IMG/VR virus record: IMGVR_UViG_3300031673_000213
Location: 1 to 38,036 of that record
Reading direction: 5' to 3' (one strand)
Length of the DNA: 38,036 nucleotides
DNA from: a virus
The notes beneath the pieces were generated by a model, which saw nothing but the letters and a program-made list of their open reading frames with translations, made no database searches and had not been told where the DNA came from. The translations under genes and the position numbers were made by a program. Shown here one piece after another: positions 1 through 38,036 of this stretch (its first letter is position 1; each line of letters opens with the position of its first letter).

Positions 1-375
1 ACGCACATATGCTTTAGCAGCCTCAGGATTACGAACAGCCTCAGTTAGTAACTGAACAACATCATTTGCATCTGGAGGAGGCATTGGGCTACGTTGAATT
101 TTCTTTATGATAAAGTCTACGTGCTGAGCTAATGGTACTTCTCCGGTTCCATGCTGCGGTGCTCTTTCAGGCAACTTACGCTGAAGCCCCTCTACTACAT
201 CTCCTACCGGATTAACCATACCTTTGCCTGCGCCTTGTCCAACCTGAGCTAACTTGGTCAAAATTACATCTTGCCTGTTGCTGATTTTTTTAAGCGAAAG
301 TAAAAGAGAAGCTAGTTTCTTAGTCTCCCACCCAGTAACCTTTGATAATTGTTCAATACTAAATTTCTTTGACAT
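1..375 (-). CDS. Hypothetical protein, 3' part cut by window edge
   Basis: The first 125 codons of a gene running off the left edge. The ATG at 375 follows an AGGAG six bases upstream. The protein starts MSKKFSIEQLSKVTGW and has a helical, Lys/Leu-rich N-terminus, then a Gly/Pro-containing stretch (GQGAGKGMVNPVG) and a segment with PMPPPDAND. It lies 12 bases after the stop of the upstream gene, so it is probably co-transcribed with it. I do not recognise the family; its place next to other unknown proteins hints at a virion or assembly role, but that is only context. Confidence 0.75.
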   Translation of the reverse strand, partial: MSKKFSIEQLSKVTGWETKKLASLLLSLKKISNRQDVILTKLAQVGQGAGKGMVNPVGDVVEGLQRKLPERAPQHGTGEVPLAQHVDFIIKKIQRSPMPPPDANDVVQLLTEAVRNPEAAKAYVR

Positions 376-387
376 TTGTTTCTCCTG

Positions 388-1299
388 TTAACCTGGGTAA
401 TTAGCTGCCCAGTCCATATTGTCTGACTTAGTAGTATCAATTTCTTCGTTCGGCAAAAATCCTCGATCCCTGCGCAGCTGATAGCCCATATCGGCTAACA
501 GCTGTAAAGTCTCAGCTTGTTCACGAACAGTTAAGTTGTAAGCTTTAACCTGCTTTGCAAAAACATCCTCGATGTCGTGACCAGCAGAAACCATTCCATT
601 AATACAAGTACGAGCAATTCGGGAAAGCAAAATCGGAACCGTAATTACTATTCCACTGATCCCAGTAATCTTTTGCGCTTCTTTAACAAAACCTTCATCT
701 TCGCCCGATGCCTTCTTCTTTTTCTTGGGACGTTTATTACTGTTAACTCTCTCAAGACGCTCCTCTAACCTATCGATACCATTATGGATTTCGTCGCGAG
801 CTTTTTCAATTTGTGCAATATCTAGCTCGTCTTTTAAATCGGAACGAACTGCACGAGAAATAGCCTTATCTAGAGCTTGTAAAAATGAGGTGGCACGCTC
901 TAATCCAGAAGTCTCTGTACCATTGTGTCCAGGTACAGACTGAAACATCTTAGAGAGCCAGGGCATAAAGTTACCAACTCCTCCCCAATCCCACATATCA
1001 CGCTCTTCCGGAACTTGTACGTCATCTTCCTCTACCTCAACGTCCTCAAGCTCCTCAGCTTCATCTGCGCCGGGCACATTAGGTAAGGTAAACGCGAACT
1101 CTTTAGGCTCTTCGCCATCAACTGCAATCATTACTTTGCCGACCAAGTCGTCTGCGGCATAACCCTCATCCTCGTCCTCGTCTTCTTCGACTACCAACTC
1201 TTCGGGATCGTCTGCCATTAATACATCCTCATCTTCCTCGACACTAAAACCTTCCCATGCAGGAGGGGCTTCTATTTGAGCTGCTTTATTTAAAGTCAT
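388..1299 (-). CDS. Hypothetical acidic protein with central Lys patch
   Basis: 303 residues from an ATG with GGAAGGAT upstream. Residues about 20-100 are extremely rich in Glu and Asp (for example EEDEDEDEGYAADD). A predicted coiled helix follows at about 130-190, then a short basic patch PKKKKK near 192-197, and a more hydrophobic C-terminal part (GISGIVITVPILLSRIA) that could be a buried or membrane-apposed helix. The charge layout (long acid arm, basic island) is like scaffold or DNA-mimic proteins, but no family is recognised. Its start overlaps the end of the upstream gene by 14 bases. Confidence 0.8.
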   Translation of the reverse strand: MTLNKAAQIEAPPAWEGFSVEEDEDVLMADDPEELVVEEDEDEDEGYAADDLVGKVMIAVDGEEPKEFAFTLPNVPGADEAEELEDVEVEEDDVQVPEERDMWDWGGVGNFMPWLSKMFQSVPGHNGTETSGLERATSFLQALDKAISRAVRSDLKDELDIAQIEKARDEIHNGIDRLEERLERVNSNKRPKKKKKASGEDEGFVKEAQKITGISGIVITVPILLSRIARTCINGMVSAGHDIEDVFAKQVKAYNLTVREQAETLQLLADMGYQLRRDRGFLPNEEIDTTKSDNMDWAANYPG

Positions 1300-1945
1300 T
1301 TTTATCCTTCCAGCGCTCCAAAATTAATGAAATGTCACCCACTAATGGTGAAGTGGTAGCCTTCTTTATTAATGATGCATTATTAGCATAGTCCAGCGCA
1401 AAATCTACCAATAATTCTTGTATTTTATCAGGTAACGAGTTAAATTCAACATCTAAACCCTGAAGATAAGCGGCGAACTTCTCCATATCTTCAGATTCCT
1501 CACTACCTTGTAAAGAATATACTCCGTAATAAAGATTGCGACTTATGTTCTCATCCCCATACCAACCTAATGGATAAGAATACAATCCATCCATTGTTGT
1601 ATTACCATACATTCTCGAATAAGAGGGGCTACCTATTAAAGCACTATCTTGTGAGATGCCAGGAGCATTGCCTCCCCAATTACATTCAACCACATTCTTA
1701 TCATCAAAAATTTTGCCAGCATATGCACAACGCTTTTCAGGATTTTCCCAGATTAACAAACGCGCATTGGCTAGTGCTATATCGTGCTTCTCTTGTTTGC
1801 TTGCCTTCTCGCCTAGCATTTTTAATGGTGCCATCTTGGTGATAACCTCTCCAGCATTTTTACAGCCATGAGGAATTTTTATACCGAACGGACATTTATC
1901 CGAAGAGTTGTCACGAAGCACTGCTAATTTTACTCTTTTACTCAT
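1286..1945 (-). CDS. Hypothetical protein, Cys- and Trp-containing
   Basis: 219 residues. The N-terminal half has cysteines at about 18, 28, 73 and 89 (DKCPFGIKIPHGC, EKRCAYAG, VVECNWGG), which could form a metal site or a redox pair. The middle is rich in Tyr, Gly and Ser (SYSRMYGNTTMDGLYSYPLG). The C-terminal 60 residues look helical. The ATG at 1945 overlaps the stop of the upstream basic protein by 8 bases. Not recognised; a small structural or host-takeover protein are both possible. Confidence 0.75.
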   Translation of the reverse strand: MSKRVKLAVLRDNSSDKCPFGIKIPHGCKNAGEVITKMAPLKMLGEKASKQEKHDIALANARLLIWENPEKRCAYAGKIFDDKNVVECNWGGNAPGISQDSALIGSPSYSRMYGNTTMDGLYSYPLGWYGDENISRNLYYGVYSLQGSEESEDMEKFAAYLQGLDVEFNSLPDKIQELLVDFALDYANNASLIKKATTSPLVGDISLILERWKDKNDFK

Positions 1946-2183
1946 TTGGCTTCACCTCAAAACCTCTTAATAACATTCTTGCCATTTTCTTTCTTCGTTG
2001 ACGACGCTCTCGTTTCTTTCTATACTCGGGGATGCTGATAGGTTTTCCGTGATATGGCGACTCACCTGGAGCATAATCAAAGTTCTTGCGCCACACTCCC
2101 AATGGTCCTAATTCGGGTGGAGATCGAGGACACACATCTTCGGTCTTCTGCTTTTTACGCTTTTTGTTGCGTTTCTTTGGCAT
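1938..2183 (-). CDS. Small, very basic protein
   Basis: 81 residues from the ATG that overlaps the CCA-enzyme stop as TGATG, with an AAAGGG just upstream; a GTG one codon earlier is the alternative start. Both ends are packed with Lys and Arg (PKKRNKKRKKQK at the start, YRKKRERRQRRKKMARMLLRG near the end), with a Pro/Gly-rich middle. This points to nucleic-acid or ribosome binding. No domain is recognised. Overlap with the CCA-adding enzyme suggests translational coupling. Confidence 0.75.
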   Translation of the reverse strand: MPKKRNKKRKKQKTEDVCPRSPPELGPLGVWRKNFDYAPGESPYHGKPISIPEYRKKRERRQRRKKMARMLLRGFEVKPNE

Positions 2184-2956
2184 CACACCCTTTCCAATTT
2201 TCCTATAACTTCTTTTGCCATTTCCTGGCTAATATGAATTTTCTTCCACAAACCCAGTTTATCTAACAATTTAACCGTCAAACCCTTATCACACCTATAT
2301 GCCTCCAATAATTTCTTGGTTACATATTGAGTCTTGGCTTTGTTGATTTCATCAGGATGACGCTTTATAAAGTGTACGATTTCGTCGTCTAAATCAAAAC
2401 CCAACTTGGAGCCTAAATAAACTGTTCTTATTATCCGTTTGGGATCATCACGTAAGGTAATTGCTGCGGGTAAACAGGTTCGAATTGTTTTACGCTTAAT
2501 GTCTCGCAAGCCCATTCCAGTAGGATCTTTAATAGTATGCAGATCCATGCTCATTAATAGGGCGTTAACGGTAAAATCTCTACTGTATAACTCTTGCAAC
2601 ATAGGGGTAGGATTACGCAACCCCGCTCGCTTCAACCTCTGGTCGATATCAGGAGATCGGAAGTTGGAAGAGAAGTCTAGCTTGATGCCGTCAATTTCTA
2701 TTTGTGAATGCCCGTCAGGGAACGCCATATAATGTCCACGCTCTCCCAGACGCTTAGCTGTCTCCCGAGCTAAAACGTATATACTATCGTCTCCAGTGGT
2801 TATATCTAAATCAGCTACATTTTCCAAACGACCCATTACTTTATCACGAGGCGCACCTCCAACGACGAAAGGAGTAGGTAGTTTTTGCTCCTTCGCAATC
2901 TGTGCGATTAAAGATAATAGATCATTTACCTTCATATTACCATTCATCATAGTCAT
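2183..2956 (-). CDS. cca: CCA-adding tRNA nucleotidyltransferase (class II head and neck)
   Basis: A tRNA nucleotidyltransferase/poly(A) polymerase-type enzyme that would add or repair the 3' CCA end of tRNAs. The nucleotidyltransferase signature is plain: VVGGAPRD at residues 31-38 followed by the catalytic DLD (49-51). Next come the SRDFTVNAL motif, the DPTGMGLRDI turn, and the base-selecting segment with RDDPKRIIR. At 257 residues it lacks the long C-terminal body and tail of bacterial enzymes (about 400), as phage versions often do. Several Met codons (2956, 2950, 2947, 2935) are possible starts and none has a strong ribosome binding site. It implies phage tRNA genes elsewhere, or repair of damaged host tRNAs. 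A poly(A) polymerase role cannot be ruled out. Confidence 0.9.
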   Translation of the reverse strand: MTMMNGNMKVNDLLSLIAQIAKEQKLPTPFVVGGAPRDKVMGRLENVADLDITTGDDSIYVLARETAKRLGERGHYMAFPDGHSQIEIDGIKLDFSSNFRSPDIDQRLKRAGLRNPTPMLQELYSRDFTVNALLMSMDLHTIKDPTGMGLRDIKRKTIRTCLPAAITLRDDPKRIIRTVYLGSKLGFDLDDEIVHFIKRHPDEINKAKTQYVTKKLLEAYRCDKGLTVKLLDKLGLWKKIHISQEMAKEVIGKLERV

Positions 2957-4013
2957 AGTCTAGTTTATTTAGCTCATCAGAAGCCATGCCGCGAATTTGC
3001 GGTGGAGTATTAGGATGCTTACTTATTATGGACAATATCCGAGCACTCTCGTCTTTCCTGGCACCCCGACCAAGCTGGTCCTTAATAATTAAAAATAACT
3101 TCTTTAAAGTCTCAGGTGTAATTTCTTTGTATGGCAATTCCATCAATCGCAAAGCATTTAATATACACTTATTAATCTCATTAAAACCCGCGTTTTCATC
3201 AATAATCAAATGATGATATTTAGGGCGCACGTATTGCAACAAAAACTGGTGACTTTTAATATTATTGTTCCAAAAAGACATAAACTTATCTAATGGAAAT
3301 GTACCCCGCTTGATTTCATATATAGGATGTGGCGGTGAGGTGGCAGCATCGTTATCCATTATTGTTGATAATTTTTTATATGCTGGAATTTTCTCTGGAA
3401 GTATATCTTTATCATTAGCTAAATATGCGTTCACCTCTCCTTTTTTTCCATAATGCCTAAATGCTATTTTATAATAAGGATCCTTTCCTTTTTTTGTTTT
3501 ATCAATCAAAAAATAAAATCGCGAATTGATCGATGATGCTTCCGTATAAAAAGCTTCATCATCAGAAGTTATACACCACCGTGTACCAGCACCATACTTT
3601 TGAACTGCACGTTTTGTTTTTGGTTTTAATAAAAGATACCTATCATCTTCGTATAATTTCTCAACTTCTGCTTGGGAAATTTGAATACTTTCTTCCCGTT
3701 TTGAAGGTCCAGAATGCTGAGCTAATTCTTGCAATTCTTTTAAGTCCGTATATTTATTGATATCCTTTTTTGCCAATTTCTTCGAGTTGTTATTAAAAAA
3801 CTTAATTGCTGATACGATTTCATCTACGTTATGTCCTTGTAATAACTGTTGAGTCATCCAAGGAACATATTTTTTAGATTTAGACGGATCTGCATTAACA
3901 AACTGATCAATAAAGACGGATATTTTAGGGTATTTAGTTTTTAAACTGCTCACCCTGCCGGCTAAACAATACATTTCAAAAAAACTAGCTAATTTATAAA
4001 TACTATGTATCAT
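2937..4013 (-). CDS. Phage protein with YGAGTRWCIT motif, function unknown
   Basis: 358 residues. The centre holds LLLKPKTKRAVQKYGAGTRWCIT followed after about 20 residues by a Phe/Tyr-rich strand (SRFYFLID) and a second strand pair (YYKIAFRHYG, NAYLAND). This small Trp-Cys beta module resembles one I have seen in tailed-phage proteins of unknown role, but I cannot name it. The N-terminal 100 residues and the C-terminal 130 are helical. The stop lies inside the start of the CCA-enzyme gene, and the ATG directly abuts the stop of the large upstream protein. Confidence 0.8.
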   Translation of the reverse strand: MIHSIYKLASFFEMYCLAGRVSSLKTKYPKISVFIDQFVNADPSKSKKYVPWMTQQLLQGHNVDEIVSAIKFFNNNSKKLAKKDINKYTDLKELQELAQHSGPSKREESIQISQAEVEKLYEDDRYLLLKPKTKRAVQKYGAGTRWCITSDDEAFYTEASSINSRFYFLIDKTKKGKDPYYKIAFRHYGKKGEVNAYLANDKDILPEKIPAYKKLSTIMDNDAATSPPHPIYEIKRGTFPLDKFMSFWNNNIKSHQFLLQYVRPKYHHLIIDENAGFNEINKCILNALRLMELPYKEITPETLKKLFLIIKDQLGRGARKDESARILSIISKHPNTPPQIRGMASDELNKLDYDYDEW

Positions 4014-5810
4014 TTACCGAACTTCTCGCGGACCAACCGGGGTAGGAGGAGTCTCAATTTCCGCTGGAGCTGCCATTTCCGCACCCGGTCCTGCAGGTAC
4101 TGCAGGAGCCGCAGGAGCTTCTCCAGGAGCTGCTTCACCAGGAGTTCCCTCGGGCACTGGTCCTGCTCGCAGAGCTGCTTGCTCTTCTTTCCTGGTTTCT
4201 TGTGAGTTTAGTTTAGATTGAATGGAGCCTCCACCCTCGCCAGCGCCGCGGAGTCTAGCTAAAATGTCTTCAACTCTAGTGAGAATGTACTGATTTGAAT
4301 CATAAGCTTTATTAATCGCTTCAGATAAGTTGGAGAAATAAGAGGAAATTCCCAACTGCTGCATCATTAAATCTACTACTGTAAGCTGTCGTGTTGTCTC
4401 ACGAATTCGATATGCCTGCGCTAATCCGTCCAATTTTTTGATTAAATCATTAATAGTAACATTCTTGAGAGCTTCCTCAATATCTCTATCCGCCACGTCT
4501 GCTTTTAAAGCTTTTTGTTCTGGTGTTTCTGGAGCTGGAGCTGCGTCAGGAGCTTCCAAGTCTGGTTCTATTTGTGCCTGGACTTTCAAACTACTTTGAG
4601 TCTGTAGGTCCTCTTTTTCGGGCTCAGTTTCACCAGTCATATTGCGCACAAAATCTTGCATTGCTAAGTGTTCATCGCCAGGTTTGGCAGGCTCAGCGGC
4701 AGGTGTTTCTGCTCCCGGCATTCCCAAATCACCCATACCTCCCAACGGATCTCCAGCAAGTGGATCGCCACCCGGAGGTGCTAAAGGATCTCCGCCAAGT
4801 GGTGGCGGTGCGGGTTGAGCAATTTTACGCACTAAATCTGCAGATTTGGACATATTTTGAGCTTCAAGCTTGTTGGCTTCTTTGTAGATTAAATCTTCTA
4901 GCAAAACAGACTTAGCGTTCACCGGCATAGCCACTTGCACTTTACGCTTAATATCATGTAAAACTGATAACCACCGCTCATACTCTGGTCCCAACATTTT
5001 TCTAAACGACTCTAAGTTGTTCATGAAAATTCTCTCAGCTGCCGTTAAACGAGCAATTAATTTCTTCTTTACATCATCCTGAGCCGCACGTATGTCAGAA
5101 ACTCTTTGCGATTCTTGCTCCGAAGCCTGTTCCTGACGGCGAACAGTATAATCTTCTTCTACCGATTCTGGAACTCTCGGAGGAACGCCAGGAAGCTGGG
5201 CTCGCAGGCTATGAGTGGGGAGTACGGCTCCTTCTCCTATTTCAAGGTATCTTGGTAAACCTGCAATTTTATATTTAAGATGATTGTTACCTTGATAAAA
5301 AGATAACCAGTGTTGAAAGTCTAATCTGTCCATGGTTTTCCACTTTTTGGTTACAAGATTGAGAGATGTCCCTAAATCGATTTGCCTCTTCTGAGCTAAA
5401 GCATATATCTCACGCATGGTTTGAATCCACTGCTTCATAGTGTGTGGGTTCTCAATAAAAATATTACCATACCCTTGAGGATATGCCGTTTTCTTCATAG
5501 GTGTCTCAGACTGCTCCATAGCTGCCGAAACTGCACTATAAAATTTGAATATATTATATATCGGTTTAATTTCGCGATTAGAATAAACTATGTGAGATAT
5601 TTTGGAGACATCGCCAGCATTAAGAGTTTTTCCCGCCAAATCGTTAGCAATGGATCCTACATGCGCGGAAATTAAAAAGAAATCATTAAAATCCTTATCA
5701 TTATCCACCCCCAAAGCAGCCATCAAACTGGCATCATTGTGCAGCAATCTAGCCATGTCTTCTGGAAGATTTTTGTACTTGGATATTTTATCTTTAAGGT
5801 ACTGAGACAT
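4014..5810 (-). CDS. Large putative scaffold or virion protein with Pro/Ala-rich linker and tail
   Basis: 598 residues in blocks: a helical N-terminal part (1-210), a charged coiled-coil (220-330, RRQEQASEQESQRVSD), a low-complexity linker (332-440) with repeated GGDPLA/GDPLGG units, a second helical block (440-525), and a Pro/Ala/Glu-rich disordered tail (525-598). Long flexible linkers between helical modules suit scaffolding or tail-assembly proteins, but there is no family-level match that I recognise. It is joined to the upstream gene by TAATG. Confidence 0.8.
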   Translation of the reverse strand: MSQYLKDKISKYKNLPEDMARLLHNDASLMAALGVDNDKDFNDFFLISAHVGSIANDLAGKTLNAGDVSKISHIVYSNREIKPIYNIFKFYSAVSAAMEQSETPMKKTAYPQGYGNIFIENPHTMKQWIQTMREIYALAQKRQIDLGTSLNLVTKKWKTMDRLDFQHWLSFYQGNNHLKYKIAGLPRYLEIGEGAVLPTHSLRAQLPGVPPRVPESVEEDYTVRRQEQASEQESQRVSDIRAAQDDVKKKLIARLTAAERIFMNNLESFRKMLGPEYERWLSVLHDIKRKVQVAMPVNAKSVLLEDLIYKEANKLEAQNMSKSADLVRKIAQPAPPPLGGDPLAPPGGDPLAGDPLGGMGDLGMPGAETPAAEPAKPGDEHLAMQDFVRNMTGETEPEKEDLQTQSSLKVQAQIEPDLEAPDAAPAPETPEQKALKADVADRDIEEALKNVTINDLIKKLDGLAQAYRIRETTRQLTVVDLMMQQLGISSYFSNLSEAINKAYDSNQYILTRVEDILARLRGAGEGGGSIQSKLNSQETRKEEQAALRAGPVPEGTPGEAAPGEAPAAPAVPAGPGAEMAAPAEIETPPTPVGPREVR

Positions 5811-6571
5811 TAATCTTCCTCCTCATCATCCTTCTTAGATATTTTTTCATGTAGCAGTTTTACTTCAGCTAATCGTTTTTCCTGAGGAATTGTGCGTAAT
5901 TCTTCTGGCAAATCCATTCCCTCTATTTTTTCACCAAAACGCTCAATAAACAAAAAAGCAGACTCAGGATCTATTTCTGCCAAAGTTTCTCTTACAGCAT
6001 CTTGCATTGATGCTACATATTGATCCATCACCTGAATGGTAACATTATGTTGAATAATTTGATCCGGACGGTTGTTAACCATCTTGTCATACTTTTCAAA
6101 CATATTACCTATAGTCTCCATCCACTTAATAAGAACATAGTCAGGCTTGAAATTCTCGGGATTTTGTTGTATTTTATCAAAAACCTGCTCTATCCGCTGC
6201 CGACCAATGACGCACATTTCTCCAAGATATTTATAAATATTAATCTCATTATTGCCAAGCTCCTCGGCAACCTCTTGGATACGCTCTTGGTACATCTTGT
6301 TGTTCTTAAGAGAGGCAGATACTACTTTTTGTATTTTTTGCCCAGTTTTGGCTGCAAGAATGTCCTGCTCAATCTCTTTGTACAGATCAAGATGTCCCTC
6401 AAGAAAATCCTTCAGAATCTTAGTGGATAATCTAAGGTGGGTTTGCTCCTTTTCGGAATATTTTATTTTCAGCCAGTCGCTGATATCTTTCGGCTGCACT
6501 CCATGAGTCAGCTTGCTAATAATTTCATCACAATCTGGATGTTCGAGAATCTTGGAAAAGTCGGCAGTCAT
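5810..6571 (-). CDS. Hypothetical helical protein, conserved-looking N-terminal module
   Basis: 253 residues, almost entirely helical. The first 60 residues (HPDCDEIISKLTHGVQPKDI and SDWLKIKY) look like a helix-turn-helix-type module of the sort found at the start of small-terminase-like phage proteins; this is a weak resemblance. A coiled-coil follows (AKTGQKIQKVVSASLKNNKM), and the tail is acidic (KKDDEEED). AGGAG nine bases upstream of the ATG lies in the end of the previous gene. DNA-packaging or head assembly would fit; unproven. Confidence 0.75.
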   Translation of the reverse strand: MTADFSKILEHPDCDEIISKLTHGVQPKDISDWLKIKYSEKEQTHLRLSTKILKDFLEGHLDLYKEIEQDILAAKTGQKIQKVVSASLKNNKMYQERIQEVAEELGNNEINIYKYLGEMCVIGRQRIEQVFDKIQQNPENFKPDYVLIKWMETIGNMFEKYDKMVNNRPDQIIQHNVTIQVMDQYVASMQDAVRETLAEIDPESAFLFIERFGEKIEGMDLPEELRTIPQEKRLAEVKLLHEKISKKDDEEED

Positions 6572-6576
6572 ATGAA

Positions 6577-7308
6577 CTAGCTCCTGCCATTCAAGACCTC
6601 TTCTCTGGTGCTGAAATTCATGTGCTCAGGCGCGCGGAAGCCAAGTTGCTGAGTTTGGTTTTCAACAGCAGAACCTGGCACTTTATTACCCTTCGCCGTG
6701 GTATAGCCAGCATTATAATTAAATATCTTCTTTGTTACTGGGCACTGATACACATTGTCACCAATGCGCATTAACTGAACGCCTGGCATATCAGGAGAGT
6801 AGCGGGTACTTAATGAGGTTTCGAGAGGTCTATATTGCTTAACTTTCTTATCTAGAGCCTGCTTGGCATCTTCAACGCCAATCTCCTCATTATGTTGTTC
6901 TCTAGCTTTTGTGTATGCTTCTTCAAGCGCTTGATCACGATATTTCTGACGTTGTTTTTCAACCTCAGTATCTTGCGCTGATTTAAAATTGGCTATTGAG
7001 TTTTTTTTTGATCCAATAGTTAGTAGTAATTCATCCATTACAGATGCCTGCTTACGTAACAGGTCGTCACCGCTGTTATCAAAAGCAGTAGCTACTTCTG
7101 CCATTTCGTCTAGCCGGTCGGAAGTAATGATGGGCTCCAGATCGTCCGTCTCATCTGCTGCCATCTTGAGTATACAAGCGCAACTTGCAAGAGCATCAGC
7201 AACCCGCAATAAAACTTCATTACCGCCCTTTTCGGCAGTAACCATTAGTTCACCATCGGGATTGGTTAGTTTCTTAGATAATTCATTAAGTAAAGTCGTA
7301 ACTCTCAT
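6577..7308 (-). CDS. Hypothetical protein, possibly virion-associated
   Basis: 243 residues from an ATG with AAAGGGTG upstream. Residues 1-100 form an acidic helical part that includes CACILKMAADETDDLEPI. Residues 105-155 are a charged coiled-coil (EVEKQRQKYRDQALEEAYTK). The C-terminal 90 residues contain a small beta region with YQCPVTKKIFNYNAGY. Not recognised. The gene sits five bases before the next one and ten after the previous one, in a run of proteins that could be structural. Confidence 0.75.
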   Translation of the reverse strand: MRVTTLLNELSKKLTNPDGELMVTAEKGGNEVLLRVADALASCACILKMAADETDDLEPIITSDRLDEMAEVATAFDNSGDDLLRKQASVMDELLLTIGSKKNSIANFKSAQDTEVEKQRQKYRDQALEEAYTKAREQHNEEIGVEDAKQALDKKVKQYRPLETSLSTRYSPDMPGVQLMRIGDNVYQCPVTKKIFNYNAGYTTAKGNKVPGSAVENQTQQLGFRAPEHMNFSTREEVLNGRS

Positions 7309-7318
7309 TGATCACCCT

Positions 7319-8902
7319 TTACAGTCCTAAAAGAATCTTAGCGTTCATGAAGCCGCCTGCCGGCTCGGTCTTCTCTTCGTTTTGACGATACTTGGCATGT
7401 GCTACGCCGTTCTCGTCAATGTAAACCTTATCCGGCGGTAGGAAGGTCTGCTCACAAACCTCATTGCCGTCTGATAATTTGATAGTCTTTACACGGCGGG
7501 TTGCTTTCTTATTACCTGACAATGCCGCATGATAAATGGCAAATGCGTGGTGATAAGCCGTCTTATCGCCAGTTTCAGTAATGGCTCCCAACACCTCTCC
7601 AGCTCTAGCAAAGTCCTGACATTCACACGCCTGCTTAACTTTCTCAATGAGATGTCCAGGCTTCCCCAGATCAAATCCCAAACCAACCGCTCGGGCAGTT
7701 CCGTCAACTTGACCCACACCATCAATTCCATCCTTACTGAATTCAGCTGGTTGACCACAAGCTACGATAACAGTAGGATAGGTGGGTAATGATTTTTCAA
7801 TCTTTACGGGAACCTTGAACCCAGTATTCTTCAAAGCTACTGCGTAGATTATGTGACTTTCCGACACATCTGCTACATTGATCTGAAAATCAGAGTAACC
7901 AAAGCCATTTAAAGCCTGATTAATCATCTTGCGTCCGGCATCTGCAGTTTTCGTTCCGAATACAAATTCCGCCGTGCCTGCAGCCGTACTTAAATGTTTC
8001 GCAAATGATTGAACCTCGGGGCTCTTTGCTATCTCAAGCTCATGTCCGGGCGCTCCTTGCGGTTCCATTACCTGTTGCAAAATGGCATTAGGATCATGAG
8101 AAGCTGGAGTTCCAGCACGTAAACCTGCCATTAATACAATCTTCTCCACCTCAGAGGTGGGTTCCGTTGTCCCATATTTGGCACTATTGATTATGTCTAA
8201 AATCTGCTTAACATCCACGCGGAGCTTCTGCCCCGCAGTCTTAACAATATAGTCAGCAAGAGTTTTTTCGGTCAGCCTAGTAAAGCCTTCTTGAGTAACA
8301 AAAGAATTAGGTAACAAAGCTTTATTAGCGCTTACTTCCACGGGCACAAGTACATGACTTCGTCCCTTAGGAGTCTCATAAACTACTTCGCACAGTATGG
8401 CATCCTCGTTCCCCGCAACCGTCTTAACCTTAGGATTGCCAGGTAAAACTCGTTTACAATTAGCTTCTGCAATTTTGGCAACATCCTTAGAATAAGGCTT
8501 ATATTCCGCCTCTTTATCGAACACTGCTTCTAATGCGCTAACTAACATCTTATCCGAATGTTCGTACATATCGGTTTTAGGTTCTGGATTGATGGGTATG
8601 CGTTCCGGAGCTTCAGCTTTTTTACCCAACTCCGACTCAAGAAATGAGCCGCAAGATGTATTATTAGTATACAACCTGTGATATACATCTCGCAATTCAG
8701 CACGCGTAATAAGGGTGCCGCCATTTTGAACCCGATTAGTCAGGAACGATGCCATCTGGATGATCGTCTGATCTTGTGGGTAATTAGCTACCGCTTTGGT
8801 TAACCGGGTGGCTAATTGAGCAGTAAAGAACTTATCACCTTCAGCTAGTTTTGTTCTTAGCTCAGATACTAAATTTTTCAAATTAGTAATGTTATGCGTC
8901 AT
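7319..8902 (-). CDS. Large hypothetical protein, candidate virion protein
   Basis: 527 residues. The N-terminal 120 residues are helical with a SCGSFLESELGKK segment. The middle (130-230) appears alpha/beta with CEVVYETPKGRSHVLVPVEV. A second similar strand set is at about 340-390 (SHIIYAVALKNTGFKVPVKI), which suggests two related beta modules. Near the C-terminus it has VKTIKLSDGNEVCEQTF and ends in FMNAKILLGL. It has higher GC and more regular codon use than the small unknown genes, consistent with a well-expressed protein. Family not recognised. Confidence 0.75.
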   Translation of the reverse strand: MTHNITNLKNLVSELRTKLAEGDKFFTAQLATRLTKAVANYPQDQTIIQMASFLTNRVQNGGTLITRAELRDVYHRLYTNNTSCGSFLESELGKKAEAPERIPINPEPKTDMYEHSDKMLVSALEAVFDKEAEYKPYSKDVAKIAEANCKRVLPGNPKVKTVAGNEDAILCEVVYETPKGRSHVLVPVEVSANKALLPNSFVTQEGFTRLTEKTLADYIVKTAGQKLRVDVKQILDIINSAKYGTTEPTSEVEKIVLMAGLRAGTPASHDPNAILQQVMEPQGAPGHELEIAKSPEVQSFAKHLSTAAGTAEFVFGTKTADAGRKMINQALNGFGYSDFQINVADVSESHIIYAVALKNTGFKVPVKIEKSLPTYPTVIVACGQPAEFSKDGIDGVGQVDGTARAVGLGFDLGKPGHLIEKVKQACECQDFARAGEVLGAITETGDKTAYHHAFAIYHAALSGNKKATRRVKTIKLSDGNEVCEQTFLPPDKVYIDENGVAHAKYRQNEEKTEPAGGFMNAKILLGL

Positions 8903-8905
8903 GTA

Positions 8906-9373
8906 TTACTCTCTCAGCTCGGGGTGTTCCCTTAACAGTTCAGATCGATCATGTTCCGACAATTCGTCTAACATATTTTTACGGAAAGACGAATCTGCCG
9001 CAAGTTTCCGGGGTAAACTTTCGCAAATTATATGGGCATCTTCCTTTGGCACACCAATCTTGTCCAATCCAATAGCTGTTACAGATGCGCCTTTATAAAA
9101 CACATTAACTACTGAGTTGGTTTTGTCGGTACATGCTTCCCATCCAGCTTTCGACTCTTTGGGACCAGCAGTTTGCTCATACATGGCTACAATTACGTCG
9201 CCATCATCAGTTTTCTGGACTTGCCATAATCCATCAATATCGTCACTATCCATAAAACGTACAACATCGAACGCTACTTTGACCAACTTATGCTTCACAT
9301 CTTCATAACGATAATGTTTGGGTCGCGATAATGTACCACCCAGCGCTGCATAATCAAGTGAAAATTTATCCAT
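8906..9373 (-). CDS. Hypothetical protein, 155 aa
   Basis: The ATG at 9373 is chosen because GGAG lies six bases upstream; the frame stays open upstream to 9493, but that part crosses the terminator hairpin at 9448-9475 and is not coding. The protein starts MDKFSLDYAALGGTLSRPKH, has an alpha/beta core (KLVKVAFDVVRFMDSDDIDG, VIVAMYEQTAGPKESK) and ends in a charged helix (LSEHDRSELLREHPELRE). It is the first gene of the transcription unit after the terminator. Not recognised. Confidence 0.8.
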   Translation of the reverse strand: MDKFSLDYAALGGTLSRPKHYRYEDVKHKLVKVAFDVVRFMDSDDIDGLWQVQKTDDGDVIVAMYEQTAGPKESKAGWEACTDKTNSVVNVFYKGASVTAIGLDKIGVPKEDAHIICESLPRKLAADSSFRKNMLDELSEHDRSELLREHPELRE

Positions 9374-9413
9374 GCTTGTCTCCAAAAATACACGAAAGCT
9401 CATTCTGAATATG

Positions 9414-9424
9414 AAATAAATAGT
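9414..9424 (-). promoter_or_regulatory. AT-rich 11-mer shared with the gap before the sigma-like gene
   Basis: On the minus strand this reads ACTATTTATTT. The same 11 bases lie at 11057-11067, upstream of the sigma-like gene. Here it is 41-51 bases before the ATG at 9373 and just after a terminator, where a promoter would be expected. It could be a phage promoter element, but two copies in AT-rich DNA are weak evidence. Confidence 0.25.
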
Positions 9425-9447
9425 AGAAATATCCTGTGGATAAAAAG

Positions 9448-9475
9448 AAAAGCCGCCGGAATCCCAGCGGCTTTT
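9448..9475 (-). terminator. Rho-independent terminator
   Basis: A perfect 9-bp stem (AAAAGCCGC / GCGGCTTTT) with a 10-base loop. On the minus strand it is followed by CTTTTTA. It closes the unit running from the chimeric endonuclease through DnaJ, primase, sigma-like and HNH genes. Because the stem is flanked by A and T runs on both sides it could also act on the plus strand, but there is no plus-strand gene to terminate. Confidence 0.85.
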
Positions 9476-9493
9476 TACTAACCTTCTAACCAA

Positions 9494-9595
9494 TCACCCC
9501 TCTGTAGTCTTTCGGAACACCTTCTTCTTAGCCCCAGATATCACTACTTCAGTTATCCCTAACTTCTGCTCTATCTCCTCTTGGCTGCTCGCCTT
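9494..9595 (-). pseudogene. Orphan 33-codon coding remnant, probable lost C-terminus of the sigma-like gene
   Basis: Just after the HNH endonuclease gene, in a different frame and overlapping its last codons, an open stretch of 33 codons ends in TGA at 9494-9496. It encodes a protein-like sequence (EEIEQKLGITEVVI then SGAKKKVFRK) with no start codon of its own. The sigma-like gene upstream of the HNH gene ends with IFRRIQELQS and a few acidic residues. Its end and this remnant would join well as one helical tail. The likely reading is that the HNH gene was inserted near the 3' end of the sigma-like gene and left its former C-terminus stranded. It could instead be chance. Confidence 0.45.
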
Positions 9596-10593
9596 TCACG
9601 TCTATATTCGTTCATGCATGGTTTGCACCAGCTATTATACCCGCTCCTGGTCTTGGCATGCTTAATAAACTGATCATATGACTTTATATCGTGACAGCGA
9701 ACACATTCTTGATCTGTGTCGCCTACATAAGGCTTTTTAGGCTTACTTCTTTTAACTGGATATTGTCCCATCTTTTGCTGCAACAACGATTTCTTACGAT
9801 GACACATTGCACAAATAACTTGACATTTTTCTAATTCCTTCAATAATATTTCGGTTTTATAATTTTTAAGTTGACAAATGTCTTTAAATTTAGTTTTGGA
9901 ATCAATATGATCAAATTGCATATTGTATTCTTCTCTTTGTACGCCACAATAAGCACATGGTGTCTGTTTTGCTTCCTTAATTATTTCAAAATTTCTATTA
10001 ACAGTGTTAGTATATAAAGATTTATCACGTCTTTTTTGACGCATATAAGTTCTCTTATTGTGGCAGAGCAAACAAACTAGCTCGCATTTTTCTATCTCTT
10101 TTAATATAACTTCTTTAGAAGTGTTATCTAAAATCATCCTAGATACCGGTTTAATTTTATCTCTTAAATGATCATAATCCATACACTTGGGCTCATACAC
10201 TACTCCGCAATCTGCACATGGCTTGTTGGCTTTAATAGCGCGGATCCACATAACCCTATCTTTGCGATTCTGACTGTACTCGCTAATGCCGTGTTGTTTT
10301 ACGTACTCTTCATTTCTTTTTTTTGAAAACTTAATACAACAATCACGACATATAGTAGAATGTCCAGTCTTGGCTGTAACTGATTTGTTAAAACAATCTA
10401 TCGGCTTCTCTACCCTGCAACAGGTACATTTAAGTATCCCGTTGGTAGGAAGAATTGGTATAGCTGCTTTATATTTCTCCCTATATCTGTTACAACATTG
10501 CTTACAAAATGCTTGGAACCCATCGAGTAACTGAGCATTCTTCGAAAAACATGACGTGTCCTTAATCTCTTTACATTTGGTACAATATTTCAT
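9571..10593 (-). CDS. Tandem-HNH homing endonuclease with three zinc-ribbon modules
   Basis: 340 residues. Two HNH-type nuclease modules lie in tandem: residues 126-177 (PCADCG, then MDYDHL, then CELVCLLCHNKR) and 213-265 (PCAYCG, then MQFDHI, then CQVICAMCHRKK). Around them are three copies of one zinc module (CxxC, about 22 residues, CxxC): residues 4-34, 56-86 and 297-326. Such modules are usual DNA-binding parts of phage homing endonucleases. The ATG at 10593 overlaps the stop of the sigma-like gene as TGATG; a TTG one codon earlier is less likely. No intron RNA would fit around it, so it looks like a free-standing mobile endonuclease. It is followed by a coding remnant and a terminator. 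Confidence 0.85.
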   Translation of the reverse strand: MKYCTKCKEIKDTSCFSKNAQLLDGFQAFCKQCCNRYREKYKAAIPILPTNGILKCTCCRVEKPIDCFNKSVTAKTGHSTICRDCCIKFSKKRNEEYVKQHGISEYSQNRKDRVMWIRAIKANKPCADCGVVYEPKCMDYDHLRDKIKPVSRMILDNTSKEVILKEIEKCELVCLLCHNKRTYMRQKRRDKSLYTNTVNRNFEIIKEAKQTPCAYCGVQREEYNMQFDHIDSKTKFKDICQLKNYKTEILLKELEKCQVICAMCHRKKSLLQQKMGQYPVKRSKPKKPYVGDTDQECVRCHDIKSYDQFIKHAKTRSGYNSWCKPCMNEYRRERRAAKRR

Positions 10594-11042
10594 CAATAGA
10601 TGTCGTCATCACTCTGTAATTCCTGTATTCTGCGGAATATGTCCTGTATTTCCTGGTCTTGCTCTGCAATCTTTTGTATTTTCTTTCTAGCGCCGCCGTA
10701 TATTTTCTTACCATTACGATAATCACAATTTCCATTAATAGATTTCGTAATGCTGCTTTGATTTACATTAAGCTTTTTAGCAATTTCGGTTTGAGTGAAG
10801 CCTTGGGCATACAAATGGATGACCTCACTTTGCCGAGCTGTCAGCTGAGTATTAACAATTCTCCAGAAGGCAACTTTAAGGCTATCTTTAAGATTCAATA
10901 ATTCTTCATTATAGCCCCAGGGGTTTAATTGAGCGCTGATACCTTCAGAGTCAGCGACTTCTGTCAGCATTTCTGGTGAGCAAGGAGATTCAACTAAAAC
11001 CCATTGATACTTATCACTTCGATTCTTTGACCGATCAACCAT
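10593..11042 (-). CDS. Sigma-region-4-like transcription factor
   Basis: 149 residues. Residues 68-115 hold a sigma-70 region 4/LuxR-type helix-turn-helix: LTARQSEVIHLYAQGFTQTE followed by IAKKLNVNQSSITKSI. After it come a Gly/Lys-rich stretch (YRNGKKIYGGARKKIQKI) and a charged helix. There are no regions 2 or 3, so it is not a full sigma factor; it could be a phage late-gene or middle-gene activator. The ATG has GGAG four bases upstream. The C-terminus seems to have been altered by insertion of the HNH gene right after it (see the remnant at 9494-9595). Confidence 0.65.
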   Translation of the reverse strand: MVDRSKNRSDKYQWVLVESPCSPEMLTEVADSEGISAQLNPWGYNEELLNLKDSLKVAFWRIVNTQLTARQSEVIHLYAQGFTQTEIAKKLNVNQSSITKSINGNCDYRNGKKIYGGARKKIQKIAEQDQEIQDIFRRIQELQSDDDIY

Positions 11043-11056
11043 TAATCTCCTGATAA

Positions 11057-11067
11057 AAATAAATAGT
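11057..11067 (-). promoter_or_regulatory. Second copy of ACTATTTATTT, upstream of the sigma-like gene
   Basis: Identical to the 11-mer at 9414-9424, on the same strand. It lies in the 27-base gap before the sigma-like gene, 15-25 bases upstream of its ATG. It might be the core of a promoter read by a phage factor, possibly the sigma-like protein itself. Weak evidence. Confidence 0.25.
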
Positions 11068-11069
11068 TC

Positions 11070-11876
11070 TTAATCTAATATATCACCTTGTATGCTACTA
11101 AGGTCATAACCTGCTTTTACCAGTTCATCGGGGTCTTTTTCGGTTTTGTTAGCCCAATTAAAATTACGTATATTAACTATTTTTTTATACCTGTGGATGA
11201 GAATTTCAGCAGATTTTTGTCCAGATTTATCGTTATCTAGCAACAAATAGATGGTGTCAGTATATCTCATTAATAGGTAAAGTTGGAATTTAGTTAAAGA
11301 AATTCCTCCCAAAGCTACCACATTTTTAAAACCATAACGATGACAAGTAATACAATCAAATTGTCCTTCCACAACCACAGCATATCCTTGTTCCAAAATA
11401 CTATGCTTGGCTTTATAGAGTCCAAATAGATTTAATGACTTTTGGAATTTGGTGTTTTTATATTTAGATATATTTTTAGACTCCCTGTCCGCCTCTGATA
11501 ATAAGGATCTTCCAACCATGGCAATGATATCGCCATTTAGATTACGATAAGGCATAACCAGATTATGGTCGCCCAAAATACTAAATGATGTAGCATAGGG
11601 GATGCCGCTATCACACACGTACTTTTTGTAAAACAACCCCAAATCAAATAATAAATCTTCATCCAAATATTCCGTAAATAAATGTAATTGTTCATTGTTT
11701 GGAAAGTATCCGAAACTAAAACCGTTACAATGATAAGATGGTACTCTAGTTTTTATGTAATTTCGAACAACTTCTGCATCTGGGCTGTATTTTAATAAAG
11801 AGCTGCAAACGCTCATAACTTCAGCGAACACTTCAGATTTATATAAAATCCGCTTAGATAGGGATTGGATATTCAT
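11070..11876 (-). CDS. dnaG: DnaG-type primase, RNA-polymerase (TOPRIM) part only
   Basis: Makes RNA primers for DNA replication. The TOPRIM catalytic core is clear: VVVEGQFD at 167-174 (catalytic Glu170, Asp173), VVALGG at 187-191, the metal-binding LLLDNDKSG at 211-219 and KDPDEL at 247-252, all as in bacterial DnaG. The 268-residue protein has no N-terminal CHC2 zinc finger and no helicase-binding C-terminal domain. The missing zinc finger is encoded by a separate gene at 32783-33457, so primase is split into two proteins. Start and stop overlap neighbours (ATGA with the zinc-ribbon gene). Confidence 0.9.
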   Translation of the reverse strand: MNIQSLSKRILYKSEVFAEVMSVCSSLLKYSPDAEVVRNYIKTRVPSYHCNGFSFGYFPNNEQLHLFTEYLDEDLLFDLGLFYKKYVCDSGIPYATSFSILGDHNLVMPYRNLNGDIIAMVGRSLLSEADRESKNISKYKNTKFQKSLNLFGLYKAKHSILEQGYAVVVEGQFDCITCHRYGFKNVVALGGISLTKFQLYLLMRYTDTIYLLLDNDKSGQKSAEILIHRYKKIVNIRNFNWANKTEKDPDELVKAGYDLSSIQGDILD

Positions 11877-12196
11877 CTACTCGTTAGAAAACTTTGTACA
11901 AATGCCGGAGTTAGAAAATCCATATGCCTCTGACAGCTAGAGCAATAAACTTGCTTACCCTTTTTAATGGGGGGAGCTACTGCACCACAAAATCGACATT
12001 CAACTGAAAAAGCTTTTGACGGTGGGGGTGCTTTCTTAGTTTGTCCCAAAGACTTCATTTGAGTCTTAGTAAAATTTGTAACACTCTTGATTATTTTGCC
12101 ACACTCGGTACAAATAACTTCATCAGTATTTGTATCCAGCATCGGCTCCATGTTTTGAAAACATCCTTTATTATCGCAACAAATTAAAAATCCCAT
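11873..12196 (-). CDS. Double zinc-ribbon protein
   Basis: 107 residues with two CxxC pairs forming ribbons: CCDNKGC ... ICTECGK near the N-terminus and VECRFCG ... YCSSCQ at about 68-89. The two halves are joined by a Pro/Lys-rich linker (KKAPPPSK). Such small ribbons bind nucleic acid or act as adaptors. It sits exactly between DnaJ (TAATG overlap) and the primase (ATGA overlap), so it may serve either, for example as a primase partner. Function not recognised. Confidence 0.75.
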   Translation of the reverse strand: MGFLICCDNKGCFQNMEPMLDTNTDEVICTECGKIIKSVTNFTKTQMKSLGQTKKAPPPSKAFSVECRFCGAVAPPIKKGKQVYCSSCQRHMDFLTPAFVQSFLTSR

Positions 12197-13158
12197 TATT
12201 TCTCCTGATTTTCCAGTAACTCTACTAACGAAGTAGTATCACTTGGGTAATTAATATTAATGGTGAATAAATGATCACCGAGACCTCGGGAACCATAACC
12301 GCTAGCCTTAATAGTATTACCATTTTTTATGCCTGCCCGTATATTTAAGGTAAGATCTCCTTTAACAGTTCTTACTTTTCTCTTAACACCTTTTAAAGCT
12401 TCTAGTAGAGATAAATCTATAGTAGATAACACATCGCGTCCTGATTCGTTTAAAACCATATCAGAATCTGAATCAACACTAACACTTATAATAACATCAG
12501 ATATAAAATTTCCTTCGAAATTGCCAGCGTTAGCTAGCCTGACATGATCTCCGTTATGCAGCCCGCCGGGAACAGTTACCCTGTGAGTAACTTGTTCAGG
12601 AATTCCACCACCTGAGCACGCCGTACAGGAATGTGATTTCCTACCAGAGCCATTACATTTATCACACTGAGTTACAAATTGAAACCGAGAATTAGCACTC
12701 TGGTGAACTGACTGATTTACTCCTCTGCCATTGCACTTATCACATTTTCCCACCTCCAAAATCGAACCCATACCATTGCAGGAGGAGCATTTGTTATGAC
12801 GTGTGAAGTTAATGTCTTTACTACATCCTAAAACAGATTCTTTGAATGATATTTTTAAATCAGCTCGTGGCGGTGGTTTAGGTTGGCGACGAAAATTCCT
12901 GAAACCCATTGGAATATTAACCCAATCAGGCATATCCCCGTGCCATCCGGAAGGCATATTAGGAATGCTGGGCGGAGGATTCTTTATAGTTTGTGCTGCC
13001 TCATTAATCTTTTTAAATTTAGCTTCTGATTCTTTTTCATTATCTTTATTTAAATCGGGATGATACTGAGCAGCCAACTTCCGAAACGCTTTATTAACAT
13101 CTTCGGAAGAGGCAGATTCCTCTAACCCCAGAGTATCGTAAGCTTCATGCAGATTCAT
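12196..13158 (-). CDS. dnaJ: DnaJ (Hsp40) co-chaperone
   Basis: Stimulates Hsp70 ATPase and delivers clients. The J domain is at residues 1-65 with the key HPD at 33-35. A short Pro-rich linker (about 80-100) replaces the usual Gly/Phe region. The cysteine-rich domain has the four CxxCxGxG repeats: [32 protein letters not shown]. Two C-terminal beta domains with [19 protein letters not shown] and [13 protein letters not shown] follow, giving a near full-length 320 residues. No phage DnaK is seen here, so it presumably recruits host DnaK for phage replication or assembly, as lambda does. The ribosome binding site is weak. Confidence 0.95.
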
Positions 13159-13164
13159 TTTTCT

Positions 13165-14358
13165 TTAAAGCCTCGACTGAAGGACTGGCTCGACTCCATA
13201 CTTTTCATAGAGCTTCTGAATTTGCTTGGTGAACTTGCCTGTATATTTGGGAACCTTCTGTTTGCCCGCCACAGCTTTGACCAACTTGTTATAAGAGGAT
13301 TTCATCAGCTTGGGTGCTTTAAGTTTTTCGGTGGGGTGAATATAATTTTCTCTTTTGTTCAACAAATAGTCAGCAAGTTGTCTAAGAAAATCTGGAGCAT
13401 CAGAAAAGTCTATACTATTACGTACTAAATTGTTTTCTATTACGCCAGTAATTCTATTACATGTATTGCACAAAACACCACGGACAAGTCCACTGCCATA
13501 ATGTCTTTTTGAATGATAATGATCTAATGTAGGCATTACCACATCCCGGCTGCAAAGCGGGCACTTGCCATTTTGTTTTTCTAATAAAGAATCTCTTATA
13601 AATTTAACTTGCGAGTAAAATAATTGATAATATCCGTCCAATTCATACAGCTCTGTTCTTCCAGCAAACCAAATATCTCTAGGTAAATAGAACCTTTTGT
13701 GCTTATTTTCCCGTTTGTAATCACGCTCTAAAATAGCTGATTTTAAATTTGTAGTATGGACTTCATCCAACACTTCAAACTCAAAATCTAAATATCTTTT
13801 ATCCTTATATCTTTTGTATGGTGTAATTGAGGTGATGCCAACTTTAATAAATAATATACCTGATGGTTTATGCGTAACCTTTAATTTGTAGAAGGTGCCA
13901 GAATCAGATCCTTTTTCGGGGCGCGTAGTATAGTAAGCCACTCTATTAACAGCTTCTTCTTGCTCACTTTTTATACAACCAGGACATACCTTTTCTTGTC
14001 CACGAACTAGACATTTTGCTTGTTTTAAAAACTCTCCATGCTCAGAACAACTAACCACAACATCATCAAGATATGTTCTGTATTTAGTTTTTGAAAAATC
14101 TAACAAAGGGTGTCTTTTTTTTGCTCTAGATAAAAAATCATCAGCGTTAAGCCTATTACCATTACACTCCGGGCAACTGTTTATTGATGTGGTTAAAAAT
14201 CTTGAGGGACCAGCGGAAAATAGACAATCGTGTTTTTTACATCTGATTATTACTTTATGATAGCTGTCAACGTATTTAGTTTGACTATAATCAAATTGTC
14301 CTGGATATCTTGCCTCGGCTAAAGAAATCCATTGCTGATGAGTATATTTACCTGCCAC
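13165..14358 (-). CDS. Chimeric endonuclease: DUF723-like repeats, GIY-YIG-like domain, endonuclease VII domain
   Basis: 397 residues from a GTG start. Residues 20-65 and 84-128 are two copies of a Cys-containing DNA-binding module (FDYSQTKYVDSYHKVIIRC; LDFSKTKYRTYLDDVVVSC, each ending in a CPxC knuckle) like those attached to homing and Vsr-type nucleases. Residues about 155-238 resemble the GIY-YIG-like fold (FYKLKV, IKVGIT, RYKDKRY, AGRTELYEL). Residues 260-305 match recombination endonuclease VII: CPLC, then LDHYH, then VRGVLCNTCN. It could resolve branched DNA, or be a mobile endonuclease; three-domain architecture and its place right after a terminator favour mobility. Confidence 0.75.
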   Translation of the reverse strand: MAGKYTHQQWISLAEARYPGQFDYSQTKYVDSYHKVIIRCKKHDCLFSAGPSRFLTTSINSCPECNGNRLNADDFLSRAKKRHPLLDFSKTKYRTYLDDVVVSCSEHGEFLKQAKCLVRGQEKVCPGCIKSEQEEAVNRVAYYTTRPEKGSDSGTFYKLKVTHKPSGILFIKVGITSITPYKRYKDKRYLDFEFEVLDEVHTTNLKSAILERDYKRENKHKRFYLPRDIWFAGRTELYELDGYYQLFYSQVKFIRDSLLEKQNGKCPLCSRDVVMPTLDHYHSKRHYGSGLVRGVLCNTCNRITGVIENNLVRNSIDFSDAPDFLRQLADYLLNKRENYIHPTEKLKAPKLMKSSYNKLVKAVAGKQKVPKYTGKFTKQIQKLYEKYGVEPVLQSRL

Positions 14359-14383
14359 ACATAATCATATAACACCTAAAAAG

Positions 14384-14411
14384 AAAAGGGCGGCCCGAAA
14401 GCCGCCCTTTT
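14384..14411 (-). terminator. Strong rho-independent terminator after ssb
   Basis: A perfect 11-bp stem (AAAAGGGCGGC / GCCGCCCTTTT) with a 6-base loop. On the minus strand it is followed by CTTTTTAGG. It lies 26 bases after the stop of the single-strand binding protein and ends the long transcription unit that includes the recombination and polymerase genes. T4 gene 32 likewise has its own transcript boundaries. Confidence 0.9.
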
Positions 14412-14436
14412 CAATTATTGATTAGCTTATTATTTA

Positions 14437-15105
14437 TTAAGCTCCCGACTCGTCCACTGCAGGAAAGTCGTAATCGTCAGTTGCGTTTGCAACTGAAGCT
14501 GTGGCAACGGTACCGCTGCGTGATTTACTCTTCGCATCAATAGCTGCGATACGCTCGTTGACCTGTTCAACGGTTGGAGGAGTACACTTACGCTTTAGCT
14601 CCTCAAGGTCTGCCTGCGACTTGATTTCCAAATCGGCAGGAGTAAGAGGTTTAGGCTGCTTAGGAGTTACAGTGTAGTAACCCGTCGGTCCGCCCTTCTT
14701 GTCTACCTTGATATCAACATCGTACTGAGAAGGGTCTCCCCAATCCTCGTCACGTGTCAGAGCCTGGATGCCCTTAAAAATGGACACACCCAAATCCAGA
14801 ATCTTATAGCTCTGAGTGGATCGATCAATGATACCAATTAACCAACGCCTCTTTGGCTTGAAGCCACGCTCCATCAAAGGATCGCTACCGTGATAAATGC
14901 TCGACAGCACGCGCTCACCATACCCAGGATCGTTCGGGTCGGTCTTATACCTATGCATCAGGTACTCGTGCGGTTTAGTTAGGATTCTAATCGTGTTAGA
15001 ACCTGCGTCGAGTCTCATGAAAAGATCCCGACGTGATTGATTAGGAGAAACTGTTTGGGTTTCAACCTCGTCCCATGATACCATTCCGTATTTATTATTA
15101 CTCAT
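14437..15105 (-). CDS. ssb: Single-stranded DNA-binding protein, gp32-like
   Basis: Coats single-stranded DNA during replication and recombination. The 222-residue protein has an OB-fold-like core with the pattern FMRLDAGSNTIRILTKPHEY, RRWLIGIIDRSTQSYKILDL and FKGIQALTRDEDWGDPSQYD, which I recognise from phage gp32-type proteins. It ends in an acidic, disordered tail (DDYDFPAVDESGA), as needed to recruit partner proteins. AGGA lies seven bases before the ATG. Neighbours are UvsX-like and UvsY-like genes, exactly the partners of gp32 in T4. A terminator follows directly. Confidence 0.8.
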   Translation of the reverse strand: MSNNKYGMVSWDEVETQTVSPNQSRRDLFMRLDAGSNTIRILTKPHEYLMHRYKTDPNDPGYGERVLSSIYHGSDPLMERGFKPKRRWLIGIIDRSTQSYKILDLGVSIFKGIQALTRDEDWGDPSQYDVDIKVDKKGGPTGYYTVTPKQPKPLTPADLEIKSQADLEELKRKCTPPTVEQVNERIAAIDAKSKSRSGTVATASVANATDDYDFPAVDESGA

Positions 15106-15124
15106 TTTGTTTCCTCTTTTTTCG

Positions 15125-15484
15125 CTATTTGTTATACGACTTATTTTCTATGTCTAGAATTCGTGCCCAAGGTATGCGTTTATGAAATATCTTTACATTA
15201 TTGCTTTTTTTGGCGTGTTCTAAAGCACCTGAATAAGAAGTCAATTTATTTTGCGTTTGTAGATTGGTTTCGTACCCTACTACATCGAGCATCGACGGAT
15301 CTTCTCTAAGTTTAAGACCTATATAAGTCCGACATTTAGCCTTCACAGTGGGGTCTTCTACCCTTACAAGATATAAGATTTTATTAGCAGAATTCTTACC
15401 ACCAATTCGTGTATTAGCAAGAGATTCTGCTATCGCTTCCTGCTGTTTAACATCGCCTATTTGCTGCATGTTAATTAGACTCAT
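15125..15484 (-). CDS. Hypothetical protein between UvsX-like and SSB genes
   Basis: 119 residues. It begins MSLINMQQIGDVKQQEAIAE, has a beta-rich middle (KILYLVRVEDPTVKAKCRTY) and ends in a basic stretch (KIFHKRIPWARILDIENKSY). The start overlaps the end of the UvsX-like gene by 14 bases, so it is probably translated with it. Recombination or replication is implied by position only. Not recognised. Confidence 0.75.
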   Translation of the reverse strand: MSLINMQQIGDVKQQEAIAESLANTRIGGKNSANKILYLVRVEDPTVKAKCRTYIGLKLREDPSMLDVVGYETNLQTQNKLTSYSGALEHAKKSNNVKIFHKRIPWARILDIENKSYNK

Positions 15485-16511
15485 TCGGTTGAGGAGCCTC
15501 GACCTCTACGTCAGCATCATCATTCGACTCCCATCCAGATTTTGAGTTCTTATCTAGAATCTTGTAATCTGAGAGTAGATTGATTCCGCCCGCAGTAATC
15601 GCCAGCTCTAATTCAGCAATGGTATCTTCCCCATCAAACAAATGGTTCTTAGATACCTTTGCACGGCTGACGATACCTTTCTTTCTTTTGATCTTATCGC
15701 GCATAAAGGTTAAATCGCCCTTGCGAGTCAATTGCACGATAATTGAAGAGAAGAATTCTACCTTCTGCCCACCGGATTCTTTTTGTCCGTGTGAGCCGAT
15801 ATTAGAATAGGTTTGGTTAATTAACAATATAGAAATAGCTTCGTCGTTTGTCTTCTTGTCTTTATATTTTTCCATTAAACGGATAAAACCACGCAGGATT
15901 GTTCCGTTTTCTTTGGCAGCGGAAGCAAGCTGTTTGCTATCAGACATGCTTCCCTCATATTTATTATCCTTGCCGTCTTTTTCGGTAACTTCAACTCCTT
16001 CGTTTTTGGCAAGCGTGCCGCCAACTGAATCCCAAACAACAAGAATTTTTGCGTCAGGATCCATTTTTTTCGTTTCGTGAATGAAACGTTCTATTCTATC
16101 ACCACCTTCCAATATCATTTTTGATCTTACTAATAGTAAGTCGTCAGAGCAGCCACCAAAATACTTATCGAATCTGGTGGCGCTAAATTTATTCTCAGCA
16201 TCCCACAATATCACTACGTAGTCCTGATCTTGCGCGTTCTTCATAAACTGCATAGCGTGGGTACTTTTACCACTATCTGGCTTGCCAGCAATCTGACATA
16301 TACGCCCAAAAGGTAAACCACGAATTTGGGTCAAAGCCTCCCAAGGAGAATCTTTCCAACACACAAACTGTTCATCCCGATTGGGACGGACGAGAGAACT
16401 TCCGGTACTTACCTCTCCCGCTCGTCCTTTATCTTTTCCATAAGATGCTTGTACTTGTTTAAGTAATGTACTAATATCTATTTTATTCTTCTTTTTGGGT
16501 GGTCGTCCCAT
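15471..16511 (-). CDS. uvsX: UvsX/RecA-like recombinase
   Basis: Strand-exchange ATPase of the RecA/UvsX family. The Walker A loop is AGKPDSGKST at residues 75-84, followed by the catalytic-Glu strand (VVILWDAENKFS), a Walker B-like strand (KILVVWDSVGG) and the ISILLINQTY strand with the conserved NQ. Length, 346 residues, matches RecA/UvsX. The ATG at 16511 (MGRPPKKKNK) is preferred over one at 16523 because GGAG lies six bases upstream of it. The basic N-terminus and acidic C-terminus fit filament formation. It is flanked by UvsY-like and SSB genes. Confidence 0.9.
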   Translation of the reverse strand: MGRPPKKKNKIDISTLLKQVQASYGKDKGRAGEVSTGSSLVRPNRDEQFVCWKDSPWEALTQIRGLPFGRICQIAGKPDSGKSTHAMQFMKNAQDQDYVVILWDAENKFSATRFDKYFGGCSDDLLLVRSKMILEGGDRIERFIHETKKMDPDAKILVVWDSVGGTLAKNEGVEVTEKDGKDNKYEGSMSDSKQLASAAKENGTILRGFIRLMEKYKDKKTNDEAISILLINQTYSNIGSHGQKESGGQKVEFFSSIIVQLTRKGDLTFMRDKIKRKKGIVSRAKVSKNHLFDGEDTIAELELAITAGGINLLSDYKILDKNSKSGWESNDDADVEVEAPQPNESN

Positions 16512-16513
16512 AA

Positions 16514-16996
16514 TTAACTCCATTCATTTTTACCTTTAGCCACTCCTCTGAAGTAATGGTGGGCGTCTTTTAGAAATCCGAACAAATTACGCCATTTATT
16601 ATAATCGGCTTCTGCTCGGAATTGAACTTTTTTTGCCTTTAGTACTTCTTTATCTTTGGCTGTTTCTTGTTTTAATGCTGCGTCGCTGGTTCTTCCAACC
16701 GCTTTTCCTTTATAATAAAAATATTGCTCCGATTCTATTCTCTCGACTTCAGTTTTCTTTTCTTTGGCAAGAAACTCTGCGTCTGATAAAAACTCCGCAA
16801 GCTCCCTCTGAGCCTCAAGACAAAGCGCGGCGGTGCTGTCGGCATTTTCCATTTCATATTTCTGTTTATGCGCATCATTGATCTCCAATGATATGGCGCT
16901 AATGAGACGCTCCACAACTTCCCCTCGGGTTTCTTCATGCTCTTCTGCCGATTCTTCTTCTTCAGAAGTGGGCGTATCCCAATCTACTTCAGTCAT
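16514..16996 (-). CDS. uvsY: UvsY-like recombination mediator
   Basis: 160 residues with an acidic N-terminus (TSEEEESAEEHEE), then helices. The stretch YFYYKGKAVGRTSDAALKQE followed by TAKDKEVLKAKK, a Tyr/Trp (YNKWRNLFGFLKDA) and a final RGVAK has the layout of T4 UvsY, which loads UvsX onto gp32-coated DNA. Similarity is by pattern, not strong identity, and the protein is slightly longer than T4 UvsY (137). The position immediately upstream of the uvsX-like gene strongly supports the role. The ATG overlaps the upstream stop by 4 bases. Confidence 0.6.
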   Translation of the reverse strand: MTEVDWDTPTSEEEESAEEHEETRGEVVERLISAISLEINDAHKQKYEMENADSTAALCLEAQRELAEFLSDAEFLAKEKKTEVERIESEQYFYYKGKAVGRTSDAALKQETAKDKEVLKAKKVQFRAEADYNKWRNLFGFLKDAHHYFRGVAKGKNEWS

Positions 16997-17325
16997 TTTT
17001 TATTGACTGACTTTTTCTTCTTCGGCTCGACCTTAGAGCTTATCTTTTGTAATTCGCTTTTTAGCTCGTTTAAAACCTCTTGATGCTCTCTGTACATTTT
17101 TCTAACATACTGATGCACCATGATGTTCTGTAAAAATAAAACCACCTCCATGCTAAACTTGCCATCTGGAGGTCGTAAAAATGTTATTAAACCAGACTCG
17201 TTGGTTTCAAATAAATTATTAAATAACTCTTTTCCGCTAATATAATGGTTACACATCTCTTGATAATATTTCCACTCATCTTCGGTTAATTCGATCCTTC
17301 TATTGGCAATAATACGTAGTGGCAT
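16993..17325 (-). CDS. Hypothetical protein, 110 aa
   Basis: A small helical protein (ELTEDEWKYYQEMCNHYI; VVLFLQNIMVHQYVRKMYRE) ending in a basic tail (EPKKKKSVNKK). Overlaps on both sides (ATGA with the uvsY-like gene, TAATG with the gene before) show it belongs to the recombination operon. Not recognised. Confidence 0.75.
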   Translation of the reverse strand: MPLRIIANRRIELTEDEWKYYQEMCNHYISGKELFNNLFETNESGLITFLRPPDGKFSMEVVLFLQNIMVHQYVRKMYREHQEVLNELKSELQKISSKVEPKKKKSVNKK

Positions 17326-17987
17326 TATGAGCGCCTAATCTTTCCCACTCCTCCTTGACCAACTTCCAATTGCTGCTTAAGCCTATGCATACGATCACCT
17401 CTTAAAGCAGGATGTAAATCGGACATGTTTGCATCTAAATCTTGTGATGCTGCGGCTGCTCCGCCAATACTAGCTCGTCTCGGAGGCTTTCCTTGCATGG
17501 CAGATAATACCTGCTGTGTATATTCAGGATCCCTAGCTTCCTCTACAAAATCCTCATTGACCTCAATAACAACCCCATCGGTGCCGTAATCTGCCCCGCC
17601 GGCAGTTTGAATCTCTTGAACAATCTCGGCATAATCTTCAGGTTTTTTAGGCTGCTTAACTCCTGCTTGTTTAAAGAATTGCTGAATTCGGCTCTCAGGA
17701 ACCTTTAATGTCCCTGGTGGTTGTCCCGGTTTAGACTGTTTAGGTGTTCCATAAAATTCGTTTACTGGCTCCCCGGTACCAATCTTGCGAAGTTCGTAAT
17801 TAGACAACAACCATCCGGCAATCCCTTGAGGATCGTTGGGCATTTTTACTAATGCTTCGCCAAGTTCTTTTAATAATTCCTGAGCAGCATCATTCATCAT
17901 AGCTCCGCCGCACGCAGGACATGTGTTGCATTTAATACTATGCACAAACTCTGGATGAATGGGCGCTTGACATGATATACATTGCAT
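17325..17987 (-). CDS. Hypothetical protein with N-terminal zinc ribbon
   Basis: 220 residues. The first 30 hold a zinc ribbon (MQCISCQAP ... CNTCPACGG). A Gly/Pro-rich central part follows (TPKQSKPGQPPGTLKVPE), then an acidic helical part and a Gly/Ala-rich tail with HPALRGDRMHRLKQQL. GAGG lies five bases before the ATG. Location next to recombination genes suggests DNA or protein tethering. Not recognised. Confidence 0.75.
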   Translation of the reverse strand: MQCISCQAPIHPEFVHSIKCNTCPACGGAMMNDAAQELLKELGEALVKMPNDPQGIAGWLLSNYELRKIGTGEPVNEFYGTPKQSKPGQPPGTLKVPESRIQQFFKQAGVKQPKKPEDYAEIVQEIQTAGGADYGTDGVVIEVNEDFVEEARDPEYTQQVLSAMQGKPPRRASIGGAAAASQDLDANMSDLHPALRGDRMHRLKQQLEVGQGGVGKIRRS

Positions 17988-17998
17988 ATTAACCTCGG

Positions 17999-18238
17999 TT
18001 ACCTTTTAGGTCTAACATAAATTCTGCCTAAATCTGCACATACAGTATATTTACCTACAACTGCCGTGGGCATACTAAATTGTTTTTCTAAAGAAAACAG
18101 TTTGTCAAGAAATTCTTCTACATCCTTACAATCCAATTTAGTCTGCTTCTTATCATACGTTTCCCACGTACCCGCTCCAAACTGTTTCGTTGGTTTTTTG
18201 TTTGGATTATGTTCCATGTAAGTAATATCATATTTCAT
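17999..18238 (-). CDS. Small hypothetical protein, 79 aa
   Basis: 79 residues (starts MKYDITYMEHNPNKKPTKQF) with two cysteines, LDCKDVEEFL and YTVCADLGRIYVRPKR. The ATG overlaps the stop of the dnaE C-terminal gene as ATGA, suggesting translational coupling with the polymerase. Function unknown. Confidence 0.7.
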   Translation of the reverse strand: MKYDITYMEHNPNKKPTKQFGAGTWETYDKKQTKLDCKDVEEFLDKLFSLEKQFSMPTAVVGKYTVCADLGRIYVRPKR

Positions 18239-19533
18239 ACAAAACCATCCTGTACATCGTCATCATCGTCTAGATCGGCATGCCCTCGCTCTACTAATTC
18301 GTCTTCTATTTCTTCCAATAAAACATCCCTATCAGCATCTTCTACTTTAGTCTTCTTGCGAGGTCTGCGTACCATAACTTTCTTTGACTCTCTATCAACT
18401 GGCAACTGGGGAGCAGGACAACAACGTGCTACGTCCCCAAATATTAATGATATATCACCATCATACCAATTAAGCTCTCCATTTATATATAACCCAATAC
18501 CAGTATCAAATTTATACTTATTATTAAGAAGCTCGGCAACTCTATTTTGTAAATGCAGCCAGCCATCTGGGAAGCAGGTCATAGTCATTTGATTTCCCCA
18601 AGGATCACTTAGGGTTACCTTAGCCATTACCTCGCCTCTTATTTTAGAATCTTCCTTTTTAACCTTGAACTCAAAGAAGTTTTTAACCTCTGCCTGCATC
18701 ATAGTAACGTGCTTAGTATATTTTCTCTGATCCCTCTCTGACATATCATCGGGCGGTGGTGGATGGATGTTGGGCATCTTTTTGAAGCTGGGGGCTTTTT
18801 TAGTAAAAAAGTTGTCATACACCTCAAATTTGTTACCAGTAAGTCCCTCACCAAGATATTCACGCTCCATGGCGTATAATTCTGTTACAGACCACTCACC
18901 AATATCTTCTGGCCACGGATACTTAAACTCTCCTCGTTTGTCTTCCGGCTTCTTCATATGCACTTGAATCTTCTTTTTAATATCTGAAGCGTACAAATAC
19001 ATCTGTTTACGGGTTAGATTGAACGAATCCAAACTGCCGCTGGCTGCCAAAGCTTGAATAGCAGGAGCACGAACCTTGCGTCCATCCACTTTAGCTATAA
19101 AATCCTCAAAACCAGAGAAGGGTCGCTTAGGCAAAATCTCAGGAATAGCATCCTTTCCCATGTTTTTTAGAGCATCCATCCCAGTCATTAATGTATTATC
19201 ATCAACAATAGTATAGGTTGTACTGGATGTATTTATGTCCGGCGGTAAAATAGCAACATTAAGTTGTCTAATTTCTTCTTTGATGCGAGTAATATTATCC
19301 TTTGCTCCTAAAGAATTTGAATTTACTTCGCTCATAAGGTTGGATACTAAAAATTCCAATGGAAAATGAGCTTTAAGATAAGCGGTGTGGTATCCAATCA
19401 TAGAATAAAAAATTGCATGAGAGTTACTAGTCAACACGCCATTAGAAAGATAATATTGGTGATCTAGATGTTTCACTTCAAGATCGTAGACACGATGTTT
19501 ACCTATTGGTTTAACTGATTTTATGTTACTCAT
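18235..19533 (-). CDS. dnaE: DNA polymerase III alpha, C-terminal part, preceded by split-intein C half
   Basis: Second gene of a fractured dnaE. Residues 1-37 (from the ATG at 19533) are the intein C half: RVYDLEV (block F) and NGVLTSN ending in the splicing Asn. The extein then starts with Ser (SHAIFYSMIGYHTAYLKAHF), matching the DnaE motif that follows GFNxSH. About 395 extein residues follow: helix-hairpin-helix region, beta-binding and OB parts (EVMAKVTLSDPWGNQMTMTC), and an acidic tail. Joined to the N half it gives about 1183 residues, close to full DnaE length. The ATG at 19533 has AAGG upstream and overlaps the endonuclease stop by 8 bases; an earlier TTG at 19545 is less likely. Confidence 0.93.
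   Translation of the reverse strand: MSNIKSVKPIGKHRVYDLEVKHLDHQYYLSNGVLTSNSHAIFYSMIGYHTAYLKAHFPLEFLVSNLMSEVNSNSLGAKDNITRIKEEIRQLNVAILPPDINTSSTTYTIVDDNTLMTGMDALKNMGKDAIPEILPKRPFSGFEDFIAKVDGRKVRAPAIQALAASGSLDSFNLTRKQMYLYASDIKKKIQVHMKKPEDKRGEFKYPWPEDIGEWSVTELYAMEREYLGEGLTGNKFEVYDNFFTKKAPSFKKMPNIHPPPPDDMSERDQRKYTKHVTMMQAEVKNFFEFKVKKEDSKIRGEVMAKVTLSDPWGNQMTMTCFPDGWLHLQNRVAELLNNKYKFDTGIGLYINGELNWYDGDISLIFGDVARCCPAPQLPVDRESKKVMVRRPRKKTKVEDADRDVLLEEIEDELVERGHADLDDDDDVQDGFV
19423..19533 (-). other. Split intein, C-terminal half (37 aa)
   Basis: Residues MSNIKSVKPIGKHRVYDLEV through NGVLTSN. Block F (RVYDLEV) and block G (NGVLTSN) are present. The penultimate residue is Ser rather than the usual His, as in other DnaE split inteins that lack His there. 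The +1 residue is Ser. Expected to assemble with the half at 20449-20775 and splice in trans. Confidence 0.9.
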
Positions 19534-20566
19534 ATGCCTTACCAATGTAATGGACTCCAGGTGTTGGATTATCTAAAATGCTAAATACTTTATCTAAACA
19601 ATCTTTATTAAATCCATAATCACTCTTACGATAGGAAAATTGATCGTATGAAACTCTAATTAACATCCATTGGTGTTTAATAATGTGTTCGTCAAGCAAT
19701 CGATCTTTTTGCTGTATTAGTTTTAACTGATTAATTCTTTGTTCTACGAAATGTAGGATACCATCAAACTCTACGTATACTCTTTTTTTACGATCTGCAA
19801 AATCTATTTGTTTTATTTTAGTTTTTGATATAAATGTTTTCGATTTTACCCGTTGGTTTCTTTTAAAACAATAATCTGACCTAATAGATATTTTTGTAAA
19901 CAATTCAATTTCGGGTTTACTTTGCCATGACGAAATCATCTTCGCAATACATTTATTATAAAAATCCTCCGGATTATTATCCCTCCACTTTTTTAACTGC
20001 GCTGCGCGGTTTTCTTGAACATCTTTTCTGGCAGAAGTTCTCTTGGCTGTTTCTGATGCTTTTTTACGCATTACGTCGGAACGATTGACATTAGACATAA
20101 CTTGCGCCCGACGTTTTCTATCCTCAGGATTAGACATTATTGCTTCACTAACAGCTTTACTCATTTTAACTTTGTACTCGGAAAGGTCATCTCCTCTCTT
20201 TTTAGCTTTTGCAAGCCAGTTGCCAGCATCTTTTGCAGCGGAACAATGATTCTGTTTTGAATTTTCACAAATAACAGGACCATATTGTTTATTATATTTT
20301 TTTGAATCTCTATTGTGTACACCACGCAGATGACTAGTTAGTTGCAAAGCGTGCCAACCACACAATTTGCAAACAACGAAATCAACGCCATCTTTTAAAT
20401 TAGAAAACTTTAATTTGCAGCCTGGCACATGAGTATTAGCTTTATCTATATTCCAGAATCGTTTTTGACATCTTTTACAACGATAGTTAGTCCGTCCTTT
20501 ATTATCTGTTTCAGTGGTAACATTTCTCCATTCTCCACTGTTCTGAATTTGTGATTCATTGTGCAT
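19526..20566 (-). CDS. EDxHD (Vsr-like) homing endonuclease inside the fractured dnaE
   Basis: 346 residues. N-terminal zinc fingers: C30/C33 with C50, and C66/C69 with H79/H84 (VVCKLCG ... LTSHLRGVHN). The middle has NUMOD-like short helices (MSKAVSEAIMSNPEDRKRRA, MRKKASETAKR). The C-terminal third is a Vsr/EDxHD nuclease: SKPEIELF, VYVEFDGILHF at 263-273, QQKDRLLDEH at 285-294 and MLIRVSYDQF. Freestanding endonucleases of this family between split-intein halves are known from 'fractured genes' in phage metagenomes. The ATG at 20566 has AAAGGA five bases upstream inside the intein coding region, so the first 40 codons overlap the dnaE N gene in another frame. Confidence 0.88.
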   Translation of the reverse strand: MHNESQIQNSGEWRNVTTETDNKGRTNYRCKRCQKRFWNIDKANTHVPGCKLKFSNLKDGVDFVVCKLCGWHALQLTSHLRGVHNRDSKKYNKQYGPVICENSKQNHCSAAKDAGNWLAKAKKRGDDLSEYKVKMSKAVSEAIMSNPEDRKRRAQVMSNVNRSDVMRKKASETAKRTSARKDVQENRAAQLKKWRDNNPEDFYNKCIAKMISSWQSKPEIELFTKISIRSDYCFKRNQRVKSKTFISKTKIKQIDFADRKKRVYVEFDGILHFVEQRINQLKLIQQKDRLLDEHIIKHQWMLIRVSYDQFSYRKSDYGFNKDCLDKVFSILDNPTPGVHYIGKAYE

Positions 20567-23139
20567 TTTATCCTTTCCCCAGTATCCAACTCTACCTCTA
20601 CTAAATCTAACTCTCCATTATCGTGATTACAAATTACCTCAATAAATATATCTTCGCCAAATTCTTCATCTCTTGATTTAACAAACTCGCCGGACTTAAC
20701 TTGTTGGATTGGTTTTGATTCAATAAACTGTCCGTCATAAGTATATATATCAACAGTTTCCAAAAAGTGTAGGCAATGATTAAAACCGTATCCTTGAAAT
20801 TTATTAACCACTTCTTCCCAAATAGTTTCTCCAAGTTTCTTACCAATTCCATTCTTTATTGCACCTTGAATAAAATCTTCTTTCCACCCTTTTACCTTCT
20901 CAGGATTTTTCCCTTTCTCTTTAGTTAGCTTGCGCAAACGATCTGCTTCATGCATAGTCCAACCAGCCACGTCCTGCGCCAAGTACATTAAACATTCTTC
21001 ATATAAACCAAAACCCAAAGTTGGTCTGAATGCACGTTCCAATGACGTGTGTATTATTTCTACAGGCATTTCGCCATTCTTAGTTTTAACAAAATCTTTA
21101 CGAATATCACGTGCAGCCGGGCGTGCCAAGCTGTTAATAATAGCTAAGTCCTCAAGATTGGTTGGTTTAACTTTACGACATAAATCAACAGTGCCGCCAC
21201 TCTTGCCAAGCTGAAAAACACCGAAGGTATTTCCACTAGAAATTAAATCATAAGTTGCTTTATCACACTCATCATAATCTGGCGGATCTGGTGGAGGCTC
21301 TTTGCCGTTTGCTTTAATGAGAATGTAGGTATTATCAATTTTATCCAACGTTTCCACAGCTAACGTATCCATTTTCACCAAACCGTTAGCTTCGGCACGA
21401 TCTTTATCATACTCTATAGCTATATTCCCATCTTTATCACGACGTAGTGGAATTAAACCTGGAAGTGGGCGAGAACCAATCACCAAACCACCCGCATGGG
21501 TTGACCACGCCACTGCCTTACCGCCTAAATCCTTAGCAAATTCAGCTAGCTCAGGATATTTTTTAGCGTACTCGCCAAACAGTGGGGCATTTTCTATTGC
21601 AGTACTTACGGTTTTTAATTCTGGAGGTATAGCGTCAGCAATTGCCATTCCAACAGCAACTGCCGTCTTACGATCACCACCAAATTCAAATGTACGCGCA
21701 ATAGCTTTAGCATATGGTTTAGGAGTCATTGTGTTCACATTAGAAACGTGAGCTACATAATCCTCACCATACTTTTCTCTAATATACTTCTGTACCAAAT
21801 CACGTTTAGACGAGGCGAAGTCGATATCAATGTCGGGAAAGCTGGTTTTCTCTTTATTATGGAAGCGGGCAAAAATTAAACCATACTTTAGTGGGTCGGC
21901 AGTATGAATGTCGGTTAAATAACCAATTAGAGATCCTCCAACGGATCCCCTCCCGGGTCCAACTCTAATATTGTTTTCACGACAAAAATCGATATAATCT
22001 TCCACAATAAGCATGTACGAACTGAAACCGTGAAATTCAATAACTTCAAACTCTTCTTTAAGACGATCACGATACGGCTTCTGTTGGTCGGCTGGAAATT
22101 TTTTATTCAAACCAATTTCACATTTATAACGGAGATATAGTGAATCTTCAGCAATGCCTTCTACTGGGTTTTGTTTAGCCCACTGGAGAAAATTCTTATA
22201 ATCTTTTTGATCCTTTACCGGAAACTCTGGCAGCTCTTTGCCAGAAGGATTAGAATATTTAGGATCTATCCATTCTGGAAATTCACATTTATCTGCAAAG
22301 TAAACGGTGTTGTCCACACACTCTTGTGCAAACTTTTCACCAAACATACGAGTTAATTTGCTGACCACCTCTTCTTCAGACTTCATATAGAAATCAGGAA
22401 CATCATATTTCAAACGAGCCCCAGATGATAATGGCTGTCCAGACGCGATTGCCAACATAACATCATGAGCTTTGTGTTGTTCTGGTCTTACATAATGGGA
22501 ATCATTCGCTACGATACACTTTATACCCAATTCATCAGCTAACTTCTTTAGCTGACGATTGGTGAACACCTGATCCACTTCGTTACCATAAAGATTAGAT
22601 TTACGCCTCATACCATTAGGTTGAAGCTCAATAGCCAGATCGTCCCCAAATATATCATTAAGTTTGCGGGTTTGTGCTTTAGCCTCATCAAAGTTCTTGT
22701 CATTTAATAACTGGGCAATAATCCCATTACCACATGCTGTGGTACAAATGAGACCTTCATGATACTTCTTTAATATCTTCCAATCAATTCTAGGAATTGC
22801 CTTACGTAAAGAAACAATATAATTATCGAAACCTTCTTTAACTAAAGATAATAAATTCCTGTATCCTTTAGCATTCTTAGCTAAAAGGATGATGTGTCTC
22901 AGACGTGCCTCTTTATTTTGCACATCATCAACGAAGTACATTTCGGAACCGGCAATTAACTTTACACCAGTGTCATGGGACAGCTTTAAACAATCCCACA
23001 AACCGGCACACGAGCCATGATCGGTCACAGCAATAGCGGGCTGATCTAATTCTTTGGCACGCTTAAAAAGCTCCGACGGCTTAATCAAGCTGTCCATTAT
23101 TGAAAATGTAGTGTGATTATGGAGACTTACATAATTCAT
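20446..23139 (-). CDS. dnaE: DNA polymerase III alpha, N-terminal part with split-intein N half
   Basis: Replicative polymerase, first half. The PHP domain (1-270) keeps metal-ligand residues (H7, H9, D16, H41, E66, DSHY at 213-216), so proofreading is possible. The polymerase core has VGPGRGSVGGSL at 393-404 and the catalytic PDIDIDF at 435-441, and continues through the thumb and fingers to FQGYGFNH. At residue 789 the intein begins (CLHFLETVDIYTYDG), including TMNH (block B) and MLPLKQII, for 109 residues to the stop. AAGGA precedes the ATG but is held in a hairpin. No free DnaQ-like exonuclease or clamp loader is seen nearby. Confidence 0.95.
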   Translation of the reverse strand: MNYVSLHNHTTFSIMDSLIKPSELFKRAKELDQPAIAVTDHGSCAGLWDCLKLSHDTGVKLIAGSEMYFVDDVQNKEARLRHIILLAKNAKGYRNLLSLVKEGFDNYIVSLRKAIPRIDWKILKKYHEGLICTTACGNGIIAQLLNDKNFDEAKAQTRKLNDIFGDDLAIELQPNGMRRKSNLYGNEVDQVFTNRQLKKLADELGIKCIVANDSHYVRPEQHKAHDVMLAIASGQPLSSGARLKYDVPDFYMKSEEEVVSKLTRMFGEKFAQECVDNTVYFADKCEFPEWIDPKYSNPSGKELPEFPVKDQKDYKNFLQWAKQNPVEGIAEDSLYLRYKCEIGLNKKFPADQQKPYRDRLKEEFEVIEFHGFSSYMLIVEDYIDFCRENNIRVGPGRGSVGGSLIGYLTDIHTADPLKYGLIFARFHNKEKTSFPDIDIDFASSKRDLVQKYIREKYGEDYVAHVSNVNTMTPKPYAKAIARTFEFGGDRKTAVAVGMAIADAIPPELKTVSTAIENAPLFGEYAKKYPELAEFAKDLGGKAVAWSTHAGGLVIGSRPLPGLIPLRRDKDGNIAIEYDKDRAEANGLVKMDTLAVETLDKIDNTYILIKANGKEPPPDPPDYDECDKATYDLISSGNTFGVFQLGKSGGTVDLCRKVKPTNLEDLAIINSLARPAARDIRKDFVKTKNGEMPVEIIHTSLERAFRPTLGFGLYEECLMYLAQDVAGWTMHEADRLRKLTKEKGKNPEKVKGWKEDFIQGAIKNGIGKKLGETIWEEVVNKFQGYGFNHCLHFLETVDIYTYDGQFIESKPIQQVKSGEFVKSRDEEFGEDIFIEVICNHDNGELDLVEVELDTGERIKCTMNHKFRTVENGEMLPLKQIIKDGLTIVVKDVKNDSGI
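20449..20775 (-). other. Split intein, N-terminal half (109 aa)
   Basis: Starts with the nucleophilic Cys codon TGC at 20775-20773. Block A is CLHFLETVDIYT, and block B contains TMNH (the T-x-x-H of inteins). It ends with NGEMLPLKQIIKDGLTIVV and a short tail, closely similar in layout to the DnaE-N half of Nostoc punctiforme (DGQMLPIDEIF). The insertion point lies after GYGFNH, four residues downstream of the cyanobacterial DnaE site. The last third overlaps the endonuclease start. Confidence 0.92.
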
Positions 23140-23147
23140 CCAAAATT

Positions 23148-23166
23148 CCTTCTTTTGATAAGAAGG
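23148..23166 (-). promoter_or_regulatory. Hairpin covering the dnaE ribosome binding site
   Basis: On the minus strand CCTTCTT-ATCAA-AAGAAGG forms a perfect 7-bp stem with a 5-base loop. The 3' arm contains the AAGG that would pair with 16S rRNA, eight bases before the dnaE ATG at 23139. This could keep dnaE translation low or be a target for a repressor. T4 DNA polymerase gp43 represses its own mRNA at a hairpin overlapping its ribosome binding site, a clear precedent but with different sequence. Confidence 0.5.
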
Positions 23167-23173
23167 GTTCCTA

Positions 23174-23449
23174 CTAGGAAGCCTCGACGATCTTCAGCAG
23201 TTCAAGAAACTCGTCTCTTATTTTTTCACAACTAGAACCACGAGCATTAATTTTGGTTAACCCAAAAGAAGCTGAGGCGATAAAGGAATCCTTTTTCGCG
23301 TAGAACAAGCCAGAATTAATAAAATTAGCCGGAAGTAAAAATCCAGCTTGTCTAAACATATTTAGATGCCCACGGTTGATTGGTTTTTCAACCGTGAACA
23401 GCCAAGCTAAAGAGCCGCAACATGATTTAACTACACGACATTCTACCAA
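23174..23449 (-). CDS. Hypothetical protein, 91 aa, TTG start
   Basis: 91 residues from a TTG at 23449 with GGAG six bases upstream; no ATG fits before residue 31. The protein has a CC pair (VKSCCGSLAWLF), a hydrophobic middle (FRQAGFLLPANFINSGLFYA) and a charged C-terminal helix. It starts one base after the stop of the upstream gene. Not recognised. Confidence 0.65.
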   Translation of the reverse strand: MVECRVVKSCCGSLAWLFTVEKPINRGHLNMFRQAGFLLPANFINSGLFYAKKDSFIASASFGLTKINARGSSCEKIRDEFLELLKIVEAS

Positions 23450-23791
23450 TTAAGACTCCGTGTCTGACTCTTCTTTCTCTGACTCTTCTTTTCCTGCCAG
23501 AGTTCCCATTGATTCTAATAAATAAACACAATAGCGCTTCATAGCTTCATGTCCTTTTATTACATCAGAATAAACTGCGCAGGCATATTTTAATTCTTCT
23601 TTTTGATTCTTTAAATCCTCGTCGGCAGTCATATCTTTTTCAGTATTAGTAATGGTCTTAGCGCAGTTAACGATAGTATTGGCTAATTCTTCAGACGAAG
23701 ATGATTCCGCCTTAGATTTAAACGTATCATCAACCAACTTTTCCATTATCTTGACCCACTTTTTGGGAAATGTTCCGTAATCATCTGACAT
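23450..23791 (-). CDS. Hypothetical helical protein, 113 aa
   Basis: A Glu/Lys-rich helical protein with AAGGAG seven bases before its ATG. It has a Ser/Glu patch (SKAESSSSEELANTIV), two central cysteines and an acidic tail (KEESEKEESDTES). No domain recognised. Confidence 0.75.
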   Translation of the reverse strand: MSDDYGTFPKKWVKIMEKLVDDTFKSKAESSSSEELANTIVNCAKTITNTEKDMTADEDLKNQKEELKYACAVYSDVIKGHEAMKRYCVYLLESMGTLAGKEESEKEESDTES

Positions 23792-23803
23792 TGTTCGACT
23801 CCT

Positions 23804-24103
23804 TTATTCTTCGTTTGCTATCCAAGCTAAAACATGACCATGACAAAGTTTAGGTGAGCACCAACAACCAAGAACCTTACCTTTTAATTCTATCTTTATT
23901 GATTTTATTTTTTCTGGCTGACCTCTGACCCACTCATCATATTTCTCTACTGCTTCTTTTCTTGATTCTACTTTAAATTCAGCTAAGGTTCCCTCTTTAT
24001 GTGAGAATGGATTGCCCCATTTGGAAGGTCGTCCAATGTAGACATCATATGGTTTGATCTTGTGTACTACAAGATGCCAAATCTTCATGAACTCGATGTT
24101 CAT
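23804..24103 (-). CDS. DUF4326 family protein
   Basis: 99 residues with the DUF4326 signature: DVYIGRPSKWGNPF, then SRKEAVEKYDEW, then GKVLGCWCSPKLCHGHVLAW. The invariant GCWCxPxxCHG suggests a metal or nucleotide site, but the family's function is not established. It is found in many phages and bacteria. Its ATG overlaps the trigger-factor stop as TAATG. Confidence 0.85.
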   Translation of the reverse strand: MNIEFMKIWHLVVHKIKPYDVYIGRPSKWGNPFSHKEGTLAEFKVESRKEAVEKYDEWVRGQPEKIKSIKIELKGKVLGCWCSPKLCHGHVLAWIANEE

Positions 24104-25329
24104 TATTCCACTATTTTAGATTGATCTACCAACCACTGCATAGCATAATCGTTACGCAGCGTAGACACTAACCCTGCTAGCCGCCCGTTTTGAGCAGACT
24201 CGACAATGAATTTTTCCACATTAGGAACGCCCATCATCTCCAACCGTTTTTTAACCAGTTGAATAGCTTCCTCATCAGATAATTGTACCTCTGGCTCAGC
24301 TAAAGTGATAGAATCCATAACTAAAGCAAACTTAATCTGCTCTTTACCACGTTCATTGAACTTTTCCTTGGCATCATCTTCTAGATCATCCCACTTAACA
24401 CCTTCTTGTGCGGCAATCTGTTGCGCTTCCATGTTTAGAAGCCACGGTGGGACCTCAAAATCATTATTAGCAATCAACCGGTTCTTGATCTGAGAAGCAA
24501 CCATCTGATCTCTTTGAGATTTTAACTGCTTTTCTGAAGCTGCCTGAACCTCACCCTTCAATTTATCATAATTTTCGAGGTTTAATCTCTTTGCAAGCTC
24601 GTCATCTAATGGGCATGGTTCCTTTTTAGATCCCGAATGCATGGTAACTACTGCAAACATGTCTCCCTCTAAAGGAAATTCACGTTTTTCACCCGCAGTC
24701 ATGCCGAATAAGTTGTCATCGAACCCACCAGGAAGTTGATTGGTACCAATAACATATACGGCACCCTCTTTTGTTTGCAGCTCCTTCCCCTCAGCGTTCT
24801 TCTCATGGATACTAAAGTCCAAAGTGATCTGATCGCCTGGTTGAACAAAGTCGTTCTCACCATATGGACGAACATCGCCCTTCTGCTCACGTAAAGTTTG
24901 CAGCATGTTCTCTCGCAACTGATCGATGGTGGTTTCCAGGTGCGGTTCGGGAATCTCCATCTCTTTATATGGAGCCAACTCAAAATCTGGCTTCTTTAAA
25001 TATATTAATTCACATTGGAACTCGCCAGATTCCAGTTTAACATCCTTAACCTGATGGTTACCAATGGGTCGCATCTTAGTTTCGAACAAAATATCATCAT
25101 TAGCCTGCTGTAACATTTCGCGAGAGACCCAATCATTAATTTTATCCTTGTATCGTACCTTAATTGCAGTATCAGTTGCCTTCCCTGGACGAAAACCAGG
25201 CACTGGCATGGTACGAAGTTGTTTTATCGCTTCATGTCGCTTGTCTTTTACGACATCAGTGTCCCCAGTATAGTTAATTTTTATTTTACAATACTCAAGT
25301 TCTTCAGTTTCGATATTCATTTCAGACAT
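24103..25329 (-). CDS. tig: Trigger factor (ribosome-bound chaperone)
   Basis: Binds the ribosome exit tunnel and folds nascent chains. Residues 1-110 are the ribosome-binding domain with the signature PVPGFRPGK (42-50; E. coli GFRxGK loop). A PPIase/FKBP-like domain follows at about 155-240 (VQPGDQITLDFSI ... PGGFDDNLFGMTAGEKREF), and the C-terminal 160 residues form the helical arms (ASQIKNRLIANNDFEVPPWL). 408 residues is close to the cellular length (432). Phage-coded trigger factor is unusual; it accompanies bL12, IF-3 and a deformylase in this same window. Whether it replaces host Tig or favours phage proteins is not known. Confidence 0.93.
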   Translation of the reverse strand: MSEMNIETEELEYCKIKINYTGDTDVVKDKRHEAIKQLRTMPVPGFRPGKATDTAIKVRYKDKINDWVSREMLQQANDDILFETKMRPIGNHQVKDVKLESGEFQCELIYLKKPDFELAPYKEMEIPEPHLETTIDQLRENMLQTLREQKGDVRPYGENDFVQPGDQITLDFSIHEKNAEGKELQTKEGAVYVIGTNQLPGGFDDNLFGMTAGEKREFPLEGDMFAVVTMHSGSKKEPCPLDDELAKRLNLENYDKLKGEVQAASEKQLKSQRDQMVASQIKNRLIANNDFEVPPWLLNMEAQQIAAQEGVKWDDLEDDAKEKFNERGKEQIKFALVMDSITLAEPEVQLSDEEAIQLVKKRLEMMGVPNVEKFIVESAQNGRLAGLVSTLRNDYAMQWLVDQSKIVE

Positions 25330-25333
25330 TATT

Positions 25334-26137
25334 TCACCAATCTGTTATTCCAAAGGAGTCACTACCACCAATCATGTATTTTTTACCCGCATCGCACTGT
25401 CCTAAATAATCACAGTACTTACATAATGGAGAAGTTGACGGTCTATAAAGCTTCTCGGCATTAATTTTTTCTGAATAGTCCAAAAAATCTTGGGCTGTCT
25501 TTATTATTTCTTCTCTATTGAATTCTTTTTCAATACGATCAAATTTATGACGTAACATTACATAAGAACATCTAATGTTTTTTATTGATGCATCCTCAAT
25601 CATTACTACATACGCATAAGTTTTTAACTGTAACAAATCCTTTTTTAGATATCGTTTATCTTTACTGGTTTTGTAATCTGCAACGTGTAATACTCCGTCT
25701 GGATCGAGCTGTATAACATCTATAAACCCGTTTAATAAAACACTATCGTTAATATTAAGAGAAAAGTCTTTTTCGATTCTAATTACTTTAGGAACTGAGT
25801 TGCACTCTCTCTCTTTAAACCTTATGGCAAGGTATTCTTTAAGAATGTCTATACTCTCTACCCTTTGTGCTGGAGTTAACTTAGCTCCCCATTTTTGCAA
25901 CGCGCTGGAAAAGGATTGCTTCATAAGCACATGGTCGGGACCGCTAAACCCTTTTATAATAGAACTATGAAAATCTTCTAGAGCTTTATGTAGGAACTTA
26001 CCAAATATTTGAAAATCCCATTCCCTTTTAGGTAGGTGTTCAATATATGAAAACCTATACTTGGCTTTACATGTTAAAAAAGTCTTAACTTTGCTGACCG
26101 ATAATTTAAACAGGTCAGAATCTTTTGTTTTTGTCAT
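25334..26137 (-). CDS. PD-(D/E)XK nuclease, Cas4/RecB-like, with probable Fe-S cluster
   Basis: 267 residues of the RecB/Cas4 nuclease fold: GKFLHKALEDF (His50), GFIDVIQL (Asp140), ADYKTSK (Asp154, Lys156) and QLKTYAY (Gln170, Tyr174). Four cysteines, C23 near the start and C239, C242 and C248 (LCKYCDYLGQC) near the end, are spaced like the 4Fe-4S clasp of Cas4 and AddB. It likely trims or resects DNA ends during phage recombination or replication. There are no cas1 or cas2 genes, so no CRISPR link is implied. Confidence 0.85.
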   Translation of the reverse strand: MTKTKDSDLFKLSVSKVKTFLTCKAKYRFSYIEHLPKREWDFQIFGKFLHKALEDFHSSIIKGFSGPDHVLMKQSFSSALQKWGAKLTPAQRVESIDILKEYLAIRFKERECNSVPKVIRIEKDFSLNINDSVLLNGFIDVIQLDPDGVLHVADYKTSKDKRYLKKDLLQLKTYAYVVMIEDASIKNIRCSYVMLRHKFDRIEKEFNREEIIKTAQDFLDYSEKINAEKLYRPSTSPLCKYCDYLGQCDAGKKYMIGGSDSFGITDW

Positions 26138-26138
26138 G

Positions 26139-27125
26139 TTAGATCAGTCTTGAGCGTTTAAATGGTATCCATTTAAATACTTTCGGACCGGCTCTGCCAC
26201 TCGACGGAAATGCCATTTGACTTAATGCTCGCGCCGTAGTTCCGCGTCTAGGCTCTTTAGAAATAATCCATCTATTAGATTCTGCATCGCGATAATAAAA
26301 TGTATAAATGTCTTCCCTTGGATTATAATGATACTTTAAGAAAGATCCGGTGGCAACAGCTCCCTCTAATGCGGTGGTACGATAGTGAGCGCCATCACGT
26401 GCCACCTCATCATTACCTAATGAAAAGAATTGTTTGTTCACCATCGAAACATTTGGATCTTCTGGCTCTTCTCTACCGTCTTGAACAATCACTAAAGCTC
26501 TTGAATTGAATATTTTACTGTTCGCATCGCTTTGTTCGGGCGGTGCAGGCGGAACAACGATATTAACAGTAGCAGGCAATGTGCCTATACCTTCTCCGTA
26601 CTCTCCCTTACTGTTCCTTTCGGAATATTCTATATCATAATTGGTGCGATGATACTGTTTATCGGTTTCTGATGCAGCTGTGTCGGTGGCAGTGCCGTCA
26701 AATCCGGTAGGATACCCAGCAACATTAGGATCATCAACATCTACACCGCCCGTATTTCCATAAATTACAGGGCGAGCAGGAGCATGATCTCCAAATGGGA
26801 ATAAATCTAAATTTGTGCTGGGCGGTTGTGTAAAAGTAACTTTATCACGAGGTTGACGATCAGGTACCATATTAGTACCATACTCTTCTGTAACTATCGC
26901 AGAGCTGCTTGTACCGTCTGTAGCAAACACTTTTAACGTTACTTGCCCTAAATTAGGCATTGTGATTGCTGAAATATAAATGTCAGAGCTGGTCGTGGGG
27001 TCTGTGCCGTCCAAAGTGTAAAAAATAGTAGACGGAATGCTTGCTGATAATTCAATTGTAGTAGGAACGCCTGCTACTTTTTGAACTGGAGACTCTGTAA
27101 TTGTTATGCTTATAACTGCCATCAT
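26139..27125 (-). CDS. Putative virion protein with chitobiase-like C-terminal-type beta domain
   Basis: 328 residues. Near the N-terminus (about 20-80) lies a beta-sandwich of the chitobiase/hexosaminidase C-terminal type: IFYTLDGTDPTTSSDIY, then VTLKVFATDGTSS. Similar domains decorate phage heads and tails. The rest is Pro/Gly-rich with beta segments (YHYNPREDIYTFYYRDAESN) and a basic C-terminal end (RAGPKVFKWIPFKRSRLI). A structural role is likely, which is odd among replication genes. Joined to the next gene by TAATG. Confidence 0.6.
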   Translation of the reverse strand: MMAVISITITESPVQKVAGVPTTIELSASIPSTIFYTLDGTDPTTSSDIYISAITMPNLGQVTLKVFATDGTSSSAIVTEEYGTNMVPDRQPRDKVTFTQPPSTNLDLFPFGDHAPARPVIYGNTGGVDVDDPNVAGYPTGFDGTATDTAASETDKQYHRTNYDIEYSERNSKGEYGEGIGTLPATVNIVVPPAPPEQSDANSKIFNSRALVIVQDGREEPEDPNVSMVNKQFFSLGNDEVARDGAHYRTTALEGAVATGSFLKYHYNPREDIYTFYYRDAESNRWIISKEPRRGTTARALSQMAFPSSGRAGPKVFKWIPFKRSRLI

Positions 27126-27433
27126 TAAACCACGTTAAGAAATCGCGTATTTGTTGCTTTTTCTTGATTAATATGTAAAAATTGGCGATACAATGTGTGT
27201 GCCGCTCTACGCAATACTTTACCAATGGTAAAATATGCTTCTTTGTTTTCATCACCAGCGCGGCGATAGAGACGAAAAAAACCCTCCGATATGTCTAAAA
27301 GCTCAATATCGGGATTTTTTACATTAACTGATAAAATAATACCAGAACCAATAATATGCTTATACAAACCACGTTCCCCTTTGACGCTGAGGAGCTTGAG
27401 GTATTTATCAGCTGTTGGTTTCTTGATTAGCAT
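27125..27433 (-). CDS. Hypothetical protein, 102 aa
   Basis: A compact 102-residue protein (GLYKHIIGSGIILSVNVKNP; LDISEGFFRLYRRAGDENKE). Its stop overlaps the ATG of the virion-like gene as TAATG, and this coupling suggests it is a partner, such as a completion or connector protein. Not recognised. Confidence 0.7.
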   Translation of the reverse strand: MLIKKPTADKYLKLLSVKGERGLYKHIIGSGIILSVNVKNPDIELLDISEGFFRLYRRAGDENKEAYFTIGKVLRRAAHTLYRQFLHINQEKATNTRFLNVV

Positions 27434-27449
27434 TACACGAGAATGCTAT

Positions 27450-28127
27450 TTAATGCATAATGTCCGCTAACTTAGCAGCTAACTCGGGAATTGTCCCATC
27501 GTTATCAATAACATAATCAAATTCACTATCTGGAATAGATAGTTGTTCAGCTTCGCTGGCATGATTAGCCGTGAAGCCTTGCAATCCGGCGACGGGTCGT
27601 TTTATTCTGATCAGTTTGCCGCCTGCTTTCTTGATGGCAGAAATTTCATTGGAAAAACGAACGTCTGGAATAATTACATGTTTAGTTCGATAAACATAAG
27701 CATTCGGACCGTTACTTGGATATTCTTGCAGCCCGTGTGCGCTAGTGTACATGTATGCGTCTTTATTTAGCAGCTCGTTAGCGATACGAATGGCATAATC
27801 AATCCATACGTTATAGTAACAAAATCTACCCCATTCTGTCCCTAATACCTGAAGAGCTAGGCGCGGAGAAAGTGATTCTGCCTCCATGTCGTAAACCCAC
27901 TTACCATTTGAGTCTCCAACTTCTGTAGTGCGGGGATATCTTTCATCCGGTGCATTCCTATATTGGCTCGGTCCCCAAAGCTGCTGTTCACTGAAATTAA
28001 ACACATCCCTACATATACGCTTCAATGGATCTGCTAAAGAAACCTTCACCACTCCATGTTTTGCAACCAATATATCTGCCGCAGTATCCTTGCCGCTGCC
28101 CGCTTGTCCTGAAATTCCTATAATCAT
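27450..28127 (-). CDS. Deoxynucleoside monophosphate kinase, T4 gp1-like
   Basis: Phosphorylates dNMPs for phage DNA synthesis. The P-loop is GQAGSGKD at 7-14. Further family marks are SLADPLKRICRDVFNF, VLGTEWGR, and the Asp-Arg motif VIIPDVRFSNEISAIKKAGG, which is typical of gp1-like kinases. The C-terminus has HASEAEQLSIPDSEFDYVID. 225 residues compares with 241 in T4. It is coupled with bL12 (TAATG). A dephospho-CoA kinase is the main alternative, less likely. Confidence 0.85.
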   Translation of the reverse strand: MIIGISGQAGSGKDTAADILVAKHGVVKVSLADPLKRICRDVFNFSEQQLWGPSQYRNAPDERYPRTTEVGDSNGKWVYDMEAESLSPRLALQVLGTEWGRFCYYNVWIDYAIRIANELLNKDAYMYTSAHGLQEYPSNGPNAYVYRTKHVIIPDVRFSNEISAIKKAGGKLIRIKRPVAGLQGFTANHASEAEQLSIPDSEFDYVIDNDGTIPELAAKLADIMH

Positions 28128-28486
28128 TATTTAATCTCCACAGTTGCTCCGGCGTCAGTTAACTTCTTAACCAACTCAGCAGCTTCTTCTTTACCGACAT
28201 TCTCACGAATTACTACAGGTGCACTCTCTGCCAATTCTTTTGATTCTTTTAAACCAAGACTAGTAATAATACGCACCTCTTTAATTACCTGAATCTTTTT
28301 ATCATTGAAGCTGAGAAGAATAACATTGAACTCAGTTTGTTCTTCTTCGGGCGGAGCATCTTGTCGTGAGGGCTCGATTATAAGAGAAGAAGAAACCTCC
28401 CACTTCTCTTCAAGCTCTTTAGTAAGAGCAATTAGATCAACAAGCTTCATATTGCTTAAGAATTCAATGACGGCATTCTTTTCCAT
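28127..28486 (-). CDS. rplL: Ribosomal protein bL12 (L7/L12)
   Basis: A full-length ribosomal stalk protein, 119 residues from the ATG at 28486 (GGTGA upstream; a GTG two codons earlier is possible). The N-terminal dimerisation domain is residues 1-32 (LVDLIALTKELEEKWEVSSS), the flexible hinge about 33-50 (PSRQDAPPEEEQ), and the C-terminal domain matches the cellular one throughout: TEFNVILLSF, VIKEVRIITSLGLKESKEL, GATVEIK. This domain recruits IF2, EF-Tu and EF-G, so a phage copy could exchange onto host ribosomes and change factor use. No bL10 is seen here. Confidence 0.97.
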   Translation of the reverse strand: MEKNAVIEFLSNMKLVDLIALTKELEEKWEVSSSLIIEPSRQDAPPEEEQTEFNVILLSFNDKKIQVIKEVRIITSLGLKESKELAESAPVVIRENVGKEEAAELVKKLTDAGATVEIK

Positions 28487-28488
28487 AA

Positions 28489-28746
28489 TCACTCACCACG
28501 ATTCCTTACACCATGTTCCTCTAAACAACGCACAGCAATTGCGGCAATCTTTCTAATCTGATGAAGCGGACGCTCTACACCTGCGTTGTCCGTCCAATCC
28601 ATCTTCGCCTTTACTACATAGCTATCTAACATTACCAAATGGTCACCAACCGTTTTGGCACAACCATCCATTCTCGCAATAGGAAGCCCATCCTGATGAT
28701 CTCGTTCCTTATTAATACATTCGTAAACTTCTTTTCTAGTGCTCAT
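28489..28746 (-). CDS. Small phage protein, MazG-like pattern
   Basis: 85 residues from the ATG at 28746, with GGAGG five bases upstream (the longer TTG start is rejected). The pattern VYECINKERDHQDG ... VGDHLVMLDSYVVKAKMDW ... HQIRKIAAIAVRCLEEHG recalls small phage proteins with a helical, nucleotide-pyrophosphohydrolase-like core, including the IRKIAAxAVRCxEEHG end. Catalytic MazG Glu clusters are not evident. Function uncertain. Confidence 0.75.
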   Translation of the reverse strand: MSTRKEVYECINKERDHQDGLPIARMDGCAKTVGDHLVMLDSYVVKAKMDWTDNAGVERPLHQIRKIAAIAVRCLEEHGVRNRGE

Positions 28747-28930
28747 CTTTTCCTCCAACAATTATTACCGGGTTAGTGCAGAATATTTGATTATTATATT
28801 CTACTGCAACAATTTCTTGTATAGATTCGGACCCTTTGAAAAGCAAACTATTAGCTAGAGCTGCTCCACCCTTAGATGGGTAAACCATATTCCTAACTAA
28901 AAAAGCTGTAGTCAGTTTACAATTCACCAT
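28736..28930 (-). CDS. Small hypothetical protein, 64 aa
   Basis: 64 residues (MVNCKLTTAFLVRNMVYPSK; EIVAVEYNNQIFCTNPVIIV). It overlaps the gp46 stop at its start and the next gene's start at its end. Not recognised. Confidence 0.6.
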   Translation of the reverse strand: MVNCKLTTAFLVRNMVYPSKGGAALANSLLFKGSESIQEIVAVEYNNQIFCTNPVIIVGGKDEH

Positions 28931-31071
28931 TGGGTTACCACTTTAGCCGTAGCTCCGTCTTGTTCCTTCTCGACAAGAATGGCGTGAGAAAACTTATCTT
29001 TCAGATCATCGTTATGTGTAACAACGAAGATTTTGAATTTGTCTTGCCAACGCTTCATTACGTCAGCAAAAGCTTCAACTCCCGCTTTGTCTAAAGATTG
29101 ATCTACTTCGTCTAGTTCTAAGAATTTAATATCCACATCTAGTTTCTTTTGGATTAATAATGACAACCCCATCTTCAAACTGAGTGCCAAATACATCTTC
29201 TGACCACCAGAAAGTAGATTATAATCCCGGGACACACCATCTACGGTAAAGTTTATATCCAGCGTGTCTTTATCCTCTTTCTCAATAACGAATTGTAAGC
29301 CAAGCTCTGGTCGCAACTCTTGCAACAGGTTATTTACCTCTAGTTGTAGGTCATCTAGAATAGTATGTATGACCAAAGTTGGAATACCCTTAGGGCTGAA
29401 GGCAAAAACACCACGTTTACGTATCTTTAACTGTCTTTCCAATAAGGTTTTGTTCTTTTTATGTGTTTTAATCTTTCTTAAATCTTCTTTAGCCCGATCA
29501 ATAGTAGATTCGGCACTGCCGAGTTCGCGATTCTTGATAGATAATTGATTTAATAGGTTGTTTAATACAACAACCACCTCTGCAACTTGATTGTTTAATT
29601 TGTTTTCTTGTTTTTGTAGCGCCGGAACGTTTGTTTTTTTAAGTTCTGTGGTGATTTTCTTATCTTCGGCGTTTAAATCCTCAATTTCCTGCTCACAGGT
29701 TTGCCAAGAATCATGCAAGCCCTCAATAGTCTTACCTAGTTGCTCAATAACCTCTTTAAAGCTTTCTATTTTTGTCTCTGTTACCTGCACTTCATGATTT
29801 GAAGACGTAATTTGAGATAAAACACCAGCTATTTCTTTCAATTCTTGACGTAATTTGTCCTTGTCGCTTTGTAATTTGGTTAATTTATCATTATATGTGG
29901 TATAAGTTTTCTTTAATTGCTTTTTAAGATCGGCATTATCATTAAAAAACTTGTTTCGATACTTTTCACTAATACTTTGTTTACAATGTGGACACTCTTC
30001 GCTGCCCGGTAAGTTATGTTCGCATGCATCGATTTGCGCCTGAAGTTTAGCTAAATAAACAATTCCCTTCTGCTCAGCTTCCTGTAAACCATTAATCTTC
30101 TGCTCCACTTCTTCTTCAGTACGACACTTTTTACTCTTTAAATCTTTTAAAGAGTTCTTTAAAAACCTCAACGATATAATAAGCTTGCCTAAATTACACT
30201 CCTTGGCGGTTTTACTGTCGGTATTTTCTTGAATTTTACGAGTAAGTTTTACTACCAAACTGCGCTGAGTGGCGCGTTTGGTGTTAATAACAGCCATTTT
30301 ACCAAGACTGTCAGAAGCTCCTTCAAGTTTTTTACTAACCTCATCACGCTTCTTGGTATATTTATCAACCTCCTTTTTAGAATCATCCACACTCTTGTTA
30401 CACTTCTCTATGTCCTTGACAATTTCCTCTATGCGCTTAGAGTAATCGTCAATAATAGCCTGGGGATTGCCAAAAGTTTGAAGCTGTGAGTTAATTAATT
30501 GTAATTCCTCTTCCAGAATCTTGTTTTTCTTCTTCGCTATTTCCTCAAACTTACTATACACCGCTAATTGTAGAGGCTCTTTAAGCATTGCCTTACGTTT
30601 ATCGGGAGTAGCAGCAGCTAAACCACTCAAATCTCCCTGCGCAAATAATACAGAGCCCTTAAAGGCTTCATAATTAATACGAATCAGCTTCTCCAGCTCT
30701 TTAGCTGCCTGTTTGCTAGTACGTTGTCCTTTGGGAACCCATTTGTCACCGGCTTTTTCCTCCAGCTTTAACTCAGATTTAATATGGCGAGTCCGAGTTG
30801 CACGATAAATACCGGAGCCCGCTTTAAATTCAAGAGATACTATACACTTCTCAGTACCTTCACGGATGATCTTGTCTATATGACGAGTAGGATACTCACC
30901 AAACAATACAAAATCTATCGCCTTAAAGATGGTACTCTTGCCAGTACCATTTGATTCACGATCATTGGACTTGTTCTTACCAACAATAAGACAGGATTTG
31001 AAAGAGGTGAAATCTAATTCACTCTTCCGATTTCCCATGAAGTTTTCTATGTATAATTTAAGAGGTAGCAT
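28924..31071 (-). CDS. sbcC: SbcC/Rad50-like recombination ATPase (gp46)
   Basis: The ATPase of the gp46/gp47 end-processing complex. The split Walker A loop (VGKNKSNDRESNGTGKST, residues 30-47) is extended compared with bacterial SbcC. Two long coiled-coil arms (about 180-350 and 370-560) flank a zinc hook CPHC at 360-363. The C-terminal ABC part has LLSGGQKMYLALSLKMGLS, FLELDEVDQSLD and VVTHNDDL. 715 residues, longer than T4 gp46 (560). It resects DNA ends to start recombination-dependent replication. Overlaps the HD gene by 14 bases. Confidence 0.95.
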   Translation of the reverse strand: MLPLKLYIENFMGNRKSELDFTSFKSCLIVGKNKSNDRESNGTGKSTIFKAIDFVLFGEYPTRHIDKIIREGTEKCIVSLEFKAGSGIYRATRTRHIKSELKLEEKAGDKWVPKGQRTSKQAAKELEKLIRINYEAFKGSVLFAQGDLSGLAAATPDKRKAMLKEPLQLAVYSKFEEIAKKKNKILEEELQLINSQLQTFGNPQAIIDDYSKRIEEIVKDIEKCNKSVDDSKKEVDKYTKKRDEVSKKLEGASDSLGKMAVINTKRATQRSLVVKLTRKIQENTDSKTAKECNLGKLIISLRFLKNSLKDLKSKKCRTEEEVEQKINGLQEAEQKGIVYLAKLQAQIDACEHNLPGSEECPHCKQSISEKYRNKFFNDNADLKKQLKKTYTTYNDKLTKLQSDKDKLRQELKEIAGVLSQITSSNHEVQVTETKIESFKEVIEQLGKTIEGLHDSWQTCEQEIEDLNAEDKKITTELKKTNVPALQKQENKLNNQVAEVVVVLNNLLNQLSIKNRELGSAESTIDRAKEDLRKIKTHKKNKTLLERQLKIRKRGVFAFSPKGIPTLVIHTILDDLQLEVNNLLQELRPELGLQFVIEKEDKDTLDINFTVDGVSRDYNLLSGGQKMYLALSLKMGLSLLIQKKLDVDIKFLELDEVDQSLDKAGVEAFADVMKRWQDKFKIFVVTHNDDLKDKFSHAILVEKEQDGATAKVVTQW

Positions 31072-31609
31072 TTACCAACTCGTCAAACCTTTTCAGGAAA
31101 ATCTTCTTTGCAGCGTCAAAATGCCACGATTCTATGTTCCATCCCTCTGTCTCTGGACAATTCGGCGGACTCTCATCTATATTAGGCATTAAATCACGCA
31201 TTTCGGTAGCTAACATAATGTTATCGGCATTTTTTACATCAAGCGGCTCCTCGATATGTAAGCCAAACTTATTACAGATAGCATCCATCACTTGCTTTTC
31301 TCTATCTTTATAGCCGGGCAATAAAGATTTAATTGGTCTGGGAATATCTGCCAAATATGCCTCTGAAGCATCGTGCAGCAAACCCCACAATGCATTTTCT
31401 TTATCACACAAATAACTCACATGAACTGAATGCTGAGCTACACTGTAGAAATCCGAAATGTGTCCATTGAACCGACAAATTAAAGATAGAGACTGTGCAA
31501 TATCGTCAATAAGAATTTCTTCTGATCTAGGATCTAGCGGCCAAAATCTACCACCAGAATATATAAAAATAGAATTGCCTATACGTGGGAATAAATCCAT
31601 TTGTTCCAT
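31058..31609 (-). CDS. HD-domain phosphohydrolase, YfbR-like 5'-nucleotidase
   Basis: 183 residues with the HD metal site: VAQHSVHVS (His60), GLLHDASEAYLADIPRP (His79, Asp80) and a distal Asp (VKNADNIMLATEM). The same layout is seen in YfbR-type 5'-deoxynucleotidases, which remove phosphate from dNMPs. It lies between gp46 and gp47 genes, coupled by TAATG. A role in nucleotide balance is likely. Confidence 0.8.
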   Translation of the reverse strand: MEQMDLFPRIGNSIFIYSGGRFWPLDPRSEEILIDDIAQSLSLICRFNGHISDFYSVAQHSVHVSYLCDKENALWGLLHDASEAYLADIPRPIKSLLPGYKDREKQVMDAICNKFGLHIEEPLDVKNADNIMLATEMRDLMPNIDESPPNCPETEGWNIESWHFDAAKKIFLKRFDELVNATS

Positions 31610-32790
31610 TATTTTTCCTTACTATAGTATTCGTCTACGCATTCTTCACAGAACTTAACAAATGACAAACGGTCTTCATCGTTATCAAACTCTAACATCT
31701 CGGCGTAAAGCTTAAGGGCAGATTTAGGTTCTACTGTGCTGTCTAGTAGTTCCTTCTTGTCTTCAGGAACCACCGACACGTTTCTCGACTCGGAAAATTT
31801 GGCAATATAAAACGCACCCTTATTGTTGATTGCTTCAATAATTTCACTACGGCTTAACTCTAAACCCTGTGGATCAAGATGTTTAATTTCTAAATTAACT
31901 ATTGCTTTGTCAAAATTGGTTTGGGAAATTAGATCAAGCAAAAACTGGTTTGGATCTGTTCCTTTAGCAATTTCTTTTCTTATTCTCACCAAAGGTCGGG
32001 TAGGTATTGGAATATATTTTGGTGAGGCATCGGGATCGAATAGAACCAGCATTTTAGTTTGTCCGCACTCTCCAAAATCAGACAAATCCATGCTGCCAAT
32101 ATGAGCTACGTATGGGTTTTTCTGCATCACTTGCGGCTGGTGTACGTGTCCCATCCAAACATAATCATATCCTGCGAACATTTTATACGGGCACATTAAT
32201 TCATTCGCAGCGTCGCCTAACTCTTTAGTGTAGAACGATCCTTCCAAAGCCAAATGCCCCACTAGCACTGGCACATTGGGATGCGGGATATCTAACAACT
32301 CATAAGAGAAGCTTTCCTCGATTTTACGTAAGGCATTAGGAATCGTTTCACATCCTAAAGATAATCTGTCTCTAAAAGGAAGTAGCGTAAACGACGCTCC
32401 ATCAGTATGAATGGTGTGTACGTTTTTATAGATAGTAGTATTCCCAATGTCAGCGGCTGTAATAAAATCAAGAATAGATATATACGTTCCTCCGGTACGT
32501 TTAACATCGTGATTGCCAGAAATAATATGGCACTCGATTCCACTATCCTCACAACACTTTAGCCAGTTGACAAATATTGTTATTAGTTGTCCGTCTGGTT
32601 TAATATCTTCAAAAATATCACCAGTAATAATGAAACGATTAACACTATGCTCAACGCCTTGATCTAGTATCCAGTTCAACAGACGAAGCTGATCAGCTAC
32701 TCTGCTATTTAAAGCGTTACCGATGCCTTGCTTACCAATCGAGACGCCCTTGCCTAAATGAATATCTCCAACAATTATTGTCTTACTCAT
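31609..32790 (-). CDS. sbcD: SbcD/Mre11-like nuclease (gp47)
   Basis: 393 residues. Metallophosphatase motifs in order: IIVGDIHLG (Asp9, His11), ITGDIFEDI, ISGNHDVKRTG, LVGHLALEG and YVWMGHVHQPQ. This is the nuclease partner of the gp46 ATPase, which is encoded two genes downstream. It processes double-strand ends and feeds UvsX. Its stop overlaps the HD gene start. Confidence 0.95.
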   Translation of the reverse strand: MSKTIIVGDIHLGKGVSIGKQGIGNALNSRVADQLRLLNWILDQGVEHSVNRFIITGDIFEDIKPDGQLITIFVNWLKCCEDSGIECHIISGNHDVKRTGGTYISILDFITAADIGNTTIYKNVHTIHTDGASFTLLPFRDRLSLGCETIPNALRKIEESFSYELLDIPHPNVPVLVGHLALEGSFYTKELGDAANELMCPYKMFAGYDYVWMGHVHQPQVMQKNPYVAHIGSMDLSDFGECGQTKMLVLFDPDASPKYIPIPTRPLVRIRKEIAKGTDPNQFLLDLISQTNFDKAIVNLEIKHLDPQGLELSRSEIIEAINNKGAFYIAKFSESRNVSVVPEDKKELLDSTVEPKSALKLYAEMLEFDNDEDRLSFVKFCEECVDEYYSKEK

Positions 32791-33457
32791 AATAATCGTC
32801 CAGTTTTTCTTTTAAAAGCGCAATACGTGCTTCTAAATTATCGTAATTAATATTGGGGTTGGTTGCATGTTTAAGCACGTAAAGATCTAAACCCCACGCC
32901 ACCGCCTCAGCAAACTCAAGAGCTTTCGAACTACCATAAAACATATCCAAAAACGCTTTAATATAAAGACTAAACTCTAGCAACGCTTCGTCAGATTTGT
33001 CTTCTTTACGTTCTTTAATCTCTAAATACGCTTCATCTAAAGATCCGAATTGTTCTATAATGGTTTCTGCCACATCCATCATGGGCAGGTTATGCATCGC
33101 AGCTTTAAATTGTACTGCTCTGCCTGAACGTCCACATCCAAAACAATTAAACCGATCCTCTATAGAATTGTAATTAAACGAAGGGTTGGCGTCATGATGA
33201 TCTGGGAAAGGACACTGACCTTTGTGCGTCCAACCACTAGGACTATAGATAATTATAGGAAAATCCACATGATGTATGTGGAGCAAACTGATTAAAGATT
33301 GTTTTTCGTTAGCAAGAGTTATTAACTGTTTGTTTTTCGGCTTTTTAATATCCGATGATAAATCGGTTTCCCAGCCATTAATTTCTTCAGCAACTCCACC
33401 TTCGCTGCGGAGACCGAAGCTGCTACTGGGTTGGGTGATATACGATATCTTTCGCAT
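32783..33457 (-). CDS. dnaG: CHC2 zinc-finger protein, N-terminal half of a split primase
   Basis: 224 residues (start uncertain). The CHC2 zinc site of DnaG: CPFPDHH (Cys82, His87 or 88), then FNCFGCG (Cys105, Cys108) and GRAVQF. This is the template-recognition domain of primase; the TOPRIM half is a separate gene at 11070-11876. The C-terminal 100 residues are helical. With the ATG at 33457 (weak, distant GGGAG) it overlaps the 72-residue gene upstream by 136 bases in another frame. By comparison with DnaG the domain needs only about 37 residues before the first Cys, so a later non-ATG start cannot be excluded. Confidence 0.85.
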   Translation of the reverse strand: MRKISYITQPSSSFGLRSEGGVAEEINGWETDLSSDIKKPKNKQLITLANEKQSLISLLHIHHVDFPIIIYSPSGWTHKGQCPFPDHHDANPSFNYNSIEDRFNCFGCGRSGRAVQFKAAMHNLPMMDVAETIIEQFGSLDEAYLEIKERKEDKSDEALLEFSLYIKAFLDMFYGSSKALEFAEAVAWGLDLYVLKHATNPNINYDNLEARIALLKEKLDDYYE

Positions 33458-33540
33458 AAACGTACATACTCCCCATATGCTTCTTTCTCCTCGGAGAGAA
33501 GTTCAAGAAGATCTTCGGAAGAGTATAGTTCTGCGCTCAC
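33322..33540 (-). CDS. Small hypothetical protein, 72 aa, GTG start
   Basis: Starts at GTG 33540 with GGAG nine bases upstream. A helical, acidic first half (LLELLSEEKEAYGEYVRLCE) and a basic end (YHRILKSRKTNS). Most of its second half overlaps the primase zinc-finger reading frame. The order and protein-like composition suggest it is real, but overlap lowers confidence. Confidence 0.6.
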   Translation of the reverse strand: MSAELYSSEDLLELLSEEKEAYGEYVRLCERYRISPNPVAASVSAAKVELLKKLMAGKPIYHRILKSRKTNS

Positions 33541-33543
33541 GCA

Positions 33544-33960
33544 CTACTCTCCGCTCGACTTCTTCTTAGCTTGCTGTTCAAGAAGATAAATCTTATGAGA
33601 TTGTTCGTTGATTCGATCTCGCATGTTAAATAAAGAATTCATAAGCACAGTAATAAGACCTATCGATCCAATACCTTCCGGCTGATTTTCATCATTATTA
33701 ATGTGGAGAGCTAATGATCCCAAATTGTTTATTAACTCTTTTTCTACATCCTTACCTACAATGCCACGATTTTCCGGAAGAGTCTTATCATTTACAGCGT
33801 CCATAAACCTACGAGATAGCTGCATTGCTTTAAGTTTTACTGCTTCATCGTTTTTTTGAAGCTCAGAGATTTCTTTTTCAAAATCTTGCTGAGTTTTTTT
33901 ATTCTCTTTAGGTTTGAATTTAGATTTGGATGGATCTAATTTGACTCCACTATTCATCAT
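33544..33960 (-). CDS. Hypothetical helical protein
   Basis: 138 residues from the ATG at 33960 (adjacent GGAAG); 33957 and GTG 33969 are alternatives. A coiled-coil at the N-terminus (TQQDFEKEISELQKNDEAVK) and at the C-terminus (NEQSHKIYLLEQQAKKKSSG). Overlaps the preceding gene's stop. Not recognised. Confidence 0.7.
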   Translation of the reverse strand: MMNSGVKLDPSKSKFKPKENKKTQQDFEKEISELQKNDEAVKLKAMQLSRRFMDAVNDKTLPENRGIVGKDVEKELINNLGSLALHINNDENQPEGIGSIGLITVLMNSLFNMRDRINEQSHKIYLLEQQAKKKSSGE

Positions 33961-34342
33961 CTTCCACACTTATAGTTACGGTTTCTTTAATTTCGCCTGG
34001 AGTGGACGGTTCGAAAGCTCCAACTCCATGTGTTACACCAATAGCGTTACGAATTTCTCGCACCATTTCTGTAGCAACACTCTCTACAACCTTCTGTGCC
34101 TGCACGGCGTCCACGTGTTGTCCATGAAAATCTGCCGTCCTCACTACAACGTCCCAGAGCGAAGCTTCTATGTCGTTGGTAAAGTCTTCATTAGAATAAG
34201 AGTAGCGCCCATCATCGGTACGTACAGCGTTTTTTTCCACCTGCTGAGTAAGATTTTCAGCTACCTTAACCAGACCTTGGGTCTCCGCCTCTTCAGCTTC
34301 AGCAACCATTCTATCTCTTAAATTTTCACTAATAGTCCGCAT
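33950..34342 (-). CDS. Hypothetical protein, 130 aa
   Basis: The ATG at 34342 has GGAG five bases upstream; the ATG at 34357 has none. A helical acidic protein (RDRMVAEAEEAETQGLVKVA; VESVATEMVREIRNAIGV) ending in EDDE. Not recognised. Confidence 0.75.
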   Translation of the reverse strand: MRTISENLRDRMVAEAEEAETQGLVKVAENLTQQVEKNAVRTDDGRYSYSNEDFTNDIEASLWDVVVRTADFHGQHVDAVQAQKVVESVATEMVREIRNAIGVTHGVGAFEPSTPGEIKETVTISVEDDE

Positions 34343-34343
34343 A

Positions 34344-34577
34344 TTAACTCCATACATTAGGCGTGTCTGCGCCTATTTCATTTATATTCATATAACCATA
34401 GTTGTAGGTATCGCGATCACGTGGACTGCTGTACTGTTCCCTGGGAGGAGTGTTAGTGTACATTTTGTCCAATAAAACTGGAGTGTTATCAAAATCTCCA
34501 TTAAGCACCTGTCGAAGCAATTTTAAAAGTAGCTTTTTCCTACGCTCACGGAGGATTTTCTTTTTACCCTTATTCAC
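34344..34577 (-). CDS. Small basic hypothetical protein, GTG start
   Basis: 77 residues. The first 25 are very basic (KGKKKILRERRKKLLLKLLR), the rest Tyr/Asn/Pro-rich. The GTG start has no clear ribosome binding site, so the true start may differ. Not recognised. Confidence 0.55.
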   Translation of the reverse strand: MNKGKKKILRERRKKLLLKLLRQVLNGDFDNTPVLLDKMYTNTPPREQYSSPRDRDTYNYGYMNINEIGADTPNVWS

Positions 34578-34594
34578 ATAAGAATAAGATTTTA

Positions 34595-34825
34595 TTAGTT
34601 TACACGCTTAAAAATAGAGCTAAGTACTTTAGGAGTAGGTTCTCCAGCCTGATTTGCCTCATCTATGATGCCGATTTGGTCATCTATTTTCTCTAAAGCT
34701 TCAAAAGCTAAAATAATAGACTTTGCCGCCTCTTTGTTTTGACTCTGCGGTTCCTTCTCTGGATACTTCAATTTAAGAATGTCTAATATTGCGTGATACA
34801 TAAGGTTTTTATTCTCTGGGGTCAT
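34595..34825 (-). CDS. Small hypothetical protein, 76 aa
   Basis: A helical protein (MYHAILDILKLKYPEKEP; AAKSIILAFEALEKIDDQ) with AAGGAG five bases before the ATG. Overlaps the zinc-ribbon gene as ATGA. Not recognised. Confidence 0.75.
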   Translation of the reverse strand: MTPENKNLMYHAILDILKLKYPEKEPQSQNKEAAKSIILAFEALEKIDDQIGIIDEANQAGEPTPKVLSSIFKRVN

Positions 34826-35067
34826 TCGTCTCCTTGTTTTTCTTCCTCCTTTGGTTCGGATTCTTTCTCTTCGGACTCGGGAAGTTCTGTTATTTTCTCA
34901 AATACTTCACATTCATATCCCAAACACTCAGCACATACAAGTATCGAACTGGACCGCATAGGTTCGCCACACGACATGCAAGAGGCATAGTTTTTATGCT
35001 TGGACCCTAAAAGTTGCAAGGTGGCTTGAACTAAATATTCGTCTTCGTCGTTGGGATGATCAGACAT
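34822..35067 (-). CDS. Small zinc-ribbon protein
   Basis: 81 residues with a CxxC...CxxC ribbon (SCMSCGEPMRSSSILVCAEC) followed by a strongly acidic tail (EKESEPKEEEKQGDE). It may bind RNA polymerase, DNA or a protein partner. Function not recognised. Confidence 0.75.
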   Translation of the reverse strand: MSDHPNDEDEYLVQATLQLLGSKHKNYASCMSCGEPMRSSSILVCAECLGYECEVFEKITELPESEEKESEPKEEEKQGDE

Positions 35068-35069
35068 AG

Positions 35070-35531
35070 TTACCTATTCCTATGTCCCCGAATTAGTCGA
35101 AGATTTACTTGCGGCGGGCTAACTAAACACTTGGTTTGTGCTTTAATCTTTACCGCTTTTTCTTCAACTTCGGGGGTTTTAAAGGGTATATCTAAATCTA
35201 ATCTTACATATAAGCCACATGATCTGTGACTTACAATAAATTTTTCATAATGGTCGTATTGTGGTTTTGACCACAACCGTTTGCCAATAACTGTTTGATC
35301 AAATCGATCCTGTAAATTATAAATAAAATGCCTAATAGCTGAATATTCGAACATCGCTCTATCAAAAAGGCGACAACTATCGAAGTAGTCCATCATAGCA
35401 TTGTTATTTTCTATATGATCACCAACCTTTAAAATTTTATTCTCTATGCCTGTGCAGTGTACAAAACCGTCCTCTACTCTGCCAAAGCATCCCAAAATAA
35501 CATACAAATCTTCTCTTGTCTCATTAGACAC
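35070..35531 (-). CDS. Hypothetical protein, 153 aa, GTG start
   Basis: Starts at GTG 35531 without an obvious ribosome binding site. An alpha/beta protein (EDLYVILGCFGRVEDGFV; HRSCGLYVRLDLDIPFKTP) with several His and Cys residues and a basic end (NLRLIRGHRNR). Not recognised. Confidence 0.65.
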   Translation of the reverse strand: MSNETREDLYVILGCFGRVEDGFVHCTGIENKILKVGDHIENNNAMMDYFDSCRLFDRAMFEYSAIRHFIYNLQDRFDQTVIGKRLWSKPQYDHYEKFIVSHRSCGLYVRLDLDIPFKTPEVEEKAVKIKAQTKCLVSPPQVNLRLIRGHRNR

Positions 35532-35554
35532 AATTTAAATGACATGGGTAAAAA

Positions 35555-35875
35555 TTAACGACGCCTGCGTACGTTGGACTTCTCCTCCGGTACGGGCGAA
35601 ACAGGAACACGACGAATAATAGTGTAGTTATCTACCTGTTCTAATTCATATTCCTTACCAATCGCCTCTTCTAAAGAAACCACAGTTGCACCAGATGCCA
35701 AGCGAACGTATAAAACATCACCAGGAACATTTATTTTATCCAAATGATCTATTACCCTCTGATTTGGAAGCGCAAACATATTGATGGGTTTGCCCTTAAT
35801 CTCTTCCCAAATTTTATCTGCTTCATTCTTTTTGGAAACATGTACGTCTCCAGTCTTGTTTTCTTGACTGACCAT
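35555..35875 (-). CDS. Hypothetical protein, 106 aa
   Basis: AGGAG six bases before the ATG. A charged start (KKNEADKIWEEIKGKPINMF), a small beta part (PGDVLYVRLASGATVVSLEE) and a basic end (KSNVRRRR). Not recognised. Confidence 0.75.
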   Translation of the reverse strand: MVSQENKTGDVHVSKKNEADKIWEEIKGKPINMFALPNQRVIDHLDKINVPGDVLYVRLASGATVVSLEEAIGKEYELEQVDNYTIIRRVPVSPVPEEKSNVRRRR

Positions 35876-35912
35876 ATCTTACTCCTAACCTGCGTTACAA
35901 TCTAATATAACA

Positions 35913-36227
35913 CTAGCCATCTTCTTTTGCTAAATCTCTAAAAGCCTTCCGTAGCGGGCTCGTCAGAACTAATCCGTTAATTCTATTAGTCTCTTGTCCG
36001 TTTTTAAATAATAATAATGAAGGAAGTGACCTTATTCTATACTTTTGGGCTATGGCGGGTAATTGATCAATATCTATTGAAATAAATTTTATATTACTAA
36101 ATTCAGCTTCCATCTTTCTAATAACGGGTTCCATTCTTTTGCAGGGAGCACACCAGGTAGCCCAAAATTTTACCGCTACCAACCCAGAGTCAACGTTAAA
36201 ATCAGATTCATTCGTGATAGCATGCAT
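35913..36227 (-). CDS. trxA: Thioredoxin
   Basis: 104 residues with the thioredoxin fold: VAVKFWATWCAPCKRME (active site Cys26, Cys29) and IRSLPSLLLFKNGQE, with the cis-Pro segment. It could donate electrons to a ribonucleotide reductase or be a processivity factor as in T7. Neither partner is in this window. The ribosome binding site is weak. Confidence 0.92.
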   Translation of the reverse strand: MHAITNESDFNVDSGLVAVKFWATWCAPCKRMEPVIRKMEAEFSNIKFISIDIDQLPAIAQKYRIRSLPSLLLFKNGQETNRINGLVLTSPLRKAFRDLAKEDG

Positions 36228-36252
36228 AATTTTTTACCCGTTCAGTCCCGTC

Positions 36253-36360
36253 TTAATTATTCCAGGAACCCCAACTAGTAGATACTGTTGGAGATTGATA
36301 GTTAGTAGATGTATCTTTACGACGTAACGCAAGTTTTAAATAATTAAAAATATTAAACAT
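36253..36360 (-). CDS. Possible 35-residue peptide
   Basis: A short open frame, MFNIFNYLKLALRRKDTSTN and 15 more residues, ends in TAA at 36253-36255. It fills most of the gap between thioredoxin and the next gene. The ribosome binding site is only AAGA. The Phe/Leu-rich, then basic start looks amphipathic. Uncertain. Confidence 0.4.
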   Translation of the reverse strand: MFNIFNYLKLALRRKDTSTNYQSPTVSTSWGSWNN

Positions 36361-36365
36361 TAATC

Positions 36366-36608
36366 TTAAATATTCTTGTCAATGCTAGTTAATACAACTT
36401 CAGCGTCTTTAATTAAACCACTAGCCGCCATAGCTGTAACTAACTGAGTTAACGAATTTTTGACAGCAAATTTTAACTCTTCGGGCGTCACCACTTCCTT
36501 ATCCATAAGAACTTTTTCTAAAGCTGATATTCTCAATAACAATTCAGTAAGTAATTGATCTTGACGCGCTGCTGGAGTCGTTTTCTGCGATTCTTTTGCT
36601 TCTTCCAT
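36366..36608 (-). CDS. Small hypothetical protein, 80 aa
   Basis: A helical protein with AGGTG upstream of its ATG (LTELLLRISALEKVLMDKEV; LVTAMAASGLIKDAEVVL). Not recognised. Confidence 0.75.
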   Translation of the reverse strand: MEEAKESQKTTPAARQDQLLTELLLRISALEKVLMDKEVVTPEELKFAVKNSLTQLVTAMAASGLIKDAEVVLTSIDKNI

Positions 36609-36641
36609 GATTACACCTACGTATAAGCGTAAGTATGCCTA

Positions 36642-37163
36642 CTACGCTTGTTTACAGCACTTTTTATACTTCTTTCCCGACCCACAAGAGCATGGATCAT
36701 TGGGTCTTAACTTGTGCTTTTTGTTTACCTTTTCAACTATAGCCACATCGGGCAATAAAATTTGATTATAATGATTAATTTCATGCTGGCAAACCACTGC
36801 CAACATTCCCCTCACAATAAAAGAGCTAGGTTCCACAGCATTTTCAACAACATGCACCTCCTGGTATCGATATGTTTTTACAAACACACCAGGAAATGAT
36901 AAGCACCCCTCTCCTTCGAACAATGTTTTATCGAATCCTTTCGATATTTTACAATTCACCAAGTCAATGTTAAATTTATCATACCGTACAATCGCCATTC
37001 TTTTAGCTATACCAATTTGGGGCGCAGCGAGCCCTAAACCGGGGCTGCCTAAGTCTGCGGAGCGCTTAAGCTCCTTTTCTAAAGCTTCCCGCAGAGAGTT
37101 AATCTCTTCTGGCAGAACATCCACACACTCCACCCTGAGAGCGTCTTCATCTGTGATGATCAT
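36642..37163 (-). CDS. def: Peptide deformylase with C-terminal SEC-C zinc motif
   Basis: Removes the formyl group from new proteins. All three motifs are present: GLGLAAPQIG (42-51), EGCLSFP (85-91, metal Cys87) and QHEINH (126-131). The last 24 residues form a SEC-C motif, PCSCGSGKKYKKCC, with zinc ligands C158, C160, C169 and C170, as at the end of SecA. Cellular Def uses a C-terminal helix to bind the ribosome; here the zinc motif takes its place. AAGG lies seven bases before the ATG. It is the next gene after infC, likely in one operon. Confidence 0.95.
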   Translation of the reverse strand: MIITDEDALRVECVDVLPEEINSLREALEKELKRSADLGSPGLGLAAPQIGIAKRMAIVRYDKFNIDLVNCKISKGFDKTLFEGEGCLSFPGVFVKTYRYQEVHVVENAVEPSSFIVRGMLAVVCQHEINHYNQILLPDVAIVEKVNKKHKLRPNDPCSCGSGKKYKKCCKQA

Positions 37164-37171
37164 TGGTCGCC

Positions 37172-37717
37172 TTACGAAGCTTTAGCGCTAACTTCTGTAC
37201 TTTTTACACCCATTACCGAAAGCATTCTGCCCTGCATGAATGGATTAGTAGTTAATCCCATGTTGGGTACCAACTCGACAAACGTGTTTAAGGTTTCATA
37301 CCCCACTTCTTTGTGAGCTAGCTCACGACCTTTGAAAACAACAGTAATCTTTACTCTATTACCGCTATTGATAAATTTTTCAGCGTGACTGGCTTTAACC
37401 TTCAAATCATTTAAACCTGTGTTAGGTCTAAGTTTGATTTCCTTAACTTTTACAGCAGCTTCCCGCTGGCGCCGAGCGTCTTCTTTATTGCGCTTAGATA
37501 AATCGTATTTATATTTTCCATAATCCAAAATCTTGCACACTGGCACGTCATCTCGGGTAGTGGGCGAAATCTGTACTAAATCAAGCCCCGCCTGAGTTGC
37601 TATACTCATTGCTTCTTGGATGCTTATTACTCCAAGATTATCATTATTCTGATCAATACACCTAACTTCCTTTGCCCTAATTTTATATCCTACAGGAATG
37701 AATTTTTTATTCTTCAA
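37172..37717 (-). CDS. infC: Translation initiation factor IF-3, TTG start
   Basis: Full-length, 181 residues. N-terminal domain: IRAKEVRCIDQNNDNLGVIS, AGLDLVQISP, VCKILDYGKYKYD. Basic linker, then C-terminal domain: VKEIKLRPNTGLNDLKVKAS, ITVVFKGRELAHKEVG, ending SVMGVKST. IF-3 checks the start codon and prevents early subunit joining. The gene starts at TTG 37717, eight bases after AGGAG at 37726-37730; no ATG or GTG fits. Cellular infC uses a rare start (AUU) for self-control. A terminator hairpin is directly upstream. Confidence 0.95.
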   Translation of the reverse strand: MKNKKFIPVGYKIRAKEVRCIDQNNDNLGVISIQEAMSIATQAGLDLVQISPTTRDDVPVCKILDYGKYKYDLSKRNKEDARRQREAAVKVKEIKLRPNTGLNDLKVKASHAEKFINSGNRVKITVVFKGRELAHKEVGYETLNTFVELVPNMGLTTNPFMQGRMLSVMGVKSTEVSAKAS

Positions 37718-37730
37718 GTCACTATCTCCT

Positions 37731-37768
37731 AAAAATAAAAATCCCCATCACTTCTTTTGTAACAGGGA
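37731..37768 (-). terminator. Terminator or attenuator just before infC
   Basis: On the minus strand TCCCTGTTAC-AAAAGAA-GTGATGGGGA forms a 10-bp stem with three G-U pairs, followed by TTTTTATTTTT. The U-run ends at the infC AGGAG. It ends the upstream gene's transcript or attenuates read-through into infC. Since no promoter is obvious between it and infC, attenuation is worth considering. Confidence 0.75.
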
Positions 37769-37796
37769 CTTAAATTAAATTTGTAATACATACTTC

Positions 37797-37908
37797 TTAC
37801 AGTTGAATAATTGCTATTCCGCGTTCCTGCGGAGCGTTATCCTTCTCTTCAACGTTTTTTGTAGGCACATGTTCTTCGATATATAAATGTTCTATCTTTT
37901 CTTTCTTC
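37797..37908 (-). pseudogene. +1-frame tail of the partial gene at the right edge
   Basis: Downstream of the A-rich tract the +1 frame continues protein-like (EKIEHLYIEEHVPTKNVE and on to IAIIQL) to TAA at 37797-37799, while the original frame decays into basic codons and stops at 37849. The frame has no start codon after its last stop. It is best seen as the real C-terminus of the same protein, reached by a frameshift, slippage, or after a sequence error. Confidence 0.55.
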
Positions 37909-38036
37909 TTTTTTTTCTTTTTTATTATATAAATCGTACAGAAACGATAACATGTGCACGCCTCCTAGAAAATATCCCAAAATATGCCTAAACCTCTCAC
38001 AACCCCACACTGACACCGCCCAAAATAGTGAAATCA
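37849..38036 (-). CDS. Partial gene, hydrophobic protein, probably frameshifted
   Basis: An open frame enters from the right edge and stops at 37849-37851. The visible part is hydrophobic (LFWAVSVWG, ILGYFLGGVHMLSFLYDLY), then Lys/Glu-rich (NKKEKKEERKDR), which suits a membrane segment followed by a cytosolic tail. After the A-rich tract (37904-37923) the +1 frame looks more protein-like than this one. An internal ATG at 37953 with a perfect AGGAGG seven bases upstream could also start a short peptide. Confidence 0.55.
   Translation of the reverse strand, partial: ISLFWAVSVWGCERFRHILGYFLGGVHMLSFLYDLYNKKEKKEERKDRTFIYRRTCAYKKR
37909..37923 (-). repeat. A-rich slippery tract (A6-G-A8 on the coding strand)
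   Basis: The coding strand has six A, a G, and eight A. Such runs allow RNA polymerase slippage or sequencing and assembly indels. It lies exactly where the reading frame of the right-edge gene appears to change. Confidence 0.8.

Follow-up and report, generated by a model that had tools for sequence, protein, structure and literature searches.

The infC gene of bacteria is the textbook case of a regulatory start codon, in which an AUU-type start permits translation initiation factor IF3 to repress its own synthesis. The phage gene studied here belongs to the same family and shares with its bacterial counterparts (AUU start in Escherichia coli, ATC in Streptomyces) the combination of a strong Shine-Dalgarno (SD) sequence and a suboptimal start codon on an IF3 gene. 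However, its UUG falls in the class accepted by IF3, and IF3-dependent repression finds no support in these sequences. UUG is grouped with AUG and GUG as codons that IF3 does not discriminate (PMC4611024, PMC5472188), a specificity measured mainly in E. coli that may not be that of the host of this phage. Raised IF3 has a minimal effect on canonical starts (PMC2268962), and the efficiency of UUG is about 30% of that of AUG (PMC11497404). A start codon that sets dose by initiation efficiency is also known from sigR of Streptomyces, whose GTC start is IF3-sensitive and repressed by IF3; its replacement by TTG raised the amount of protein and did not lower it (PMC5472188). We found no paper discussing the start codons of phage infC in a search made largely outside subscription journals.

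Full-length IF3 genes have likewise been described in jumbo phages with genomes above 340 kb (Atu_ph07, Phosso, RaK2, GAP32, PBECO4, and Munch; PHROG 9787). Their starts are unlike the TTG of our gene: Atu_ph07, Phosso, and their kin have GTG, and the types of RaK2, GAP32, PBECO4, and Munch have ATG, with an SD that is weak or far from it. The neighbors also differ, with a Clp ATPase upstream or a ClpS-like gene downstream in the named phages, whereas our gene has a peptide deformylase downstream. A nucleotide-level search of named phages with the infC region gave no match.

The infC gene and its predicted start

The window, i.e., the whole stretch of DNA that we analyzed, is an entire virus record from IMG/VR (38,036 bases). 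It is a fragment, and infC lies near its end, on the minus strand (37172-37717, 181 aa). The product has both IF3 domains, with matches to IF3_N (2e-26) and IF3_C (1e-24) above the Pfam cut-offs. It also matches IF3 structures of the PDB (to 2e-36), the alignment with solved IF3 spanning both domains, and falls in PHROG 9787, annotated as "translation initiation factor". The earlier note had placed the gene at 37172-37731: it is indeed there, but the ORF itself reaches only to 37717, and 37731 takes in the SD.

The gene starts with TTG (37715-37717, minus strand), 8 nt from the SD motif AGGAG (37726-37730, minus strand). From the preceding stop, the frame reads TGA TGG GGA TTT TTA TTT TTA GGA GAT AGT GAC TTG AAG AAT AAA. 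The interval between this stop and the TTG has no in-frame ATG, GTG, ATT, ATA, or ATC, and the earliest in-frame ATG is codon 37, within the IF3 N-domain. TTG is the only usable start of the gene, and the in-frame reading confirms the earlier claim of a TTG with a good SD 8 bases away and no ATG or GTG candidate. Of the traits of IF3-autoregulated infC, the window gene thus has the strong SD preceding a weak start, and its TTG is not a start outside the AUG, GUG, and UUG set.

The next gene on the same strand encodes a peptide deformylase with a C-terminal SEC-C motif (36642-37163, minus strand). A deformylase motif is found shortly after infC in 6 of the 10 members of the jumbo-phage clade described below, and the window lacks the bacterial infC-rpmI-rplT arrangement. 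Further along the same strand are genes for thioredoxin, SbcC/D, DNA polymerase, recombinase, and trigger factor-like and DnaJ-like proteins, the last two named from reading the translations. The trigger factor-like protein (24103-25329, minus strand) matches a PHROG that has no assigned function. The gene for the replicative DNA polymerase (18235-23139, minus strand) seems to be interrupted: an endonuclease-like ORF lies between its parts, and there is a junction (SNGVLTSN) resembling that of an intein.

Start codons across the jumbo-phage clade

The closest relative of the window infC is found in L002, a 459 kb phage contig, with 73% identity and a TTG start as well. Further relatives came from two alignment-based scans, and identity of IF3 across the clade ranges from 42 to 74%. 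A comparison of infC starts in related phages, as suggested in the earlier note, gave TTG in 8 of the 10 syntenic jumbo-phage genomes (the window, L173, which is the same contig as L002, L174, L175, L177, L178, L179, and L180). The spacing between SD and TTG is around 8 nt in six of them and 10-12 nt in L175 and L179. The remaining two, L176 and L183, have an ATG located 15 nt from AGGAG. In the phylogenetic tree, the 10 members and L033, which was also read as TTG, form a single group of 11 rows (96/96).

As a control, we compared start codons in the 60-100 kb around infC from nine clade genomes, using 39 orthologous families found in 7 or more of the 10 genomes. The 38 families other than infC had 277 ATG, 19 GTG, and 24 TTG starts, and none had more than three TTG, whereas infC had eight when read by eye and nine according to the caller (the ninth lacking an SD). 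infC ranks first for TTG among these families, which all share the same tree (8/10 versus 24/320, Fisher test, P = 1e-7 with shared ancestry ignored). Selection thus seems to maintain the codon. The control rules out that TTG was kept by mere inertia, since another window gene starting with TTG (23174-23449) has ATG in most of the same clade genomes. Conservation of a non-AUG start is not unique to infC within the clade: a gene of unassigned function (35070-35531, minus strand, 153 aa) keeps GTG as its start codon in 8 of the 10 genomes.

Two other accounts of the codon were set aside. Derivation of the TTG from a bacterial gene is ruled out, bacterial infC being of the AUU type. An AUU as the real start was also rejected: the ATT ahead of the TTG in L002 and L031 is merely 4-5 nt from the SD, and this codon is missing in the window, L177, L179, and L180.

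Bacterial and viral infC starts

Starts were called with one simple SD rule, identical for infC and controls, and are all predicted. The earlier note stated that bacterial infC uses AUU, and among the bacterial loci, which are the 80 best matches of a larger set and not a random draw, the best-scoring start was indeed AUU, AUA, or AUC in 75 of 80. When the SD was strong, noncanonical codons were called in 67/70 bacterial infC versus 12/66 neighboring bacterial genes. The corresponding values were 8/23 for viral infC, no more than for their viral neighbors (24/94), and the difference between bacterial and viral infC has P = 4e-9 with ancestry ignored. Since viral infC behave like ordinary viral genes in this respect, the bacterial AUU-type signature is missing from the viral group.

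Among viral infC, strong SDs are found in most of those starting with TTG or GTG, and in only 2/29 of those called as ATG, versus 62/173 neighbors (P = 0.001, ancestry ignored). Conversely, strong-SD viral infC start with ATG in 2/17 cases versus 62/82 controls (P = 1e-6, ancestry ignored). This pattern fits damped initiation.

Among ordinary genes with a strong SD, 18-26% are given a noncanonical codon by the caller, and we therefore discounted the ATA and ATC calls in single viral loci, e.g., L058, L083, and L091. Three viral infC loci have no AUG, GUG, or UUG candidate at all: L049 (around 1944-2492, CTG after AGGAG), L054 (around 1914-2440, ATT after AAGGAG), and L062 (around 1971-2441, ATA, GTC, or ATT after GGAG). 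Judged from their sequences, these loci are stronger candidates than the TTG gene for having kept IF3 feedback. Scans for close kin of L054 and L062 found none near, and the scan with L049 found relatives at 39-48%. In several of the loci with GTG-start infC (L006, L034-L040), a TTGAC box and an inverted repeat lie shortly upstream of the SD and may form a promoter and its operator.

Possible roles of the UUG start

We think it rather likely that phage infC, preceded by a strong SD, has exchanged a start of the IF3-repressible class (AUU, AUA, and AUC) for an NUG codon that is weak yet canonical, in this case UUG. If so, the gene probably escapes IF3 feedback and does not retain it. Observed are the start itself, the conservation of TTG within the clade, and the contrast to bacterial infC; from these we infer the following function. 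Since IF3 accepts UUG, the IF3 of the host, present at its set point already, would be unable to silence the phage gene as it would an AUU gene, and the phage could add IF3 of its own. The low inherent efficiency of UUG would keep this dose moderate, which may be favored because too much IF3 is harmful to leaderless translation and to reinitiation without an SD; additional IF3 is reported to inhibit both reinitiation of the latter kind and the growth of M13 (PMC2268962). IF3 and the adjoining peptide deformylase may cooperate at the outset of phage protein synthesis. Against this reading, the gene-specific conservation of a weak codon behind a strong SD also resembles a feedback switch, and the distant ATG of L176 and L183 and the conserved GTG of gene 35070-35531 speak against it as well.

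Simple tuning of expression, unrelated to IF3, is possible, if on the unlikely side: the phage would need a low steady dose, UUG would be one route to it, and escape from feedback would be a by-product. The conserved GTG of gene 35070-35531 favors this explanation, as do the weak or badly spaced SDs of ATG-start viral infC. Non-AUG starts are in general associated with stronger SDs (PMC5622118), so that a weak codon with a strong SD is by itself no proof of regulation. Yet, tuning leaves unexplained why nearly all bacterial infC have AUU-type starts and phage infC have no such signature as a group.

The earlier note was right to see a meaningful codon in the TTG, a rare and gene-specific one kept in the lineage and not incidental, but its proposal that IF3 feedback was kept or re-evolved seems improbable. 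Such feedback would require that phage IF3, or host and phage IF3 together, discriminate UUG at the levels reached during infection and so repress the gene. The conserved layout, which is that of bacterial infC, argues for it, and so does a purified system with IF3 where UUG gave 55.8% full-length product versus 90.4% for AUG, with higher drop-off (PMC10158994). Some slight sensitivity of UUG at high IF3 could exist, as UUG is weaker than AUG. Against feedback are the nondiscrimination of UUG by IF3 (PMC4611024, PMC5472188), the minimal effect of extra IF3 on canonical starts (PMC2268962), and the GUG or AUG starts of other phage clades, which would give none. A re-evolved switch restricted to this lineage, in which UUG itself is gated by phage or total IF3, is similarly doubtful; if true, it would be a feedback switch acting on a codon believed immune to IF3.

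The region upstream of infC offers a further explanation. A terminator-like hairpin of 13 pairs (AAGTCCCTGTTAC / GTGATGGGGATTT; 37739-37771, minus strand, energy z of -3.6) is followed by a U-run that stops where the SD starts. It could be a transcription attenuator setting the expression of infC and the deformylase gene, with a secondary role for the start codon. L031 has a comparable hairpin in the corresponding position, and a search for a promoter-like site between hairpin and gene found none. Yet, L002 has no hairpin, none was seen in most other clade members, and the structure may merely terminate the upstream transcript, which makes an attenuator very unlikely. It is harder still to believe that translational coupling fixes the codon through a TTGA overlap with the stop codon of a small ORF upstream (cf. 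ATGA overlaps): in L002 the TGA of an ORF of about 40 codons does overlap the TTG, but the corresponding frame of the window has a TAG four codons earlier, and the overlap is missing in L178, L179, and L180 and is not common to the clade. We treated hairpin and overlapping ORF as local features. A small upstream gene, read by eye as a remnant or frameshifted (37838-37968, minus strand, ending in RGIAIIQL and a stop), has relatives ahead of infC in L002, L031, and L032. Relative to L002 (4709-4864), it seems frameshifted in an A-rich tract, by a sequencing indel, decay, or a programmed frameshift.

Escape from IF3 feedback through a weak canonical codon thus remains our preferred reading. One such codon persists in this clade despite large divergence of the protein, and the start of phage infC offers a clean test of whether phages must escape IF3 feedback, as well as of the supposed insensitivity of UUG to IF3.
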